From Cytophagales bacterium (lineage in GTDB: Bacteria > Bacteroidota > Bacteroidia > Cytophagales > Microscillaceae), in assembly GCA_013298075.1 (NCBI GenBank), contig JAAFJG010000020.1:1-64000 (forward strand): DNA of 64,000 nt, written 5' to 3'. A program made the translations under genes and the position numbers. This document shows, piece by piece, positions 1 to 64,000 of this stretch. Numbering within the stretch: position 1 is the stretch's first letter; each line of letters starts with the position of its first letter. The notes below the pieces were generated by a model. That model saw only the letters and a program-made list of their open reading frames with translations. It did not search any database and was not told the origin of the DNA.

Positions 1-25
1 AATTTTCTTTTTTTTAGATAAATAA

Positions 26-62
26 AAATGGATAGGACATATTTGAACTATCCATTTTTTTT
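26..62. terminator. Bidirectional hairpin terminator
   Basis: AAATGGATAG pairs with CTATCCATTT across a 12-nt loop and is followed by a run of T. It most likely ends a plus-strand gene lying left of the window; A-rich sequence on the other side lets it also work on the minus strand. Confidence 0.6.
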
Positions 63-113
63 GAATATTTTTAAACCAAAATTGATTCAATAATGTTGAT
101 TTTGATAAAATAT

Positions 114-146
114 AAAAAAGCCGATTTCAATGAAATTGGCTTTTCC
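114..146 (-). terminator. Hairpin terminator downstream of the DUF445 gene
   Basis: AAAAGCCGATTTCA pairs with TGAAATTGGCTTTT with almost no loop. Read on the minus strand the stem is followed by T residues, so it can end transcription of the DUF445 gene about 150 nt after its stop codon. The sequence between it and the gene (147-293) shows nothing else. Confidence 0.55.
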
Positions 147-293
147 GCTAAAATAATAAAGTGTTAAACAAGTGTGTTTCAATTTTGAGAAATGTATTAA
201 ATACATTTACATCTGTATATACTTTTAAGTACTGCAAACGTAACCATTTTTTTGAAATATTTTTTATTTATTTTTAAATATGCTTTTTAACGC

Positions 294-3200
294 TTATTTA
301 AGCAATTTTCCAACTCCTAAAATTCCAAAATCTATTGCCCAACCAAACAAAATTCCAAAAATAAATCCATATCCAATTAAATATACAAAATATTTTTCTG
401 CAAATCCATAAAATAATTTTTCTAATTGTTTTGGGTGCATTGCTCCAATTTCTCTTATCACAATGCTTCTAAAATCCAACGCATTCAAAATATCTAACAA
501 ATGTTCTCCTGTTGAGTTTAAAAACGTTTCTGAAAGTTTCTCTAAAATAAAATCTTTACTTTCATTGCTCAATAAAGTATCTATACCGCTTAATTGTTTG
601 CCCGCACTTTGCGTGAGCATTTTGAGTAAAAAATCTTGTGTATTTGGATTTTGTAACATTTCTACCAACGTTTTTGATAAATCTTGTTTCAAAATATCAA
701 TATTTATGACTTGCCCCAATTCATATTTTTTTAATCTTGCAAACATTAAATTCACAAAATTAGTTTTTGTATGCTCAAAAATATCTGTATCAATGACTGT
801 TTTTGTGATGTTTTTAGCAATATTTTCGATTTCATTTATATCAATATTTTGAAGAATTGTACCAATTTTAGCATTAAACAAATATTTTCCTATAATTTCA
901 GTAGATAATTTTGCTAATGGTTTTGCCAATTTTTCGATATTTTCCTGTTCATTCAAATGCGTTTTAAAATGCGTTAATATTTCCTCCAAACTTGGTGTAA
1001 GCACTATTTTTAGATGTGATAAAATATCAGCCGTATCATCTTTTAACAATCTATTCAAAGGAATTTTAAAGATTTTTTCTTCTAATAATAGATTTGTAAT
1101 TTGTTTTACTTTATTTCTAAAGCCTTGATTTTCAAAAATAGTTGTCAATTTTTGTTCTAATTTATCGGTTTGTAACAAAGTTGTTACTTCAAAATTCAAA
1201 GGTTTTTCGCCTAAAAGTTCTATTTTTTGTTTCAATAAAAACGATAATTCATATTTTTCTTGCCTTAAAAAATTAGGAATTCCTGTTGTTATTAAATTTT
1301 CTACGGTTTGTCTGATGCTATTTCCCGCTAAAAAAACCGCTAAACGACTTTCTTTTGTTATACCTTCGTATATTTTTTGGGTGATATTTATTTTGTTTTC
1401 TTGCAAATTTTTGATGATTAATTCGATACTATTTTGTAAAATTTGTGGTAAATTACTTTGTAAAAGTTCCAACAAACGCCCATTATTTATATCTTTTAAT
1501 ACCTTACTGTCCCCAAATTCTTTTTGAATATATTGATTGATAAATCCGACCAAACTATTTTTGACTTGTGGATTGTCTAATTGATTAAAAATAAATAAAA
1601 AAGTTTGTTCTTTTAAGTTTTCTTCTTGCTTTTCATTCAATAAATTATCTAAATTTTGAGATAAAGTATTTTCCAAAGTATTGGTAATAGAAGTCATATT
1701 GAGCATTTTCCACACTTTTTCAGTTTCAAAAAATTGTGTCAAATGAGGCAATTCGTGTGCTAACCAAATTCTTAAATCGGGTTCTATTTTTTCCAATGAA
1801 TTAATAGGAAAAATACTTCCAAAATCATTATCTTTTTCGATTACTTTGTTTACTCTCGATAAAATAAAGTTTTGTAATTGCTGATTGGCGTTTTCGCTTT
1901 GCAAATATTCATTCAAAATTTTCTCAAATCCTTCTGTTTTTAGGTTTGATAATGAATATTTTTTATTATTTTCTACTTGATTTTTTGTTTGCATTTCTAT
2001 GATTTGTGGGTTCAATAAATTAGTTTTGACACTATTTATTAGCCAATTTATCATACTTTCTTGGTTATTTTCTAACAAATTTTTTAATAATTGATAGTCA
2101 TCTTTGCTAATAAATTCCTTTATTTTTTTCAATATTTCAGGTTTATTGGCATTAAAATTTTGTTTTAAGCTTTCACTATTTAATAAATTTTCTCCAATAA
2201 ATCTTCCCATACTGATTGCAAATCGTCCTTTATTTTTGGCTAAAACACCGGGTGTAAAAGGTAAATTGATATTCAAAAAAGGAATTTTGATAGGTTTATA
2301 AGGTCTAAAAAGCATTTTAATTGCCAACCAATTTGTTCCCCAACCCGTAATTCCGTATGCAATGCCTGTAACAAATAACATCAACCAAACTGCTTGATAA
2401 TCTGGCATAATCAATAAACCTGCTCCCGTAATTGCTCCCAAAACCGCTCCAAACCAACTTAAAGGCTCTAATTCTTTACCCATCGCCCTATAAACTAAAT
2501 CTCTTAATTGGTCATTTCCTTGTCTACTAAGGCTTTTTTGTACCAATGCTTTGATATTTCCCTCTGTATATTTTTGAATATTTTCGCTTAAATGTGTTTG
2601 AATAGAGGCAGCCGTTCTTTCGCTTGTTGTTTCGTTTATAAAGGAAGGCAAAAGTTCGCTCACACTTTTTTGGCTATATTTTTGCCATTGTCCCATCAAA
2701 AACATATCTATTGCTTGCAAAATAAAAGGAACAAGTTGATTATTTTGCATATCCATTGGCAAAATTTTCCCTAAATTTTTGGTTGTAATATTTTTTTCTA
2801 TCTGTTCTATCAATATTTTTTCAAAAAATTCTTCGCTTTGTTGGATTCTTTTTTTGATAGAATTAGCCATATTTTCGCTAATTATTTCAATTTTTTCTGG
2901 ATTTAAAATATTTTTTAGGATATTTTGCAAACCATTTCCAAGATTATTTTTGATTTGATTTTGCGCCCAAGTAGTAAATTTTTCATCAAATAAAAATTTT
3001 TCTAAGAGGTATTTTTGTCTTATTTCTTTCCAAAATATTTGTAATTGTTTGGTAATTTTTTCGGTAGAAAACCAAGTATTTAAGGGTTTATCTAACCAAT
3101 TTTTCACCGTTGAAAAGTCCATTTTATCGGTTGCTCCTTGAATATTTCTCTTTAAAATAGGTGATAAAACGGTGATAATATTTTCTATTCCTATTTTTTT

Positions 3201-4505
3201 TATCAAGTCTCCTATCTTATTTTCTTGCAAATAATTCAAAATCATTTCCGTAACCTCAACAGAAAGTTGTCCGATATTTTGATTTTGTTTCTCAATTTCA
3301 GTAATAATTCTTTGTTCAATCTGCACATATTCCCCGATATTTCCTATAAAAATAGACGCTAAAAGTTGAGTAAAACCTGTTGCTTCTTGCTCAAAAGCCG
3401 TTTGAACTACATTTTCTAATTTATTTCTCCTTTCTTTTATCCAAGGAATTAGACTTGTTAATAAATCAGGAATATTTGTTTTCAAAAACTCTGTTAAACT
3501 TTTTGTTAATTTTTCAGACAATAAATCTGAAATTTTTGTATTTTCATTAGACAAAATATTCAATAAATATTTCAATAAAGTCGAAATAATATCTTCATTT
3601 ACTTCACTTTTAAATAGATTATCGACTTCATTTTTTAAAATGATAGGCAAATTTTCTACATTTTCTTCTGTCAAAAAACTACTAATAGATTGTTGAGAAA
3701 GTATTTCAGAAAGCCCAAAAAATAAATCTTTTAAGTCTAATTCTTGCTCAGCTGTATCCAAAATTTCATTCAAAATTCCTTCATAATTATGTTTCAAACT
3801 ATGATGCAAACCTCCTAAAACTCCTGATAAATTGTTAGAAAGTGTATCTAAAATTTCTGTGGGTAAAAAATTATTTAATGGTTTTTCGGCAATATTTTCT
3901 AAAATTTTTCTAATAAATGATTGCCAATTTATATCATTTCCCAAAAAATTTACTAATTCTTTTGATAAATTTTTAGAAATATGGGCGACTTGTGGCGTAG
4001 AAAGAACTTGATTTAAAGGTTGATTTTGTATGATTTGGGTATAAATATTTTGCAAAGGTGTTGCTAATTCTGTTTTCAAACGTGTTCTTATTGCCTCAAT
4101 ACTCGTTTGCAAACCTATAATTTCTCCTAATTTTATTTTTCCTGTTTCGCTTTGTGGTAATTCTGTATCAAAAAAATGAGTAAAAACTTTCGCGATTGCT
4201 TGCGAAAATGTATCTTTATCAATTTCTGTTTTGAGTGCTTTATGATGAATAACTTCGCTTTCGACTAATTTAGAAATACTTTGTTGAAATTGTTCTCTTT
4301 CTTTTACAATTACTCCACCTAAACTCCAATATTTATTTTCAGTGGTAATAATTTCTTTTTTGGTTTCAGGGTCTATATTTGTAACTTTTTTTGTTCCTGT
4401 TTTAAATTTAAAAAATTCTTGGAAAAGCATTTTGATAGCTAAATAATTGGTAGCATAACCCACCACAGTTCCCGCCAAAATTTTTGCAATGATATTTGAA
4501 AGCAT
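294..4505 (-). CDS. DUF445 family membrane protein, tandem duplicated (1403 aa)
   Basis: Two DUF445-type membrane signatures are present in one chain: GYATNYLAIKMLF near residue 16 and GWGTNWLAIKMLFRP near residue 720, the second preceded by a hydrophobic hairpin (about 682-715). A last hydrophobic segment lies at about 1375-1400. Between them are long amphipathic helical stretches with the motif-like phrases seen in this family. Most DUF445 proteins are 400-500 aa with a single signature, so this looks like an internal duplication or fusion. The molecular function of DUF445 is not established; a membrane-anchored structural or scaffolding role is only inference. The ATG start lies 35 nt downstream of a good -7 box, and the gene stands alone. 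Confidence 0.85.
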   Translation of the reverse strand: MLSNIIAKILAGTVVGYATNYLAIKMLFQEFFKFKTGTKKVTNIDPETKKEIITTENKYWSLGGVIVKEREQFQQSISKLVESEVIHHKALKTEIDKDTFSQAIAKVFTHFFDTELPQSETGKIKLGEIIGLQTSIEAIRTRLKTELATPLQNIYTQIIQNQPLNQVLSTPQVAHISKNLSKELVNFLGNDINWQSFIRKILENIAEKPLNNFLPTEILDTLSNNLSGVLGGLHHSLKHNYEGILNEILDTAEQELDLKDLFFGLSEILSQQSISSFLTEENVENLPIILKNEVDNLFKSEVNEDIISTLLKYLLNILSNENTKISDLLSEKLTKSLTEFLKTNIPDLLTSLIPWIKERRNKLENVVQTAFEQEATGFTQLLASIFIGNIGEYVQIEQRIITEIEKQNQNIGQLSVEVTEMILNYLQENKIGDLIKKIGIENIITVLSPILKRNIQGATDKMDFSTVKNWLDKPLNTWFSTEKITKQLQIFWKEIRQKYLLEKFLFDEKFTTWAQNQIKNNLGNGLQNILKNILNPEKIEIISENMANSIKKRIQQSEEFFEKILIEQIEKNITTKNLGKILPMDMQNNQLVPFILQAIDMFLMGQWQKYSQKSVSELLPSFINETTSERTAASIQTHLSENIQKYTEGNIKALVQKSLSRQGNDQLRDLVYRAMGKELEPLSWFGAVLGAITGAGLLIMPDYQAVWLMLFVTGIAYGITGWGTNWLAIKMLFRPYKPIKIPFLNINLPFTPGVLAKNKGRFAISMGRFIGENLLNSESLKQNFNANKPEILKKIKEFISKDDYQLLKNLLENNQESMINWLINSVKTNLLNPQIIEMQTKNQVENNKKYSLSNLKTEGFEKILNEYLQSENANQQLQNFILSRVNKVIEKDNDFGSIFPINSLEKIEPDLRIWLAHELPHLTQFFETEKVWKMLNMTSITNTLENTLSQNLDNLLNEKQEENLKEQTFLFIFNQLDNPQVKNSLVGFINQYIQKEFGDSKVLKDINNGRLLELLQSNLPQILQNSIELIIKNLQENKINITQKIYEGITKESRLAVFLAGNSIRQTVENLITTGIPNFLRQEKYELSFLLKQKIELLGEKPLNFEVTTLLQTDKLEQKLTTIFENQGFRNKVKQITNLLLEEKIFKIPLNRLLKDDTADILSHLKIVLTPSLEEILTHFKTHLNEQENIEKLAKPLAKLSTEIIGKYLFNAKIGTILQNIDINEIENIAKNITKTVIDTDIFEHTKTNFVNLMFARLKKYELGQVINIDILKQDLSKTLVEMLQNPNTQDFLLKMLTQSAGKQLSGIDTLLSNESKDFILEKLSETFLNSTGEHLLDILNALDFRSIVIREIGAMHPKQLEKLFYGFAEKYFVYLIGYGFIFGILFGWAIDFGILGVGKLLK

Positions 4506-4539
4506 TTTTTATATTTGTTTTTTAATGTTAATTTTTTTG

Positions 4540-4547
4540 CAAAGATA
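4540..4547 (-). promoter_or_regulatory. -7 promoter box TATCTTTG for the DUF445 gene
   Basis: Minus-strand TATCTTTG matches the Bacteroidota TAnnTTTG element and lies 35 nt upstream of the ATG. No clear -33 TTG was found. Confidence 0.55.
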
Positions 4548-4596
4548 AAGTAAAAATATTGTTTTGCAAAATATTTATTTTTATCCAATCATAAAC

Positions 4597-4636
4597 AAAA
4601 AAATACGCAAAAAACTTTCGTTCTTTGCGTATTTTT
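4597..4636 (-). terminator. Hairpin terminator of the T9SS protein gene
   Basis: AAAATACGCAAA and TTTGCGTATTTTTG form a strong stem with T-runs on both sides, about 30 nt beyond the minus-strand stop codon at 4667. Confidence 0.65.
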
Positions 4637-4666
4637 GTCTATCCAAAGGCAATTTATTTTTTATGA

Positions 4667-7600
4667 TTATCTTTTGATAACTTTTAATAATGAATTGTTA
4701 CCTTTTTTGTTTTCTATCAAAATAAAATACATACCATTCGCCCAATTTGCTGCTTTCAACGTTTTGATTTCATTTGTATTTGTGATTTCAAAAGATTCTT
4801 CTTCTGTGATTTGTCCTTTGTTATCCAAAATAGTCAAACGATAATTTCCCTCAAATCCATTGTCAAATTTAAGATTAAAATTACCATTTATATCTGTTCC
4901 GGGATTAGGATAAACATTCACATAAGATTTTGAAACTTCATATAAAGCATTCGGATTATCCAAAATGACTCCGCTCACTGGTATCGTAGCTGTTCCCGAA
5001 GTCGCATCACTCAAAACCGTTACAATACCATTTACACTTCCTAAAAGTGCTGTAATAGTCGGTGCAAAAGTTACGGTTACATCTTGAAAAGCACCTGCTG
5101 CTATCGTTCCCGAAAACGCACCACTAAAATATTGTGGAAAAGTAATTCCTGTTACGGCAATGGCTTGCGTGCCCGTGTTTGCGATGCGCATAATTCTTGT
5201 CTCAGTCTGTAATCGCAATACATCTCCGAAGGCTAAATTTCCTGTAACATTGATAATTTTTGTTGAGAATGGATTAACTGTCAAAATATAATTTTTAGTT
5301 ACCACACAACCATTCGCATCTGTTGCCGTAAAAGTAAGATTTGTTGCACCTGTTATCGTTGTTGTTCCGTTAATCGCACCACTCGAAAACGTTAAGCCTG
5401 CTGGCAATGTTCCCGTTGTTAAAACGATTGTATAAGGAGAAACGCCACCCGTTACACTGATATTTTGAGCATAACTTACCGTTGCCGTTGATGATGTTAA
5501 GGCGTTTGGATTGAATACAAGCGTTCCGCAAGCCGCATTGATAACGATTGAATAAGTAGTCGTTCCTGAACAGCCATTCGCATCTGTTGCCGAAATAGTA
5601 ACGTTAGATGTGCCTGTTGCTGTGGGAGTTCCTGAAATAGAACCACTATTTAAAGTCAATCCTGCTGGCAAAGTTCCTGTTACAACCGCAAAAGTATAAG
5701 GAGCAACGCCACCAGTTACTGTCAAAGTTGTTGAAACATATTGACTATTTACATTGCCCACTGGAAGTTGTGCAGGGTTCAATGAAATGGCTGGACAAGG
5801 GGCATTAAATACTAAACTATAATTTTTAGTAGTACTACAAATACCTTGCGTTACTCTTATTACAATGGCAAAAGTTCCGATTTGTGTTGTTGTACCTGAA
5901 ATCAAACCATTAGCATCAATCGTAATGCCTGTTGGCAATGTTCCACTATCCAAACTCCAAACAATAGCAGCAGTCAAACCTGTGTAATTTGTTTGTGATA
6001 ATTGTTGAGAATAAGCTGCATTTTGTACGCCATTTGGGAAAGTATTAGGAGTAATTCCTGCACTATTTGTTATACAAGTAGTCGTTAAAGTATAAGCCTG
6101 TGAAGACGAACATAGCCCTGCTGATTGCGAAACCAAAATAGTAAAAGTTGCCGTTCCTATTGCCGTTATCGTTCCTGAAATTTCTCCTGTTGTTGTATTT
6201 AAACTTAATCCTGCTGGCAAACTTCCCACGCTCACGCTATATGTAATGGGTTGTGTATTGCCCGAAACATTCACCATTTGGCTATATGCTTGATTAGGCA
6301 ATGGATTTGTTAATGACGCTGGACTGATTACTAAAGTTGGACAAGCTGTTACTATTGAATAAGTTTTAGGAATACTACAAATACCATTCGTAATCGATAC
6401 TGTGAAGTTAGAAGTACCCGTTGCAGTAGGCGTTCCTGAGATTACTCCCGCATTATTCATACTCAAACCTGCAGGCAATGAACCTGTTGAAACCGACCAA
6501 GTAACCACTCCTGATAATCCTGTTTGTGATAAAGTTTGTGGATAGGCTGTTCCTATGGTTGCATTTGGCAATGTATTAGGTGTAAATGTAACATTGGCAC
6601 AAGCAATTACTAAATTATAATTAATAGTAGCAAAACAATTACTTGCTCCTCCTGTTCCCGTTACCGTTACTGTTATTGTTGTATTACTTGTTGCCGTTGG
6701 CGTTCCTGAAATAACTCCTGTATTGGCATCTATCACCAAAGGAGAAGGCAAACCTGTAGCAGACCAAACGACTGTGCCTACTAATCCTGTTTGTGAAATT
6801 GTTGCATTATACGCAGTACTTACTAATCCTGATGGCAAAGTTGTTGGAGAAATAGTAATGGTTGTTGGGCAACTCACAACGATTGTATAGGCTTTTGTTT
6901 GTAAACAAGAACCTTGAGCTACTTGTATCGTAAAATTAGAAGTTCCAATGGTAGTAGCCGTTCCTGAAATAACTCCTGTACTTGCGTTCAAAGTTAAACC
7001 AGCAGGAAGCGTTCCCGCACTTACACTCCAAACAATGCCCGCCCCACTTAAACCAGTTTGTGCTAAGGTTTGATTGTATGTATTATTGATTATAGCATTT
7101 GGTAAACTTGCATTTGTAATAGCAATAGTTGGACAGACTTCTATGATTTGTACATCATCAATAAATAAATTAAATTGGTCAGCATCACTATATGCTTTAA
7201 AACCTACATAATAATTTCCTGAAATAGTGGGTACAATCCCTGTACAAGTAGCGGTTTGATAAGTATTGTTGTCAATATTATCATTATTAAAAATGCTATT
7301 TGCTACTAACATAGAAGCGTTTGCTTGTGCATTTCCCCATCTTACTTCTAATTTCTCTACATAGCTAGATGATCCAGATTTGAATTTGAAAGTAACATTA
7401 TAAGTTCTTCCAGCCACCATACTTAAAGCAGGCGTATAAACCCAATCATTTGCTGCATTTGTAGAATTATAATTATATACTAAAGAATTGGGTGCAGAAG
7501 ATGCGCCAGTCAATGTATTAGCATTTTTCCAAGTATTATTGTCAGCATTTACATTTTCTACTAACCAACCACAAGGCAAACTACTATTGGTAGGATTAAC

Positions 7601-10390
7601 TGCATTTGTGGGAATTGGTGAAGTTGTGGTTGTATTTGTGGTAGTTATTGCATCAAAATTTTCATTGTAAGGAAAAACATTGATACCATTAAATACATTT
7701 AATTGTGCGGCTATCGAATTAGCAGATAAACCACTTATCGAACAAGTTACTACACAACGATACCAAGTAGTTTGTGAAGGAGCAGGAGCATTATATGTAT
7801 TGTTAGTGGCACTCGCTACGTTTGTAAAACCTGTGGTTGCATTGGTAGTTGATGATTGCCATTGATACGTCAAACCAGCTGCGATGGTAACTCCTGATAA
7901 AGATAAATTAGTAGTTGCACATGCCAAAGTTATAGCAGGTAAAGATGTTCCCGCATTAGGAGTACCTGTGCAAGGTAAGACAATATTTACATTATCCAAA
8001 CCAATATCTGTACTTCCAAAATCAGCCGTTGCTTTAAAACGAATGACAGTAGTAGCCGAAGTACTTGTAATATTTGCCGTAACATTTGTCCAATTCATTA
8101 CATTTCCTAAAATTGTAGGAGAAGAAACTAAAGGGCTAAAATTAGCACCTCCATCAGTAGAAATAAATAGTTCTAACGCATCTGTTCCGTTTACATCGAT
8201 ATAGTCAAAAGACAATAATTTATTGCTCGCATTGCTTGCATTTACATATAAATCTAAAGTTCCTACTAATCCACTGCTTGCTTGCCCGCTATGAAAACGT
8301 GCTGAACGCATACTTGCTTGGGAGCCTGTAGGAGAATAAAGATACCCTGTAAGATTTCCCCAACCACTTAAAGCTGCCGTTGTATTATCTGCTCTCCAAG
8401 AGTTATTTCCAGAGACAGGTGTATTTTTCCAAGAAGCATCAGGCAGTTCTTCGCCCAAAGGAGCAACGTTACAAGAAGTTATCCATTGGTTTTCAAAAGT
8501 TTGTGTATAAGGTAATGTGGCGTAAGTTGATGCTAATACGGTTACAATGATAGGAGTCGAATTACTACTACCAAAACCCGCACACGTAATTACACAACGA
8601 TATTGCGTGGTTGTAATGGGTGAAACTGTATAAGTAGGAGAAATTGCTCCTGCAATATCAACCCAAGAACCATTGTTAGATTGCCATTGATACGAAATAC
8701 CTAAACCTGCCGTATTTCCTGTCAATGATAAATCTACATTACCACTACAAATTGAAGTTTGAGAGGCATTAGTTATACCAGCAGTAGGCAAAGCAGTACA
8801 AGCCGTTGTAATTGATATATTATCTAAACCAATATCAGCCGCACCACTTCCAAAATCTCCTGTGGCTTTGAAACGAATAACGCCTGTGGTAGTTGTACTT
8901 GCAATATCTGCCGTAATGTATGTCCAAGACGTAACTGCAGTACCACCCACAGCCATAGCAGGCGTAGAAGTAAGTGGATTAAAAGTTAGTCCACCATCAG
9001 TAGAAAGTAATAATTCTAATTTATCACCATTTGTGAAGTTACTCGTAGGATTGATATAATAAAAACCTAATTGTTTTGTGCCTGCAGTACTTAAATTTAC
9101 GTATAAATCTAATGTTCCTACTCCATTACTTGTTACATCAAACGAGTGAAAACGAGCAGAACGATTGCCACTTTGAGCTGCTGGGGAATACATACCAAAT
9201 GTACCACTCCAACCACTCAAAACCGTTGTTGTGTTATCAGCGCGCCAAGAAGCATTGCCAGATAGAGGATTATTTCTCCAAGAATTATCAGGAATTGCCT
9301 CTCCAAAAGGCGATACATTACACGTACTCGACCATTGATTTTCAAATGATTGTGTATATGGAACGGTTGCATAAGTAGGGGCAGTTACGGTAATTGTAAT
9401 AGGTGTTGAATTGGCTGTATTTCCAAATCCCGAACAATTTACTACACAACGATATTGTGTGGTTACTAAAGGAGTAACTACTGCTGTTTGAGAAGTTGAA
9501 CCGCTAATATCTGTCCAAATCATTCCATCAGGTGATGATTGCCATTGATAAGTTATACTAGAAGCAATAGTGCCTCCTATTAAAGATAAAGTAACAGAAT
9601 TACCACAAGTAGTAGTGGAATTAGAGGCGGTTGTGCCTGCAACTGGTGTAGCATTACAAGCGACAGGTGTCATAAATGTATAAGTAAGTCCTACTACAGG
9701 CACTGTGGGGGTTGTACCACTAAAGTACATACTTGAACTATTGCTTGTGCCTGTGGTTGAATTTATCCAACTTCCACCTGTTTCTGTAATACTTCTATTA
9801 TTTACATTGGCAGGAAAAGTATTATTAGCACCACGCAATCCTACTTGGATATTATCCAGAGAACTATCAGTAGAAGCAGTGATAGTTCCACCATAAATAT
9901 ATTTAATTTCTCCATTGGTTGTATTTAGCCTTGCTTGAAAACTAATTCTCTCCCCTTCTACATTATAACGTCTTACATCTGTCCATTGTACAATAATTTC
10001 ATTCCCTACTTGTTGCCAATGAATCCCTGGCGTTCCAGATGCTGCTTGGTTTAAATCTTGCCCAAAAGGTGAAATAGCCACTTGATAAATATCAGTACTG
10101 CTAATCGGTCTGTAAGTAGCAGGAGTAGGTTCGGTAGTACCTAATACTAAAAATCCATTCGTATTCACATACATCTGCGTATAAGCAGTGCCATTAAAAG
10201 TGAATGAGGGAATGGTGATAGCAGACGAATTATCATCATCAAAAGTTCCTGTAAAAAGTACAGTACCACCCGTAATAGGCGTATAAGTACCTGCGGTTTG
10301 TGTGAATGTATATGCACTCACTTGTGCGAATGTTTTTTGTATATTCAACAAGAAACACAGCATAAAAAACCAGTAAAATAGTTTTTTCAT
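4667..10390 (-). CDS. Giant secreted T9SS-sorted protein with Ig-like repeats (1907 aa)
   Basis: A signal peptide (residues 1-22, ending TFAQ) is followed by an N-terminal jelly-roll-like region. Two near-repeated modules follow, beginning PYTQSFENQW and PYTQTFENQW, each ending DIGLDN. They are interleaved with Ig/PKD-like domains carrying the phrase TYQWQSS and paired cysteines. A further FPYNENFD module precedes seven consecutive putative-Ig (He_PIG) repeats at about 1085-1705. Each repeat starts with a Cys and carries TLPAGL and GxISGT. An ASH-like domain follows at about 1710-1810. The last ~85 residues form a T9SS C-terminal sorting domain (VYPNPG near 1825, then GMYFILIENKKG and a final KVIKR). 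It is therefore exported by Sec, passed through T9SS and attached to or released from the cell surface. An adhesin-like role is inferred; no enzymatic motif is visible. Confidence 0.9.
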   Translation of the reverse strand: MKKLFYWFFMLCFLLNIQKTFAQVSAYTFTQTAGTYTPITGGTVLFTGTFDDDNSSAITIPSFTFNGTAYTQMYVNTNGFLVLGTTEPTPATYRPISSTDIYQVAISPFGQDLNQAASGTPGIHWQQVGNEIIVQWTDVRRYNVEGERISFQARLNTTNGEIKYIYGGTITASTDSSLDNIQVGLRGANNTFPANVNNRSITETGGSWINSTTGTSNSSSMYFSGTTPTVPVVGLTYTFMTPVACNATPVAGTTASNSTTTCGNSVTLSLIGGTIASSITYQWQSSPDGMIWTDISGSTSQTAVVTPLVTTQYRCVVNCSGFGNTANSTPITITVTAPTYATVPYTQSFENQWSSTCNVSPFGEAIPDNSWRNNPLSGNASWRADNTTTVLSGWSGTFGMYSPAAQSGNRSARFHSFDVTSNGVGTLDLYVNLSTAGTKQLGFYYINPTSNFTNGDKLELLLSTDGGLTFNPLTSTPAMAVGGTAVTSWTYITADIASTTTTGVIRFKATGDFGSGAADIGLDNISITTACTALPTAGITNASQTSICSGNVDLSLTGNTAGLGISYQWQSNNGSWVDIAGAISPTYTVSPITTTQYRCVITCAGFGSSNSTPIIVTVLASTYATLPYTQTFENQWITSCNVAPLGEELPDASWKNTPVSGNNSWRADNTTAALSGWGNLTGYLYSPTGSQASMRSARFHSGQASSGLVGTLDLYVNASNASNKLLSFDYIDVNGTDALELFISTDGGANFSPLVSSPTILGNVMNWTNVTANITSTSATTVIRFKATADFGSTDIGLDNVNIVLPCTGTPNAGTSLPAITLACATTNLSLSGVTIAAGLTYQWQSSTTNATTGFTNVASATNNTYNAPAPSQTTWYRCVVTCSISGLSANSIAAQLNVFNGINVFPYNENFDAITTTNTTTTSPIPTNAVNPTNSSLPCGWLVENVNADNNTWKNANTLTGASSAPNSLVYNYNSTNAANDWVYTPALSMVAGRTYNVTFKFKSGSSSYVEKLEVRWGNAQANASMLVANSIFNNDNIDNNTYQTATCTGIVPTISGNYYVGFKAYSDADQFNLFIDDVQIIEVCPTIAITNASLPNAIINNTYNQTLAQTGLSGAGIVWSVSAGTLPAGLTLNASTGVISGTATTIGTSNFTIQVAQGSCLQTKAYTIVVSCPTTITISPTTLPSGLVSTAYNATISQTGLVGTVVWSATGLPSPLVIDANTGVISGTPTATSNTTITVTVTGTGGASNCFATINYNLVIACANVTFTPNTLPNATIGTAYPQTLSQTGLSGVVTWSVSTGSLPAGLSMNNAGVISGTPTATGTSNFTVSITNGICSIPKTYSIVTACPTLVISPASLTNPLPNQAYSQMVNVSGNTQPITYSVSVGSLPAGLSLNTTTGEISGTITAIGTATFTILVSQSAGLCSSSQAYTLTTTCITNSAGITPNTFPNGVQNAAYSQQLSQTNYTGLTAAIVWSLDSGTLPTGITIDANGLISGTTTQIGTFAIVIRVTQGICSTTKNYSLVFNAPCPAISLNPAQLPVGNVNSQYVSTTLTVTGGVAPYTFAVVTGTLPAGLTLNSGSISGTPTATGTSNVTISATDANGCSGTTTYSIVINAACGTLVFNPNALTSSTATVSYAQNISVTGGVSPYTIVLTTGTLPAGLTFSSGAINGTTTITGATNLTFTATDANGCVVTKNYILTVNPFSTKIINVTGNLAFGDVLRLQTETRIMRIANTGTQAIAVTGITFPQYFSGAFSGTIAAGAFQDVTVTFAPTITALLGSVNGIVTVLSDATSGTATIPVSGVILDNPNALYEVSKSYVNVYPNPGTDINGNFNLKFDNGFEGNYRLTILDNKGQITEEESFEITNTNEIKTLKAANWANGMYFILIENKKGNNSLLKVIKR

Positions 10391-10437
10391 TTGTAATTTT
10401 TTGAAATGTTTAATAATCAGACTAATAAATTATAACG

Positions 10438-10445
10438 CAAAGATA
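10438..10445 (-). promoter_or_regulatory. -7 promoter box TATCTTTG for the T9SS protein gene
   Basis: Minus-strand TATCTTTGCG lies 48 nt upstream of the ATG and fits the TAnnTTTG consensus. Confidence 0.55.
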
Positions 10446-10577
10446 CAAAAAAAATCAAAATAAATTAGAAATGACTCATTTATTTTGATTTTTTAGATGT
10501 AATTTAGAATATTTTTGAATAAGAATACATAATTTCACTTATTTTTAGAAGTAAAATTGTTTTTTTACGATATATTA

Positions 10578-10740
10578 TTACTCTTTTATAAGTTTATGCA
10601 CAAATTTTTGTTGGTTTGTATTGATTTCTAAAAAATACATTCCTTTCGATAAATTGGGTAAATATTGATTTAAAGCTTCGTTGATTTATGATAAATTACC
10701 ACGATTATCTAACAAAATTTTCCGTTTACTCTGGTTGTAA
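10578..10740 (-). pseudogene. Remnant of a T9SS C-terminal sorting domain
   Basis: Minus-strand translation ending at 10578 reads KILLDNRGNLS, a stop, then about 28 residues including YLPNLSKGMYFLEINTN and a final HKLIKE. This is the signature of a T9SS type A sorting domain (ILDnxG followed by GMYfl). An internal stop and no upstream reading frame show that only the tail of a former secreted protein survives. It lies upstream of the giant T9SS gene in the same orientation. Confidence 0.6.
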
Positions 10741-10801
10741 AATATAATCTATCAATATTTTTTGTATCTCAAATTTTTTTATTTTTTTGTTTGATAAATA
10801 A

Positions 10802-11148
10802 GGCTCTTAGGAAATAGGAAATTTGTGTGGAATTTTTTTTGATTTTTTTGTTTAAATTGTCTTCAGATTTATTTGGAGGATAATAGAGTTTTTTAAATGG
10901 TAGCCAAAAATTGACAAAAATCATTAAAAATTCGAGAAAAAAGAAAAAAAATCCGTACTAGTCCGCTAAATCTGTGTTATCTGTGTGCTAAAATCTCTTT
11001 CATTTAAAAAATACTAATATATAATTCAATGGTTGGCTTTAGCCGAAAATCTCTACGTTTTTCCAATTGATATTTTTGTATATTTTCAAAATAAATAGTT
11101 ATTCATAGGTAGCCAAAATTAGCTCCGTGTAATAATTTCCTATGAGCC
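10802..11148 (+). repeat. Dispersed repeat family 1, copy A, with terminal inverted repeats
   Basis: The left end GGCTCTTAGGAAATA (10802-10816) is the inverse of the right end AATAATTTCCTATGAGCC (11131-11148). Inside are a degraded CCTCCAGAT/ATCTGGAGG palindrome (10861-10879) and TTGGCTTTAGCCGA (11033-11046). About 150 nt of extra sequence separates the two palindromes compared with copies D and E. The element fills most of the gap between menE and the T9SS gene; no gene was seen in the rest of that 800-nt gap apart from the sorting-domain remnant. Confidence 0.65.
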
Positions 11149-11194
11149 ACAAGTTTTTAATATATTTCCCGAAAAGTTTAAGAAAAACTAAACA

Positions 11195-12289
11195 CTAATA
11201 TACATTTCTTTTAATTTTTCCTGTTTCTGTTCTTTCAAATTTTTCTTTGAAAATAATTTTGGCAGGAATTTCAGTATTTGATAAAAATTTCGCTATTTCT
11301 TTAAAAAAAACATTGATTTTTTCATCTTTCCAAGTTATATTTGTTTCAATATATAAGACCAGTTTTTGTCCCCATTTTTTATCATCAATTCCAGAAATAA
11401 AAAATTCTTGATTATCAAAATAATCTTTTAAATATAAATAAATTAAATTTTCAATGGTTTCAGGATAGATTTTTTTTCCGCCAACATTGATAATGTTATC
11501 TATTCTACCCAACCATTTGAATTGTGAAGTTGACAACATTTCGACTACGTCATTGGTACTAATCCATTGATTATCAGTGAGAAAAGATTTTATTTCTAAA
11601 CAATTTTTTTCATTTTTTTGGATATAAATATTTTCTAAAATTTCAAAATAATCTTGTTTTTTTGATGTATTTAATAATTGTAACGCAAAATGCGAAATCG
11701 TTTCGGTCATACCAAAAGTAGCATAAACAGGTATCGGTAATTGTTCAATTTGTGTTTTCCATTCCAACGGAATACTCGCCCCACCAACAATTAAAGCCTT
11801 TGTTTTTTCAAATTTATGCCAAATATTTGGGTTATCTAACAACGATTTTAGCTGCACAGGAACGATTGCTCCAAAATAAAAAGCATCAATTTCTTCCCAA
11901 ATATTTTGTTTTGGAGCAATAATTATAGCATCCGCTTGCGTTTCGATGGCTCTGACTAACATCATTTTTCCTGCAATATAATCAGTAGAAAGAGGAATTA
12001 AAAAAAAATTTTCATTTTCTAAACCTAATTTTTTGATAGTTGCCAACGCACTCATTTTCATTTTTTGTTTAGAAATAATGATTTTTTTGGGTATTCCTGT
12101 CGATCCAGAAGTTTGTAACTGAAAATTTATTTCATTATTTTGGATATATTTTTGACAAAAATTGATAATTTTTATTTGCTCTTCGTGATAATTATTCGAA
12201 AATGAATTATTTTTTATTTCTTCCCAAGAAATAAATCGTTGCGAAAATTGAAAGTTAGAAAATTGAAAGTGTAAGCCTGTTGTTTTCAT
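11195..12289 (-). CDS. menE: o-Succinylbenzoate-CoA ligase (MenE-like AMP-binding enzyme)
   Basis: This is a 364-aa acyl-adenylate-forming enzyme. It has the phosphate loop TSGSTGIPKK near residue 60, the adenylation motif YATFGMTET near residue 190, the GRIDN hinge, and the C-terminal RTETGKIKRN catalytic-lysine motif. The short length lacks the N-terminal portion of E. coli MenE and matches the compact form found in Bacteroidota. It would activate o-succinylbenzoate with ATP and CoA in cytosolic menaquinone synthesis. No other men gene is in the window, so substrate assignment rests on family resemblance. The gene diverges from a hotdog thioesterase across a very short promoter region. Confidence 0.8.
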   Translation of the reverse strand: MKTTGLHFQFSNFQFSQRFISWEEIKNNSFSNNYHEEQIKIINFCQKYIQNNEINFQLQTSGSTGIPKKIIISKQKMKMSALATIKKLGLENENFFLIPLSTDYIAGKMMLVRAIETQADAIIIAPKQNIWEEIDAFYFGAIVPVQLKSLLDNPNIWHKFEKTKALIVGGASIPLEWKTQIEQLPIPVYATFGMTETISHFALQLLNTSKKQDYFEILENIYIQKNEKNCLEIKSFLTDNQWISTNDVVEMLSTSQFKWLGRIDNIINVGGKKIYPETIENLIYLYLKDYFDNQEFFISGIDDKKWGQKLVLYIETNITWKDEKINVFFKEIAKFLSNTEIPAKIIFKEKFERTETGKIKRNVY

Positions 12290-12309
12290 AAGTTTATATT
12301 TTTTTTAGT

Positions 12310-12317
12310 CAAATATA
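12310..12317 (-). promoter_or_regulatory. -7 promoter box TATATTTG for menE
   Basis: Minus-strand TATATTTG lies 21 nt upstream of the menE ATG. It is 11 nt from the plus-strand box at 12329, so the two divergent promoters must share their upstream DNA. Confidence 0.5.
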
Positions 12318-12328
12318 ATAATTTTAAC

Positions 12329-12336
12329 TATCTTTG
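12329..12336 (+). promoter_or_regulatory. -7 promoter box TATCTTTG for the thioesterase-xerD unit
   Basis: TATCTTTG lies 33 nt upstream of the ATG at 12369 and matches the Bacteroidota -7 consensus exactly. Confidence 0.55.
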
Positions 12337-12368
12337 TACCATAAAAGTTTAAAATATAGCATTAAATA

Positions 12369-12860
12369 ATGGTAAATAAAAATTTTATTCAAGCATATAT
12401 GGAAGAAAATATATGTTTTGGCTGCGGACAAAATCACCCCGAAGGACTAAAAATTGAAAGCGTTTGGGAAAAGGACGCGATGGTTTGTGAATGGATACCG
12501 ACAGAAAAATATCAAGGCTGGAAAGGATTGATGAATGGCGGAATTTTGGCAACTTTGATGGATTGTCACACGATGGCAACCGCTACCGCACACGCCTATA
12601 AAACTGAAAATAATAGAAAGTGGGACACATTGCCCATATATCGATATGCCACAGGCACGATGAGCATCAAATATTTGAAACCAACTTCTATCGATAAAAA
12701 AATTTTTTTGAAAGCAAAAATCAAAGAAGTAAAAGGAAAAAAGACGATTATTGCCTGCGAAATATGGTCAGGAGAAGAAAAAACAGCAGAGGGAGAAGTG
12801 GTTGCCATTCGTGTATTTGATAGTAGTTTGGAAAATGAAAATAATATTTTTAAAGGTTAA
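12369..12860 (+). CDS. PaaI/THEM4-type hotdog-fold acyl-CoA thioesterase (163 aa)
   Basis: The N-terminal CFGCGQNHPEGL is the Cys-x-x-Cys signature of a hotdog thioesterase subfamily. The central GWKGLMNGGILATLMDCH corresponds to the hotdog helix with its Gly-Gly turn and catalytic Asp/His region. Length fits a single hotdog domain. It should hydrolyse acyl-CoA thioesters in the cytosol; the physiological acyl group is unknown. Divergence from menE makes a link to menaquinone synthesis (DHNA-CoA hydrolysis) possible, but this is speculation. It is followed 4 nt later by xerD and is probably co-transcribed with it. Confidence 0.75.
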   Translation: MVNKNFIQAYMEENICFGCGQNHPEGLKIESVWEKDAMVCEWIPTEKYQGWKGLMNGGILATLMDCHTMATATAHAYKTENNRKWDTLPIYRYATGTMSIKYLKPTSIDKKIFLKAKIKEVKGKKTIIACEIWSGEEKTAEGEVVAIRVFDSSLENENNIFKG

Positions 12861-12864
12861 TATT

Positions 12865-13764
12865 ATGTCTTGGACAATTTATATACAACAATTTAAGCAA
12901 TATTTGATACTAGAAAGGAATTTTCAAAAAAATTCTTTAGATGCGTATTGGCGTGATGTTCAAAAATTAAAAGAATTTTTAGAAATTCATCAAATAGATA
13001 TTTCACCTTTGCAAATAGAAATCAATCATTTGACCAATTTTTTAAAATATTTGTCTGATTTAGGATTAGCAGAAATTTCGAAAGGAAGAATTTTATCAGG
13101 CGTAAAAGCATTTTTTAGATTTTTATTATTAGAAGATATTCTCAAAAATGATCCAAGTGAACTCTTAGAAACTCCCAAAATATTACGAAAATTACCTGAT
13201 ATTTTGAGCGTTGAAGAAGTAGATTTGATATTAAAAACGTTTGATTTATCTAGAAAAGATGATGCCCGAAATCGAGTCATTGTCGAAATTTTATATAGTT
13301 CAGGCTTGCGAGTTTCGGAAGTTGTTGGCTTAACTTTGAGTAGAATATACAAAGAAGAAGGCTTTTTGAAAGTCATTGGAAAAGGAAATAAAGAAAGATT
13401 TGTACCGATTGGCGAACAGGCTTTGCATTATTTAACTATTTATTTAGAAGAAATAAGACCAAATATTCCCATTAAACCAAAATGTCAAGATATTATTTTT
13501 TTGAATAGACGTGGAGGTAGTTTATCTCGCATTAGTGTTTTTACGGCTATTCAAAAAGCAACTTTATTAGCAGGAATTACGAAAAAAATTAGTCCACATA
13601 CATTTAGGCATACTTTTGCTACGCATTTGATAGAAGGTGGTGCAGATTTGAGAGCGGTTCAGGATATGTTAGGACACGAATCTATTACCACAACAGAACT
13701 TTATACGCATTTGGATAGAGATTATTTGAAACAAACAATTATCAATTTTCACCCAAGAAGCTGA
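12865..13764 (+). CDS. xerD: Site-specific tyrosine recombinase XerD
   Basis: The 299-aa chain has an N-terminal SAM-like core-binding domain (residues ~1-90) and a C-terminal catalytic domain. The catalytic set is complete: Arg in SSGLRVSEVVGL near 148, Lys in GKGNKERFVP near 172, HTFRH near 244-247, His in LGHES near 270 and Tyr in ELYTH near 279. These positions match E. coli XerD. It resolves chromosome dimers at dif. The ATG at 12865, 4 nt after the thioesterase stop, gives the normal length; an upstream in-frame start would overlap the thioesterase by 110 nt. No integron or phage features are nearby, which favours the housekeeping Xer role. Confidence 0.9.
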   Translation: MSWTIYIQQFKQYLILERNFQKNSLDAYWRDVQKLKEFLEIHQIDISPLQIEINHLTNFLKYLSDLGLAEISKGRILSGVKAFFRFLLLEDILKNDPSELLETPKILRKLPDILSVEEVDLILKTFDLSRKDDARNRVIVEILYSSGLRVSEVVGLTLSRIYKEEGFLKVIGKGNKERFVPIGEQALHYLTIYLEEIRPNIPIKPKCQDIIFLNRRGGSLSRISVFTAIQKATLLAGITKKISPHTFRHTFATHLIEGGADLRAVQDMLGHESITTTELYTHLDRDYLKQTIINFHPRS

Positions 13765-14386
13765 AAATAAGTTTAGGGAGCATCTAAAAAATAAATTGCC
13801 CAAGTGTTAATAAATTTGTCTTTTATTTTTGGAAATATACCACATATCTAAAACGCAGGCGTTTTAAATATGTAAATAAGTAATATTTTATTGGGAAAAT
13901 ATTTTTTACTTTGATAACAAAGTTTCTTTTATGTTTAGAATAATGTTATAAAATTATTTCAAGATTTTTAAAACTTTCAAGGAATAATAAAATAAATATT
14001 TATTTACAAAATTATAAATTCACTATCAAACTAAACATTTTAAGACAAATTTATCTGTAAATGCTTTCTTAAAAATAACTTCATTGTTTAGATTACCTAA
14101 CATATTGGATATGATTTTTTTTGTTTATAATTTTTATCTTGAACCTTTCATAGTTCTTGTACAAAATTACATAAAAATATTGAAATGATTTGTTCTTTGA
14201 TATTTTTTCTTAAAAATCAATCATTTTATCAAAAAATAGAACATTACAACACAACAATATAAGCTTAAAAGAAAATATTTAAAAAAAATGATAAATTATC
14301 TATAAAAAAATATATCTTTGCAAAAAAAAACCCTAATTCAATTAAAAAAATCCTTTTGATAGGGCAAAAAGGACAGAAAATATAGT
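13765..14386. other. 622-nt intergenic region before accA with repeat ends and a hairpin
   Basis: No coding frame is credible here. At 13776-13802 there is a sequence (GGGAGCATCTAAAAAATAAA, then TTGCCC) nearly identical to the end of repeat family 2 at 20575. ACATAT-x-TAAAACGC / GCGTTTTAAATATGT forms a hairpin at 13842-13873. AAATTTGTCTTTTA (13812) is inverted near 14039 (TTTTAAGACAAATTT). The last 70 nt hold the accA promoter. Confidence 0.45.
14313..14320 (+). promoter_or_regulatory. -7 promoter box TATCTTTG for accA
   Basis: TATCTTTGC lies 66 nt upstream of the accA ATG and matches TAnnTTTG. Confidence 0.55.
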
Positions 14387-15340
14387 ATGTTACTTGATTT
14401 TGAACAGCCGATTGCAGATTTTGAATCAAAACTAAATTCATTTAAGGAATTAAATGCTAAAAATTTAGAAAATCAAGCAATACAACAAGCCATCAATACA
14501 TTTGAACAAGAACTTATCAAACTCAAAAAAGAAACTTTTGAGAATTTGACACGTTGGCAAAGAGTACAACTTTCAAGACACCCTGAAAGACCTTATACCT
14601 TAGATTACCTCGAAAATATTTGTGAAGAATTTATCGAAATTCATGGCGATAGAAATTTTGCTGATGACCCCGCAATGATTGGCGGTTTTGGAACAATTGA
14701 AGGGCAAACGGTAATGTTTATCGGACAACAAAAAGGACGAAACACAAAGCAAAGACAATATCGTAATTTTGGAATGGCAAATCCTGAAGGATATAGAAAA
14801 GCACTTAGATTGATGAAAATGGCTGAGAAATTTGATAAACCTGTGGTTTGTTTGATTGATACGCCGGGCGCATTCCCAGGTATTGAAGCCGAAGAACGAG
14901 GACAAGCAGAAGCAATAGCACGAAATATCAGAGATATGTTTATGTTGAAAGTGCCTGTCATTTGTATTATTATTGGAGAAGGAGCTTCGGGTGGAGCATT
15001 AGGCATTGCGATTGGTGATAAAGTTTTGATGCTCGAAAATACTTGGTATTCGGTTATTTCGCCTGAATCTTGCTCATCAATTTTATGGAGAAGTTGGGAA
15101 TATAAAGAACAAGCCGCACAAGCTTTGAAACCAACTGCCAAAGATATGTTAGGTTTTGGATTGATTGATGGCATTATTCCCGAACCTTTGGGCGGAGCGC
15201 ATACCAATCCAAAGGAAACTTTTGACACTGTTAAAAAAGTAATTATTGATGAATTGACCAAATTATCAGCAGCATCTCCACAAGAAAGAATTTTGAATAG
15301 AATAGAAAAATTTGGAAAAATGGGCGTTTTTGTCGAATAA
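14387..15340 (+). CDS. accA: Acetyl-CoA carboxylase carboxyltransferase subunit alpha
   Basis: The 317-aa protein has the normal AccA length. Conserved stretches include [18 protein letters not shown] near the N-terminus, [38 protein letters not shown] (the oxyanion and CoA site) and [10 protein letters not shown]. With AccD it transfers CO2 from carboxybiotin to acetyl-CoA to give malonyl-CoA, the first step of fatty acid synthesis. accD and accBC are not in the window, as is common in Bacteroidota where accA stands alone. It has its own -7 box and a hairpin terminator. Confidence 0.95.
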
Positions 15341-15363
15341 ATTTTCATTTTTTTCTTATAAAG

Positions 15364-15399
15364 ATAACTTCTCATTTTTTATTTTGAGAAGTTATTTTA
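15364..15399 (+). terminator. Hairpin terminator of accA
   Basis: ATAACTTCTCA pairs perfectly with TGAGAAGTTAT and is followed by TTTT, 24 nt after the accA stop. Confidence 0.65.
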
Positions 15400-15490
15400 A
15401 AATCAAATAGATATTTAACAAAATTATTAACATTTTGTAATAAATAAGAAAAACTATTGACTAAATAAGAAAATAACTGAATAATTTGTA

Positions 15491-16462
15491 ATGAGTTTAG
15501 ATAAAAACAGCACAAACGATTTTATTTTAGATGTGCAACATGTAAGTAAAATGTACGCAACGCATCAAGCCTTAAAAGATGTGAGTTTGAGTGTGCCAAG
15601 AGGACAAATATTTGGTCTTTTGGGTCCAAATGGTGCAGGAAAAAGTACCTTAATTCGTATTATTACCCAAATTATTAGGCGTGATGGAGGCGAAATTTCA
15701 TTCAATAACAAACCTTTAAACCCGAATGATGCCGAAAATATTGGCTATCTTCCCGAAGAAAGAGGTTTGTATAAAAAAATGAAAGTAGGCGAACAACTGC
15801 TTTATCTGGCAAGACTGAAAGGACTGCACAAAAACGAAGCCATGGAAAGATTAAAAATTTGGTTCGAAAAATTTGATATAAAACCTTGGTGGAATAAAAA
15901 AGTAGAAGATTTATCAAAAGGTATGCAACAAAAAATTCAATTTGTGGCTACTGTTTTAAGCAAACCTGCCTTATTGATTTTAGATGAACCATTTTCTGGT
16001 TTTGACCCAATCAATGCCAATATCATCAAAGATGAAATTTTGGAAATGAAAAGAAATGGAACTACTATTATTTTCTCCACACACAGAATGGAAAGCGTAG
16101 AAGAATTATGCGACCACGTGGCACTCATTAATAAATCCGAAAAAATATTAGACGGCTCAAAAAAAGACATCAAAAATAGTTACAAAACCAACGTTTATCA
16201 AATAGAACACGCCAAAAATATCGAAAATTTGGGTGATAAATTTGAGGTTTTGGAAACTGAAAATGTTGATGACCATTTTTTATCGTATATTCAAGCAAAA
16301 CAAAGCGGATTGAGCAATGAATTATTGCATCATTTAATCAATCAAACAGAAATTATTAGTTTTCAAGAAAGAATTCCTTCTTTCAATGATATTTTCATTA
16401 TGTTAGTTACGGGCAAAACAACTTATAAAAACACTCAACAAGAAGTTCAACACTATGAATAA
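15491..16462 (+). CDS. ABC transporter ATP-binding protein, NatA/ABC-2 exporter type
   Basis: The 323-aa ATPase has Walker A GPNGAGKST (residues 45-53), the Q-loop, signature LSKGMQQK, Walker B LLILDEPFSGFDP and H-loop STHRM. A C-terminal extension of ~80 residues after the nucleotide-binding domain matches the DUF4162-like tail of NatA/multidrug ATPases. It overlaps the permease gene by 8 nt, so the two are translationally coupled and form one exporter. The substrate is not predictable; Na+ or antibiotic export are known roles in the family. Confidence 0.85.
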   Translation: MSLDKNSTNDFILDVQHVSKMYATHQALKDVSLSVPRGQIFGLLGPNGAGKSTLIRIITQIIRRDGGEISFNNKPLNPNDAENIGYLPEERGLYKKMKVGEQLLYLARLKGLHKNEAMERLKIWFEKFDIKPWWNKKVEDLSKGMQQKIQFVATVLSKPALLILDEPFSGFDPINANIIKDEILEMKRNGTTIIFSTHRMESVEELCDHVALINKSEKILDGSKKDIKNSYKTNVYQIEHAKNIENLGDKFEVLETENVDDHFLSYIQAKQSGLSNELLHHLINQTEIISFQERIPSFNDIFIMLVTGKTTYKNTQQEVQHYE

Positions 16463-17804
16463 GATTTGGTTAGTTATCCAACGAGAATATGTAATCAGAG
16501 TACGCAATAAAACTTTTTTATTGACTACTTTTTTAACTCCGCTGCTTTTTGCTGCTTTATTTATTATTCCGATTTTGTTGATGGTGTCTTCTACAAGCAA
16601 TAAAATAGTGGAAGTAGTCGATGATGGCAATTTATTTGAAACAAAATTGAAAGGAAAAAATGAATTTGTGGCTAAAAAAAATAAAATGTCTGGCGAAGAA
16701 ATTATTTTTGAAAAAAGTAAATTCAAAACCATCGAAGAAGCAAAAAAATCATTCAAAGAATCCAAAAAATATGCTTTGTTATATGTACCAAAAATCGATA
16801 TCGAAAAACCAAAAGGCGTACAAATTTTTGCTGAAAAAGGATTAAGCGTAGAAGTAGAATCACAAATTACGCAAGTAGTAGAATCTACGATTGAAGAAGC
16901 AAAAATCATAAAATTTGGCATCGATAAACAAATGTTAGACAAAGTAAAAACTGATTTAGACGTAGAAACACTCAAAACTACAGGTGAGCAAAATAATTCT
17001 GCTTTGTTGTATGGCGTAGGTTTTGGAGGGGGAATTATTATTTATATGGCAGTTTTTATTTATGGGGCGATTGTGATGCGTGGCGTAGTAGAAGAAAAAT
17101 CGAGCAAAATTATCGAAGTAATTATTTCATCTGTTAGACCTTTTCAGTTGATGATGGGCAAAATTTTGGGCATTGCTTTGGTTGGTTTGACGCAGTTTGC
17201 TTTGTGGATAATATTGACGATAGTGATTGTTATGGGTGTTACGCCATTTTTGGGAGCGGATAAAATGGCAGAACAACAAATGAAACAAAGTACAGAAATG
17301 TTGAACGAAAAACAAGCAAAAGAAGTTGATAAAAAAACTAAAAAAGCATTGAGTGGTATCAATAATATTACCAAAGATTTGCCGATTGTGAAGTTGGTTA
17401 CGTGTTTTGTGTTATATTTTATTGGTGGATATTTGATGTATAGTGCTTTGTTTGCAGCGGTTGCTTCTTCGGTAGATACAGAAGTCGAGGCACAGCAATT
17501 TACTACGCCTATTTCGATGCCTTTGATAATTTCGTTTGTGATGGGGCAATTTATTTTGCGTGAGCCTGATGGAGCGATTGCTTTTTGGTTGTCTATTTTT
17601 CCATTGACTTCGCCTGTGGTGATGATGATGCGATTGCCTTTTGATGTTCCTTTATGGCAATTATTTTTATCTATTTCATTGTTATTTTTAGGTTTTGTGG
17701 GTGCGGTTTGGTTAGCAGGTCGTATTTATAGAGTAGGAATTTTGACGCATGGCGAAAAAATTACTTATAAAAAATTATATCAATGGTTGTTTTTAAAAAT
17801 ATAG
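16455..17804 (+). CDS. ABC-2 type permease, NatB-like (449 aa)
   Basis: A first membrane segment (about 20-45) is followed by a large extracytoplasmic domain (~46-180) and then five to six membrane segments in the C-terminal half, the ABC-2/NatB layout. The phrase GAIVMRGVVEEKSSKIIEVIISSVRPFQ contains the conserved EEK...EVI...P element of ABC-2 permeases. It partners the ATPase encoded immediately upstream, with overlapping ends. The substrate is unknown. Confidence 0.85.
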   Translation: MNKIWLVIQREYVIRVRNKTFLLTTFLTPLLFAALFIIPILLMVSSTSNKIVEVVDDGNLFETKLKGKNEFVAKKNKMSGEEIIFEKSKFKTIEEAKKSFKESKKYALLYVPKIDIEKPKGVQIFAEKGLSVEVESQITQVVESTIEEAKIIKFGIDKQMLDKVKTDLDVETLKTTGEQNNSALLYGVGFGGGIIIYMAVFIYGAIVMRGVVEEKSSKIIEVIISSVRPFQLMMGKILGIALVGLTQFALWIILTIVIVMGVTPFLGADKMAEQQMKQSTEMLNEKQAKEVDKKTKKALSGINNITKDLPIVKLVTCFVLYFIGGYLMYSALFAAVASSVDTEVEAQQFTTPISMPLIISFVMGQFILREPDGAIAFWLSIFPLTSPVVMMMRLPFDVPLWQLFLSISLLFLGFVGAVWLAGRIYRVGILTHGEKITYKKLYQWLFLKI

Positions 17805-17828
17805 ATTTTGTAAATATTTGATACAATT

Positions 17829-17868
17829 AAAAAAAGACTATTCCAATTTTTTTGGATAGTCTTTTTTT
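17829..17868 (+). terminator. Hairpin terminator of the ABC exporter operon
   Basis: AAAAAGACTATTCCAA pairs with TTGGATAGTCTTTTTTT, 25 nt past the permease stop. Confidence 0.7.
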
Positions 17869-17932
17869 GGTTTAATTGATAGTTCAAAAAAATATAATTT
17901 CTTAATTTATATGATAATTGACAAAATATAAT

Positions 17933-17940
17933 TAAATTTG
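17933..17940 (+). promoter_or_regulatory. -7 promoter box TAAATTTG for the 3-HAO gene
   Basis: TAAATTTGC lies 29 nt upstream of the ATG at 17970, in TAnnTTTG form. Confidence 0.5.
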
Positions 17941-17969
17941 CTTTTCATTCTCAAAAAACGTTTTTTTAT

Positions 17970-18497
17970 ATGGAAACATTTAACGTAAAAAATTTATTAC
18001 AATGGGTAGAGGAAAATAAAGACAAACTCAAACCACCTGTTGGCAATTTAGAAATTTATCCTAATGGAGATTTTATCGTAATGGCTGTCGGAGGTCCCAA
18101 TAGTCGCAAAGATTATCATTACAATCAAACGCCTGAATTTTTTTATCAAATAAAAGGAAATATTATTTTAAAAATCATCGAAAATAATGAATTTAAAGAT
18201 ATTCATATTAACGAAGGTGATATTTATTTATTAAATCCAAACACTCCCCATTCTCCACAAAGAAAAGCAGACACCATTGGGTTGGTTATCGAACAAAAAC
18301 GTACTGAAAATCAATTTGATAAATTTCAATGGTATTGTGAAAATTGTGAAAATCTTTTGCATGAGGCGGTTGTGCATGTAGGCGATATTGTCAAACAACT
18401 TCCTGAGATTTTTAAAAATTTTTATGGTAATGTAGATGTAAGAACGTGCCAAAAATGTAATACTTTGATGGAAGAACCTAAAAAAACAGTGGCTTAA
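17970..18497 (+). CDS. nbaC: 3-Hydroxyanthranilate 3,4-dioxygenase
   Basis: The 175-aa cupin has iron ligands His50 and Glu56 (DYHYNQTPEFFYQ) and His94 (NTPHSPQR), with the substrate Arg46 just before the first ligand. The C-terminal rubredoxin-like metal site is complete: C123-x-x-C126 and C160-x-x-C163. This matches the bacterial form of the enzyme, which opens 3-hydroxyanthranilate to the quinolinate precursor. In this phylum it usually serves NAD synthesis from tryptophan through the kynurenine route. No other kynurenine gene is in the window and the gene has its own promoter box. The nbaC symbol is used for bacterial homologues; haaO is the animal name. Confidence 0.9.
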   Translation: METFNVKNLLQWVEENKDKLKPPVGNLEIYPNGDFIVMAVGGPNSRKDYHYNQTPEFFYQIKGNIILKIIENNEFKDIHINEGDIYLLNPNTPHSPQRKADTIGLVIEQKRTENQFDKFQWYCENCENLLHEAVVHVGDIVKQLPEIFKNFYGNVDVRTCQKCNTLMEEPKKTVA

Positions 18498-18531
18498 AAA
18501 TATATTTTTTTGAAACATTTTATTTGAATTG

Positions 18532-18650
18532 CCTCCAGATTTATCTGGAGGACAATATAAAATTCAATTATTGGCTTTAGCCAAAATATTTATGTTTTTC
18601 AAATCGATATTTTTCTATTTTTTCAGCGCCAATTTCTACAAATCATTAAA
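18532..18650 (+). repeat. Dispersed repeat family 1, copy B (core only)
   Basis: The two diagnostic palindromes are intact: CCTCCAGATTTATCTGGAGG (18532-18551) and TTGGCTTTAGCCAA (18571-18584). They are spaced as in copies D and E and followed by the shared AAATCGATATTTTT-like stretch. The GGTTCTTAGG-type ends were not found, so this copy is trimmed. It starts 35 nt after the 3-HAO stop and may serve as its terminator. Confidence 0.6.
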
Positions 18651-18754
18651 AAATTATATTTTAGGATTCTATTTCATCTATAAGTTATTGGAGATTTTTT
18701 TCGCTTAAATAAAATTTTTGAGATAAATCATTCGGATTATACTTTCTCTTTTCT

Positions 18755-18868
18755 CCTCGGTCTGTGGCACACAGACCGAAATAACTTAGTAACTTTTGTC
18801 TCAGTCTATGTTTATTTTGGTCTGTGTGCCAGTAACTTTTGTTTCGGTCTGTGTGCCACAGACCAAGG
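18755..18868. repeat. Inverted repeat of GGTCTGTG palindromes
   Basis: GGTCTGTGGCACACAGACC (18759-18777) and GGTCTGTGTGCCACAGACC (18846-18864) are each hairpins and together form inverted arms of a larger dyad. A third partial copy starts at 18819. AGTAACTTTTGT occurs twice inside (18789 and 18831). GC content is far above the surroundings. A 67-codon minus-strand reading frame across this block is made of the repeats and is not treated as a gene. Confidence 0.6.
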
Positions 18869-18916
18869 AGTAAACTACAAGACTTCAAAAAAAGCCTTAT
18901 AATTTTATAGAAAACA

Positions 18917-19070
18917 TTAAAGTTCCATAATATCTAATTCTACTTTTACGACTTCAATAGTTGTGCCATTGGGAAAGACTTCTACAATGTAAATATTCTG
19001 TAGATTATTAAAATAACTAACTACTGAGAACTTCGGAAATCTTTTTTTAAATAATTATATTTGCTATATT
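18917..19070 (-). pseudogene. Unidentified C-terminal gene remnant
   Basis: An open minus-strand frame of about 50 codons without a start codon ends at 18917. It includes FPKFSVVSYFNN and IYIVEVFPNGTTIEVVKVEL before the stop. The composition looks protein-like rather than random, but no family was recognised. It probably is the tail of a lost gene. The rest of the 18498-19285 gap contains repeats and AT-rich sequence. Confidence 0.3.
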
Positions 19071-19325
19071 TAAAAATTAAAGATATAAAATTTTGTTTAA
19101 TTATAAAATTTAAAATAAAATTTTGTTTTTATTCTCTATAATTATTTATAGTAAAAATATAAATTAGTTTTTTATATTCAATTTCAAAATAATTATGATA
19201 AAATAGATGAAAAAAATATCAGAATCTGTTTTTATAATCACTTTAAGTCTTTTTAAACGTTATAATTTATTGTAAATATTATGTTTTAAGTATATTTAAG
19301 CCATAAATTAAAGATTTCCGAAGTA
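19022..19325. repeat. Short inverted repeat pair around AT-rich DNA
   Basis: GAGAACTTCGGAAATCTTT at 19025 is inverted near 19303 (AAAGATTTCCGAAGTATTC). The 250 nt in between are about 85% AT and contain no gene. The right arm lies inside the 3' end of the small lipoprotein gene, so this may be a scar of an inverted partial duplication. Confidence 0.35.
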
Positions 19326-19615
19326 TTCAGAACTTTGTTATTTTGGGTGGTAGTTAAATCTGCTGACAAATAATTTCCATTGTATAGAATAGGTACTTCT
19401 ACAAAATCCATTTGATAATGTTTTTGCCAACTTGCTTTGCTCCAATCATAAACAATTTTGGTAGTGTCCATTGATTTTAGCCTTGATGATGCTTTTTGTT
19501 GGTTTTTAAACCAATTTTTTGCTTTGTTAATCAATACTTGGGCATTTTTTTCGGGAATTACTTCCTCTTTTTTAGGCGAACAAGAAAATACAAAGAATGA
19601 TAATAAAATTACCAA
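19286..19615 (-). CDS. Small putative lipoprotein (109 aa), start uncertain
   Basis: The N-terminus is hydrophobic and ends in the lipobox-like FVFSCS, with Cys about residue 12 followed by a charged stretch (PKKEE). The rest is polar with no family recognised. The first usable start is a TTG; upstream in-frame codons continue for 12 residues to a stop with no ATG, so the gene may begin at TTG or be 5' truncated. If expressed it would be an envelope lipoprotein. An imperfect promoter-like TTCCTTTGC lies upstream. Confidence 0.5.
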   Translation of the reverse strand: MVILLSFFVFSCSPKKEEVIPEKNAQVLINKAKNWFKNQQKASSRLKSMDTTKIVYDWSKASWQKHYQMDFVEVPILYNGNYLSADLTTTQNNKVLNTSEIFNLWLKYT

Positions 19616-19880
19616 AAATTTATATTTTTGCCAAAATTGCGAATTGCGAATTTAATCATACAAAATGAAGTATTAAAATGATATTAATAAATTGTAATTG
19701 AAATTATATACTGCAAAGGAAAATTTTTTTTTTCAAAATTCAAAATATTTTTTAAGTTTTTTTTATAATATTATCTATTTTATGCAAAGGATTGCAATTT
19801 TGGGCGAAAACTGATAAATTCGTAAGGAATTATCAGTTAAAATACACAAAATCGAAATATTTTTTTTTGTTTTTTCTGAA

Positions 19881-20321
19881 TTATTTCTTAAAAAATTTAC
19901 GATAAATAGGTTTTCTATACGCAAAAATAAACCACATACTTGGATATAATAAATAATCTAACAACCAAAAAGGCGTGTGATATTCGATGTCATCGATGAT
20001 AAAACTTCCCCCATTTTCATCTTTTTCGATGATATGAGAATGTTGCCATTGGCTCAAAAAAAAGGGTAATTTTGTGCCTTTATCAATAAAATAAATTTCC
20101 CTTTCTGTCGTTACTTGTTTTAAAATCGTACTTTCCCACATTTGAGAAAAAAATATAAAAAATAGTTTTAATACTACTTTATCACCTGCTTTGCAGCCAT
20201 CAAATTTTTCCAAACGCACAGGCGGAAAAGGCGGGGCTAATTTTAAAAATAGTTTTTCATCAAAGCCTTCAAATACTTTTTGAGGCGATAAATTAACTTT
20301 GGTTTTGAAATATAAACGCAT
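19881..20321 (-). CDS. SRPBCC-fold ligand-binding-like protein (146 aa)
   Basis: The opening RLYFKTKVNLSPQKVFEGFDEKLF, the central beta-rich segment and the HSHIIEKDENGG...DDIEYHTPF pattern resemble the SRPBCC (START/Bet v1) fold family found in Cytophagales. This family includes cyclase-like and cell-division-inhibitor-like proteins. The chain ends with a hydrophobic helix (LLDYLLYPSMWFIFAY) and a basic tail. The ligand and role are unknown. It stands alone on the minus strand, with repeat element C upstream. Confidence 0.6.
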   Translation of the reverse strand: MRLYFKTKVNLSPQKVFEGFDEKLFLKLAPPFPPVRLEKFDGCKAGDKVVLKLFFIFFSQMWESTILKQVTTEREIYFIDKGTKLPFFLSQWQHSHIIEKDENGGSFIIDDIEYHTPFWLLDYLLYPSMWFIFAYRKPIYRKFFKK

Positions 20322-20570
20322 ATTAAATTAAAATTAAAAAAATATTTGACAATTTTTGTGGAATCAGGAATAAATAGCTAAATTTATTCATTTAAGATTT
20401 ATGAAATTAAGAATACCAAAACTTCAATCATAATTTACGTACAATAATTTGGTTCATGGGAAATTATTGCGGATATAATTTTATTCTGTATCAATAGAAA
20501 TGGCATTTATTAAAAAATATCAATTTGAAAAATGTAGAGATTTTGGCTAAAGCCAATGATTGAATTTTTT

Positions 20571-20912
20571 ATTAGGGGTCATCTAAAAAATAAATTACCC
20601 ACTCAAAAAACTCATTTTTAGTCCCCTCACCGCTGGGGAAGGTTAGGGTGGGGCTTTTGAGCAAAATTATGCCCCACCCCAGCCCCCAGTGTTGTTAAGT
20701 TCTAATATTTGTCAGGTAAATTATTTTACAAACCAAAATATAATTTGCCAAATCTATAAGATTTTCAAAAAATTATAGATTTTTTACAGAATATTATACA
20801 AGTTAATTTCTATTTTACTTGTTAAAAAGAAAAGAATTTAACAACACTGCCCCAGCCCTCCCCGAAGGTGAGGGAGTTTTTTTAGGTATATTATTTTTTA
20901 TTTAGTTCCTTA
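20571..20912. repeat. Repeat family 2: GC-rich long hairpin element
   Basis: The left end has GGGGTCATCTAAAAAATAAA followed by TTACC. The right end, inverted, reads AAGGAACTAAATAAAAAATA then ATATACC, so the ends are imperfect inverted repeats. The core arms are GCCCCACCCTAACCTTCCCC (inverse of 20635-20654) and GCCCCACCCCAGCCCC (20671-20686), continued by CAGCCCTCCCCGAAGGTGAG at 20852-20871. They form a large hairpin far richer in G and C than its surroundings. The right arm is split by repeat family 3. Confidence 0.55.
20687..20849. repeat. Repeat family 3: MITE-like insertion inside family 2
   Basis: Terminal inverted repeats CAGTGTTGTTAAGTTCT (20687-20703) and AGAATTTAACAACACTG (20833-20849) match at 16 of 17 positions. 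CCCC flanks both sides and could be a target duplication. Removing the 163 nt rejoins the split GC-rich hairpin arm. The interior is AT-rich with no reading frame, so it would be a non-autonomous element. Confidence 0.6.
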
Positions 20913-21014
20913 TCCTCTAGATAAATCTGGAGGCAATTCAAAAAAAATATTTTTATTTTTCGTATAAATTTCCTAAGAACCCATATTTTTGAATAAGTTA
21001 TTTTTTTTATGTAT

Positions 21015-24000
21015 TTATTTTTTTGCGTTCAATTTTTTTTGTAGCTGTTCAATGAGTTCATTTTTTTTGTTTATCACTACTAATTGTTGTTGATATTTTT
21101 CTTCATATTGTTTTATTTTTTGATGATCTGCTTGATATTCCCTTTGTTTTTTAGCCATTTTTTCTTGCGTAGCCATCATCATTTCCATATTATTTTGTAT
21201 TTCCTCTTCATTTTGTTTCATTTTTTTATTGGCAATTTCTAATTCTAGTTGTTTTTTCTCCATTTGGTCTTGTATGATTATTAATGCGTCCATATTTTGA
21301 CGCATTTCTTCTTCTTGTGCTTTCATTTCCTCTGTTTGTTCTTTTAAATTTTGTTGTTGTTGTTTCATAACCATTTCATTTGCTTTCATTTTTTCGAAAG
21401 TTTTTTTCAATATTTCTTCGTTAGCTTTCATTCTTTTGTTTGTATTTTGTAATTCATTTTGTTTTTTTACCATTTCTTCTTGTGTGGTTGTTAATTCCTC
21501 CATATTTTGGCGCAATTCTTCCTCTTGTGCTTTCATTTCTTCTGTTTGTTTTTGAAGTTCTTCTTTTTGCTGTTTGGTTATGGTTTGACTTTGTTGCATT
21601 TTTTCGAAAGTTTTTTTCATTATTTCTTCATTATTTTTCATTTTTTCATTAGCAACTTCCAATTCATTTTGTTTTTTTACCATTTCTTCTTGTGTGGTTG
21701 TTAATTCCTCCATATTTTGGCGCAATTCTTCCTCTTGTGCTTTCATTTCTTCTGTTTGTTTTTGAAGTTCTTCTTTTTGCTGTTTGGTTATGGTTTGACT
21801 TTGTTGCATTTTTTGGAGAATTTTTTTCAAAACTTCCTCGTTAGAATTCATTTTTTTGTTTGTTATTTCTAATTCTGTTTGTTTTTTAGTCATTTCTTCT
21901 TGCTGATTTTTTAAATCAATCATTGCTTGGTCAAGTTCTTTTTGATAGGTTACATCGTTTAAAAAACCTGCGATTCTTAGTCCTTTGCCATTTTCATCTC
22001 TCAATACTTTTGAGCCTGCTTCAAACCATCTATATTCACCTTGATTATTTTTGATACGATGAATGTTGCTAAATGTTGTTTGACCAGATTCGTCTTCGAA
22101 GTGATTAATAAATTCTTTAAAGACTTGTTCTACGTCTTCAGGGTGTACTCTTAATACCCAACTTGATAATTTATTTGGAAATTCTATTTCATCGTATCCT
22201 AGTGATTCTAATAATTTAGGAGTCCAATAAAAAGAGGTTTCATAAGATATTTTATTATCTTCAGGCACAACCATATCCCAAAGCCCTTCTGTGGAAGCTT
22301 GATTTATTAAATCGAATCTCAATAAAGAATTTTTCAGTGCGATAGTTCGTTGTTGCACTTCAATTTCTAAATTTTGTTTTAAATTTTCTAATTCTTTTTG
22401 TTTGCTTTGCATTTCTTCTTGGGTTGATGCCAACTCTTTCATACTTTGTCGCATAATATCCTCTTGATTTTTAAGTTGTTTGGTTTGTTGTTGAAAACCA
22501 GTCAAAAGTTGTTTGGTTATTATACTTGAACGTACCGAAACCAAAGAAGAAGCTAATACTTGACAAATTCGTTCAACAAAATTAATTTTATAATTATCTA
22601 TCTCACTAAAAAAAGAAATTTCAAGAATACCTTCTATTTCTTTGTTAATTTTGATAGGCATTAACAATAAATTACTTGGCTTTTCTTCTCCTAAACCCGA
22701 ATTTATGACCAAATAATTATCAGGTATTTCTTTTAACAATATTTTTTCACCTTCCAAATATGCCTGTCCTATTAGTGTGTCTGCATATTGTCCATAAATA
22801 GTTATATTTTTTTGGGTATATTTTTTTTGATTATAAGCATAATGACTAATTAAATACAGATGCACATTTTCGGTATCTTGTTCATTTATTTTGGTTAAAA
22901 ATATGCCTCCTTGTACTGCTCCCACATATTCAACCAAAGATAATAAAAAAGTATCACTCAAAATTTCTAAAGATATACTATTATTTCTAATTATATCCGA
23001 AATTTTAGAAATGCCCTCAGTTACCCAATTCCTTTTATCTTCTTCTGCTGCCACTTCTCGTAATTGGTCTCGCATTTTCAAAAGGGAATTACCTAATATA
23101 TCATTATCAGTTGAAGATTTAAAAATAGTATAAAAATTAGAACGCCCTACTTGCAAAGCAAACTCACTCGCATTTCTCATATTAGAAGATAAAGCATTGA
23201 TAGAATTTATGATTTCATCAAATTCATCATAATTTAAAGAGGCTTTTTTGGGTAGTTCTCCATGGCTTAATTGTGTTAATAAACTTACTGTTTTTCCAAC
23301 TGATTTTCGGAGATGACTTGTAATGTAATACCCCAGGGTAATTGTAAGAGTGATTATCAACAAACTTACCGTAATTGTGATATAAATACTACTCACTAGA
23401 TTTGCCTGTGTATTATCTAAAGTTTTTTGTATGATATTATTTTGTTTTTGTAATAATTCTAGTACTTTATTTGAAATAGTTTTTCGAAGTGGTTCTAATT
23501 CTGTTTTGATAAGATTAGTTCCGTATCTTAAATAATTTTTTGAAGCCAATAATTTTTCCTGCCTATCTACAAAAGATGTATCTGTTAGTTTTAAATAGTT
23601 ATTAATATTATTATTGATATGAAAATTTAATCTTTCTTGTGTTTTACTATAATTTTTACTTAATTCTGTTATTTCTTTTGAAACTTTTATTAAATCTTGT
23701 CTTCGAGATTTATTAGCTACTATCAAAAGTGTGTCTGTATAAGGAAAAATGACGTTTTTCCAAAGTAATAAATTTGACTCTTTATATTCAGGTAGTATAG
23801 TCAAAAAATAAGCCCTGTGCGAAGCAGCACTTTGATTGATAGCCACTAACAATTTTTCTGTTACTGATTTTAAATTTAAACTAATTGTTCTACTTTTTTT
23901 CAAATCATCATTTGTTTTATAACTTTGAATAAAAATAATGATTGAATAAATTAATAGAATAGTTACAAAAGATATAGTCAAAAGTCTAATTCTACTTTTG

Positions 24001-24062
24001 ATAGTGCCAAACAAAATTTGATTATTATCTGTTAATTCTTGCGTATTTATATTATTTTTCAT
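21015..24062 (-). CDS. Membrane sensor: HAMP-GAF-PAS-coiled coil, no output domain (1015 aa)
   Basis: TM1 lies near residues 24-46 and TM2 near 222-250, bracketing a ~175-residue periplasmic helical sensor. A HAMP-like linker follows (250-300), then a GAF domain (~345-520), a PAS/PAC domain (~580-700) and a long coiled coil to the end. The coiled coil contains a 70-residue near-perfect tandem repeat (EELRQNMEELTTTQEEM). No H-box, kinase ATP lid, methyl-accepting hairpin, GGDEF or phosphatase motif was seen, so it must signal through a partner. Start: the apparent TTG start at 24095 lies inside a -7 box, and the next ATG at 24062 is chosen. It diverges from a related sensor. Confidence 0.75.
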   Translation of the reverse strand: MKNNINTQELTDNNQILFGTIKSRIRLLTISFVTILLIYSIIIFIQSYKTNDDLKKSRTISLNLKSVTEKLLVAINQSAASHRAYFLTILPEYKESNLLLWKNVIFPYTDTLLIVANKSRRQDLIKVSKEITELSKNYSKTQERLNFHINNNINNYLKLTDTSFVDRQEKLLASKNYLRYGTNLIKTELEPLRKTISNKVLELLQKQNNIIQKTLDNTQANLVSSIYITITVSLLIITLTITLGYYITSHLRKSVGKTVSLLTQLSHGELPKKASLNYDEFDEIINSINALSSNMRNASEFALQVGRSNFYTIFKSSTDNDILGNSLLKMRDQLREVAAEEDKRNWVTEGISKISDIIRNNSISLEILSDTFLLSLVEYVGAVQGGIFLTKINEQDTENVHLYLISHYAYNQKKYTQKNITIYGQYADTLIGQAYLEGEKILLKEIPDNYLVINSGLGEEKPSNLLLMPIKINKEIEGILEISFFSEIDNYKINFVERICQVLASSLVSVRSSIITKQLLTGFQQQTKQLKNQEDIMRQSMKELASTQEEMQSKQKELENLKQNLEIEVQQRTIALKNSLLRFDLINQASTEGLWDMVVPEDNKISYETSFYWTPKLLESLGYDEIEFPNKLSSWVLRVHPEDVEQVFKEFINHFEDESGQTTFSNIHRIKNNQGEYRWFEAGSKVLRDENGKGLRIAGFLNDVTYQKELDQAMIDLKNQQEEMTKKQTELEITNKKMNSNEEVLKKILQKMQQSQTITKQQKEELQKQTEEMKAQEEELRQNMEELTTTQEEMVKKQNELEVANEKMKNNEEIMKKTFEKMQQSQTITKQQKEELQKQTEEMKAQEEELRQNMEELTTTQEEMVKKQNELQNTNKRMKANEEILKKTFEKMKANEMVMKQQQQNLKEQTEEMKAQEEEMRQNMDALIIIQDQMEKKQLELEIANKKMKQNEEEIQNNMEMMMATQEKMAKKQREYQADHQKIKQYEEKYQQQLVVINKKNELIEQLQKKLNAKK
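21451..21814. repeat. 210-bp tandem duplication inside the coiled-coil region
   Basis: About 154 nt beginning AATTCATTTTGTTTTTTTAC at 21451 recur identically at 21661. The period of 210 nt equals 70 codons, so the reading frame and heptad phase are kept. A third, diverged unit is visible on either side. Confidence 0.8.
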
Positions 24063-24092
24063 TTTAAAGTCTATTTTTGAAATAATTTTGTT

Positions 24093-24100
24093 CAAAAATA
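24093..24100 (-). promoter_or_regulatory. -7 promoter box TATTTTTG for the minus-strand sensor
   Basis: Minus-strand TATTTTTG lies 30 nt upstream of the ATG at 24062 and overlaps an otherwise possible TTG start, which argues for the ATG. The 303-nt divergent region 24063-24365 holds this box, the opposite box at 24338 and AT-rich DNA. Confidence 0.45.
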
Positions 24101-24337
24101 GGAAAAAAATCGTACCAAAAAAAATATTTTTATAAAAATATGAAAAAAAAGAATGTTTTATAGATAAAATGACAGAATATAGTTGTTATTTGATATATTC
24201 GAAACCAAAATATATTTTAAAAATATTAAAAACAATAATAATGTCTCGAAAATATAACCAATGAATAAGAAAAAATAAATAAATACTTTTTTTTATAATT
24301 ATTTTTGGTACTTTTTTAGATATATAAAAATATTGTC

Positions 24338-24345
24338 TATATTTG
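24338..24345 (+). promoter_or_regulatory. -7 promoter box TATATTTG for the plus-strand sensor
   Basis: TATATTTG lies 20 nt upstream of the ATG at 24366. It directly follows a possible TTG codon at 24333, which would therefore be upstream of the transcript start. Confidence 0.5.
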
Positions 24346-24365
24346 GGGCAACAAAAATCGATTTT

Positions 24366-27300
24366 ATGAATAAATTTTGGAAAAATACAAGAACCATTCG
24401 AATTAGGTTATTAGTTTTCTTTGCTTTTTTTACACTCACCATCACAGCGAGTCACTTTATCACGCGTAATTCTTTCAATACTTCTGAAACTTATAGGTTG
24501 ATTCTTAAAAAAGCAACGCAAAATAGAGATTTGGTAGAGGAAATGATTATTCATGGCGAAGAAGCATTAGATAAACAACCACAAGCACAAATTTTATTGA
24601 TTGATGACATAGCAAAATTTCAATTTAATGTAGATTTACTCAAAAAAGGGGGAACAGATAATATTGATGGACAAAAAGTAAATTTACCAGCTTGCGAAAT
24701 GGTGGCGATTCCTGATATTGAAAGATTAGAAAAATTATGGGAAGATTTTAAAATTAGGGCAGAATATTTAGCCAGCCAAGATATTATCAGAGAAAATCAA
24801 ATCAAAGCAGAAAAACAAGCCCAAAGTTTAGATTTTCAAACTGCTAAAAAAACACTCAAATATTTGATAGATAGAAGACAAGAATTGATTTTATTACAAA
24901 CACAATTTATACAAACCTATCAAAATATTTCGGAACAACAACAAAATGCAACCAATACTTTGCTTTGGACACTTTGGATTAGTAATATTATTTTGGTAAT
25001 CGTTGGCTATTCTTTGGTAAGAAATTTAGTAATTCAGCCCTTGAACTATATCACACAAATTGTCCGAAAAATTGGCGAAGGAGACTTAACCCAAAAAATA
25101 AAATATACCAGAGAAAATGAAGTAGGAATTGTAGCTGATGCCTTGAATGATATGGTCGATAAAATCAAAAATGCTACTGATTTTATCAAAAATATCGAGC
25201 AGGGAAATTTATCTGTTTCTTATTCGAATAGCAATCAAATATTGACCGAAAAAGATACACTCGCAGGGGCGCTCCTGAGTATGCGTGATAAAATGAAAAA
25301 TGTGGCAGTTGAAGAAAACGAAAGAAGTTGGGTTATCAAAGGCGAAGCATTATTTGGACAAATATTACAGACTTTTAATGATGATACTGATGCACTTTCT
25401 TATTCGATTGTTTCGAATGTGGTAAAATATTTGGAGGCAAATCAAGGCGGATTATTTTTATTAAATTCAGAACAAAAAAATTTAGATTTGATTGCTTGTT
25501 ATGCTTTTGAAAGAAGACGTTTTTTAGAAAAACAAATTTTAATCGGAGAAGGATTAGTGGGGCAAGTTGCCAAAGATGCCGATACCATTTATATTACTGA
25601 TATTCCTGATAATTATATCGATATTACGTCAGGTTTGGGCGGCACTACCCCAAGAAGTGTGTTAGTAGTGCCTTTGAAAATGAGCGACAGAGTCTATGGC
25701 GTGTTAGAAATTGCGTCTTTTCATTATATCAAACGTTATCAAATTGATTTTTTAGAAAAACTAAGTGAAAGTATTGCTTCAAAATTAGAAGCGGTGCGTG
25801 CCAATGAAGAAAATAAAAAATTATTGGAAAAATTTAGGTTTATCAATCAACAATTAGGCAATCAAGAGTTAGAAATGCGTGATAATGTAAGAATGTTAGA
25901 AACCGTAAAAGGAGAAATGCAAAAAGGTCAAGAATCTCTTGCTTCACAATCTTATGCTATTAAATATACCTTGATTAGTTTGGAAATATCAATGGAAAGA
26001 AAAATTGTGGGCATAAACGAATTATTGCTTAAATCAACTAAATATAACCCGAAAGAATTATTAGGACACGACCATAAAATGCTTATTCCAAGTGGTGAAA
26101 TTGATGATGCCGAACACGAAAGACTTTGGAAAGATTTGAAAGCAGGAATTCCACGCACAGGAGAATTTAGACGTGTAGATAAATATGGCAATGAAATATG
26201 GTGGAAAGCAACCTATTCGCCTATCAAAGATAAACAAGGTATTCCTTATAAAATATTACAATTAGCCTTCGATATTACAGAAGATAAAAGACTAAAAAGT
26301 GAGTTTAAAGAGCAATTAGATGCTTTTAGGCGTTCAAGTGCCATGATTGAATACGATATGAACGGAACAATTATCAGCACCAATGAAAATTTTTTAGAAC
26401 TCATGAAATATGCAAAAGACGAAGTTTTGAATAAATCGTATCAAATATTAGTTCCCAAAGATGAGCAAGAATCAAAAACATATCATTTTTTTTGGCAAAA
26501 ACTCAAACAAGGAAGTTTTCACGTAGGCGAAGTAAAACGTATCAATCGGTCAGGAAGAGTAGTTTGGTTGCAAGGAAGTTTTAATCCTATTTTAGATTTG
26601 AACGGAAAACCTTATAAAGTCATCGAATTTTTGACAGATATTACGGATAGAAGGCAAGCAGAAGATAAAATGATTAACGCACAAATAGAATTGCAGACCA
26701 AACAAGCAAATCTAACTGCCTTGATTAATAATACTGATGATGCTATTTTTACGATTAATACGCAATATAGATTTTTATTGTTCAATGAAAGTGCGAAAGC
26801 ATTGTTTATACGTTTATCAGGTGGAAGTGTTCGGGCTAATAATAACGTCTTAGATATTGTTCCAAAAAGTTATCAACAATTATGGAAAGGCTACATAGAT
26901 AGAGCGTTGGGTAGTGATAAATTTTCGATAGAACAATCTATTTTTAGTGAAATTGCTGCCCAAAAAATTCATTTGAGTATTTATTTTAATCCTATTAAAG
27001 ATGAAGCAGGAAGGATTGCAGGCGTAGCTATTTTTATCAGAGATATTACGCAACGAAAAGAAAGGGAATTAGAATTTAACGATTTTGCACGCAAACAAGC
27101 CACACGCACTACGCGTATGATTGAGATGCAAAAACAACAATTAGAATCGGTTACGAAAGGAATGGAGGACGAAGTAAAAAGGCTTTCATTAAAAGTAATT
27201 GAATTAGAAAAACAAAAAGAAAAAATATCACAAAAACTAAATTTTTATAATCACGTAGATTGTATTGCTTTGTGCATTGACCAGAGAATGGACGTGGTAA

Positions 27301-28061
27301 ATTATAATCAAATTGCTCAAAATTGGTTTTATAAACATCATTATTGTTTGCAACCTGATTATTATTTGCCTGATTTTTTCTCTACTCGTTTTTATGATGG
27401 ACTAAAAAGTTTGGTAAGGCGTGCTTTGAATGGCGAGGAATTTAGTGCAGAACAAGTATTTTTTGATAGAAAAAGTCACTTTCCTATTATTTTTGCTTTG
27501 TCGTTTACGCCAATGAAAAATGAATTGTTTCAAACAACTCACACCGTGATTGCTGCCAAAGAAATTACGCCAATCGTTCAAAAACATAGAGATTATGTAT
27601 CGAATAAACAACAAAAGCTATATTCATCATTACAAAAAAGAGTAGTCAGTGTAGAAAAAGAATGGAAAAATAAATATCAATCTCTCGAAAAAAATACACA
27701 AATTCAAGAAAAAATACTTAATTTTCAAAAAAATACAGAAGAAATATTGATGCGTGTTGATTTGAATGGTTTTGTCATCAATTATAATACAAAAGCAGAA
27801 AGTTTGTTAGCAGAATGGTATTTGTGTATTCAACCTGATTATTATTTTGAGGATATTTTTCCATCTCAAAACTTGGTTAAATGGTTAGATTATTGGAAAA
27901 AAGCACAAGAAGGCAATCCACAAACTTGGTTACAACCTATGCTCACACGCAAACATAAAAAAATTCGTTGGTTTGAAATTTCTTTTATACCTCAAAAAGA
28001 TGAAAATGATAAAATTATCAATTTTTTGGTGTATGGATATGAATTAACAAATTTATTATAA
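24366..28061 (+). CDS. Membrane sensor: HAMP-GAF-multi-PAS, no output domain (1231 aa)
   Basis: TM1 lies at residues 10-31 and TM2 near 198-221, with a helical periplasmic segment between. HAMP (QPLNYITQIVRKIGEGDLTQKI) follows, then GAF at ~335-480. The GAF carries GEGLVGQVAKDADTIYITDIP, also recognisable in the divergent sensor. Five PAS-type units follow at about 525-635, 640-760, 780-890, 955-1060 and 1120-1230. The second and third share the phrase REVKR or FRRVDKYG and end in DITD/DITE. The chain stops in the last PAS; no kinase, cyclase or methyl-accepting domain is present. Homology in the HAMP-GAF core (MRDKMKNVAVEE versus MRDQLREVAAEE) makes this a paralogue of the neighbour. Confidence 0.75.
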   Translation: MNKFWKNTRTIRIRLLVFFAFFTLTITASHFITRNSFNTSETYRLILKKATQNRDLVEEMIIHGEEALDKQPQAQILLIDDIAKFQFNVDLLKKGGTDNIDGQKVNLPACEMVAIPDIERLEKLWEDFKIRAEYLASQDIIRENQIKAEKQAQSLDFQTAKKTLKYLIDRRQELILLQTQFIQTYQNISEQQQNATNTLLWTLWISNIILVIVGYSLVRNLVIQPLNYITQIVRKIGEGDLTQKIKYTRENEVGIVADALNDMVDKIKNATDFIKNIEQGNLSVSYSNSNQILTEKDTLAGALLSMRDKMKNVAVEENERSWVIKGEALFGQILQTFNDDTDALSYSIVSNVVKYLEANQGGLFLLNSEQKNLDLIACYAFERRRFLEKQILIGEGLVGQVAKDADTIYITDIPDNYIDITSGLGGTTPRSVLVVPLKMSDRVYGVLEIASFHYIKRYQIDFLEKLSESIASKLEAVRANEENKKLLEKFRFINQQLGNQELEMRDNVRMLETVKGEMQKGQESLASQSYAIKYTLISLEISMERKIVGINELLLKSTKYNPKELLGHDHKMLIPSGEIDDAEHERLWKDLKAGIPRTGEFRRVDKYGNEIWWKATYSPIKDKQGIPYKILQLAFDITEDKRLKSEFKEQLDAFRRSSAMIEYDMNGTIISTNENFLELMKYAKDEVLNKSYQILVPKDEQESKTYHFFWQKLKQGSFHVGEVKRINRSGRVVWLQGSFNPILDLNGKPYKVIEFLTDITDRRQAEDKMINAQIELQTKQANLTALINNTDDAIFTINTQYRFLLFNESAKALFIRLSGGSVRANNNVLDIVPKSYQQLWKGYIDRALGSDKFSIEQSIFSEIAAQKIHLSIYFNPIKDEAGRIAGVAIFIRDITQRKERELEFNDFARKQATRTTRMIEMQKQQLESVTKGMEDEVKRLSLKVIELEKQKEKISQKLNFYNHVDCIALCIDQRMDVVNYNQIAQNWFYKHHYCLQPDYYLPDFFSTRFYDGLKSLVRRALNGEEFSAEQVFFDRKSHFPIIFALSFTPMKNELFQTTHTVIAAKEITPIVQKHRDYVSNKQQKLYSSLQKRVVSVEKEWKNKYQSLEKNTQIQEKILNFQKNTEEILMRVDLNGFVINYNTKAESLLAEWYLCIQPDYYFEDIFPSQNLVKWLDYWKKAQEGNPQTWLQPMLTRKHKKIRWFEISFIPQKDENDKIINFLVYGYELTNLL

Positions 28062-28100
28062 ATAATTATTAAAAAAATTGGTTATCTAAAAAAAAATATT

Positions 28101-28108
28101 TAACTTTG
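28101..28108 (+). promoter_or_regulatory. -7 promoter box TAACTTTG for rpsT
   Basis: TAACTTTGC lies 66 nt upstream of the rpsT ATG. Confidence 0.55.
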
Positions 28109-28174
28109 CAGTTCTTTTAATAATCGTATCGAAAAATATATCATTTTACATAAAAATATTTCTGTTTTAAAGTT

Positions 28175-28432
28175 ATGGCAAATCATAAATCCGCAATAAA
28201 AAGAATTAGAGGAAACGAAAGAAAACGCTTACGTAACCGATTCCAGTTAAAAACTACACGTACATTTATCAAAAAATTACGGGCTATGAAAGAAAAATCA
28301 GCAGCACAAGATTTGTTGAAAAAAGTATCAGCAATGGTTGATAGATTGGCTCGTAAAAATATTATTCACAAAAATAATGCGGCTAATAAAAAATCAAAAT
28401 TAGCAAAATTCGTGAATCATTTGTCTGCATAA
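28175..28432 (+). CDS. rpsT: 30S ribosomal protein S20
   Basis: The 85-aa basic protein begins MANHKSAIKRIRGNERKRLR, the characteristic S20 N-terminus, and keeps the internal NKAA-type region (HKNNAANKKSKLAKFVN). It binds 16S rRNA in the small subunit. It is monocistronic, with its own -7 box and a strong terminator. Confidence 0.96.
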   Translation: MANHKSAIKRIRGNERKRLRNRFQLKTTRTFIKKLRAMKEKSAAQDLLKKVSAMVDRLARKNIIHKNNAANKKSKLAKFVNHLSA

Positions 28433-28458
28433 ATCTTTATTGCTTCTCAAAAAATTAG

Positions 28459-28503
28459 AAGGCTTATATATTCGTTGAGAATAATATGAAGCCTTTTTTT
28501 TTA
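28459..28503 (+). terminator. Hairpin terminator of rpsT
   Basis: AAGGCTT pairs with AAGCCTT, with further A-T pairing inside, followed by nine T residues about 30 nt past the stop. Confidence 0.7.
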
Positions 28504-28657
28504 TTTTCCAAACAAATATTTTAGTCTTATTATTTGAATTTATTTTGATGTGACCCAATTTCCCCACCCTATTTTAAGAAAATAGCATTATCATCTTGAA
28601 AAATCAGTATTATTTTTGATTTGTGGATTTTAGGTATTATTTTTTTATTATTGTATT

Positions 28658-28894
28658 ATGAATATGGTAGAAATGACTATAGAAAGTATAAAAGTTTTTA
28701 CAGACAATCTTGTTTCTATGCCTTCGCCAAGATATTGGATAGATGGTAATGCTTTATATAGTGTTGAAAATATAAAAGAATTAAGCGAAAATATGTCTTG
28801 GCTTATCCGTGCTCCCAAAACGATTAAAGAAGTTAAAGACTTGATAAACAACGTTTTACCAGAAAAAATAGACTATTTCCCAAAAAAAACGTGA
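28658..28894 (+). pseudogene. Fragment of an IS1634-family transposase
   Basis: The 78-codon frame contains RYWIDGNALYSVENIKELSE followed by MSWLIRAPKTIKEVKDLI. This resembles the segment around the second catalytic Asp in IS1634-type DDE transposases (ADSALYxxENxxxL...W.xRVPxTxKEA). The N- and C-terminal thirds are missing and no inverted ends were seen. The assignment is from memory of the family, so moderate confidence. Confidence 0.45.
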
Positions 28895-28907
28895 AATTAT
28901 TGTCTAA

Positions 28908-29039
28908 TTTTTAGAAAATAATCAATACAAAATATTTTCAAAAGGTAAAAAAAATGGCACAATTCAATCTTCTGTTTTGAATGGTTTTGAAATTAAAATC
29001 GAAGAAATAATGCCCGAAAGTTTATTTGAACAAAAATAA
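28908..29039 (+). pseudogene. C-terminal remnant of a Uma2-like endonuclease
   Basis: A 43-codon frame directly after a stop reads FLENNQYKIFSKGKKNGTIQ, then SSVLNGFEIKIEEIM. The YKIFSxG...SSVLxGFEIxIEEI pattern matches the end of Uma2 (DUF820) family proteins, where it forms the last strands of the PD-(D/E)XK fold. The catalytic core is absent. It sits between the IS fragment and the convergent ABC ATPase gene. Confidence 0.35.
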
Positions 29040-29078
29040 ATCATTGATAATCAACGTATTATTTTTTATGCCATTTTC

Positions 29079-29711
29079 TTATAAGTATAAAATTTTATCA
29101 AAATGTTGTTTAATACGATTGTCGTGTGTGGCAATAATCAAAGAGGCATTATATTTTTCGGTTTGTGTTTTTAATAATGTCAAAATCTGTGTTGTATTTT
29201 CATCATCAAGTCCCGCACTCGGTTCATCAGCCAAAATAATAGCAGGTTCTAACAAAACTGCTCGCGCAATCGCAACTCTGTGTGCCTGTCCTACGCTTAA
29301 TTGTTCGGGATAATATTTGTCAAAATTACTTAAATTTACTTGTGCCAATATTTCTTGACAATGTTTTTTATTTTGTTTTATACCCGCCAAAAAATAAACC
29401 AGTAACAAATTTTGCATCACATTCAAAGTAGGAATTAAATGTGCTTTTTGAAAAATAAGCCCAATATTTTTTGCCCTAAATTTGTCTAATTTTGTTTCTG
29501 ATAGATTTTGAATATTTTGTTCTCCAATATAAATTTCCGCATTTTTATCGGAAGGTTTCAATAAACCCGCCAAGATATGCAATAAAGTCGTTTTTCCGCT
29601 TCCTGAGTTTCCAATCAGCGTCCATTGTTCTGCTTTTTCTACTTTCCATTCTTCAATATGAATAATTTTTTTTTCTTCATAAAAATGGGTTAAATTTTTA
29701 ATATGTATCAT
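29079..29711 (-). CDS. ABC transporter ATPase, LolD/MacB type (210 aa)
   Basis: Walker A GNSGSGKT (residues 34-41), signature LSVGQ and Walker B IILADEPSAGLD are intact. An H-loop (IIATHD) is also present. The short single-domain form with LVYFLAGI before the signature resembles LolD/MacB/FtsE-type ATPases that power lipoprotein or peptide extraction from the inner membrane. No permease gene is adjacent: upstream is a GT39 gene and downstream are remnants on the other strand. The partner must be encoded elsewhere. Its ATG lies only 7 nt from repeat copy D, so that repeat probably contributes the leader. Confidence 0.8.
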   Translation of the reverse strand: MIHIKNLTHFYEEKKIIHIEEWKVEKAEQWTLIGNSGSGKTTLLHILAGLLKPSDKNAEIYIGEQNIQNLSETKLDKFRAKNIGLIFQKAHLIPTLNVMQNLLLVYFLAGIKQNKKHCQEILAQVNLSNFDKYYPEQLSVGQAHRVAIARAVLLEPAIILADEPSAGLDDENTTQILTLLKTQTEKYNASLIIATHDNRIKQHFDKILYL

Positions 29712-29717
29712 TTTTTT

Positions 29718-29919
29718 GGTTCTTGGAAAATTTATGCGGACAATGAAAATGTATTTTTTGAATTGCCTCCAGATTTATCTGGAGGTTAATATAAAATTCA
29801 ATTCTTGGCTTTAGCCGAAATTTTTATGTTTAATTAAATCGACATTTTTCTATATTTTTTTAAATAAAAAGATTTTTATAATAGCCCAAAATTAGCTCCA
29901 CAATAATTTCCTAAAAACC
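29718..29919 (+). repeat. Dispersed repeat family 1, copy D (202 bp, complete)
   Basis: This is the clearest copy. The left end is GGTTCTTGGAAAATTTATGC (29718) and the right end AATAATTTCCTAAAAACC (29902-29919). The palindromes CCTCCAGATTTATCTGGAGG (29766-29785) and TTGGCTTTAGCCGA (29805-29818) lie between. It fills nearly the whole gap between the GT39 stop and the ABC ATPase start. Confidence 0.7.
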
Positions 29920-29953
29920 ATCTTTTTTGTAGTTTTTTATGTTAATAAGAAAA

Positions 29954-31756
29954 TTAAAACTGCACTTTCAAGCTATCTTTTTTTAAAGAATCTTGTTGTA
30001 TGGCTTTTTTTTTATTTTCTTCGTTGATTTTAATTTTTTGGATTTCTTTTTCTTTTTCTATATTTCTTTGATAAATAAGAAAGCCATTTTTTTGTAGGAT
30101 TAATTTTAATTTAGGGTGATTTTTTAGCCTTTTTTCCCAACCTTCATCACCAATTTTTAATAAAAAATAAGTATTTCTTGTAGGATTTCCTTCTAATAAA
30201 AACTCTTGCCAAGTTTCTTTTTGTTGTGAAAAAGTAGATTTTCCGATGCTTTTTTTACCAAATTTACTTTCTAAAAATTCTTTTTTTTCTTTGGCAACTT
30301 CTGGCGTTATTTTTCCATAAAAATGATGGGCGTAACTATGATAATTTAAAGGCAAAATATAGGCTTTTTCAGCCGCCGTAGATTTCAAAAAATCAATCAT
30401 ACTTCTTTGCGTATATTGTTCAATTTTAGGAATAAATACGTAAATAACGAGTTGAGACGTAATAATACAAATAAAAAATAAATAAAAAGCCCCATCAATT
30501 ATTCCTTTTCGATGCCTCGTGAGTGCGTAAATCACCACCAATAAAAATAAAATACCAATGATTATTTCCCAACCTTGCCAACTTACGTTTGCTTGTAAAT
30601 TTCCTTGTGTAAATCTATCTTCTATATTATTCAATAACATTTTTTTGAAAAATGGAACGAGTGCCAATACTATAAAAATAATTCCCCAAAGCAAACCCAG
30701 TATCCAAAGCCCAATTTTAATAAAAGTATTCCATTTTAATTCATTTTTTTCGACTCTATATAAATATTCTGCCGCCAAAAAAGTCAAAGGAAAATAACAC
30801 AAAGACGAATAATGAACGATTTTTGCTTTCACAATCGAGAAAATAATCAAGGTAACAAAAAATAAAATTTGCATCCAAATTTTAAAAATTCTTTGTTGTG
30901 TATGTGATTTATAATTGTATTGAAATCCACCAAAAAAGTAAATACTCGCAGGAAAACAACCTATCAACAAAACTATAGGATGATAATAAAATGGCTGTTC
31001 GTGTCCTGTGTCTTCTGATTTGGCTGCCAAACCCCACTGATATTCTAAAAATTGTTGTAAAAACCAAAAACCATTATGTAACATTTCGGGCAAAAACCAA
31101 ATACTTAAAACAGATAAAGAAGTAAAACTATAAATTAAAATTTCTGTAATACCAAAAGTACTAATTCTTAAACTTCTTATCCAAAAAATCAATCCACAAA
31201 CTCCCACCAAAAGCAAAGCAACAGGTCCTTTGATGAGGACTGCTAAACCCATAAAAAGTCCTCCCCAAAGTGCTTTCCAACGTTTTTTGCTTGGTTTTTC
31301 GTGAGTAGTCATCAACACTAATTGAAATACACTCAAAAAAATAAATAGGTTAAAGATTGGGTCAATAATGCCTGTTTTAAAATAAAATGCGGGTAAAAAT
31401 GAGCCTGCATACGCCAAAACCCACCATTTTGCTAAATGTTCATCAAAAAGTCGATTGCCAATATAAAACAAAACTAACAAAGTAATCACGCCTACGAGTG
31501 CGTTAGGAAAGCGCGCCCCAAATTCGTTTACGCCAAATATTTGCATCGATACACTTTGTATCCAAAAAAATAAAGGTGGTTTTTCCCAAAAAGAAATAAA
31601 TTCTACTTGAACTTTTTGCCATTCTCCTGTCAAAATCATTTCACGAGATATTTCTGCAAAATTGATTTCGTCCCAATCAAATAAAGGAACAATTCCCAAA
31701 AAAGGAATGTATAATAAACAAGCAACGAATAAAATCAGCCAATAAGTGCTACGCAT
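29954..31756 (-). CDS. GT39-family membrane glycosyltransferase (ArnT/PMT-like, 600 aa)
   Basis: A polytopic protein with about a dozen hydrophobic segments. The first periplasmic loop carries FDWDEINFAEISREM (the Asp-Glu motif of GT-C enzymes, residues ~27-41) and FWEKPPLFFW, typical of the ArnT/PMT superfamily. A soluble C-terminal part (~470-600) ends in a lysine-rich tail. These enzymes move a sugar from a polyprenyl phosphate carrier to lipid A, protein or other acceptors on the periplasmic side. The acceptor here is unknown. It lies downstream of the TPR/SH3 gene (46 nt gap) and has a -7 box of its own. Confidence 0.8.
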   Translation of the reverse strand: MRSTYWLILFVACLLYIPFLGIVPLFDWDEINFAEISREMILTGEWQKVQVEFISFWEKPPLFFWIQSVSMQIFGVNEFGARFPNALVGVITLLVLFYIGNRLFDEHLAKWWVLAYAGSFLPAFYFKTGIIDPIFNLFIFLSVFQLVLMTTHEKPSKKRWKALWGGLFMGLAVLIKGPVALLLVGVCGLIFWIRSLRISTFGITEILIYSFTSLSVLSIWFLPEMLHNGFWFLQQFLEYQWGLAAKSEDTGHEQPFYYHPIVLLIGCFPASIYFFGGFQYNYKSHTQQRIFKIWMQILFFVTLIIFSIVKAKIVHYSSLCYFPLTFLAAEYLYRVEKNELKWNTFIKIGLWILGLLWGIIFIVLALVPFFKKMLLNNIEDRFTQGNLQANVSWQGWEIIIGILFLLVVIYALTRHRKGIIDGAFYLFFICIITSQLVIYVFIPKIEQYTQRSMIDFLKSTAAEKAYILPLNYHSYAHHFYGKITPEVAKEKKEFLESKFGKKSIGKSTFSQQKETWQEFLLEGNPTRNTYFLLKIGDEGWEKRLKNHPKLKLILQKNGFLIYQRNIEKEKEIQKIKINEENKKKAIQQDSLKKDSLKVQF

Positions 31757-31784
31757 TTTTGAAGTAGTATTTTAAAAAAGTTTG

Positions 31785-31792
31785 CAAAAATA
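31785..31792 (-). promoter_or_regulatory. -7 promoter box TATTTTTG for the GT39 gene
   Basis: Minus-strand TATTTTTGC lies 28 nt upstream of the ATG, within the short gap after the TPR/SH3 gene, suggesting an internal promoter. Confidence 0.4.
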
Positions 31793-31802
31793 CTCTTTTT
31801 TT

Positions 31803-32546
31803 TTATTTTTCAAAAGGAATATCTAAAATTTGTGTTTTTCTGACATAAACATTTTGCCCATTCCATTCAACCAAATACCAAATATCAATATTTTGTTTGA
31901 TATTGATTTTATGACCTTTATTGACCACGCTCACCAATTCGCTACCCGCCGAAGGTGCAGACATCAAAAAAGTGTTATCTGTACTAACGATGCCTTCTTT
32001 TTGGTAATTATATAAACTAAAAAACCACCAGATCAAGCCTAAACCTACTAAAAAAGCAATTTTTCGAGGAATTGGCACAGGTTTTTTTTTGATTTCTCTC
32101 AGCACAAAATAAATAAAACCATACAAAATCAAGGCTATAAAAACAAACGTAATTAAAAAATAATATTGTTGATAAAACGTGTGCATCGCCTTCGTATCGG
32201 AGCGTTCGTATCCTTTTAATTTATATCTTTCTGCCAAATTACTCATCTGAATTAAAATATCACCATCAGGAATATAATGATAATATAGACTTAAAAAATA
32301 TAAACATTTTGTGTATTCTCCCAAACCTTCATAAATAAATGCGGTTTGTAAAAGCATTTGTGGAGTAATTTTTTTCTCTTGATAAAAAATTTTTTCGTAC
32401 ATTTGTAAACATCTTGTATATTCTTTTCGTTTAAAAAAGAGTTCAGCTTGTTGTTTCAAAAAAGATAAATCTTCTGCCTCTAAATAAAAAGAGAAAGTAA
32501 AAGTAAAAAAAAACAATAAAAATATATTTTTCAAAAAAAAATTCAT
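31803..32546 (-). CDS. TPR and SH3 domain membrane protein, BatE-like (247 aa)
   Basis: A signal peptide or anchor (residues ~1-24) is followed by TPR-like helices (AELFFKRKEYTRCLQMYEKI and TAFIYEGLGEYTKCLYFLSL). Two membrane segments lie near 125-150 and 165-185. A C-terminal bacterial SH3-like domain follows (SAPSAGSELVSVVNKGHKI...WYLVEWNGQNVYVRKTQI). This order matches BatE-type proteins of Bacteroidota, although no batA-D genes are next to it. It probably binds envelope partners; function is inferred from architecture only. Confidence 0.65.
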   Translation of the reverse strand: MNFFLKNIFLLFFFTFTFSFYLEAEDLSFLKQQAELFFKRKEYTRCLQMYEKIFYQEKKITPQMLLQTAFIYEGLGEYTKCLYFLSLYYHYIPDGDILIQMSNLAERYKLKGYERSDTKAMHTFYQQYYFLITFVFIALILYGFIYFVLREIKKKPVPIPRKIAFLVGLGLIWWFFSLYNYQKEGIVSTDNTFLMSAPSAGSELVSVVNKGHKINIKQNIDIWYLVEWNGQNVYVRKTQILDIPFEK

Positions 32547-32576
32547 AAAAAATTTGGATATTTAAAAAAATATACT

Positions 32577-32584
32577 CACCTTTG
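32577..32584 (+). promoter_or_regulatory. Degenerate -7 box upstream of the tRNA-Lys genes
   Basis: CACCTTTGC, preceded by TATACT, keeps the TTTGC half of the consensus and lies about 90 nt before the first tRNA. It faces away from the box at 32597. Confidence 0.3.
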
Positions 32585-32596
32585 CACTATCAATTA

Positions 32597-32604
32597 CAAA
32601 GGTA
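32597..32604 (-). promoter_or_regulatory. -7 promoter box TACCTTTG for the TPR/SH3 gene
   Basis: Minus-strand TACCTTTG lies 50 nt upstream of the ATG at 32546. Confidence 0.5.
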
Positions 32605-32675
32605 GTGGAAATAAAGATAACTACAAAATTAAAAGACAAAAAAATTTTAATAATTTGTGATAGAAGTAAATATAT

Positions 32676-32751
32676 GATTCCGTAGCTCAGCTGGTAGAGC
32701 ATTACACTTTTAATGTAGTGGTCCTGGGTTCGAATCCCAGCGGGATCACCA
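32676..32751 (+). tRNA. tRNA-Lys (anticodon TTT), copy 1
   Basis: The cloverleaf folds fully: acceptor GATTCCG/CGGGATC, D arm GCTC/GAGC, anticodon stem TTACA/TGTAG around CTTTTAA, and T arm CTGGG-TTCGAAT-CCCAG. Discriminator A73 and CCA are encoded (32748-32751). The anticodon TTT is at 32709-32711. Confidence 0.97.
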
Positions 32752-32804
32752 GAAAATAAGAAATAGAAAATAAGTTGTTAGGTTAAGTTTAAGTAAAAAT
32801 ATAT

Positions 32805-32880
32805 GATTCCGTAGCTCAGCTGGTAGAGCATTACACTTTTAATGTAGTGGTCCTGGGTTCGAATCCCAGCGGGATCACCA
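32805..32880 (+). tRNA. tRNA-Lys (anticodon TTT), copy 2
   Basis: Identical to copy 1 over all 76 positions including the encoded CCA, after a 53-nt spacer. The ATATGATTCCG lead-in is shared too, pointing to a recent tandem duplication. Confidence 0.97.
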
Positions 32881-32946
32881 GCAGAAAGAATATCTTTTTT
32901 AAGGATATTCTTTTTTTATTTTAAAAAAATACTAAAAAACAAAAAA

Positions 32947-33354
32947 ATGATGAACAAAGATTTTTCAAAAGAATATACTTTCCATACATCAAGAAGCGGA
33001 GGAGCAGGTGGACAAAATGTCAATAAAGTCGAAACAAAAGTCGAATTAAGATTTCATATAGATAGTTCTGTGGTTTTGACAGAAGAGGAAAAAACGTTGG
33101 TAAAAGAAAAATTAGCCAATAAAATCAACCAAGAAGGTTTTTTACAAGTATTTTCACAAACTGCCCGCACACAATTACAAAATAAAGACAAAGCAATCAA
33201 AAAATTTTTACAATTCATAGAAAAATCTTTTGAAAAACCAATCATCAGAAAAGAAAGTAAACCACCCAAAGAAGTCGTAGCCAAAAGATTACTCAACAAA
33301 AAAATTCAATCTCAAAAGAAAAATATTAGAAGTAATAAAAATTTTGAGGATTAA
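32947..33354 (+). CDS. arfB: Alternative ribosome-rescue factor ArfB (peptidyl-tRNA hydrolase, YaeJ)
   Basis: The 135-aa protein has the RF-1-like catalytic motif GGAGGQNVNKV with GGQ at residues 21-23. Its C-terminal tail is highly basic (KKIQSQKKNIRSNKN) and should enter the empty mRNA channel of stalled ribosomes. Length and tail separate it from full release factors. It releases nascent peptides from ribosomes lacking a stop codon. ATG at 32947 is doubled with the next codon. It follows the tRNA genes by 66 nt. Confidence 0.92.
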   Translation: MMNKDFSKEYTFHTSRSGGAGGQNVNKVETKVELRFHIDSSVVLTEEEKTLVKEKLANKINQEGFLQVFSQTARTQLQNKDKAIKKFLQFIEKSFEKPIIRKESKPPKEVVAKRLLNKKIQSQKKNIRSNKNFED

Positions 33355-33392
33355 AAAATAAAAAAATAAAAAGTAAAAAAAGTAAAAAAACA

Positions 33393-34457
33393 ATGGCAGA
33401 AAATATATTTGAGATAGAAAAAATAGTTCGTAAAAATATTTCGAACTTAAAAGCTTATTCATCTGCCAGAGATGAATATCAAGGCACGAGAGGTATTTTT
33501 TTAGATGCCAATGAAAATTCTTTTGGCTCTTTGATTCATAATGAATATAATTTTAATCGTTATCCTGACCCACACCAAAAATTATTAAAAGAAAAAATTG
33601 CGGATATTGAACAAATTAATGTAGAAAATATTTTTTTGGGAAATGGAAGTGATGAAGCCATCGATTTGTTGTTTAGGGCTTTTGCAGAGCCAAATATGGA
33701 TAAAGTTTTGTATTGCCCGCCCACATACGGTATGTATGAAGTGAGTGCGAATATCAATGCGGTAGAAATAATTGAAGTGCCTTTAACGGCTGATTTTGAG
33801 TTGGATATAGAAAAAATATTGCCACATTTGACTAATCCAAATTTAAAATTAATATTTTTATGTTCGCCCAATAATCCTACAAGCAACACTTTGAATGTAA
33901 AAAATATAGAAACTATTTTAAAAACTTTCAAAGGAATTGTGGTGATTGATGAAGCGTATCAAGATTTTTCAAAACAAATATCTTGGGTAAAAAATTTATC
34001 CAATTATCCCAATTTAGTCGTCTTAAAAACTTTTTCGAAGGCTTGGGGAATGGCAAATTTACGATTAGGAATGGCATTGGCAGATAGCAAAATTATTGAT
34101 ATTTATAACAAAATAAAGCCTCCATACAATGTAAATGGCGAAACGCAACGATTGATGTTGGAAGGTTTTGAAAATAAATCTCGAAAATATAGAGCAGTAG
34201 ATGATATTATAGCAGAAAGAGAAAAATTGATTGACCGATTAAAAAACTTCTCTTTTATAAAACATATTTATCCAAGTGAAACTAATTTTATCTTAGTGAA
34301 AGTCGAAAATGCTAATTTATTATACGATTATTTGATTTCAAAACAAATTATTATTCGCAATAGACATACTACTTTATTGTGCGAAAATTGTGTAAGAATT
34401 ACGATTGGAACAAATATGGAAAATATGATGTTGTTGAAGGCTTTGGAGAGTTTTTAG
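33393..34457 (+). CDS. hisC: Histidinol-phosphate aminotransferase
   Basis: This 354-aa fold-type I PLP enzyme shows LDANENSFG at the N-terminus, the phosphate-binding GNGSDEAID, CSPNNPTSN, and Schiff-base Lys216 in KTFSKAWGMANLRLG. The C-terminal VRITIGTNMENMMLL is also typical. It converts histidinol phosphate and 2-oxoglutarate to imidazole acetol phosphate and glutamate. Other his genes are not in the window, so a broader aromatic aminotransferase role cannot be excluded, but the ANEN and GxGSDE motifs favour HisC. It follows arfB by 38 nt. Confidence 0.88.
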   Translation: MAENIFEIEKIVRKNISNLKAYSSARDEYQGTRGIFLDANENSFGSLIHNEYNFNRYPDPHQKLLKEKIADIEQINVENIFLGNGSDEAIDLLFRAFAEPNMDKVLYCPPTYGMYEVSANINAVEIIEVPLTADFELDIEKILPHLTNPNLKLIFLCSPNNPTSNTLNVKNIETILKTFKGIVVIDEAYQDFSKQISWVKNLSNYPNLVVLKTFSKAWGMANLRLGMALADSKIIDIYNKIKPPYNVNGETQRLMLEGFENKSRKYRAVDDIIAEREKLIDRLKNFSFIKHIYPSETNFILVKVENANLLYDYLISKQIIIRNRHTTLLCENCVRITIGTNMENMMLLKALESF

Positions 34458-34511
34458 TGGTATAATTTTAGGGAAATTTTCATAAAAATCTTTTACTTTT
34501 AAATTTTATAG

Positions 34512-34549
34512 TATTTGAAACGCAAACTTTTATGTTTACGTTTCAAATA
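34512..34549. terminator. Bidirectional terminator between hisC and the defence operon
   Basis: ATTTGAAACG pairs with CGTTTCAAAT, extended by AAAC/GTTT inside. The hairpin lies between convergent genes and has A/T flanks on both sides. Confidence 0.6.
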
Positions 34550-34594
34550 ATTATTTTGATTTTATATTTGATTTGAAATTAAAATCACATAATT

Positions 34595-36715
34595 TTAAAA
34601 ATCATTCTCTTGATTATCCAAAAATAAATCTGGATTTTTCTCAAAAGTAATATCTAAAATCTCTAACCCATTTGTAATATGTGTTTCTCGAAAAGATAGA
34701 TTTTGTTTTATTTTTGATATAATTTCTTCAATTATATTTAGCTTATGAAGAGTTAATTCTTTTGTAGTTTTACCCCATTCCCAAATTTTCTTCCAAAGAG
34801 ATATAGGTGTATTTTTTATTTTATTTAATTGATTTTGTTTTTCCCATTCTTGTATTGTAGAATCTTCTATTAAATAACGTTTTTGATTTTTTTCATCAAT
34901 AAAATCATTTTTGATAAATTCTAAGTCAATATCATTGAATCTTTTTGTTTTTAATTCTTTCCAACAATCTTCTTTTTTTCCCCACTCAGATACTAAACCA
35001 TCATATTTTTTTAGAAAATGATGAATATTTTCTAACAATTTTTGTATAATTTTCCTTAATTCATTCGAAACTGCCTGATTTTTCCATATTTTTAGTAAAT
35101 CAATTTTTTTATTAGTTATTTCATTCAAATATGATAACGTGTAAGGAACAACTAAAAAACGTAAATCACCAATAGCTTTACCACCAACACCATATTCTTT
35201 TTCACTTGTTTTAAACAAAATTCCCATTGCTATAGCATCTTCAAAGAAAATACTATTAGGTAATTGTTTTTTATTATTTCTTAAAACATCTATATAATTT
35301 TTTAAAAACTCGATATAATTTTTTTGGCTACCTCTTGCAACAAAATAAGGAAAAAGATTCCACGCATTATAAAATTTTGCTAAGAGTTCTTTTTGAAATA
35401 ATTGATTTTTTGGAGTTTTTATTTCAAAAGCTTTTCTTTTTGCTGGTGTTGTTCCTTCTTTATTTAATTCATTTTTATATTGTCCTCTGGCACGTTCATA
35501 AAACCATCTTGTTTGTTGATTTCGATTGGTAGGATTAGGTGCCCAAGTCAGCCTTGATAATTTTTCTAGTTCAATATGAAAAGGGTGATTTGAACTCAAA
35601 TCAGCCACAGAAACTTTATTTTGACTATTTGCATATTCTGCAATTCTTGAAACTATACTTGCAAACTCGTCTTTCTTTTTTACAATGGTCAGTTTTACTT
35701 GTACAAATATATGAGTTAAATCAGATTTATCTTGTTTTTGAGAATGAAAAATAGAAGCAGTAGTTTGCCCTCCGTTTACGATTTGAAAATCCTTAACTTT
35801 TGCAATACCTTTTCCACCATTTTCTAAATTTATTATTTCTACTTCTTCAGCTGTTGCCGCTATACCATTATTAAAAGCCAAGAACATGTGAGGCTCTTTT
35901 TTAATCGTATCTCTAATACCTTTATTTATTTTTCCTGTGAATTGTAAAAAAGAACGAACATTTTGCTCTAATAATCTCGAGCCAAACTCTCGATAAATAT
36001 CCGATAATGTATTTCCCGCGATGATAGCTAAATACGACTCATAATCTTCATTCTCAGAAACCATAGATAAACATGGCACTGCCCCACCAAAGTTATTATT
36101 AAAGTCTATTTGTATAGGTTCACGTTTATTTTTTGATGTATAAAGTTGATAAAATCTTTCTAAGTCCCATAAATGATACTTAATAAAAATAGAGCGATCC
36201 TCTTGATCGACTACAATTACTATTTCTGTATCTTTAGGTGGATCACCTAAAGTTTTGCCGTTTGTAATTATAAATATATTAACTCTAACTATATCTTCCC
36301 GAAATCTTAATAATGTTCGGACAAAATCATAAACTGGTGCAGATTCTTCCATATCTTTAATTTTGCCTTTAATAGCATCATGAAAAAAACGTTTTGCTAA
36401 ATTTGAATGAGTTGTAACATCATCTTTCCCAACTGAGGAGTAATTTTCAGTAGTTTGAAAAATCGATATAAATAAGTCTATCGTTTCATACGTTTCACTC
36501 AAAGCATACCCATTAATTTTATGCTGTCTTTTTCCTTTATCATTTTCTTTGATATCTGTGCAAATAAATACATTTTCCGTTTCACCTGCTTCTATTAGCG
36601 ATTCAACCATAAATTCAGTAAATTTATTTTCTGGTGAAGCACCATCTTCTTCACTTTCAACCATAGCATTTACCTCTTGGAGTATGCTATTATAATATTT
36701 TTCTAATTCATTCAT
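34595..36715 (-). CDS. AIPR family (abortive phage infection) protein (706 aa)
   Basis: The AIPR core is recognisable by HMFLAFNNGIAATAEEVEI and DFQIVNGGQTTASIFHSQ (residues ~280-320), with the following VQVKLTIVKK...IAEYANSQNKV. An N-terminal domain (~1-200) precedes it. AIPR proteins are found with Z1 and DUF4420 proteins in restriction and phage-defence operons and also as abortive-infection factors; their biochemical activity is not settled. It overlaps the upstream DUF4420 gene by 8 nt and is the last gene of the operon. The frame is intact over its full length. Confidence 0.85.
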   Translation of the reverse strand: MNELEKYYNSILQEVNAMVESEEDGASPENKFTEFMVESLIEAGETENVFICTDIKENDKGKRQHKINGYALSETYETIDLFISIFQTTENYSSVGKDDVTTHSNLAKRFFHDAIKGKIKDMEESAPVYDFVRTLLRFREDIVRVNIFIITNGKTLGDPPKDTEIVIVVDQEDRSIFIKYHLWDLERFYQLYTSKNKREPIQIDFNNNFGGAVPCLSMVSENEDYESYLAIIAGNTLSDIYREFGSRLLEQNVRSFLQFTGKINKGIRDTIKKEPHMFLAFNNGIAATAEEVEIINLENGGKGIAKVKDFQIVNGGQTTASIFHSQKQDKSDLTHIFVQVKLTIVKKKDEFASIVSRIAEYANSQNKVSVADLSSNHPFHIELEKLSRLTWAPNPTNRNQQTRWFYERARGQYKNELNKEGTTPAKRKAFEIKTPKNQLFQKELLAKFYNAWNLFPYFVARGSQKNYIEFLKNYIDVLRNNKKQLPNSIFFEDAIAMGILFKTSEKEYGVGGKAIGDLRFLVVPYTLSYLNEITNKKIDLLKIWKNQAVSNELRKIIQKLLENIHHFLKKYDGLVSEWGKKEDCWKELKTKRFNDIDLEFIKNDFIDEKNQKRYLIEDSTIQEWEKQNQLNKIKNTPISLWKKIWEWGKTTKELTLHKLNIIEEIISKIKQNLSFRETHITNGLEILDITFEKNPDLFLDNQENDF

Positions 36716-37718
36716 GATTTTTGATAGTTTTTAGTACATTATCTTGAGAAATAAGTGATTTTTGAAGACTTAGAAGACTAATAGAATATTTAGTTTCACT
36801 AATTCCATTAGGCATATTACGAGCAGTTAAACGTGGAGAAGTACTATTTATTTGATAATAATGAAGATTTTCTACCTGATAAAATACATCTTCATAAAAT
36901 TTTTTATGTAAATCATAATATCCAGCATCTAATATTTTTTGTTTAAATTTATAAGTAGCAGAAGTATTATTTTTTAATAAATTAAATAATTCGTCTATTA
37001 ATTGGTTTAAATTTTTACCTATTTTATCACTTGTTTCGAGAGATATATGTAATAAAAATAAGTGTTCAAAAAAACTTTCATCTAATTGCAATTCATTGCT
37101 GATAGATAATTTTTGAGCATTATTTTTTGTAGTTTTTATTTCTAATGCCCATTTATTTTTATAATAAAAGTCTTGTGGAGCTTTTAACATACCCAACCAA
37201 GAATCTAAAATATAATCAATATTTTGACTATTTTCAACTAATATTTTTAAAAATATCAGTTCTCCAAAAAGTCCTTTTTGTTGATTGATATTTAAGCCTG
37301 CCTCATATAATTTTTCAAAAAGACTTTGCCATTTTAAAAATCTTCGTTTTAGCGTTTTTAACAGAGTAACTTCATTTTCAACATTTTTCACATTATTGAT
37401 TAAATCCTCACAAAGTACTGCAAATATATCTGCATGTAAAGGTGTAAGTAAAATAAAAAATAATAATTTTTTAGATTTATCTATTTCGTCTGATACAATT
37501 TCTATTTTTATTTCTTTTAAATTAGCAAGGTCAATTGATTGATTATCAAATGATTGACTTACCTTAAACACAATAGAACGCATTTTTTCAGCATTTTTAA
37601 TAGCAACATATAAATCTGGTTTTACTTCTAAGGCATAACGTCTCAGTAAAATACCACCTTTAAAATTTATATCATTTTCTAAGGCTTCCCAAATTGTTTC
37701 AATTTTAGTTTTCATCAT
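36708..37718 (-). CDS. DUF4420 PD-(D/E)XK nuclease-like protein (336 aa)
   Basis: The restriction-enzyme-like core shows GLFGELIFL near residue 149 (the first-helix Glu). QDFYYKNKWALEIKTTK follows near 183-199 (Asp, then Glu-x-Lys), forming a complete PD-(D/E)XK metal site. The C-terminal half is alpha/beta with no other motif. DUF4420 proteins are the nuclease partner in Z1/AIPR operons. It overlaps AIPR by 8 nt and the Z1 remnant upstream by 14 nt, so all three are translationally coupled. Confidence 0.8.
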   Translation of the reverse strand: MMKTKIETIWEALENDINFKGGILLRRYALEVKPDLYVAIKNAEKMRSIVFKVSQSFDNQSIDLANLKEIKIEIVSDEIDKSKKLLFFILLTPLHADIFAVLCEDLINNVKNVENEVTLLKTLKRRFLKWQSLFEKLYEAGLNINQQKGLFGELIFLKILVENSQNIDYILDSWLGMLKAPQDFYYKNKWALEIKTTKNNAQKLSISNELQLDESFFEHLFLLHISLETSDKIGKNLNQLIDELFNLLKNNTSATYKFKQKILDAGYYDLHKKFYEDVFYQVENLHYYQINSTSPRLTARNMPNGISETKYSISLLSLQKSLISQDNVLKTIKNHE

Positions 37719-38472
37719 AAATAGGTGCGTCTAATTGTTCGTCATTTTCGAAATAAGGTAAAAGTTGTCCTTGTATAGCATAACCAATATTAATTACAGA
37801 ATCATCTTGATTACTTTTAGGAAATGAAACAGCAAAACCAATGATAGGACAATCCATATTATTCATTTTAGCACTTGCTGGGTCAATAGAGTATATCAAT
37901 AATAAAGGATTTTTAGCATCTCTGTATTCGTTTCTTATGATTTGTCCACTTATATATTGAGATGAATCTTTCGTTTCTTGCGAGTTTTCTGTATCACTTT
38001 TTTTGTTATTTTCTTTATTTTTAATAACATTAAGTTGCGATTCTGTCATATCTATTACTTCGTGTGGTGGGCTTATAATATGCGATTTATTAAGATAATA
38101 AATAGTATCATCACTACTTTTATCATCTTGATTACGAGTAATCATAGCAATTTTTTGTGAAACTCCATCAATCGTATATTCTGCATATCTTTCAGCATTA
38201 CTTTTTGTAATAAGTGCTACTGACCAATGTGTAAGTTCTTGGTAAGATAACAATTTGGTAATATAATTATTGATAAAATCTGGATTTGTTCGCCTTGAAT
38301 TTGGAGCATTTTGAAAGCCTGATAAAAAGGATTGTACTTTCCGTACTTCTATATTTTTCCAGACAAAACTTTTAGGAAATAGTTCTTTATTATTTTTGCC
38401 TATTGAAGCAATAAATTTTTTTGTATGCTCAAAATTGCGTTGAAGTATTGGGATTTTTCTCGTGAAAAAAAA
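37705..38472 (-). pseudogene. C-terminal part of a Z1-domain endonuclease, N-terminus missing
   Basis: The open frame of 255 codons begins immediately after the helicase stop and is in the helicase frame. It has no ATG in the first 73 codons; the first possible start is a TTG at 38253, giving 182 aa. Diagnostic Z1-family tail features are FVWKNIEVRKVQSFLSGFQN, SYQELTHWSVALI, SPPHEVIDM, NPLLLIYSIDP and CPIIGFAVSFP. Z1 proteins are normally much longer, with a helicase-like Z1 domain before this tail. The fragment therefore lacks the ATPase/Z1 part. It may be a dead remnant, a short protein from the TTG, or a readthrough extension of the helicase. Confidence 0.65.
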
Positions 38473-41400
38473 TTAAGAATTTATAATTTTACCAGCCTGT
38501 AAAATATGAATGGGCATAGGTTCTTCTAATTTCCAAATAATACTCATAGGTAGAGAAGATTCATGTTTCACATAATTTGCCTTACCTAAAAAATAAAAAG
38601 GAGATGCGTTACCTTTGCGTTTTTTATCAATTCTAACAAATAGTAAAATAGTATTACCTGTTTCTTGATGTGTAATATATCGTTTACCTGTATTAGAAGT
38701 TTCTGAGGTTTTGCTTTGTGACTGCCAATGAAATAATACATCACTAATAGCATAATCTTCATAAGAAGTAGTAGGCGAATAATGTTTGTCTGATTTATTC
38801 AAAGTAATAAACAAAACATCTGTCTTTATATTAGCAAGGTACAAAACTCCCTCACCTTGTGGTTTCCTCAAATTAAATTCAAGAAAGCCTAAACTTGATA
38901 AAATCTCATCACGATTATAGGCACAATGTAAATACAAAGTATGTATAGGTGAGATTACAATTGGTTTGTCTACAAAATTTATTTTCTCTTTTGCAAATAA
39001 TAAAATACTTTTTAGTTCATTAATAAACCATTGATTATCAAATAATTGAGTTAAACTATCTGAAAGAGAAACAAAACCTAATTCTTTACCTTTAACCCAA
39101 AAATCATAATGTAGCATCAATGCAAATGTTTTATTATCATTATTTTGTAAATCTATATTGTTATTACTTTCAATCCAAGATAGTATAAAATCAATATAAT
39201 TTCTCGAATTAATATGTAAAAAACGTTTTATACCTTTAGTTAATATTTCTTCGTTAGAAATCTCTATAGTTTCCAATATTCCTGCTTGTTGCAATAATTT
39301 ATGCCAACAAGATTTATCGTAAATATCATAAAGAGATAACTGATAGTGATGTAAAAAATTCAATAAATTTAACTCATTACCTGTATCTGTGAAAAAATTT
39401 TGTATGCGTTGTATAAGTTGATTTTTATTACTATTTAATGAAAATCTAACATTTTGTAAAATATGTTCTTTGGCTACTTTTTCCAGTATAATAGAACTAC
39501 CTGAAGGTAAATTAGGAAAATCATTTTCTATTTCTTTAGAAATAGATTGTGTATTTTTTGTTATTAGAGACTTAAATTTACTTTCAAAGTTATAATATTT
39601 ATGTGCTTGCCCTATAAAATCTAAAACTGTTAAATATTCTTTATTAGGACTTAATCTTAAACCTCTGCCTAATTGTTGCAAAAAGACAATTAAACTTTCT
39701 GTAGGTCGCAAAAATAAAATAGTATCAACTTCAGGAATATCAATTCCTTCATTAAAAATATCTACAGTAAAAATAAAATTTACTTCTCTATTGACTAACA
39801 TTTTTGGTGCATTTTGGCGTAATTCTTTTGGACTATTGCCAAACAAAGCCAAAGAAGATATACCTACTTGATTAAAGTGCTGCGCCATAAATGTCGCATG
39901 TTCAATACTTGCACAAAATGCCAAACCAATAACATCATAGACATTTTTTACATATTTTTCTAGCGCTTGCACAATCAAATTTGCCCTACTTTGATTATTT
40001 AATTTTTCAGATAGTTCTGTAATATCATAATAACCTTTTTTCCAAGCCATTGCAGAATAATCTACTACATCAGAAATCCCGAAATATTGAAACGGTGTTA
40101 ATAATTTACGATTTAAAGCATCGTACAAGCGTATTTCTGCTGAAGTATGATTATCAAAAAATACTTCTACACTTTTTCCATCTGTACGTTCAGGTGTGGC
40201 AGTTAAGCCTAATAAAATGGTTGGTTTGTAGTATGATAAAAGCGTTTGATATGAATTAGAAGCAGCATGATGAAATTCATCTATGATAATAAAATCATAA
40301 AAATTTGTTGTTGTTAGATTACAAAAGTCCTTAGAATTAAAAGATTGAATAGATATAAATAAATGGTCTATTTGATTTGGTTTAAAATTCCCAACAAGCA
40401 AAGAGCCAAAATTTTGTTCTTTTAAAACAGCACGAAAACAAGCTAAACTTTGTTTTAATATTTCCTCTCTATGTGCTACAAATAAAAGTCTGTTTTTCAT
40501 TTTTTGATTTTTTGCTACAAAATTTTTATAGTCAAATGCTGAAATAACCGTTTTACCTGTTCCTGTGGCAGCTACTATCAAATTTTTATATCTTTTATGT
40601 ATTTGCCTTTCTGCTTCTAATTTATCTAAAATTTCTTGTTGATACGAAAAAGGTTGCAAATCAAAGAAAAATGTAAAATTATTTATTAATTTTTCATCTG
40701 GACTTAAAGCAATTTGTAAACGTTCTTTTTCTTGGTGTTCAAACTTTACAAATTCTTTATCATTCCAATAAGCCTCAAAAGTTCCTTCAAACTTTTGTAT
40801 AATATGATTATTATCTTTTGCTGTAACTTTTAAATTCCATTCTAAGCCATCGGTTAAGGCAGGATTAGATAAATTTGAAGAGCCTATATAAGCTGTAGTA
40901 AAACCTGTATCTCTATGAAATAAATAAGCTTTAGCGTGTAAACGAGTTCTATTTGTGTCATAAGAAACTTTTATTTCAGTATTAGGCAAGTTTGATAAAA
41001 ACTCGACCGCTTTATAATCAGTTGCTTTCATATAAGAAGTTGTAATAATTCTTAGACGAGCATTAGGGCGACTTGTAAACTCTTTTAATTCATTTTCTAT
41101 AATTCTAATTCCTGACCACTTTACAAAAGATATAAGCATATCTATTTTATCAGAAGTCAAAATTTCTTTTCTTATTTCACTTGCCAACGAAGGCTCTTTT
41201 AGAGAACCAGTAAATAATGAATTTTGGGAAAGAGAAGTGAGAGGTCTTATTATTTTATTTTGGAGATGCAAATTTGTGTCTAAAGAATTTTGAATAGATA
41301 AAAGCAATTCATTTTCAACCTGTATCTTATAAAGTTCTAAACTATGTTCTTGCGTTTTATTTGCTAAAAAATCTAAAATACTGTTAGTTAAATCAACTTG

Positions 41401-41589
41401 TTTTACTAAATTATTTCTTTCTCTCAAAAGAATTTTCTCAAAAATATTTTTTAGGTGTTTAGCTAATATTATATGACTCTCTTCCTCATCTATTTTTTCT
41501 TTTTCGAATGATAGATGAGAATTTTCAGGTTTATTAAGTTCCTGATTTAATAAAATACTGATAATTTCCTCGTAAAGCCCTGTTTTCAT
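38473..41589 (-). CDS. PLD nuclease-SF2 helicase-DUF3427 defence protein (1038 aa)
   Basis: The N-terminal phospholipase-D-like domain has a clear HxK site in RLHAKAYLF near residue 215 and GSSNLS after it. Superfamily 2 helicase motifs follow: Walker A AATGTGKT near 341, DEFHH near 435, TATPERTDG near 465 and motif VI QLGRGLRL near 641. The C-terminal ~150 residues (ISDVLFHWQSQS, GKRYITHQE, PMSIIWKLEEPMPI) match DUF3427. This fusion is known as a restriction or anti-phage helicase-nuclease that acts on foreign DNA. All motifs look intact. It starts one nucleotide after the preceding gene's stop, indicating coupling. Confidence 0.85.
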   Translation of the reverse strand: MKTGLYEEIISILLNQELNKPENSHLSFEKEKIDEEESHIILAKHLKNIFEKILLRERNNLVKQVDLTNSILDFLANKTQEHSLELYKIQVENELLLSIQNSLDTNLHLQNKIIRPLTSLSQNSLFTGSLKEPSLASEIRKEILTSDKIDMLISFVKWSGIRIIENELKEFTSRPNARLRIITTSYMKATDYKAVEFLSNLPNTEIKVSYDTNRTRLHAKAYLFHRDTGFTTAYIGSSNLSNPALTDGLEWNLKVTAKDNNHIIQKFEGTFEAYWNDKEFVKFEHQEKERLQIALSPDEKLINNFTFFFDLQPFSYQQEILDKLEAERQIHKRYKNLIVAATGTGKTVISAFDYKNFVAKNQKMKNRLLFVAHREEILKQSLACFRAVLKEQNFGSLLVGNFKPNQIDHLFISIQSFNSKDFCNLTTTNFYDFIIIDEFHHAASNSYQTLLSYYKPTILLGLTATPERTDGKSVEVFFDNHTSAEIRLYDALNRKLLTPFQYFGISDVVDYSAMAWKKGYYDITELSEKLNNQSRANLIVQALEKYVKNVYDVIGLAFCASIEHATFMAQHFNQVGISSLALFGNSPKELRQNAPKMLVNREVNFIFTVDIFNEGIDIPEVDTILFLRPTESLIVFLQQLGRGLRLSPNKEYLTVLDFIGQAHKYYNFESKFKSLITKNTQSISKEIENDFPNLPSGSSIILEKVAKEHILQNVRFSLNSNKNQLIQRIQNFFTDTGNELNLLNFLHHYQLSLYDIYDKSCWHKLLQQAGILETIEISNEEILTKGIKRFLHINSRNYIDFILSWIESNNNIDLQNNDNKTFALMLHYDFWVKGKELGFVSLSDSLTQLFDNQWFINELKSILLFAKEKINFVDKPIVISPIHTLYLHCAYNRDEILSSLGFLEFNLRKPQGEGVLYLANIKTDVLFITLNKSDKHYSPTTSYEDYAISDVLFHWQSQSKTSETSNTGKRYITHQETGNTILLFVRIDKKRKGNASPFYFLGKANYVKHESSLPMSIIWKLEEPMPIHILQAGKIINS

Positions 41590-41934
41590 TTAGGCACTTT
41601 GACTTTTTAATAATTCTAACGAATTTTCACACTCCTGTAACCGATTTGAATACCAATCTCTTGAAAAATATACTACTGGTTTTATAGTACCTTCTGAATT
41701 GGTAAAATTTGCTTCAAGTATTTTATCAACGCCTTCCTGTGTAAACTGAACTGGGCAAATTAGATTTTCAAGTATTATATTATTATTCTCATTAACACTA
41801 ACAGTTAAAAATCCTACTTCGATAATGAAATTACATTTTTCTAACATAGTGTGAGAAAGTTGTTGTTGATATACTGATATTTTATGTTCTAAAAAAACAA
41901 TACTATCTGAATAAAAATTTTTAGATGATTCCAT
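41590..41934 (-). CDS. Unknown 114-aa first gene of the defence operon
   Basis: No family was recognised. The protein begins with a helical, charged segment. A beta-rich middle follows (FIIEVGFLTVSVNENNNIIL), and it ends with an aromatic stretch (VYFSRDWYSN) and a helix (NRLQECENSLELLKSQ). There is no signal peptide or membrane segment, so it is cytosolic. It is directly abutted by the helicase gene (stop to ATG with no gap), and a -7 box lies about 75 nt upstream. It may be a regulator or partner of the helicase; this is only inferred from position. Confidence 0.6.
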   Translation of the reverse strand: MESSKNFYSDSIVFLEHKISVYQQQLSHTMLEKCNFIIEVGFLTVSVNENNNIILENLICPVQFTQEGVDKILEANFTNSEGTIKPVVYFSRDWYSNRLQECENSLELLKSQSA

Positions 41935-42007
41935 ATTTTTATATAAAAGTTAATGACACAAAAACAATAAATAAAATACATAATTTTATCTATTTTAAAA
42001 ATATAAG

Positions 42008-42015
42008 CAAAAGTA
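42008..42015 (-). promoter_or_regulatory. -7 promoter box TACTTTTG for the defence operon
   Basis: Minus-strand TACTTTTGC lies 74 nt upstream of the first ATG (41934) and is the only TAnnTTTG match in that gap. The surrounding 41935-42285 region is over 80% AT and has no gene. Confidence 0.45.
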
Positions 42016-42244
42016 GAATAAAAAAAAATATTTTCCAAATTTTTAAATATTTTTTTACATATTATTTTACATATTATTTTTTACAAAGTAATACTTATAT
42101 TTTTAATAACAATAATAATCTACTTAATTTTTAGATGAATTTTGATTTTGAAACCTATAAAAAAATCAAAAACCAATTCCATAGAAAAAAACTTTGTTTT
42201 TCATATTTTATTTCTTTCTATCATTTATTTTCAATTATTTATTT

Positions 42245-42252
42245 TATCTTTG
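42245..42252 (+). promoter_or_regulatory. -7 promoter box TATCTTTG for the GH10-like gene
   Basis: TATCTTTGC lies 34 nt before an ATG at 42286 and 82 nt before the preferred ATG at 42334. Confidence 0.5.
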
Positions 42253-42333
42253 CATTTCTAAAAAATAAAATCAAATCTCAAAAAGATGCTTTTGCAAGAT
42301 ATTATAGACTATAAAAAAATATTTTCTTTTTGT

Positions 42334-43932
42334 ATGAAAAGAAAAAAAATGAACTTTCATAAAATACCTTTCTTATATTATATCATTTTTATTTTTTTAT
42401 TTTTTCCACAATGTATTTCTCAATCACAAGAAAAAGATGAGATACAAATTTCCCCATCGCCCAAAAGAGAAATGAGAGCAATTTGGATTGTTACTTTGGA
42501 TAATAAAGATTTTCCTTCCAAACCAAATCTTTCGGTAACAGAACAAAAAGCAGAAATTAGAAATATTTTAGATTTTCATCAACGCAAAGGAATTAACGCT
42601 ATTTTTTTTCAGGTCAGACCATCAGCAGACGCATTTTATAAAAGTAAATACGAATTGTGGTCAGAATGGCTGTGTGGAAAACAAGGAAAAGCACCCGAAA
42701 CCGAATTTGACCCATTGGGATATATTATCGAAGAATCACACAAAAGAAATATGGAATTACACGCTTGGTTTAATCCTTATCGTGCCATTTATAGACAAAA
42801 AAAATCGAGTATTGCCTATAATCATATCACCAAAACGCAACCTGCGTGGTTTGTGGAATATAATAAACAAATTCATTTTAACCCAGGTTTGCCCGAAGTT
42901 CGAAAATATTTAGTCAATATTATTGTTGATGTAGTCAAAAGATATGATGTGGACGGTATTCATTTTGACGATTATTTTTATCCTTATAAAATCAATAACA
43001 AAGAATTTCCCGATGAAATTACGTATCAAAATCACAAAAAAAACTTTACAAACGTAGGCGATTGGCGTAGAAATAATGTAGATATATTGATAAAAACAAT
43101 CCACGATAGTTTGCAAGTCCTAAAACCTTACGTAAAATTGGGCATTAGTCCGTTTGGCGTTTGGCGAAATAAAACAGAAGACAGCAAAGGCTCAAATACG
43201 CAAGTGGGGCAAACTTGTTATGATATTTTGGGAGCAGATGTTCGAAAATGGCTCGAAAAAGGTTGGATTGATTACGTTGCTCCGCAATTATATTGGCATA
43301 TTGGGCATCAAAAGGCAGATTATAGAGAATTAGTGAATTGGTGGGCAAAAAATTCTTTCAATAAACACGTTTATATCGGACACGCTTTTTATAAAGTAAG
43401 AGGAGAAGAAGGCGACCAATGGCAAGATAAAAATGAAATTGGGCGACAAATTAATATCAACCGAACTATTCCCGAAATTCAAGGAAGTGCTTATTTTCGA
43501 GCAAAATCTCTGATGGATAATTATTTATATATGACCGATACTATTCACAAAAAATATTATTATCGCCCCGCACTCATTCCTACAATGCCTTGGAAAGATA
43601 ATACGCCACCTGAACCACCTCAAAATATCAAAAAAATAAATACGCCAAAAAGAATTATTTTGCAGTGGGAATCTGCCCATACGACTTTGCCACAAGAAAA
43701 AACGCATTATTATATTGTCTATCGTTTTGAAGAAATAGAAAATAAAGACGAAAAAAATGAGGATAAAAAACCACCAATATTTGATTTTGAGGATTCGAAA
43801 AATATCGTTTCAATTCAAAAAGAAACTATTTTTTATGAAAAAATAACGCCCAAAAAATACAAATATTTTATTACTGCCGTTGATAGATTGCATAATGAAA
43901 CTAAACCTATCGAAGTATTAGAAGAAAAATAA
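42334..43932 (+). CDS. Secreted glycoside hydrolase-like protein, GHL10/DUF187 family (532 aa)
   Basis: A hydrophobic signal (residues ~10-30) leads into EMRAIWIVTLDNKDFPS. NAIFFQVRPSADAFYKS and HAWFNPYRAIY follow, the standard opening of the GHL10 (YngK-like) TIM-barrel family. RYDVDGIHFDDYFYPY carries the acidic pair expected at the active site. LGISPFGVWRNK and DYVAPQLYWHIGH lie in the second half. The last ~120 residues form a fibronectin-like domain. Substrate is probably an envelope polysaccharide or peptidoglycan-related glycan, inferred only. An ATG at 42286 is in frame, but 42334 gives a normal signal peptide; 42349 is also possible. Confidence 0.82.
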   Translation: MKRKKMNFHKIPFLYYIIFIFLFFPQCISQSQEKDEIQISPSPKREMRAIWIVTLDNKDFPSKPNLSVTEQKAEIRNILDFHQRKGINAIFFQVRPSADAFYKSKYELWSEWLCGKQGKAPETEFDPLGYIIEESHKRNMELHAWFNPYRAIYRQKKSSIAYNHITKTQPAWFVEYNKQIHFNPGLPEVRKYLVNIIVDVVKRYDVDGIHFDDYFYPYKINNKEFPDEITYQNHKKNFTNVGDWRRNNVDILIKTIHDSLQVLKPYVKLGISPFGVWRNKTEDSKGSNTQVGQTCYDILGADVRKWLEKGWIDYVAPQLYWHIGHQKADYRELVNWWAKNSFNKHVYIGHAFYKVRGEEGDQWQDKNEIGRQININRTIPEIQGSAYFRAKSLMDNYLYMTDTIHKKYYYRPALIPTMPWKDNTPPEPPQNIKKINTPKRIILQWESAHTTLPQEKTHYYIVYRFEEIENKDEKNEDKKPPIFDFEDSKNIVSIQKETIFYEKITPKKYKYFITAVDRLHNETKPIEVLEEK

Positions 43933-44072
43933 ATATAGTTGATGTCCAAAAATCAAAGTTATAATCCTTGAAAATAAAGATAATCAATCTTAAAAATCTT
44001 GTAAATCGTGGCAAAAGTTGGTTATTTTTGTGATTTTTTAGCTAATATTTTGAATTTAAAGAATTTTTGCGT

Positions 44073-44080
44073 TATTTTTG
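44073..44080 (+). promoter_or_regulatory. -7 promoter box TATTTTTG for the M23 peptidase gene
   Basis: TATTTTTGC lies 61 nt upstream of the ATG at 44142. Confidence 0.45.
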
Positions 44081-44141
44081 CAATAATATTTTATAACCAA
44101 ACCATTTGTAATAATTTTAAGTCGTAAAAACGCAAAAAAAT

Positions 44142-45200
44142 ATGTATAAAAATATTGCAGGATTATTCATCAGTTATGTTTGTATAATCACGATTACTTT
44201 CGCACAAGTCGGAATAGAAACTAAAAAAATTGAAAGTGGTACGGTGATTAAAGTACCCAATAAAAATAATGATTCTGTCATCAAATCAAAAAATCCTCAA
44301 AATGACATTATCAAAAAAGAAAAACAACAAACGCCTTCCGAAGTAGAATCAAAGGAAAGTGCAGCCGAAACAGGCGAATTTAATTTATATAGAACGCCTT
44401 CGGTGGTCGGTCGAGATTCGCTCAAAAAAGGATTAAATAATACGCAATTAGTTAAAATTTCTGAAGAAATTAAAATTGATTGCGTTTGGGTAAAAGTAAG
44501 AGATTATTATACCATTTGGGATTCGAGAAATGTAAATCCTTATCAGTGGAATGTGGATAAATTAAGAGATACAACACATATTACTTTATATCAACCAGAA
44601 AAGGGAGAATTGTGGGCTTCCCCTCTCGAAACTACTTTGACAACTTCTTGTTTTGGACATCGTTGGGGTTCTTTTCATTCAGGAATAGACTTAAATCTTA
44701 AAACAGGTGATCCAGTTTATTCTCTTTTTGATGGCATTGTCAGAATTTCTACTTTCTTAGCAGGCTACGGAAATGCAGTAGTTGTAAGACATAAAAATGG
44801 CTTAGAGACGTTGTATGGGCATTTAAGTAAATGTAAAGTAGAAGTTGGACAAGAAATAAAATCAGGACAAATTATTGGATTAGGTGGAAGTACGGGCTGG
44901 AGTACAGGACCGCATTTGCATCTCGAAGTAAGGTATGCAGGGTATGCGTTCAATCCTGCGTTGTTGTATGATTTTAATAAAGAAGACCAATTATTGTTTC
45001 AAGAATTTGATTTGATGCCACATCATTTTGCGCATATTTTAGGACAAGTGAGACAAAAAATCACGCACACAGTAATAGCAGGCGAAACTTTGCAAAGTAT
45101 TTCTGTAAAATATAATGTAGCAATTCATAATATTGCTCGGAAAAATCAATTAACTATTTTCTCTGTGGTGAAAGAAGGACAAAAATTAATTATTTTTTAA
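44142..45200 (+). CDS. M23 (LytM-type) peptidase with C-terminal LysM domain (352 aa)
   Basis: A signal peptide ends near residue 22 (ITFAQ). A low-complexity Lys/Asn/Ser linker leads to the peptidase domain at ~160-275. Zinc ligands are present: His179 and Asp183 in HSGID and His260 in PHLHLE, with catalytic His258. The phrase DGIVRISTFLAGYGNAVVV and YGHLSK are standard for the family. A LysM module closes the protein (HTVIAGETLQSISVKYNVAI, ~308-352). It likely cuts peptidoglycan cross-links in the periplasm, or acts as an activator of amidases. Confidence 0.9.
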   Translation: MYKNIAGLFISYVCIITITFAQVGIETKKIESGTVIKVPNKNNDSVIKSKNPQNDIIKKEKQQTPSEVESKESAAETGEFNLYRTPSVVGRDSLKKGLNNTQLVKISEEIKIDCVWVKVRDYYTIWDSRNVNPYQWNVDKLRDTTHITLYQPEKGELWASPLETTLTTSCFGHRWGSFHSGIDLNLKTGDPVYSLFDGIVRISTFLAGYGNAVVVRHKNGLETLYGHLSKCKVEVGQEIKSGQIIGLGGSTGWSTGPHLHLEVRYAGYAFNPALLYDFNKEDQLLFQEFDLMPHHFAHILGQVRQKITHTVIAGETLQSISVKYNVAIHNIARKNQLTIFSVVKEGQKLIIF

Positions 45201-45302
45201 AATAAATCTATTTTTTTGCACCTATTTTAGTTTTTTTTCGTTAAATATAAAAATAAAGTGTTATAATAAGTAAAAATATTCATTCTCATACAAAAAAATA
45301 TT

Positions 45303-45458
45303 ATGAAAAAATTAGTTGTGTTGGCTTTTGTAGCCATTATTGGTTTGTCTTCTTGTGGTCGCCGTTATACTTGCCCTACTTACTTAAAAAATGATGACGC
45401 AAATAAAAATATGCGTGTTAAAGTAATAGAAAATAATTCTAACAGACAAAAAATGTAA
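45303..45458 (+). CDS. Small lipoprotein (51 aa)
   Basis: The 51-codon gene starts MKKLVVLAFVAIIGLSSCGR, a complete lipoprotein signal with lipobox LSSC and Cys at residue 18. A mature peptide of about 34 residues with a second Cys, many Asn and basic residues follows. It lies 102 nt after the M23 gene on the same strand and ahead of a strong terminator. Similar tiny lipoproteins are frequent in Bacteroidota; function is unknown. Confidence 0.7.
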   Translation: MKKLVVLAFVAIIGLSSCGRRYTCPTYLKNDDANKNMRVKVIENNSNRQKM

Positions 45459-45500
45459 TTAATTTTACATCCTTGGCAATCGTATTTGATATTAAAAAAA

Positions 45501-45540
45501 AACATTTGTATTTTAGAAAAATTACGAATGTTTTTTTATT
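45501..45540. terminator. Bidirectional terminator between convergent genes
   Basis: AACATTTGTA pairs with TACGAATGTT (one G-T pair), flanked by A-runs and T-runs. It separates the small lipoprotein gene from the convergent glycosyltransferase gene, which ends just inside the T-run. Confidence 0.65.
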
Positions 45541-46636
45541 TTTTTATCATTTTCCATTCAATTTCTAATTTTTTTTCATCAAAATTAACTTCATAATCTT
45601 TGATATTTTTTTCTTGTGTCAATATAAAATAAAAAATAAAATCTTTTGCTTCTTTAAAATTCATATTTTTTTTTTCGTATTTTTCTAAGGGAATAATTCG
45701 ATAACTGATTTTAAGTTTTTGTAAAAATTGATTAAAAAAATGCAAAATTTTTCCTAATTTTTTTCCTTTTTTTATTTCAATATTATCAAAATTTTGTTTC
45801 AAATAAAATATTTCTGCTGTTTTTAATTGTTGCCAATGATAATGAATGGCGTTTATTTGATACGATAATGGATATTCGAGGCGAATATTATCAAAAGAAT
45901 GATTTGAAAAATGAGTTTTATCATTTAAAAAATTGGGTCTTTTTTCTCTGTTTAGATTTTGTTTTTCGTGTTCTTGAATAATTTGTAGCCAATTTTCAGG
46001 CAAATCTAAATTTTCTAATGGGTGCCAAATATGATAAATCGGTGCATTTTCAAAGTCAATTATTTCAATAGGAATATTTTTTTTTTGAATTGCTTTATGA
46101 AATTCATTGTCTTCTCTGCCCCAAATTCGAAAAAAAGTATCATATCCACCAATTTCTTTGAAAAGCGAAGTATTTCCCGCATAAATACTTGGAGTTATTT
46201 CACTTTTTATGATTTTATATTGATAATTTTTATGATTTTTTAAAAATAATTCATTGTCTTTATCACTAAGCAAACGCCTAAATATACACAAATAAAAAAT
46301 ATTTTCCTTAAAATTTTGCTTTAATAACTTAAAAAAATCTTTCTCAAAATATAAATCTGCGTCTGTTATTATTACATTTTCGGTGGCAATCAAAGGCAAA
46401 CTTGTATTCAAAACAATAGATTTATTCCAAAATTTTTGTTTTACATTCGGAATTTCTATATAAGTAATAAAATGATATTGCTTGGCAAAATTTTTATATT
46501 GCGAAGTATAATTTTCATCACTGCCATAATCAACCAACATCAAAATAAAATCTTTTTCAGTTTGATGAATAAAAGATTGCACTAAATAATCAATATTTCG
46601 ATTGCGTAAAGGACACAAAAAAGTAATAAAAGCCAT
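45536..46636 (-). CDS. Family 2 glycosyltransferase (366 aa)
   Basis: The N-terminal GT-A fold shows FLCPLRNRNIDYLVQSF, the donor-site NVIITDADLYF (DAD as the metal-binding DxD) and YAGNTSLFKEIGGYDTFFRIWGREDNEFH, the GxGGYDxxF...WGxEDxE motif. That last motif also occurs in GT7/GT27-type galactosyltransferases. The C-terminal ~120 residues are helical and lysine-rich. It probably builds surface polysaccharide or modifies glycoproteins in the cytosol. It stands alone here; acceptor and donor are unknown. Confidence 0.82.
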   Translation of the reverse strand: MAFITFLCPLRNRNIDYLVQSFIHQTEKDFILMLVDYGSDENYTSQYKNFAKQYHFITYIEIPNVKQKFWNKSIVLNTSLPLIATENVIITDADLYFEKDFFKLLKQNFKENIFYLCIFRRLLSDKDNELFLKNHKNYQYKIIKSEITPSIYAGNTSLFKEIGGYDTFFRIWGREDNEFHKAIQKKNIPIEIIDFENAPIYHIWHPLENLDLPENWLQIIQEHEKQNLNREKRPNFLNDKTHFSNHSFDNIRLEYPLSYQINAIHYHWQQLKTAEIFYLKQNFDNIEIKKGKKLGKILHFFNQFLQKLKISYRIIPLEKYEKKNMNFKEAKDFIFYFILTQEKNIKDYEVNFDEKKLEIEWKMIKK

Positions 46637-46656
46637 ATTATTTCAAAAATATTTTG

Positions 46657-46664
46657 CAAATATA
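46657..46664 (-). promoter_or_regulatory. -7 promoter box TATATTTG for the GT2 gene
   Basis: Minus-strand TATATTTGC lies 20 nt upstream of the ATG at 46636. Confidence 0.5.
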
Positions 46665-46730
46665 GACTATAATCATAAACTAAACAAGGTATTTTTTCGT
46701 TTTTAGTTTTAGATATACATCAAAAATTTA

Positions 46731-46738
46731 TATATTTG
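46731..46738 (+). promoter_or_regulatory. -7 promoter box TATATTTG for the RIC-like gene
   Basis: TATATTTGC lies 18 nt before the ATG at 46757. A TTG at 46736 inside the box cannot be the start codon. Confidence 0.5.
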
Positions 46739-46756
46739 CAAAAAATAATCTATAAA

Positions 46757-47491
46757 ATGAAAAAAATAAAAGATTTAGTAGGCGAAAATTTTATTTGGGC
46801 AAATGTTTTGCATCATATAGGATATAAATTTTATGATTATTTAGAAGTTGATATTGAGCAGATTTGTCGAGAAATAAATATTGATTTTTCTCATTTATCT
46901 AAAAAATTAAACGAAATTTCGGAAAGGCTTACGCCACCTAAAAAAATTTCGGAATATAGTTTAGATGTTTTGGTAGAATATTTGAGGTCTTCTCATCATT
47001 GGTTTATTAAATTTCAGTTGCCTTATATTTCTAATTTGATTGATGCTTTGAGCGTGCAAAATGATGAAAATATAACGTTGATTCACGATTTACAAATGCT
47101 TTTTCCTTTGTTGAGAGAAGATTTTATTCATCATATTCACGAGGAAGAAGACACGCTTTTTCGATATATTTTGTTATTGAATGAGGCTCAAAAAAATCCT
47201 TCAAAATTACCTAAAATTTATAAAAAAATAGAGAAAAAATCAATTCAATTTTTTGCTCTCGAACACAATACGCATGACGATGAAATGAAAGGAATTAGAG
47301 AATTGACCAATAATTATCAAGTTTCAAATCAAATTTCTATTTTAATGAAAGTAATCGTATTAGAATTGCAAGAATTAGAAAAAGATTTAAAATCTCACGC
47401 AAAAATTGAAGACGAAATTTTATTTATAAAGGCTTTACAAGTCGAAAAAAAATTAAAATTGCAAGCAGCAGAACTGATAAAATGGAATTAA
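46757..47491 (+). CDS. Hemerythrin-like RIC/ScdA-type protein (244 aa)
   Basis: The C-terminal hemerythrin HHE domain has its iron-ligand pattern: SSHHWFIKF, DFIHHIHEEEDTLF, EHNTHDDEM and SHAKIEDEILF. An N-terminal ~65-residue domain corresponds to the DUF542 part of RIC (repair of iron centres; YtfE/ScdA) proteins. The Cys pair usual in DUF542 is absent. The protein is likely to handle iron-sulfur cluster repair after nitrosative or oxidative stress, but loss of the Cys site makes that role uncertain. The ATG at 46757 is chosen because the upstream TTG is part of the promoter. A TPR gene follows after 31 nt. Confidence 0.75.
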   Translation: MKKIKDLVGENFIWANVLHHIGYKFYDYLEVDIEQICREINIDFSHLSKKLNEISERLTPPKKISEYSLDVLVEYLRSSHHWFIKFQLPYISNLIDALSVQNDENITLIHDLQMLFPLLREDFIHHIHEEEDTLFRYILLLNEAQKNPSKLPKIYKKIEKKSIQFFALEHNTHDDEMKGIRELTNNYQVSNQISILMKVIVLELQELEKDLKSHAKIEDEILFIKALQVEKKLKLQAAELIKWN

Positions 47492-47522
47492 ATATTTATC
47501 CAAAAAATTAAAAAATAATCCA

Positions 47523-48344
47523 ATGAAAATTTTACACACAATCCATCTTTTTTTTATTTTAATTATATTTTTGAGCAGTTATCAAATCCAACATTTATCA
47601 GCACAAGACGCAGAAAAATATTTTGTGTTGGCAAATCAATTTTATAAATCACAAAAATATGATGAGGCAATTCAAAATTATCAAAATGCTTTAAAAATAA
47701 ATCCTACATTTGCCAAAGCCTCACATAATTTAGGCAATGTTTATTATGCGTTAGGAGAACCAATAGATGCAATGAAGTATTACAATCAATCTATTCAAAA
47801 TGCTCCTGATGATTTTGCTCCTTATATTAGTCGTGGTTTTTTGTATTTAGATTTAAAAAAAATAAAAGAAGCTGAAAACGATTTACAAAAATCTCTAAAA
47901 CTAAAACCCGACGCACCCGAAGGACATTATTTGTTAGGAAGTATTAGATTTAATCAAAATAAAAAAGACGAAGCGTGCAAATTTTGGAAAATGGCAGCAG
48001 CAAAAGGACACATACAAGCCAATCAAGATGTACAAAATAAATGTGAGAGTATTGCTAAAATAGCTCTTTTAAAAGATAAAAAACAAGGAAAAAAACCTAC
48101 TTCTGCCAAAGATTTTATTAAAAGTGGAGAAGAAAAATTAGAGAAAAGAGATTATCAAAATGCGCTCTTAGATTTTGAAAAAGCCATCGAATTAGACAAA
48201 AAAAGTGGACAAGCTTATTTTGGCATTGGCAATGCAAAATTTGCACAAGGAGAACAAGATAATGCTTGTGTAGCTTGGAAAAAATCATTAAAATTAGGGT
48301 ATAAAAAATCGAAGGAAATGCTAAAAGGCGTTTGTAACGAATAA
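47523..48344 (+). CDS. Secreted or periplasmic TPR protein (273 aa)
   Basis: A signal peptide ends near residue 28 (HLSAQD). TPR units follow: YFVLANQFYKSQKYDEAIQN, AKASHNLGNVYYALGEPIDA, APYISRGFLYLDLKKIKEAE and HYLLGSIRFNQNKKDEAC. After a charged linker there is another pair (SGEEKLEKRDYQNALLDFEK, AYFGIGNAKFAQGEQDNAC). The repeated phrase DEACKFWKMAAAKG / DNACVAWKKSLKLG shows an internal duplication. It is probably a protein-interaction scaffold in the periplasm and may be co-transcribed with the RIC gene. Confidence 0.75.
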   Translation: MKILHTIHLFFILIIFLSSYQIQHLSAQDAEKYFVLANQFYKSQKYDEAIQNYQNALKINPTFAKASHNLGNVYYALGEPIDAMKYYNQSIQNAPDDFAPYISRGFLYLDLKKIKEAENDLQKSLKLKPDAPEGHYLLGSIRFNQNKKDEACKFWKMAAAKGHIQANQDVQNKCESIAKIALLKDKKQGKKPTSAKDFIKSGEEKLEKRDYQNALLDFEKAIELDKKSGQAYFGIGNAKFAQGEQDNACVAWKKSLKLGYKKSKEMLKGVCNE

Positions 48345-48361
48345 TAATAAACATACAAAAA

Positions 48362-48513
48362 ATGATTTCACACCAAAATTTTTATCCAACTTTATACTTT
48401 TTTTCTTCTTTCAAAGAAAACAAAATAGGATTTTCAACTCAATGTCAATGATGTATTTAAAGAAGAAAATATTGAACTTGGAGACAAAAATATCTTGGCA
48501 GTTTGTGTCTAAA
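48362..48513 (+). pseudogene. Possible remnant of a TonB-dependent receptor barrel
   Basis: A short frame reads HQNFYPTLYFFSSFKENKIG. A neighbouring frame reads FQLNVNDVFKEENIELGDKN before a stop. The FYPsLyfsykFkenk and FxLxVNDVF phrases recall the outer-membrane barrel of TonB-dependent receptors, with the intervening part lost. This is weak evidence from pattern memory only; the segment may simply be noncoding. Confidence 0.2.
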
Positions 48514-48546
48514 ATGTTGATATTTGTAAGAAAATAACAAGCAAGT

Positions 48547-49764
48547 TTATTTTTTATTTTTTTGATTCTCTAAGACATTTTCATATAATTCAATATACTT
48601 TTTTGCTTGAATATTGAGTTGATAATTTGTTTCTGCGATTCTTCGTGCATTTCTTGACATTTGTTTTCGCAAAGAATTATTTTTTAATAAATAAGTAATT
48701 TTTTCTGCTAATTCATCGCTATTTTTAATTTCTATCAAATATCCATTTTCTTCATTTTGTATCATATCTTTCACTCCTCCCACTTCAAAACCAATAATGG
48801 GCGTGCCACAAGCCATCGATTCTAAGACTGTATTCGGTAAATTATCTTCCAAAGACGGAATGACAAAAATATCTGCACAATTATAAGCCAACGCAATTTG
48901 TGAATCATCAGAAAAAAAACCTAATTCATAATGAATTAAATCAATATTTTTGACATCGCCTTGCCCTGTTGTTACCAAAATCATGTCTTTACTTTCTACT
49001 TTTTCTAAGGCTTCTAATAAATAATGTAAACCTTTTCGAACATCTCCAATGGCATCAGCCACAAACAAAACTATTTTTTTATGCAATGGCAACTTAAAAT
49101 ATTTGCGTGCCTGTTCTTTGGAATGTGAACAAAAAACATTCGTATCCAAACTATAAGGAATATAATGATGCGTAAAATTTCCTAATAATTCAGAGTTTTT
49201 AGCCAATTCGTACAACCATTTTGAAGGGCAAACAATTTGCATTTCTTTACAAAATTGATACGCATTTTTTTTCTCTTGTCTAACAGTTTGATTTAATAAT
49301 TTATACTCGTCTAAAAAATAAATATCGTAATGAAAACCACCATTAAAAGGATTTTTATCGTGCAAAGTCCAAATAATTGGCTTTTTTACTTTTTTAAAAA
49401 ATGATTCATAATCTAAAAAAAACGCTACCCAATGCAAATGAATAATATCTGCTTCTTTGACTAATTTATGAGATAAAATATTAAAAGCACTTTCGGCAAA
49501 AGTAAACTGAACTTCTCTTTTTTGTGCAATGAGTTTAGTATATTTTTTATGTAAGTTTTTGTATTTTAACGTATATTTTATTTTTAAAAATAAGTTTAAA
49601 TTATCAAAAAAAGAATAAACTTTGTGGAGTCTATTTTCTTTGTCTGTGTGGTATAAAACCAATATTTTGCTATCTATTTGGCTATCTAACAATCCTTGAT
49701 GCAATCTATAAACAGCCTGAAAAGCGCCACCTCTATCGTGTGTGTTGATGTGTAATATTTTCAC
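48547..49764 (-). CDS. Family 4 glycosyltransferase (405 aa)
   Basis: A GT-B fold protein with N-terminal ILHINTHDRGGAFQAVYRLH and C-terminal donor-binding signature DIFVIPSLEDNLPNTVLESMACGTPIIGF (the E-x7-E motif), followed by GGVKDMIQNEENGYL. It should transfer a nucleotide-activated sugar onto a lipid-linked glycan or exopolysaccharide. It begins with GTG in a TAGTG overlap with the stop of the upstream glycosyltransferase, so it is translationally coupled to it. Donor and acceptor are unknown. Confidence 0.85.
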   Translation of the reverse strand: MKILHINTHDRGGAFQAVYRLHQGLLDSQIDSKILVLYHTDKENRLHKVYSFFDNLNLFLKIKYTLKYKNLHKKYTKLIAQKREVQFTFAESAFNILSHKLVKEADIIHLHWVAFFLDYESFFKKVKKPIIWTLHDKNPFNGGFHYDIYFLDEYKLLNQTVRQEKKNAYQFCKEMQIVCPSKWLYELAKNSELLGNFTHHYIPYSLDTNVFCSHSKEQARKYFKLPLHKKIVLFVADAIGDVRKGLHYLLEALEKVESKDMILVTTGQGDVKNIDLIHYELGFFSDDSQIALAYNCADIFVIPSLEDNLPNTVLESMACGTPIIGFEVGGVKDMIQNEENGYLIEIKNSDELAEKITYLLKNNSLRKQMSRNARRIAETNYQLNIQAKKYIELYENVLENQKNKK

Positions 49765-50666
49765 TATTTTTTAAATATTTTTTTTAGAAAACTTTTGATT
49801 TGGTAATAATAATATCGTATAAAAAATATTTGATTACTTGCTCCGTGTTTATAAAAAAAACTTAGTCTTTTTCTAAATTGTAAATTTTGCTGCAAAGGTA
49901 TAGATTTTATTTCAATTTTTTGTGCTAATGTAGCTATAAAATATTGATTGACTTCTATTTTACTTTCGCCTGTATTGTCAAAACCAATATTTTGTACCAA
50001 TGAAATTTTAGGATATAATACAAATCCATCAACTAAAAAAATACTTAAATACCAACGAACTGCCCAAGTTTCTCTCTGATTATTCAAATTCATTTCAATT
50101 TGTGAAGCATACACATTGCTTCCTTCAATATCAAAATGAAATTTTTGTTTTTTGGATAAATTATTCCATCTTTTTTCGAGGTCATATTCAAAATAATTCC
50201 AAGCCCTTTCCCAAGTTGCCCAACCCCAACTCGAAGGCACATTATAAAAAAAAGTATCGTTTTTTATGTTGATTTTAAAAGGAAAATTATAGCCCGAAAT
50301 GTGCATTATTTTTGAATTATCAGCATAAAAATCGAGTGCATTATTCATATAAGTTAAAAAATAAGGAGAAGTTATCAAATCATCTTCTACCATAATTGCT
50401 TTTTTATGACGTTTGATAATTTCGGTTACGCCTACAATAATATTTTGAGCCAAACCCATATTCTTTTCTCTTTCTATGATAATCACTTCTTTAAAACGCC
50501 AATTTTGGAATATTATTTGTTTTATATCTTGATTATTTTCAGATTTATCTAAAAAAATATATAAAATTGATTTTTCTGCTAATTCATTTTTTTCTAACGC
50601 CTCCAATACCTTTTGCGTATGTATGGGGCGTGAATGTGCGAAAAGTAAAATAGGTGCTAAACTCAT
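49764..50666 (-). CDS. Sugar transferase of the GT2 superfamily (300 aa)
   Basis: The opening LAPILLFAHSRPIHTQKVLEAL is typical of a group of nucleotide-diphospho-sugar transferases (HlpA-like). MVEDDLITSPYFLTYMNNAL gives the acidic DxD-type metal site (EDD) and SSWGWATWERAWNYF the acceptor-side motif of the group. Residues ~260-300 form a basic, possibly membrane-peripheral helix. It precedes and overlaps the GT4 gene, forming a two-gene glycan unit. The product glycan is not predictable. Confidence 0.75.
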   Translation of the reverse strand: MSLAPILLFAHSRPIHTQKVLEALEKNELAEKSILYIFLDKSENNQDIKQIIFQNWRFKEVIIIEREKNMGLAQNIIVGVTEIIKRHKKAIMVEDDLITSPYFLTYMNNALDFYADNSKIMHISGYNFPFKINIKNDTFFYNVPSSWGWATWERAWNYFEYDLEKRWNNLSKKQKFHFDIEGSNVYASQIEMNLNNQRETWAVRWYLSIFLVDGFVLYPKISLVQNIGFDNTGESKIEVNQYFIATLAQKIEIKSIPLQQNLQFRKRLSFFYKHGASNQIFFIRYYYYQIKSFLKKIFKK

Positions 50667-50829
50667 TGATAACGATTTTTAAATTTTTTTTTTGATATAT
50701 AAATAAAAATAAAATCAACAAATTAGACTAACAATTATCATTCTTAATGTATGATTTCAAAAAAATATTTTTGAAATTATATTTTATTTCAAAAATACAC
50801 GTTAGTAGTAAACATATAAAAGTAAAAAA

Positions 50830-51906
50830 ATGAAAAAATTATCATTCAAAAAAAATAAAAAACAATTCAAGGATACAGAGTATGAGGCTTCAAATCAGAC
50901 CATTATAGTTCCTCCCAAAGAAGTAAAAATTTCTGTGATTGATTATGATGCAGATTTTTTTGAGGAAAAAATGATGGATAATCTTAAAAACTTATATGAT
51001 TATAAAGAAAATGACCATACAAGTTGGATAAATATAGAGGGAACGCATGATGCACAAATTATCAAAAGATTAGGTTGGTTGTATCATCTTCACCCTGTTT
51101 TACAAGAAGCAGTTTGTAGAGAAAATCAGCGGGCTAAAATTGATTTTTATGAACATAATATTTTTGTTGTGTTGCAAATGTTGAGTTATAATGATACAAT
51201 AGACGATTTAGAAACCGAACAAATTAGTATTGTTTTAGGCGAAAAATATTTAATTACGTTTCAAGAAGGCAAAGAAGGTGATGTTTTTGATGATATAAGA
51301 GTAAATTTAAGAGGAAGTTCGAAACAAAAACTAAGAAATGCAGGTTCTTCTTATCTTTTTTACGTGTTATTAGATGCCATTATAGATAATTATTTTTTAA
51401 TTTTAGAAAAAATTACAGATAAATTAGAATCATTAGAAATAAAAATTATACGCGACCAAGCCTCAAAAGACCCTACTTATGAACTATATGAATATAAACA
51501 ACGCTTGATGACAGTCCGAAAAGCCATTCGTCCTTTGCGAGATATTGTAGGACAATTATCGAGAGAAGATAACAAAATTATTAGAGAATCTGGTTTTTAT
51601 TTGCGTGGATTGTATCAACGAATTACGCAAGTAGTAGAAGATACAGAAAATCATATCGAAATGTCAAGTAATTTATTGAATATGTATTTGAGTGTGATTG
51701 GGCAAAGAACCAATCAAGTCATGAAAACTTTGACTATTTTTTCTGCTATTTTTATGCCCTTGACATTTATTGCAGGCGTATATGGAATGAATTTTGAAAA
51801 TATGCCCGAACTCAAATGGAAATATGGTTATTTGATTGTGATGATTTTGATGGGCGTTTTTAGTGGTTTAGCTTATTGGTTTTTTAAACGAATGAAATGG
51901 TTGTAA
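50830..51906 (+). CDS. corA: Magnesium/cobalt transporter CorA
   Basis: The 358-aa chain has a large cytoplasmic N-domain and two C-terminal membrane helices. The first ends with the selectivity motif YGMNF (GMN near residues 318-320), preceded by IFMPLTFIAGV. The loop MPELKWKYGY follows the motif, and the second helix ends in FFKRMKW. It forms a pentameric Mg2+ channel in the inner membrane. Monocistronic; no Mg2+ riboswitch was seen in the 160 nt upstream. Confidence 0.93.
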   Translation: MKKLSFKKNKKQFKDTEYEASNQTIIVPPKEVKISVIDYDADFFEEKMMDNLKNLYDYKENDHTSWINIEGTHDAQIIKRLGWLYHLHPVLQEAVCRENQRAKIDFYEHNIFVVLQMLSYNDTIDDLETEQISIVLGEKYLITFQEGKEGDVFDDIRVNLRGSSKQKLRNAGSSYLFYVLLDAIIDNYFLILEKITDKLESLEIKIIRDQASKDPTYELYEYKQRLMTVRKAIRPLRDIVGQLSREDNKIIRESGFYLRGLYQRITQVVEDTENHIEMSSNLLNMYLSVIGQRTNQVMKTLTIFSAIFMPLTFIAGVYGMNFENMPELKWKYGYLIVMILMGVFSGLAYWFFKRMKWL

Positions 51907-51970
51907 TGGTTTTTGATGTGATGTCTATACATATAATAAAAATACAAGTTTACAAAATTTAATGAAAAAA

Positions 51971-51994
51971 CTAACTAACTAACTAACTAACTAA
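51971..51994. repeat. CTAA tetranucleotide microsatellite, six units
   Basis: CTAA is repeated six times in the intergenic region after corA. The rest of 51907-52205 is AT-rich and holds only the -7 box of the next gene. Confidence 0.85.
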
Positions 51995-52150
51995 TTGATA
52001 ATCAATCATTTAATTTCATCAAAAATCATTAAAAAGAGATTTTAAACACTATTCATAATATTTGAGATTATATTTAATTTTATATCAATAACTATCAATA
52101 ATAAAAAAATAGGTAGCATAAAAAAATTAGTTGATTTCAAAAAAAATACT

Positions 52151-52158
52151 TAATTTTG
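52151..52158 (+). promoter_or_regulatory. -7 promoter box TAATTTTG for the mutase gene
   Basis: TAATTTTGC lies 47 nt upstream of the ATG at 52206. Confidence 0.5.
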
Positions 52159-52205
52159 CAAACGTTATAAAAAATGTTTCGAACTCATCATTAGAATAAA
52201 ACATT

Positions 52206-53390
52206 ATGAACAAATTATTTTCTGCTTTTACGTCTCAAAATTATCAAATATGGGCAGAAGAAGCACTCAAAACCGCTAAAATTACAGATTTAAAAGTATT
52301 GCAAACGCAAACTTATGAAGGCATTGTTTTAGAACCTTTTTATAATGCAGAAAATCAAGATAAAATATTGAATATGCCCATCAAAAAAAATAATCAATGG
52401 CTATATTTTGAATATTTATATCACAATGATTTAGAAAAATTACAAATCCAAACCCAAGAAGCATTCAAAAAATATACTGACGGACTTATTTTTGAATCTA
52501 ATATTGATAATGAAATTATTTTAAAACTAATTATCAATACAAATTTTAAAAATATTGAAATCAAAAGAAAAAAAAATCAATTAGAAAAAAGTTTTTTGAC
52601 TAAAATTGATACCGCTTTTCCTTGGGTCAAGATTATTATTGAGGCAGAAAATAGCCTCCATTTTAGAGAAAGTTTAGTTATTATCAGTGATTATAAAAAT
52701 ATTGGTGTAAGAATTAATGAAGGAAATTTTTGGGGAAATAAAGGAGCAAATGCGGTGCAAAGTTTGGCGTTTGGTTTGGCGGCTTGGGTAGAATGTTTGG
52801 ATATTTTTACAGATAAATTAACCACAGAAAAAGCCATCGCAAATTGTCATATTGGCATCAATATTAGTGAAAATTATTTCATGGAATTAGCAAAAGTACG
52901 TTCTTTGCGTATTTTGACCACTAAAATTATCGAAACCTATCAAGCCAAACACGATATAAATATTTTATCTATTACTCAACAACAAAATTTAACGCATATA
53001 GACGAGTACAATAATTTATTACGATTGACTACGGAGGCAATGTCAGGAATTTTGGGCGGTACAGATGGAATATGTATTTTACCTTATCAATTTGATGAAA
53101 ATTGTAATTTTCCTGCTCAAATTTCTCGAAATATTTCTCATTTATTGCGTTTCGAAAGCCATTTAGATAAAGTAACCGATGCAGGAAAAGGCTCTTATTA
53201 TATCGAAAATATTACCACACAACTCACCGAAAAAGCCTTTCAATTATTTTTAGAGATTGAAAAAATGGGTGGTTATTCTAACGCATATTCATTTATCGAA
53301 AATGAAACAAAAATAATGAATTTGCAAAAAGAAAAAGATTTTCAAGAAGGAAAAAAAATAGTCGTGGGCGTGAATAAATATCAAAAATAA
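52206..53390 (+). CDS. Methylmalonyl-CoA mutase small (beta) subunit-like protein (394 aa)
   Basis: The TIM-barrel type sequence carries phrases of the MutA subunit: ISDYKNIGVRINEGNFWGN, GANAVQSLAFGLAAWVEC, HIGINISENYFMELAKVRSL and LTTEAMSGILGGTDGICILPY. No B12-binding domain is present, as expected for the small subunit. The chain is shorter than most small subunits. It partners a catalytic large subunit (not in the window) in succinyl-CoA/methylmalonyl-CoA exchange. The mutase chaperone gene meaB is 5 kb away, supporting a functional pathway. mutA would be the usual symbol. Confidence 0.78.
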   Translation: MNKLFSAFTSQNYQIWAEEALKTAKITDLKVLQTQTYEGIVLEPFYNAENQDKILNMPIKKNNQWLYFEYLYHNDLEKLQIQTQEAFKKYTDGLIFESNIDNEIILKLIINTNFKNIEIKRKKNQLEKSFLTKIDTAFPWVKIIIEAENSLHFRESLVIISDYKNIGVRINEGNFWGNKGANAVQSLAFGLAAWVECLDIFTDKLTTEKAIANCHIGINISENYFMELAKVRSLRILTTKIIETYQAKHDINILSITQQQNLTHIDEYNNLLRLTTEAMSGILGGTDGICILPYQFDENCNFPAQISRNISHLLRFESHLDKVTDAGKGSYYIENITTQLTEKAFQLFLEIEKMGGYSNAYSFIENETKIMNLQKEKDFQEGKKIVVGVNKYQK

Positions 53391-53391
53391 A

Positions 53392-53590
53392 GATTTTTAG
53401 GAAATTTATTTGGATAGAAAATAAAAATATTTTTTTTGAAATGTTTTTTTTGAAACTGCCTCCAAATTTATCTGGAGGATAATATAAAATGTAATCGTTG
53501 GCTTTATCCGAAATTTTTAGATTTTTCAAATTGATATTTTTTATATCAATATGTATAGCAAATTATATTCATAATAATTTTCTAATAACC
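53392..53590 (+). repeat. Dispersed repeat family 1, copy E
   Basis: The left end GATTTTTAGGAAATTTATTT (53392) starts 2 nt after the mutase stop. The right end is AATAATTTTCTAATAACC (53573-53590). The palindromes CCTCCAAATTTATCTGGAGG (53459-53478) and TTGGCTTTATCCGA (53498-53511) are slightly mutated. The rest of the 307-nt gap to the next gene holds only promoter sequence. Confidence 0.65.
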
Positions 53591-53648
53591 AAAATAAATA
53601 AATAAAAATATTTTTTGATTATATTTGTAAAACAATCAATTTTTTGTT

Positions 53649-53656
53649 TAATTTTG
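53649..53656 (+). promoter_or_regulatory. -7 promoter box TAATTTTG for the acyl-CoA dehydrogenase gene
   Basis: TAATTTTGC lies 41 nt upstream of the ATG at 53698. A second candidate, TATATTTG, lies at 53620-53627. Confidence 0.45.
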
Positions 53657-53697
53657 CATTCGAATTGTAATTTTATGTCAAATTACAAACGTTTGAA

Positions 53698-54918
53698 ATG
53701 GTACTTACAGAAGATTATATCGAAATACAAAAAACTCAAAAACAAGATGTTTTTGAATCCCCTGATTTTTATCAAATTGATGATTTATTAACAGAGGAAC
53801 ATAAAATGATTCGTGATGCTATTCGTGATTTTGTGAAACGTGAAATTTCACCTATCATCGAAGACTGTGCAGAAAGATGTATATTTCCTCGTTATATGGT
53901 CAAAAAATTTGGTGATGTAGGTGCTTTTGGTCCTACAATTCCAGTAGAATATAACCAAAATGGCGGTTTAGATTACATTGCGTATGGTTTGATGATGCAA
54001 GAAATTGAAAGAGGAGATTCGGGTATGCGTTCCACTGCGTCTGTGCAAGGCTCGTTAGTGATGTATCCTATTTATGCTTTTGGGTCAGAAGAACAGCGTC
54101 GAAAATACCTTCCAAAATTGGCTTCAGGCGAATATTTGGGCTGTTTTGGATTGACAGAACCTAATCACGGCTCTAATCCAAGTGGTATGACTACGCATTT
54201 TGAGGACAAAGGAGATTATTATTTATTGAATGGGGCAAAAATGTGGATTTCAAATTCTCCTTATGCTGATGTGGCGGTAGTGTGGGCAAAAAACGAAGAA
54301 GGAAGAATACACGGTTTGATTGTAGAAAAAGGAATGGAAGGTTTTTCTGCTCCCGAAATTCATAAAAAATGGTCTTTGCGTGCAAGTTGCACAGGTGAAT
54401 TAGTTTTTCAAGATGTAAAAGTTCCCAAAGAAAATTTATTACCCAATGTTTCAGGCTTAAAAGGTCCTTTGAAATGTTTGGATAATGCTCGTTATGGTAT
54501 TGCTTGGGGTGCGTTGGGTGCAGCTATGGATTGTTATGATACCGCCAAAAGATATGCACAAGAAAGAATACAATTTGATAAACCGATTGCAAGTTTTCAG
54601 TTGATACAAAAAAAATTAGCAGAAATGTTAAGTGAAATTACCAAAGCACAATTATTATGTTGGAGATTGGGTATGTTAAAAAATGAAGGAAAAGCCACCA
54701 CCGCTCAAATTTCTCTTGCCAAACGCAATAACGTTGATATGGCTTTGCACATTGCACGCGAAGCAAGACAAATTTTAGGAGGAATGGGAATTACAGGCGA
54801 ATATCCAATTATGCGACACATGATGAATTTAGAATCTGTGATTACTTACGAAGGAACACACGATATTCATTTATTGATTTTGGGGAATGAAATTACAGGT
54901 ATTCCTGCTTTTAAATAA
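53698..54918 (+). CDS. Acyl-CoA dehydrogenase, glutaryl-CoA dehydrogenase-like (406 aa)
   Basis: The FAD-dependent fold is complete: GCFGLTEPNHGSNPSGMTT, LLNGAKMWISNSPYADV, YAQERIQFDKPIASFQ and QILGGMGITGEYP. The catalytic base is Glu385 in ITYEGTHDIHLLILG, at the position used by glutaryl-CoA dehydrogenase rather than that of isovaleryl-CoA dehydrogenases. RGDSGMRSTASVQ near residue 105 also fits the glutaryl group. It would oxidise and decarboxylate glutaryl-CoA from lysine or tryptophan breakdown and pass electrons to ETF. Monocistronic, with a promoter box and terminator. Confidence 0.88.
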   Translation: MVLTEDYIEIQKTQKQDVFESPDFYQIDDLLTEEHKMIRDAIRDFVKREISPIIEDCAERCIFPRYMVKKFGDVGAFGPTIPVEYNQNGGLDYIAYGLMMQEIERGDSGMRSTASVQGSLVMYPIYAFGSEEQRRKYLPKLASGEYLGCFGLTEPNHGSNPSGMTTHFEDKGDYYLLNGAKMWISNSPYADVAVVWAKNEEGRIHGLIVEKGMEGFSAPEIHKKWSLRASCTGELVFQDVKVPKENLLPNVSGLKGPLKCLDNARYGIAWGALGAAMDCYDTAKRYAQERIQFDKPIASFQLIQKKLAEMLSEITKAQLLCWRLGMLKNEGKATTAQISLAKRNNVDMALHIAREARQILGGMGITGEYPIMRHMMNLESVITYEGTHDIHLLILGNEITGIPAFK

Positions 54919-54936
54919 AAATAAAATATTGAAAAT

Positions 54937-54980
54937 AAAAACAAGTCATTTTTTTAAAAGAAAATGACTTGTTTTTATTT
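54937..54980 (+). terminator. Hairpin terminator of the acyl-CoA dehydrogenase gene
   Basis: AAAAACAAGTCATTTT pairs perfectly with AAAATGACTTGTTTTT across an 8-nt loop. Confidence 0.75.
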
Positions 54981-55006
54981 ATTTGAATTTAGAAATTTTT
55001 TTTAAA

Positions 55007-55178
55007 CCTTAACTTTTCTTACTTATTAGGCAATATAAAATTAGTTTATTGATTATCAATATTTTATACTAAAATAATCAAAAAAATATTACCTAAATTT
55101 TAGGTAATATAAAATAGTTTAATTGATTGATAACCAATGTTTTATAAAATAATTCCCTAATATCGAGAAAAGTTAGGG
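55007..55178. mobile_element. MITE-like element with about 27-nt inverted ends
   Basis: The left end CCTTAACTTTTCTTACTTAT (55007, continuing TAGGCAAT) is the near inverse of the right end (55152-55178; inverse starts CCCTAACTTTTCTCGATATT). Inside are two direct repeats of about 48 nt (AATATAAAATTAGTTTATTG at 55032; AATATAAAATAGTTTAATTG at 55106). A central palindrome ATTACCTAAATTTTAGGTAAT lies at 55088-55108. There is no reading frame, so the element is non-autonomous. It lies just upstream of the IS607-like element; no target duplication was identified. Confidence 0.55.
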
Positions 55179-55249
55179 TAACAAACTAAAATATGTAAAC
55201 AATTTTATATAAAATTACACAATTTATTTGTTTTTTAATAATAAATGTT

Positions 55250-55257
55250 TAACTTTG
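55250..55257 (+). promoter_or_regulatory. -7 promoter box TAACTTTG for the IS607-like genes
   Basis: TAACTTTGC lies only 5 nt before the tnpA ATG, so the transcript would be nearly leaderless. Confidence 0.4.
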
Positions 55258-55261
55258 CACT

Positions 55262-55574
55262 ATGATAGGTGTAAAAGAAGATTCTGAACTATTACGTCTT
55301 ACGCCTAAAACACTTCGTCTATGGGAAAAAGAAGGAAAAATTATCTCTCATAGAACAGAAAGCGAGCATCGTAGATACGAAATTACCGATTTATATTTTC
55401 GGTTGTGAAGTAGTCATTATCAACAAAAGCGAGCAAAGTACTTTTGAGGAGGATTTAGCCAATGATGTCTTAGAAATTATCACCGTTTTTTCTGCTCGTT
55501 TATATGGGAGCAGAAGCCATAAAAATAAAAAAATTGTAGAAGAATTGCAACAAGTTGCCAATAATTTAAAATAA
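55262..55574 (+). pseudogene. tnpA: IS607 TnpA serine recombinase with internal deletion
   Basis: The first 46 codons encode a MerR-like helix-turn-helix (TPKTLRLWEKEGKIISHRTE, then HRRY). The frame then ends at 55408. From 55398 a second frame encodes the TnpA tail: FGCEVVIINKSEQSTFEEDL and ITVFSARLYGSRSHKNKK. The roughly 100 residues between, which carry the catalytic serine, are missing. The stop at 55572-55574 is 3 nt from the tnpB ATG. Confidence 0.65.
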
Positions 55575-55577
55575 ACT

Positions 55578-56667
55578 ATGCAAAGTCTAAAAATACGTTT
55601 AGAACTCAACGATAAGCAAAAAACACTTGCTCTTCAGCACGCAGGTGTGGCAAGGCACGCCTATAATTGGGGTTTAGATGTATGTAACAAGGCTTTTGAA
55701 AATAAAGAGAAAGACCTACGAGCATTGATTTACACAAAAAATTGGTGGCAGAAGTCAAAAAAAAATATAGTTGGTATTATGAAGTTTCAAAATGCGCACC
55801 ACAACAAGCCTTGCGAGATTTAGATACAAGTTTTCAACGATTTTTAAAAAAGTAAGTAAATATCCAATCTTCAAAAAAAAAGGTAGAAAAGATAGTTTTT
55901 ATTTGGAAGGCAATATCGAAATTAAAAATAATCGTATCAAATTACCTATTTTTGGGTGGATAAAATTAAGCGAAAAAATCAAAGATTTGAAAGGTGTCAA
56001 AAATGTAAGAATTTCAAGGCGGGCAGATTTTTGGTTTGTCAGTTTCAAAACAGAGGCAAAAAAAGAAAAAATAAAATATGCCAAAAATAGTTTTGTAGGC
56101 GTTGATTTGGGCATTAAGACCTTAGCGACTTTATCTAATGGAATGACTTTTGAGAATAAAAGACCTTACAAATTTTACAAAAGGAAGTTAAAAATTGAAC
56201 AAAGGAAGTTATCAAAAAAATATCAAAAAAATAAATCGAAAAAAGAACAATCCAAAAATTATGGCAAACAGCAAAAAGTTGTTGCTCAATTACATTATAA
56301 AATTGCTTGTATTCGGGAGGATTCTTTACACAAATTAACGACCTATCTTGCCAAAAACCACGTCAGGATAGCCATAGAAGATTTGAATGTAAAAGGAATG
56401 AGTAAAAATCACAAATTATCGAGTGCTATTTTAGATGGTGGATTTTATGAGTTTCGCAGGCAGTTGACCTACAAATGTGAATGGTATGGTTCTAAATTGG
56501 TAGTAGTGGACAGGTTTTTTCCAAGTTCAAAGTTGTGTTCAAATTGTGGACACAAAAAAGAGAAATTATATTTGTCGGAACGCATTTATACTTGTGAAAA
56601 ATGTGGTTTGCGTATGGATAGAGATTTGAATGCAAGTGTAAATCTTGCTAAACACGTGGTCAGTTAG
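55578..56667 (+). pseudogene. tnpB: TnpB RNA-guided nuclease gene, frameshifted twice
   Basis: The N-terminal frame (LKIRLELNDKQKTLALQHAG) shifts near 55712 into a frame reading KKKYSWYYEVSKCAPQQALR. It shifts again near 55855, at a run of A, into the long C-terminal frame. The RuvC residues are intact: Asp in VGVDLGIKTLATLS, Glu in IAIEDLNVKGM and Asp in MDRDLNAS. The zinc-finger cysteines CSNCGH and CEKCG are also intact. Restoring the two frames gives a TnpB of normal size (about 360 aa). As it stands the product would be split. Confidence 0.75.
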
Positions 56668-56790
56668 CCCACGCTGCGGAGCGTCAAGCCACCTAAGCCT
56701 TATGGCAAAGGGACGCTATGAAACAGGAAGTAAACAGCAAATGTTAAAGTTTGTGTAAGTTTTATGTAGCGGCTTAATACCTAAACCAGT
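56640..56790 (+). ncRNA. Candidate omega-RNA (reRNA) at the tnpB 3' end
   Basis: Sequence after the tnpB stop is GC-rich compared with the genome and can fold. CGCT/AGCG make a short hairpin at 56672. AGCGTC (56680-56685) pairs with GACGCT (56712-56717), closing a loop that contains GCC/GGC pairs. In IS605/IS607 elements the TnpB guide RNA overlaps the tnpB 3' end and extends to the element border, which is exactly this position. Transcription was not tested. Confidence 0.45.
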
Positions 56791-56799
56791 AGAAAAAAA

Positions 56800-57708
56800 C
56801 TATTTTTTATCTACTAACTCCTTAACATATTCTGTAGATACATCAAGAAGGCTGGCTATTTCGGAGATTTTCATACCTTTTGAAAAACATTTGAATATCA
56901 TTTCATTTTTTCCTTCTACTTTTCCCCTTGCTTCTGCAGCTTCAATGTACGCATTTCGTACTATTTCTTGTATGTTCATATTTTTTTCTTGTTTAGTGAT
57001 AATAGCAATATTGCTATCTAATTTTTGAGTAATTGTATTGTCTTTAATTTCTATATAATAATAAATAAAATATAAAACATGGTCGACTTTTTCATTGCTA
57101 TAACCTGCCTCAGTTAAATCTCTTATCAAATCCGTTTTCCATTTTAGTTGTGCTGTATCTGGTTGAGATTTTTTATCTAAAGCCCTGCGAACAGCCAACA
57201 TCACAAAACTAAAAATATTGTCTTCCAAATATAGTTCTTTCAAAGATTTATTCAATATTTTAAAGGTTTCAAATTCATAAATAACACGAGTTTTTTGATA
57301 TTTATAAATAAATTGAGAAGGTTCATAATTTTTATTTTCATCACTATATATAGCAAAAGCCATAATTTTTTCGGGAGAATATTTATCATACAATCGATAA
57401 AAAGTTTTAAACATTCTTTCTGAAAAATTATCATCTTTGTATCCTTGTACTTCTATATGAAAATAAATAAATTTTTCTGTCCCATCTTTCAAAAAAACTT
57501 TAATAAGTTTATCCGCCCTTTTTAAGCCCAAAGCCGTTTTATCTTGAATATTTGCCAATTCTGTATCCAAAAACTCACAAGATTTGTTTCTATCTATATT
57601 ATTTTCTGCCCAATCAGGCAAAAAATAATCTATAAATTCAAAAGATAATTCTTCAATCATTACTTTCCAAAGTAAATCTTTACTAATTTCAACGCTATTA
57701 TCTGCCAT
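56800..57708 (-). CDS. Rpn family PD-(D/E)XK nuclease / putative transposase (302 aa)
   Basis: The core reads RADKLIKVFLKDGTEKFIYF followed by HIEVQG, giving the Asp...Glu-x-Gln site of Rpn/YhgA-like recombination-promoting nucleases. SERMFKTFYRLYDKY follows in the usual place. The C-terminus has an acidic/basic helix (AYIEAAEARGKVEGKNEM) and a helix-turn-helix-like tail (KISEIASLLDVSTEYVKELV). Such genes spread horizontally and may cut DNA during recombination. It converges on the IS607 remnant. The frame is intact. Confidence 0.78.
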   Translation of the reverse strand: MADNSVEISKDLLWKVMIEELSFEFIDYFLPDWAENNIDRNKSCEFLDTELANIQDKTALGLKRADKLIKVFLKDGTEKFIYFHIEVQGYKDDNFSERMFKTFYRLYDKYSPEKIMAFAIYSDENKNYEPSQFIYKYQKTRVIYEFETFKILNKSLKELYLEDNIFSFVMLAVRRALDKKSQPDTAQLKWKTDLIRDLTEAGYSNEKVDHVLYFIYYYIEIKDNTITQKLDSNIAIITKQEKNMNIQEIVRNAYIEAAEARGKVEGKNEMIFKCFSKGMKISEIASLLDVSTEYVKELVDKK

Positions 57709-58146
57709 TTTATTTTTTAATTTTATGTTTTTTTTTTATTTTTGAAATAAATATTTCTTTTTTGTATTTTATTTTTCAAAAGCAAAACTAATTTTCTATA
57801 TTTATTATCAATTTTTATTGTCCAACTTTTAGAGTTTTTAAGTGGGAAAACTATATGCGTATCTTCAATAACTAGCTTAAGTATTAAACGAAGTTTTACT
57901 TAAATCTATATTTCGACTTCGCTATTCAAAGAATAATAACGAATACGAAATGAGAACGTTTTTTATTTGAAAAATTTTGTTTATCTTTTGTTTTTTTGAA
58001 AGATATTTTTTGATAAAATATTCTTTTTCTAACACAAGATGAATAGATATTTAAAATTTGTGTAACAATAAATGCAAAAATAACATTAAAAATTATTCGG
58101 CAATAATTTCCTAAAAACCAAAATATTCTTATTTTCCGCAAATTTC
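57709..58146. other. 438-nt gap with two tandem right ends of repeat family 1
   Basis: CAATAATTTCCTAAAAACC (58101-58119) and CCGCAAATTTCCTAAGAACC (58136-58155) are both right-end sequences of repeat family 1. The second runs into meaB and supplies its stop codon. The remaining sequence is AT-rich with the short inverted motif TATTTCGACTTCGCTATTC; no gene was recognised. Confidence 0.5.
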
Positions 58147-59154
58147 CTAAGAACCTTTATTTTCCAATCCATTTTCATACATATTCCACAATAATTTGGC
58201 GGCTTGCCAAGGCAAGATATTGCCATTTTTTACTTTATTTTCGTATTCTTCTATGCTATTTTTGATGTGTTGATTTTGATAAAATTTTTCTTCGAATACA
58301 TCTTTTATATTTTGATGCAACCAATATAAATTTTGTTTTTCTCTTTGTGTGATAAAAAAATCATTATTTTTAGTATGAATGATATATTTTTCAATCATTG
58401 TCAAAATATTTTCCATTCCTTGATTTTGTAAAGCAGCACAAGTTAAAACAGGTGGAAACCATTTATTTTCTTTGCTTGGAAATAAATGTAATGCATTTTC
58501 ATATTCTATTTTGGCACGATTGGCATTTTTTTGATTTTCTCCATCACTTTTTGTAATTACTAACGCATCAGCCACTTCCATAATACCTCTTTTTACGCCT
58601 TGTAATTCATCGCCTGCTCCTGCCAACATCAACAAAAGAAAAAAATCAGTCATTTGTTTGACCGCAATTTCGGATTGTCCTACGCCCACAGTTTCCACTA
58701 AAATCACTTCAAAACCTGCAGCTTCGCACAAAAACATAGTTTCTCTCGTTTTTCTGGCTACACCACCCAATGAACTGCCTGCGGGAGTAGGACGAATATA
58801 AGCATTTTTATTGATAGATAAATTTTCCATTCTAGTTTTATCGCCCATAATACTTCCGCCTGAAATTTGGCTGGTTGGGTCAATGGCTAAAACGGCAATT
58901 TTTTTATTTTCTTTGGTAAATAATGTCCCAAAACTTTCAATAAACGTACTTTTTCCTACGCCCGGCACACCTGTAATTCCTATGCGTATGCTCTTGCCTG
59001 TGTGAGGCATAATAGATTGTAATACTTCTTGTGCCAATATATTATCAGACATCAAATTACTTTCAATCAAGGTAATTGCTTGACTTAAAATAACTCTATT
59101 TCCTGTCAATATTCCATCAATATAAGTTTGAACGGACAAACGTGAACGTGGCAT
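58147..59154 (-). CDS. meaB: Methylmalonyl-CoA mutase-associated GTPase MeaB
   Basis: The G3E GTPase has Walker A GVPGVGKSTF near residue 60, AIDPTSQISGGSIMGDKTRM (switch I), VETVGVGQSE (switch II) and base motif TKSDG. This combination is diagnostic for MeaB/ArgK. It guards and repairs adenosylcobalamin in methylmalonyl-CoA mutase. ATG at 59154 is chosen over a TTG two codons earlier. The C-terminus NGLENKGS and stop are formed from a repeat end (GGTTCTTAG), so the original C-terminus may have been replaced. Confidence 0.92.
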   Translation of the reverse strand: MPRSRLSVQTYIDGILTGNRVILSQAITLIESNLMSDNILAQEVLQSIMPHTGKSIRIGITGVPGVGKSTFIESFGTLFTKENKKIAVLAIDPTSQISGGSIMGDKTRMENLSINKNAYIRPTPAGSSLGGVARKTRETMFLCEAAGFEVILVETVGVGQSEIAVKQMTDFFLLLMLAGAGDELQGVKRGIMEVADALVITKSDGENQKNANRAKIEYENALHLFPSKENKWFPPVLTCAALQNQGMENILTMIEKYIIHTKNNDFFITQREKQNLYWLHQNIKDVFEEKFYQNQHIKNSIEEYENKVKNGNILPWQAAKLLWNMYENGLENKGS

Positions 59155-59210
59155 AAGCAAATAAATATTAAAATTTCAATTAGAAAATCAATCTAAATAA
59201 TATGTTTGAG

Positions 59211-59238
59211 TTTGAATAATTTTTTTTTATTATTCAAA
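59211..59238. terminator. AT hairpin between meaB and the truncated TOPRIM gene
   Basis: TTTGAATAAT pairs with ATTATTCAAA across an 8-nt T (or A) loop. It lies just past the truncated TOPRIM stop; no extended T-run follows, so terminator function is uncertain. Confidence 0.35.
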
Positions 59239-59242
59239 TGTG

Positions 59243-59491
59243 TTACAAAGTTATGGAGTTTTGTTTGGTTGTATTAACTAAAATAATCCCTATTTTTCCA
59301 ATCGGTTTTTTCCTTACTTCAAGAAATGCAGATTGAAGGCTATTTTTTAATGTTTCTTCACTAAGACCTCGTTGTCCTTCTTTATCATCAAAAGCAACAA
59401 ATTCAATCTCTGCATTTAAAGAGATTTCTTTACATATTGCTTCAAAAAATTGTTTATCGTTTTTACTTTCTACAATGATGGTGTTTTTCAT
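59243..59491 (-). pseudogene. Truncated DUF3226 TOPRIM nuclease, PARIS-like effector
   Basis: The 82-aa product begins MKNTIIVESKNDKQFFEAIC, the TOPRIM opening with the conserved Glu, and continues to IEFVAFDDKEGQRGLSEETL and IGKIGIIL. TOPRIM proteins continue here with the DxD acidic residues; instead the sequence changes to VNTTKQNSITL and stops. About 60% of a normal DUF3226 domain is missing, including the metal-binding Asp pair. It follows the AAA ATPase gene by 32 nt in the same direction. The module is probably inactive. Confidence 0.6.
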
Positions 59492-59523
59492 ACTTAAAAT
59501 GATGTAAAAAAATGAAATAAAAA

Positions 59524-60492
59524 TTATTCGCCTCTAAAAGTTTTATCATTTTCTAAATTATGTTCCAATATGTCTAATTCTATTTTTTGGACAATAATTT
59601 CATCTTTTTTGATATGTTTGAACATTTCAAAATATGCCGCTTCTTCAGTATTTTTGGATTGCAAAGCAATACTTTTAAACGCCTCTACCATTTCTTTGCT
59701 GTGTGTAGTAGCAAATATTTGAATATCATATTCTTTTGCCAACGTAAAAATCATCTCCCAAAATTTTTCTTGAACTGTATAATGCAAACCATTTTCTATT
59801 TCATCAATAAGAAGATAATTTTGTGTTTCCAAGTTAAGTGTCGTGAGTTTTTTAAAACTTAAAATGGTCATTACATAACGCATTATTTTTTGTAACGCAT
59901 CTCCAAAATAATATAATGGCAAATATTTTTTTTCATTCTTTTTTCGCAAATAAAGTATATTGGGGCGACTACTATACGTTTTTATATCATCTATACTATT
60001 ATCTATGAGTTGAATCGCTCGTAAAATTTCTTTACTTTCTCCATCAATATCTAATTTATCAAAAGTTTCGGATAGATTGAGTGTGTTAGGTAATTGACTA
60101 TTTTTTGAAAAGATAAAACTTACATTTTTATATATATTACTTGTATCTTCAGTATATTTATTAAAGTTAGCACTATTATAGTTAATATTTTTTTTAATAA
60201 AAATAGTGTCCCCAATACTTGATAAAATATTTGAACTCAGTATAATATTTTGTTTACTATTTTGGTTATAAAACAAATTTTCTGCACTTTGTTTATCTTC
60301 ATTACTTTGTCTTAATATATTTAAAATGCTGTTGGCACTAAAATTACTCGGTTCTAACAACAAATAAAGTCCTTCTAAAAAACTTGTTTTTCCTGCATTA
60401 TTTTTTCCTGTGAATAAATTTATGCGTTGAAAATTTTTTGCTTTTGTTTTTTCAAAACATCTAAAATTTTCTATTTCAATATCTTTTATCAT
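59524..60492 (-). CDS. AAA ATPase of a PARIS/OLD-like defence pair (322 aa)
   Basis: The SMC-like N-terminus (IKDIEIENFRCFEKTKAKNF) carries Walker A GKNNAGKTSFLEGLY near residue 32. YLLIDEIENGLHY is Walker B near residue 228 and ATTHSKEM the His switch. This is the AAA_15/AAA_21 type that pairs with TOPRIM nucleases in OLD, PARIS and Gabija-like systems. The next gene is a truncated TOPRIM, so this ATPase has probably lost its effector. Its own frame is intact. Confidence 0.78.
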   Translation of the reverse strand: MIKDIEIENFRCFEKTKAKNFQRINLFTGKNNAGKTSFLEGLYLLLEPSNFSANSILNILRQSNEDKQSAENLFYNQNSKQNIILSSNILSSIGDTIFIKKNINYNSANFNKYTEDTSNIYKNVSFIFSKNSQLPNTLNLSETFDKLDIDGESKEILRAIQLIDNSIDDIKTYSSRPNILYLRKKNEKKYLPLYYFGDALQKIMRYVMTILSFKKLTTLNLETQNYLLIDEIENGLHYTVQEKFWEMIFTLAKEYDIQIFATTHSKEMVEAFKSIALQSKNTEEAAYFEMFKHIKKDEIIVQKIELDILEHNLENDKTFRGE

Positions 60493-60777
60493 AATTTTAA
60501 TATTTTGTTTTTTATACTTTATTTTTTATACTTTATTTATAGTTTTGTAAACTCAACAACAATTTTAGTATTATTTTTAGCGTAATTTTGATGTTAAAGA
60601 TGAAAAGTGTAATTTTGAAAGTTCGAAAAACTAAAAACATACACTTTTCAATAATGAAATATTTTACATACAAAATTGAAAATATTTTTAATAAATTCCA
60701 AATAATTAGTTATAAAACTTATCAAAATATTCTACTGAATTATTTAACTATCCATCTTAAAAATCGTGGTATGCCTT

Positions 60778-62658
60778 TTAATTCGACAAAACTTCCCATT
60801 CTTGCAACAACTTTTCTAATTGCGTTTGCACATTTTTAAGTTCTTTTTGTAGTTGAGAAGATTTTTGTTTATCACTATAAATATTGACATCTGCTAATTG
60901 CATTTCAATATTTTTTTGTTGTTTTTCTAAATTTGTGATTTGATTTTCTACTTCGAGCAATTCTTTTTTATTTTTTTTGCTTTCTGTATCATTTCGTTCT
61001 TTTGTATAAATGGGTTTAGCATTTTTTTCGACAACGGGAGCAGGAGCATTTTTATTTTCTTCTGCTTTTCTTTCTCTCCAATCTACAAATTCATAATAAG
61101 TCCCCGGATATTCTTTGATTTCTCTGTCTTCGATATACCAAATTTTATTTGCTGTTTCAGACACAAAATGCCTATCGTGCGACACAATCACATAACTTCC
61201 TTCGTATTTTTGCAAGGCTTGAATTAAAATATTAACCGATTGAATATCTAAGTGATTGGTTGGTTCATCTAAAAGTAAAAAATTGGCTTCAGAAATCAAT
61301 ACTTTTGCTAACGCAACTCTTGATTTTTCACCTCCCGAAAGTACTTTTATTTTCTTGAAAACGTCATCACCACCAAATAAAAAACAACCCAAAACATTGC
61401 GTAATTCTGCTTCTGTTTTTTGTGAGCCTTCCATTTTGAGTTCATCAATCAAATTATTAGTAATATTCAAAGATTCTAATTGATGTTGTGCATAAAAAGC
61501 CACTTGCAAATTATAACCTTCTTCTCTCGTTCCGTCTATTTGTTCACGCCCTTCCAAAATTCTCAAAAGCGTAGATTTTCCTTTTCCATTTGCGCCAATC
61601 AAAGCAATTTTATCACCTTTTTCTATCGTTGCCGTAGTTTTTTTGAGAATATGCAAATCGCCATAACTTTTGCTTACGTCATTCAAATTCATCACCACTT
61701 TTCCTGATGCTTGCCCAAATTGAAACCTAAAATTTACTTTCGCATTTTCATCAATCACATCTTCCAACATATCCATTCTATCCAACATTTTGACGCGAGA
61801 TTGAACTTGTCTTGCTTTGCTTGCTTTTGCTTTAAATCTCTCGATAAATTTTTCTGTTTGTTTTATTTTTTGTTGTTGATTATCATAAGAAGATTGCTGA
61901 ATTTGACGACGCAAAGATTTTTCTTCGATATAATACACATAATCTCCACCATAATATTCTAAATTTCTTTGCGAAACTTCGACTACTGTGTCTGCAATAT
62001 TCGCCAAAAAATCTCTATCGTGAGAAACCGCCACAATCGCTCCTTCATAATTAGACAAATATTGTTCTAACCATTCAATAGAAGGCAAATCCAAGTGATT
62101 GGTTGGCTCATCTAATAATAAAAGAGCAGGTTTTTGAAGCAATAATTTGGCTAACATCACACGCATACGCCAACCTCCCGAAAATTTTTGCAAAGGTTTT
62201 GATAAATCAGCCGTTGAAAATCCTAAACCTTCTAATATTTCTTCTGTTTTTGATTCGATAGTATATCCATCTAACGCCTCAAAATGTGCTTGTAAATCTG
62301 TTAATTTTTCTATTAATTTATCAGAATAATCAGTTTCTAATTGCAGTAAAATTTTATTGATTTCTTTTTGGATTTTATTTGCTTCCTCAAAAGCTTCCAA
62401 AGCAACTTCTTTGATGCTATTTTCAGATTGATAAGATAATAAATCTTGATTTAAAAAACCAATAGTACATTCTTTGGCACGCGAAATGCTGCCTTCATCA
62501 GGCGTATATTCGCCCACAATCAAACGCAAAAGAGTCGATTTTCCTGTTCCGTTTGCTCCAATCAAAGCAATACGATTTTTAGGTTTGATATGCAAAGAAG
62601 CATTTTCATAAATAGCACGACCACCAAAATAAAAAGAAAGATTTTGTATAGAAAGCAT
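60778..62658 (-). CDS. ABC-F family ATPase (626 aa)
   Basis: Two ABC domains lie in one chain: Walker A GANGTGKST (~36) and GANGKGKST (~352), signatures FSGGWRMR and LSGGEKSR, and Walker B LLLLDEPTNHLD twice. The linker between them is basic and helical (KFIERFKAKASKARQVQSRV). The C-terminal ~80 residues form a coiled coil (LLEVENQITNLEKQQKNIEM). There is no membrane domain. ABC-F proteins act on ribosomes as translation factors or antibiotic protection factors; this is the Uup/YheS-like housekeeping type. It has its own -7 box. Confidence 0.93.
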   Translation of the reverse strand: MLSIQNLSFYFGGRAIYENASLHIKPKNRIALIGANGTGKSTLLRLIVGEYTPDEGSISRAKECTIGFLNQDLLSYQSENSIKEVALEAFEEANKIQKEINKILLQLETDYSDKLIEKLTDLQAHFEALDGYTIESKTEEILEGLGFSTADLSKPLQKFSGGWRMRVMLAKLLLQKPALLLLDEPTNHLDLPSIEWLEQYLSNYEGAIVAVSHDRDFLANIADTVVEVSQRNLEYYGGDYVYYIEEKSLRRQIQQSSYDNQQQKIKQTEKFIERFKAKASKARQVQSRVKMLDRMDMLEDVIDENAKVNFRFQFGQASGKVVMNLNDVSKSYGDLHILKKTTATIEKGDKIALIGANGKGKSTLLRILEGREQIDGTREEGYNLQVAFYAQHQLESLNITNNLIDELKMEGSQKTEAELRNVLGCFLFGGDDVFKKIKVLSGGEKSRVALAKVLISEANFLLLDEPTNHLDIQSVNILIQALQKYEGSYVIVSHDRHFVSETANKIWYIEDREIKEYPGTYYEFVDWRERKAEENKNAPAPVVEKNAKPIYTKERNDTESKKNKKELLEVENQITNLEKQQKNIEMQLADVNIYSDKQKSSQLQKELKNVQTQLEKLLQEWEVLSN

Positions 62659-62711
62659 AAATAGATTTCAATGAAAATAAATAAAAATAAGTAATGTTAT
62701 TTTTCGAGGTG

Positions 62712-62719
62712 CAAATTTA
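62712..62719 (-). promoter_or_regulatory. -7 promoter box TAAATTTG for the ABC-F gene
   Basis: Minus-strand TAAATTTGC lies 53 nt upstream of the ATG at 62658. Confidence 0.45.
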
Positions 62720-62776
62720 GTTATTTTTTATCAAAAATCAAAATAATTCGATAGGAACTATTTTTTTTAGATGAAA

Positions 62777-63259
62777 TTAGAATGAAATTTGATGCGTAAA
62801 ACTACCTTTTTGACAAATAAAAGTCTTTTTTATTTTTTGATAAATAAAATTATTAAGGTTTAATTGGTCATTAAAAGTTTCGATTAAAATACTATTTTTG
62901 AGTTGAAATGTAGTTTGTTTTTTATCAAATTTTAGTTCGAAATAAACCCAAACTACATCAGCATCAACTTCTTTGGCAATCCATTTAAAATTTGCTTTTT
63001 GTTTTTTGTGTATCAATTCAAAATTTTCTTGTACGTATTTTTGAATTAAATCATCATATTTTTTTTCATTTTTTTCTATTCGAATCTCTTTTTTATGTTG
63101 TTTGGATAATATATTTTCCAAATCATCAGTAAAAATTCTTACACTGACTTCCCAAGTATTATTTTTTGTATTAAAATTTATTTCTGAAATACTTGTATGA
63201 AAATCGTGTTTTTGTGGACTGATAAATAAGTGAAAAAATAAGAAAATAAAATGTAACAT
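62777..63259 (-). CDS. DUF6702 family protein (160 aa)
   Basis: A short N-terminal hydrophobic signal is followed by HDFHTSISEINFNTKNNTWE and VSVRIFTDDLENILSK. This is the hallmark of DUF6702 proteins, which are common in Bacteroidota (HPFYVSVTEI... RIFTDDLE). The rest is beta-rich. Probably periplasmic; the function is unknown. It lies upstream of the ABC-F gene on the same strand with a separate -7 box. Confidence 0.72.
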   Translation of the reverse strand: MLHFIFLFFHLFISPQKHDFHTSISEINFNTKNNTWEVSVRIFTDDLENILSKQHKKEIRIEKNEKKYDDLIQKYVQENFELIHKKQKANFKWIAKEVDADVVWVYFELKFDKKQTTFQLKNSILIETFNDQLNLNNFIYQKIKKTFICQKGSFTHQISF

Positions 63260-63315
63260 TGTTATTTGTTTTTTGAGTTCGTTTTTTGAATTTTTGTTTT
63301 ACATATTTTTAGATA

Positions 63316-63323
63316 CAAAGATA
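63316..63323 (-). promoter_or_regulatory. -7 promoter box TATCTTTG for the DUF6702 gene
   Basis: Minus-strand TATCTTTG lies 56 nt upstream of the ATG at 63259. Confidence 0.5.
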
Positions 63324-63335
63324 AATAATTTTGTT

Positions 63336-63355
63336 GGTTCTTAGGAATTTATTGT
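63336..63355 (+). repeat. Orphan left end of repeat family 1
   Basis: GGTTCTTAGGAATTTATTGT matches the left ends of copies A and D, but no palindromes follow. The remainder of 63260-63611 is AT-rich and holds nothing else recognisable. Confidence 0.45.
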
Positions 63356-63611
63356 GAAAAAAAATTTAGTATCTATATTTTTGATGTTTTTTTGTATTAT
63401 TTCTATACACTTAAAAATCTATTTATGCGCTCATTTTGTATTCTAAAAATAAATCCTTTCAAAAAACAAAAGATAAACAAATTTTTTTCAGTTAAATAAC
63501 GTTATCATTAAGTTAGTATTTTTTGAATATTGAAGTTGGAACACTTTAATTATTATAAATTTAAGTAACACTTTAGTTAATACTTAAACTATTTTATTTT
63601 TTTATACTTAA

Positions 63612-63782
63612 ACCAATTGGTGTGTACCAATTACTTTTTTAGATAAATTCAATCCTGAACAATTTGAAATTATTGGTATGGATAGACCTTTAATAGAAAA
63701 ATTGACAGGAAAGGTTAGCCGTTTTCGTATTAACGGAAAAGAATTATATGCTCGAATAATCATTAAAAATAAAAAATTATGA
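63612..63782 (+). pseudogene. C-terminal remnant of an EcoRI-type adenine DNA methylase
   Basis: The 56-codon open frame after a stop reads VPITFLDKFNPEQFEIIGM and later FRINGKELYARIIIKNKKL. The VPIxFLDKxNPxQFEIIG phrase and the INGKxxYxRIxIxNK ending match the end of EcoRI-family adenine methylases. The catalytic part is absent. Its stop overlaps the Bro-N start (ATGA). Confidence 0.55.
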
Positions 63783-64000
63783 AAAAAGAGAAACAAACTA
63801 TTCAATTATTTGAAGAAAAAAAAGTACGTAGTGCTTGGAATGAAACGGAAGAGGAATGGTATTTTTCGGTCATTGATGTAGTAGAAGTACTAACAGAAAG
63901 TCCACGCCCAAGAAAATACTGGAATGCACTCAAAACCAAACTCAAAAATGAAGGTAGTGAGTTGTCCCAAAACTTGGGACAACTCAAATTACTGTCAGAA
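63779..64000 (+). CDS. Bro-N / phage antirepressor-like protein, cut by the window end
   Basis: The first 74 codons show WNETEEEWYFSVIDVVEVLT and PRKYWNALKTKLKNEGSELS, the opening of the Bro-N domain found in phage antirepressors and many chromosomal islands. Its ATG overlaps the preceding remnant's stop in ATGA, so the original gene pair was translationally coupled. The 3' end lies beyond the window. Confidence 0.75.
   Translation, partial: MKKEKQTIQLFEEKKVRSAWNETEEEWYFSVIDVVEVLTESPRPRKYWNALKTKLKNEGSELSQNLGQLKLLSE

What the first reader, a model, noticed from the sequence alone, without database searches (positions are those of the whole stretch)
34595..41934. Chimeric defence operon: PLD-helicase-DUF3427 joined to the tail of a Z1-DUF4420-AIPR system
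Z1 endonuclease, DUF4420 nuclease and AIPR protein are known partners in a class of restriction-like operons that usually also carry a MutL/HSP90-type ATPase and a DNA methylase. Here the ATPase, methylase and Z1 N-terminus are absent. In their place stands an intact PLD-SF2-DUF3427 gene and a 114-aa unknown. All genes are tightly spaced or overlapping, so they are read as one unit. This could be a new hybrid system in which the helicase-nuclease replaces the Z1 motor, or a recombination scar between two defence operons.
Basis: partly seen in the sequence, partly recalled or inferred. Interest (0 to 1): 0.8.

Follow-up and report, generated by a model that had tools for sequence, protein, structure and literature searches.

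The report
Restriction enzyme spliced into defence operon
A complete enzyme that probably cuts chemically marked foreign DNA has taken the place of the front half of another bacterial anti-virus operon, and similar take-overs by other DNA-acting modules turn up in a few other bacteria, so defence operons seem to swap parts.

Summary
On the minus strand, 41934-34595, lie five reading frames: a 114-aa orphan, a full-length SauUSI-like type IV restriction enzyme (PLD-SF2-DUF3427), the last 255 codons of a ~930-codon Z1 protein, an intact DUF4420 nuclease (MzaD) and an intact AIPR protein (MzaE). The methyltransferase, ATPase and Z1 motor of a Z1/Mza operon are missing. The Z1 remnant opens at the base after the helicase stop codon.

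The exact pairing did not recur: 0 of 22 SauUSI-like neighbourhoods held Mza genes. The kind of event did: in 5 of 68 AIPR loci with enough flank a foreign cassette replaces part of the operon, and in 4 of these, as in the window, a truncated Mza gene resumes 0-9 nt after the cassette's last stop codon.

Best reading: recombinational replacement of the marking and motor half by a modification-dependent enzyme, the tail kept in one unit. Methyltransferases reported for Z1 operons mark GCWGC or GCSGC, inside SauUSI's reported target Sm5CNGS, so losing the methyltransferase may be a condition of coexistence; but SauUSI-like and DUF4420 genes do not avoid each other in 394 genomes. A working hybrid machine is not shown, and an inert tail is not excluded.

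The parts
42008..42039 (-). promoter-like site TTTG-N20-TACTTTTG, 73 nt before the first ATG
   Evidence: only minus-strand match of TTTG-N18-22-TAnnTTTG between 34 and 43.5 kb; 17 matches in the window against 7.25 expected, 0 of 100 shuffles reach 17; spacing recounted. The consensus itself is recalled. A sigma-70-type scan of the region was uninformative (56 found, 56.8 expected).
41590..41934 (-). 114-aa orphan protein; its TAA is followed directly by the helicase ATG
   Evidence: no significant Pfam, PADLOC or NCBIfam match; homologue L122:7638-8009 upstream of a Schlafen-group-3 helicase, 34% identity; besides itself 1 weak match (E 6.9e-4) in 395 genomes
38473..41589 (-). SauUSI-like type IV restriction enzyme: PLD nuclease, SF2 helicase, DUF3427
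   Evidence: PDB 7clg E 1.1e-86; H217, K219, G342-T346, D436, E437, H439 and H440 invariant in the three-sequence alignment
38472..38475 (-). joint: helicase stop codon 38475-38473; Z1 homology opens at 38472, in the frame of the helicase
37705..38472 (-). C-terminal 255 codons of a Z1 protein (MzaC), open throughout; SF2 motor and Pfam Z1 domain missing
   Evidence: no sign of faster decay among 66 loci; first ATG/GTG/TTG of the frame is the TTG at 38253
36708..37718 (-). DUF4420 PD-(D/E)XK protein (MzaD), overlapping the Z1 frame by 14 nt
   Evidence: D182, E192, K194 invariant in eight sequences
34595..36715 (-). AIPR protein (MzaE), overlapping DUF4420 by 8 nt

Best explanation
The locus is the product of a recombinational replacement. 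A cassette of two genes (the 114-aa protein and a complete SauUSI-like type IV restriction enzyme) took the place of the modification and motor half of a Z1/Mza-type operon (C5 methyltransferase, HSP90/MutL-type ATPase, first ~675 codons of Z1). The joint lies at the helicase stop codon, so one promoter upstream of the 114-aa gene can read through into the Z1 C-terminal piece, DUF4420 and AIPR. Shown: the gene content, the joint, the full-length enzyme, the intact tail frames, and four other loci with the same kind of joint. Inferred: the helicase works by itself as a modified-DNA restriction enzyme (two marked sites, ATP-driven, PLD cleavage), as published for SauUSI; the tail is still transcribed and probably kept for some function; and the methyltransferase had to go, because the marks reported for Z1-operon methyltransferases (GCWGC, GCSGC) lie within the SauUSI target Sm5CNGS, so the two halves could not live together.
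For: Complete helicase, end to end against homologues and PADLOC mREase_IV. Z1 homology from the first base after its stop. The Z1 N-terminal part and the ATPase are both present in 62 of 68 genome loci with at least 6 kb upstream of AIPR. The same kind of joint in L114, L122, L107, L129: Mza homology resumes 0-9 nt after a stop codon, although the point in the Mza gene differs (Z1 676 and ~344, AIPR ~210 and ~175, DUF4420 ~40); the last cassette genes look complete at their C-termini (window; Schlafen and HNH genes; L107 ATPase). Z1 remnant no more diverged than expected from AIPR and DUF4420 identity (residual -0.007, sd 0.053, 19th lowest of 66). One promoter-like site of the Bacteroidota kind, at the head of the unit. 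C. diphtheriae BH8: a Z1/DUF4420/Dcm-like island replaces a PLD-SF2 helicase (pfam11907) plus MutT pair (PMC5379612, section 9 read). Targets: M.Pin25611FIII of a Z1+AIPR operon marks Gm5CWGC, 66% of 11 sites protected (PMC5608340, passages); M.CglI and M.NgoAVII GCSGC (PMC4267653, passages); SauUSI Sm5CNGS (PMC3874153, passages).
Against: No expression data. No allele of the same site before the event. The tail may be inert: L114 has a change of frame in its Z1 piece. A fifth replaced locus, L146, does not show the stop-exact joint: its AIPR is whole and starts 256 nt behind the last cassette gene (RhuM), which itself matches only 141 of 252 profile positions. The conflict idea fails a coarse test: in 394 genomes of the phylum other than the window's, SauUSI-like and DUF4420 genes co-occur in 2, expected 1.5 (Fisher p 0.65). 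The own genome keeps two other full C5 methyltransferase matches and a fragment; over their longest alignments the two full ones are 24-30% identical to Mza ones, so some m5C may be tolerated. Target specificity of this enzyme is unknown. The joint pattern was seen after the fact, in five loci, all in draft assemblies, three labelled MAG (L114, L122, L129). The promoter argument is not general: the same scan found 0 sites in L107, L122 and L129, one inside the Z1 piece of L114, and in the complete L069 one before the methyltransferase and one inside Z1.
Confidence: 0.5

Rival explanations
1. Recombination scar: the SauUSI-like enzyme works alone and the Z1 piece, DUF4420 and AIPR are inert passengers on their way to loss; the joint is recent.
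For: The motor and ATPase of the system are gone; the first ATG/GTG/TTG of the Z1 piece is a TTG after 73 codons; L114 has a frame change in its Z1 piece; SauUSI is a single-polypeptide enzyme (PMC3874153, passages).
Against: DUF4420 and AIPR are full open frames, DUF4420 with its conserved D-ExK residues; 255 open codons in the remnant with no excess divergence; in the five loci with a truncated Mza gene the join keeps the tail close behind a stop codon, which a random scar does not predict.
Confidence: 0.33
2. A real integrated hybrid system: the SauUSI-like helicase-nuclease serves as the motor for DUF4420 and AIPR in place of Z1 and the ATPase, with the 114-aa protein and the Z1 C-domain as adaptors.
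For: The 114-aa family was found only in two hybrid loci among the loci held, before two different helicase genes, both joined to an Mza tail; the Z1 protein is itself an SF2 motor that works with a PLD nuclease in CglI/NgoAVII, and its C-domain is separable (PMC4267653, passages); the break at residue 676 lies past the Pfam Z1 domain (407-648 in L069).
Against: The SauUSI-AIPR pairing was seen once; 0 of 22 SauUSI-like genes have such neighbours; L122 and L129 keep only AIPR, L107 a truncated DUF4420, so there is no constant set of partners; break points are not all at domain borders.
Confidence: 0.12
3. Assembly chimera joining two defence loci.
For: The genome is a draft of 153 contigs; the joint was not found again in viral contigs and no second assembly could be checked.
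Against: A chance misjoin would hardly fall exactly behind a stop codon, and five loci from different assemblies show it; none of the 20 direct-repeat families (of 53) and 25 inverted pairs (of 201) shown for the region covers the joint.
Confidence: 0.05

Closest known systems
SauUSI family of type IV (modified-cytosine) restriction enzymes
   Same: PLD nuclease, SF2 helicase, DUF3427 in one chain of ~1040 aa; PADLOC mREase_IV, PDB 7clg match
   Different: preceded by a 114-aa orphan instead of the MutT-like gene seen (by eye) before 10 of 22 homologues, and joined to an Mza tail
mzaABCDE and the Z1-DUF4420-C5 methyltransferase-AIPR systems (PMC9523054 type II; the paper prints the domain as DUF4220)
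   Same: DUF4420 and AIPR genes in the usual order and overlap; C-terminus of Z1
   Different: ATPase, methyltransferase, Z1 motor and Z1 domain are missing
C. diphtheriae BH8 island (PMC5379612)
   Same: exchange between a PLD-SF2-pfam11907 gene and a Z1/DUF4420/Dcm-like set at one locus
   Different: there the Z1 set replaced the helicase, and the section read describes no hybrid operon
CglI / NgoAVII (PMC4267653)
   Same: SF2-Z1-C-domain motor protein, PLD nuclease and C5 methyltransferase work together
   Different: separate R and N proteins and an intact motor; the three-gene systems described there have no DUF4420 or AIPR

Membership tests
Mza / Z1-DUF4420-AIPR system | Z1 protein (MzaC) with SF2 motor and Z1 domain | tested here: not met
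   no Pfam Z1 in the 255-aa piece; no Z1 in the genome, 0 of 1
Mza / Z1-DUF4420-AIPR system | HSP90/MutL-type ATPase gene | tested here: not met
   no ATPase-profile match in the window; not searched in the rest of the genome
Mza / Z1-DUF4420-AIPR system | C5 methyltransferase in the operon (Z1 type II systems) | tested here: not met
   no match in the window; two other full matches on contigs C119 and C71 and a fragment on C99
Mza / Z1-DUF4420-AIPR system | DUF4420 (MzaD) and AIPR (MzaE) | tested here: met
   NCBIfam MzaD 127.9 and MzaE 411.5 bits, below NCBI's cut-offs of 420 and 1050
SauUSI-type type IV restriction enzyme | PLD, SF2 helicase and DUF3427 in one chain, full length, catalytic residues kept | tested here: met
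SauUSI-type type IV restriction enzyme | ATP-dependent cleavage of m5C/hm5C DNA | not testable with these tools
   needs the purified enzyme
CglI/NgoAVII-type system | separate PLD nuclease (R), Z1 motor (N) and C5 methyltransferase genes | tested here: not met
   PLD and helicase in one chain, no Z1 motor, no methyltransferase in the window

The most novel reading that the evidence does not exclude
Z1/Mza operons are plug-in chassis: ORF-exact cassettes, often a small protein plus a helicase or nuclease (SauUSI-like, Schlafen group 3, HNH/ABC-3C), replace the marking and motor genes and are selected as transcriptional fusions with an AIPR tail that stays functional; in the SauUSI case the incoming enzyme attacks the very mark that the evicted methyltransferase made, so the exchange is an epigenetic take-over.
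Probability: 0.2. Interest if true: 0.75.

Novelty: new variant of a known kind. Interest (0 to 1): 0.55.

Why it matters
Defence islands are known to exchange whole systems. Here the exchange is within an operon, and the same kind of stop-codon-exact joint is seen in five loci with four kinds of cassette. If the tail is functional, AIPR (with or without DUF4420) is a module that can serve different partners, which would give a handle on what AIPR does. If the methyltransferase conflict is real, it predicts which defence systems cannot coexist and explains why they are swapped rather than added; both are testable in laboratory E. coli.

Tried and rejected
Same-site empty or intact allele: hisC and GHL10 were searched in 14 genomes of the family (matches in 14 of 14 each); in the two same-genus genomes they lie on different contigs, so no allele could be compared.

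Mutual exclusion of SauUSI-like enzymes and DUF4420 operons: not supported (2 genomes with both, 1.5 expected, 394 genomes without the own one).

Terminator argument (the joint must lie between stop codon and terminator): a simple hairpin search behind 21 ordinary SauUSI-like genes found candidates in 10, at scattered distances; not usable as a test.

Domain-border argument: the breaks at Z1 676 and AIPR ~210 lie near domain borders, those in L107 and L114 do not clearly; dropped. The AlphaFold model of the L069 Z1 protein (mean pLDDT 80) has strands at 661-666, 672-674 and 677-679, so the break may cut into a sheet; the Foldseek rows shown (50 of 88 with E <= 0.001) are nearly all SF2-type helicases or translocases with low TM-scores.

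The 114-aa protein: model with pLDDT 65, no family, no match in plasmids or viral contigs. Function unknown; a regulator or adaptor is a guess. The 80-aa protein seen in L107 and L114 has relatives in phages and plasmids, so it is no hallmark of hybrids.

Mosaic tail: AIPR is 70% identical to L069 while DUF4420 is 45% and Z1C 39% (+2.4 sd), but 63 of 2145 pairs are more extreme.

Plasmid search for more hybrids: of 104 records with AIPR and 41 with Z1, two with broken Z1 matches were opened; the Streptomyces one lies among transposases, the Devosia one is a split gene with a PD-(D/E)XK motif protein behind it; neither shows a cassette. A DUF4420 search of viral contigs found no relative.

Part of the table was cut from view; counts come. 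Of 26 viral loci with at least 6 kb upstream 12 have Z1 and ATPase; the rest, many of them distant AIPR proteins, were not studied one by one.

Full report
What is there. The minus strand from 41934 to 34595 carries five tightly packed frames: a 114-aa protein without a family; a 1038-aa PLD-SF2-DUF3427 protein; a 255-codon open frame with no Pfam match; DUF4420; AIPR. The second is a full-length member of the SauUSI kind: PADLOC's type IV model matches at 3.6e-230, the solved 'putative helicase' 7clg at 1.1e-86 (that this is SauUSI is recalled), and two homologues align from end to end. DUF4420 and AIPR are MzaD- and MzaE-like by PADLOC and NCBIfam, below NCBI's strict cut-offs.

The Z1 piece. 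The 255-aa frame found five outside matches in 296 genomes of the window's phylum (taken to be Bacteroidota from its named relatives), four in open frames of 927-943 aa and one in a 575-aa frame, each followed by DUF4420 and AIPR. Against the 933-aa Z1 protein of L069 the piece aligns from its first residue with residue 676. The SF2 motor and the Pfam Z1 domain (407-648 in L069) are therefore missing. In N.CglI and N.NgoAVII, whose Z1 proteins have been dissected, a C-terminal domain follows the Z1 domain and is soluble by itself (PMC4267653, passages read). The frame starts at the base after the helicase stop codon and in the helicase's frame. A regression of Z1 C-terminal identity on AIPR and DUF4420 identity over 66 loci gives a mean residual of -0.007 for the window (sd 0.053; 19th lowest of 66), so the piece has not decayed visibly faster than in other loci. 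It is either young or still of use.

What the operon should look like. A search of genome contigs with an AIPR alignment gave 80 loci, the best of 572 relatives. Of the 68 with at least 6 kb upstream of AIPR, 62 have the Z1 N-terminal part and the ATPase. Of the 80, 63 hold a methyltransferase-profile match and 39 a match to a Vsr-like profile (the name Vsr is mine, by eye). The closest AIPR (64%, L069, a Cytophagales metagenome bin) has methyltransferase, ATPase, Z1, DUF4420 and AIPR, as has a genome of the window's own genus at another place (L061, AIPR 40%). In a separate draw of 395 genomes of the phylum 15 have DUF4420. In 13 of them a Z1 match reaching into the N-terminal half lies in the fetched stretch; the other two are the window's genome and G192, whose locus (L011) is taken to be the same record as L114.

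Other hybrids. Six of the 68 loci lack the Z1 motor and the ATPase. L140 has a whole AIPR followed by methyltransferase and Vsr. L146 has a methyltransferase (profile 1-391 of 419), then an AAA-type protein, a DUF2357-PD-(D/E)XK protein, a RhuM-family gene and a whole AIPR that starts 256 nt further on; it is a replacement without a truncated Mza gene on the right. The other four have a foreign cassette and a truncated Mza gene behind it: L114, methyltransferase lacking its last residues, an 81-aa protein, a Schlafen-group-3 helicase (657 aa), Z1 from residue ~344, DUF4420, AIPR; L122 (Candidatus Brocadia), Vsr, methyltransferase, a homologue of the window's 114-aa protein, a Schlafen-group-3 helicase, AIPR from residue ~210; L107, methyltransferase cut at ~245, an 80-aa relative of L114's small protein, an HNH protein, an ABC-3C set, DUF4420 from residue ~40, AIPR; L129, an HNH protein, then AIPR from residue ~175. 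In these four and in the window Mza homology resumes 0-9 nt after a stop codon (profile borders and open frame; up to 21 nt by pairwise BLAST; in L114 the profile gave 40 nt because of a change of frame, and direct translation gives 2 nt). The genes that end there look complete: the window's helicase, the Schlafen and HNH proteins, whose ends match those of homologues, and the L107 ATPase, which plasmid homologues match to its last residue. Behind 21 ordinary SauUSI-like genes the median distance to the next ORF of 100 aa is 95 nt, so a joint placed at random in the first ~100 nt would fall within 10 nt about one time in ten; four further cases would then have a chance near 1e-4. This is a rough figure for a pattern seen after the fact. 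A simple cause would be selection: the cassette gene must end intact and the tail must stay close enough to be read from the same promoter. In the window the only promoter-like site of the Bacteroidota type (consensus recalled) on that strand lies 73 nt before the 114-aa gene; the pattern occurs 17 times in the window against 7.25 expected, 0 of 100 shuffles reaching 17. Elsewhere the scan is less kind: none in L107, L122 and L129, one inside the Z1 piece of L114, and in the complete L069 one before the methyltransferase and one inside Z1.

The exact pairing is single. SauUSI-like genes occur in 43 of 395 genomes at E <= 1e-60, the window's included. I read 22 neighbourhoods (20 from that list, 2; some, such as L219 and L227, cut by contig ends): 0 have Mza-profile matches or the 114-aa protein; by eye 10 have a MutT-like gene in front (no family search made).

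Why these two kinds might meet. In C. diphtheriae BH8 an island with Z1, DUF4420 and a Dcm-like methyltransferase replaces a PLD-SF2 helicase (pfam11907) and its MutT neighbour (PMC5379612, section 9 read in full). The C5 methyltransferase of a Z1+AIPR operon in Prevotella intermedia marks Gm5CWGC by bisulfite sequencing, with 66% of 11 sites protected (PMC5608340, passages); M.CglI and M.NgoAVII recognise GCSGC (PMC4267653); SauUSI cuts Sm5CNGS and needs two copies (PMC3874153, passages). Both marks lie inside that target. A SauUSI-like enzyme would then cut a genome marked by such an operon, and could enter only if the methyltransferase goes. Against this: in 394 genomes the two kinds co-occur twice, 1.5 expected; the own genome has two other full C5 methyltransferase matches of unknown target; the specificity of this enzyme is unknown. 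The idea is a hypothesis with a clear test, not a result.

Placement. By sequence the helicase is a SauUSI-type enzyme (domain and residue features met; activity untested). The tail is not an Mza system: three defining genes were tested and not met. Z1-DUF4420-methyltransferase operons with AIPR are described as a putative defence system (PMC9523054, section 11 read in full; DUF4420 is printed there as DUF4220). In the listings of seven paper searches and the passages read I saw no description of Mza hybrids; the library lacks most subscription papers and listed hits were mostly not opened, so this says little. I rate it a new variant of a known kind: known parts, known replacement in situ, but a join inside genes, exact at a stop codon, and repeated with different cassettes.

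Noticed in passing
L122:5964-11479, L114:3794-12349, L107:4124-12331, L129:9209-11827: Four further Mza-type loci in which another cassette replaces part of the operon, with the joint 0-9 nt behind a stop codon.
   Followed up: partly
L146:748-9213: A fifth replacement: AAA-type, DUF2357-PD-(D/E)XK and RhuM genes between methyltransferase and a whole AIPR, without a stop-exact joint.
   Followed up: partly
L080, L109, L111, L115 between Z1 and AIPR: Four Mza loci have an ATPase-like gene (AAA_15 by Pfam in L109, the others by eye) directly before AIPR and no DUF4420 match: another exchangeable slot.
   Followed up: partly
L078, L079, L084, L108 between methyltransferase and ATPase: A pair of genes, a ~730-aa protein with a HATPase-like N-terminus and a 370-480-aa protein with response-regulator-like text, is inserted there (by eye only).
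   Followed up: no
L125:2905-3195 and L126:2909-3202: A ~98-residue match to the C-terminal end of the SauUSI-like profile on the opposite strand, just before the methyltransferase of two complete Methanoculleus Mza loci.
   Followed up: no
L107:4896-5138 and L114:5016-5261: Homologous 80/81-aa proteins start both cassettes; relatives occur in Bacillus and Mycobacterium phages and in plasmids.
   Followed up: partly
window 32676-32880: Two tRNA-Lys(ttt) genes in tandem 1.7 kb from the tail end of the operon; a possible insertion neighbourhood.
   Followed up: no
window, whole: The pattern TTTG-N18-22-TAnnTTTG is enriched (17 against 7.25; 0 of 100 shuffles), so it can serve as a promoter marker in this genome.
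   Followed up: yes
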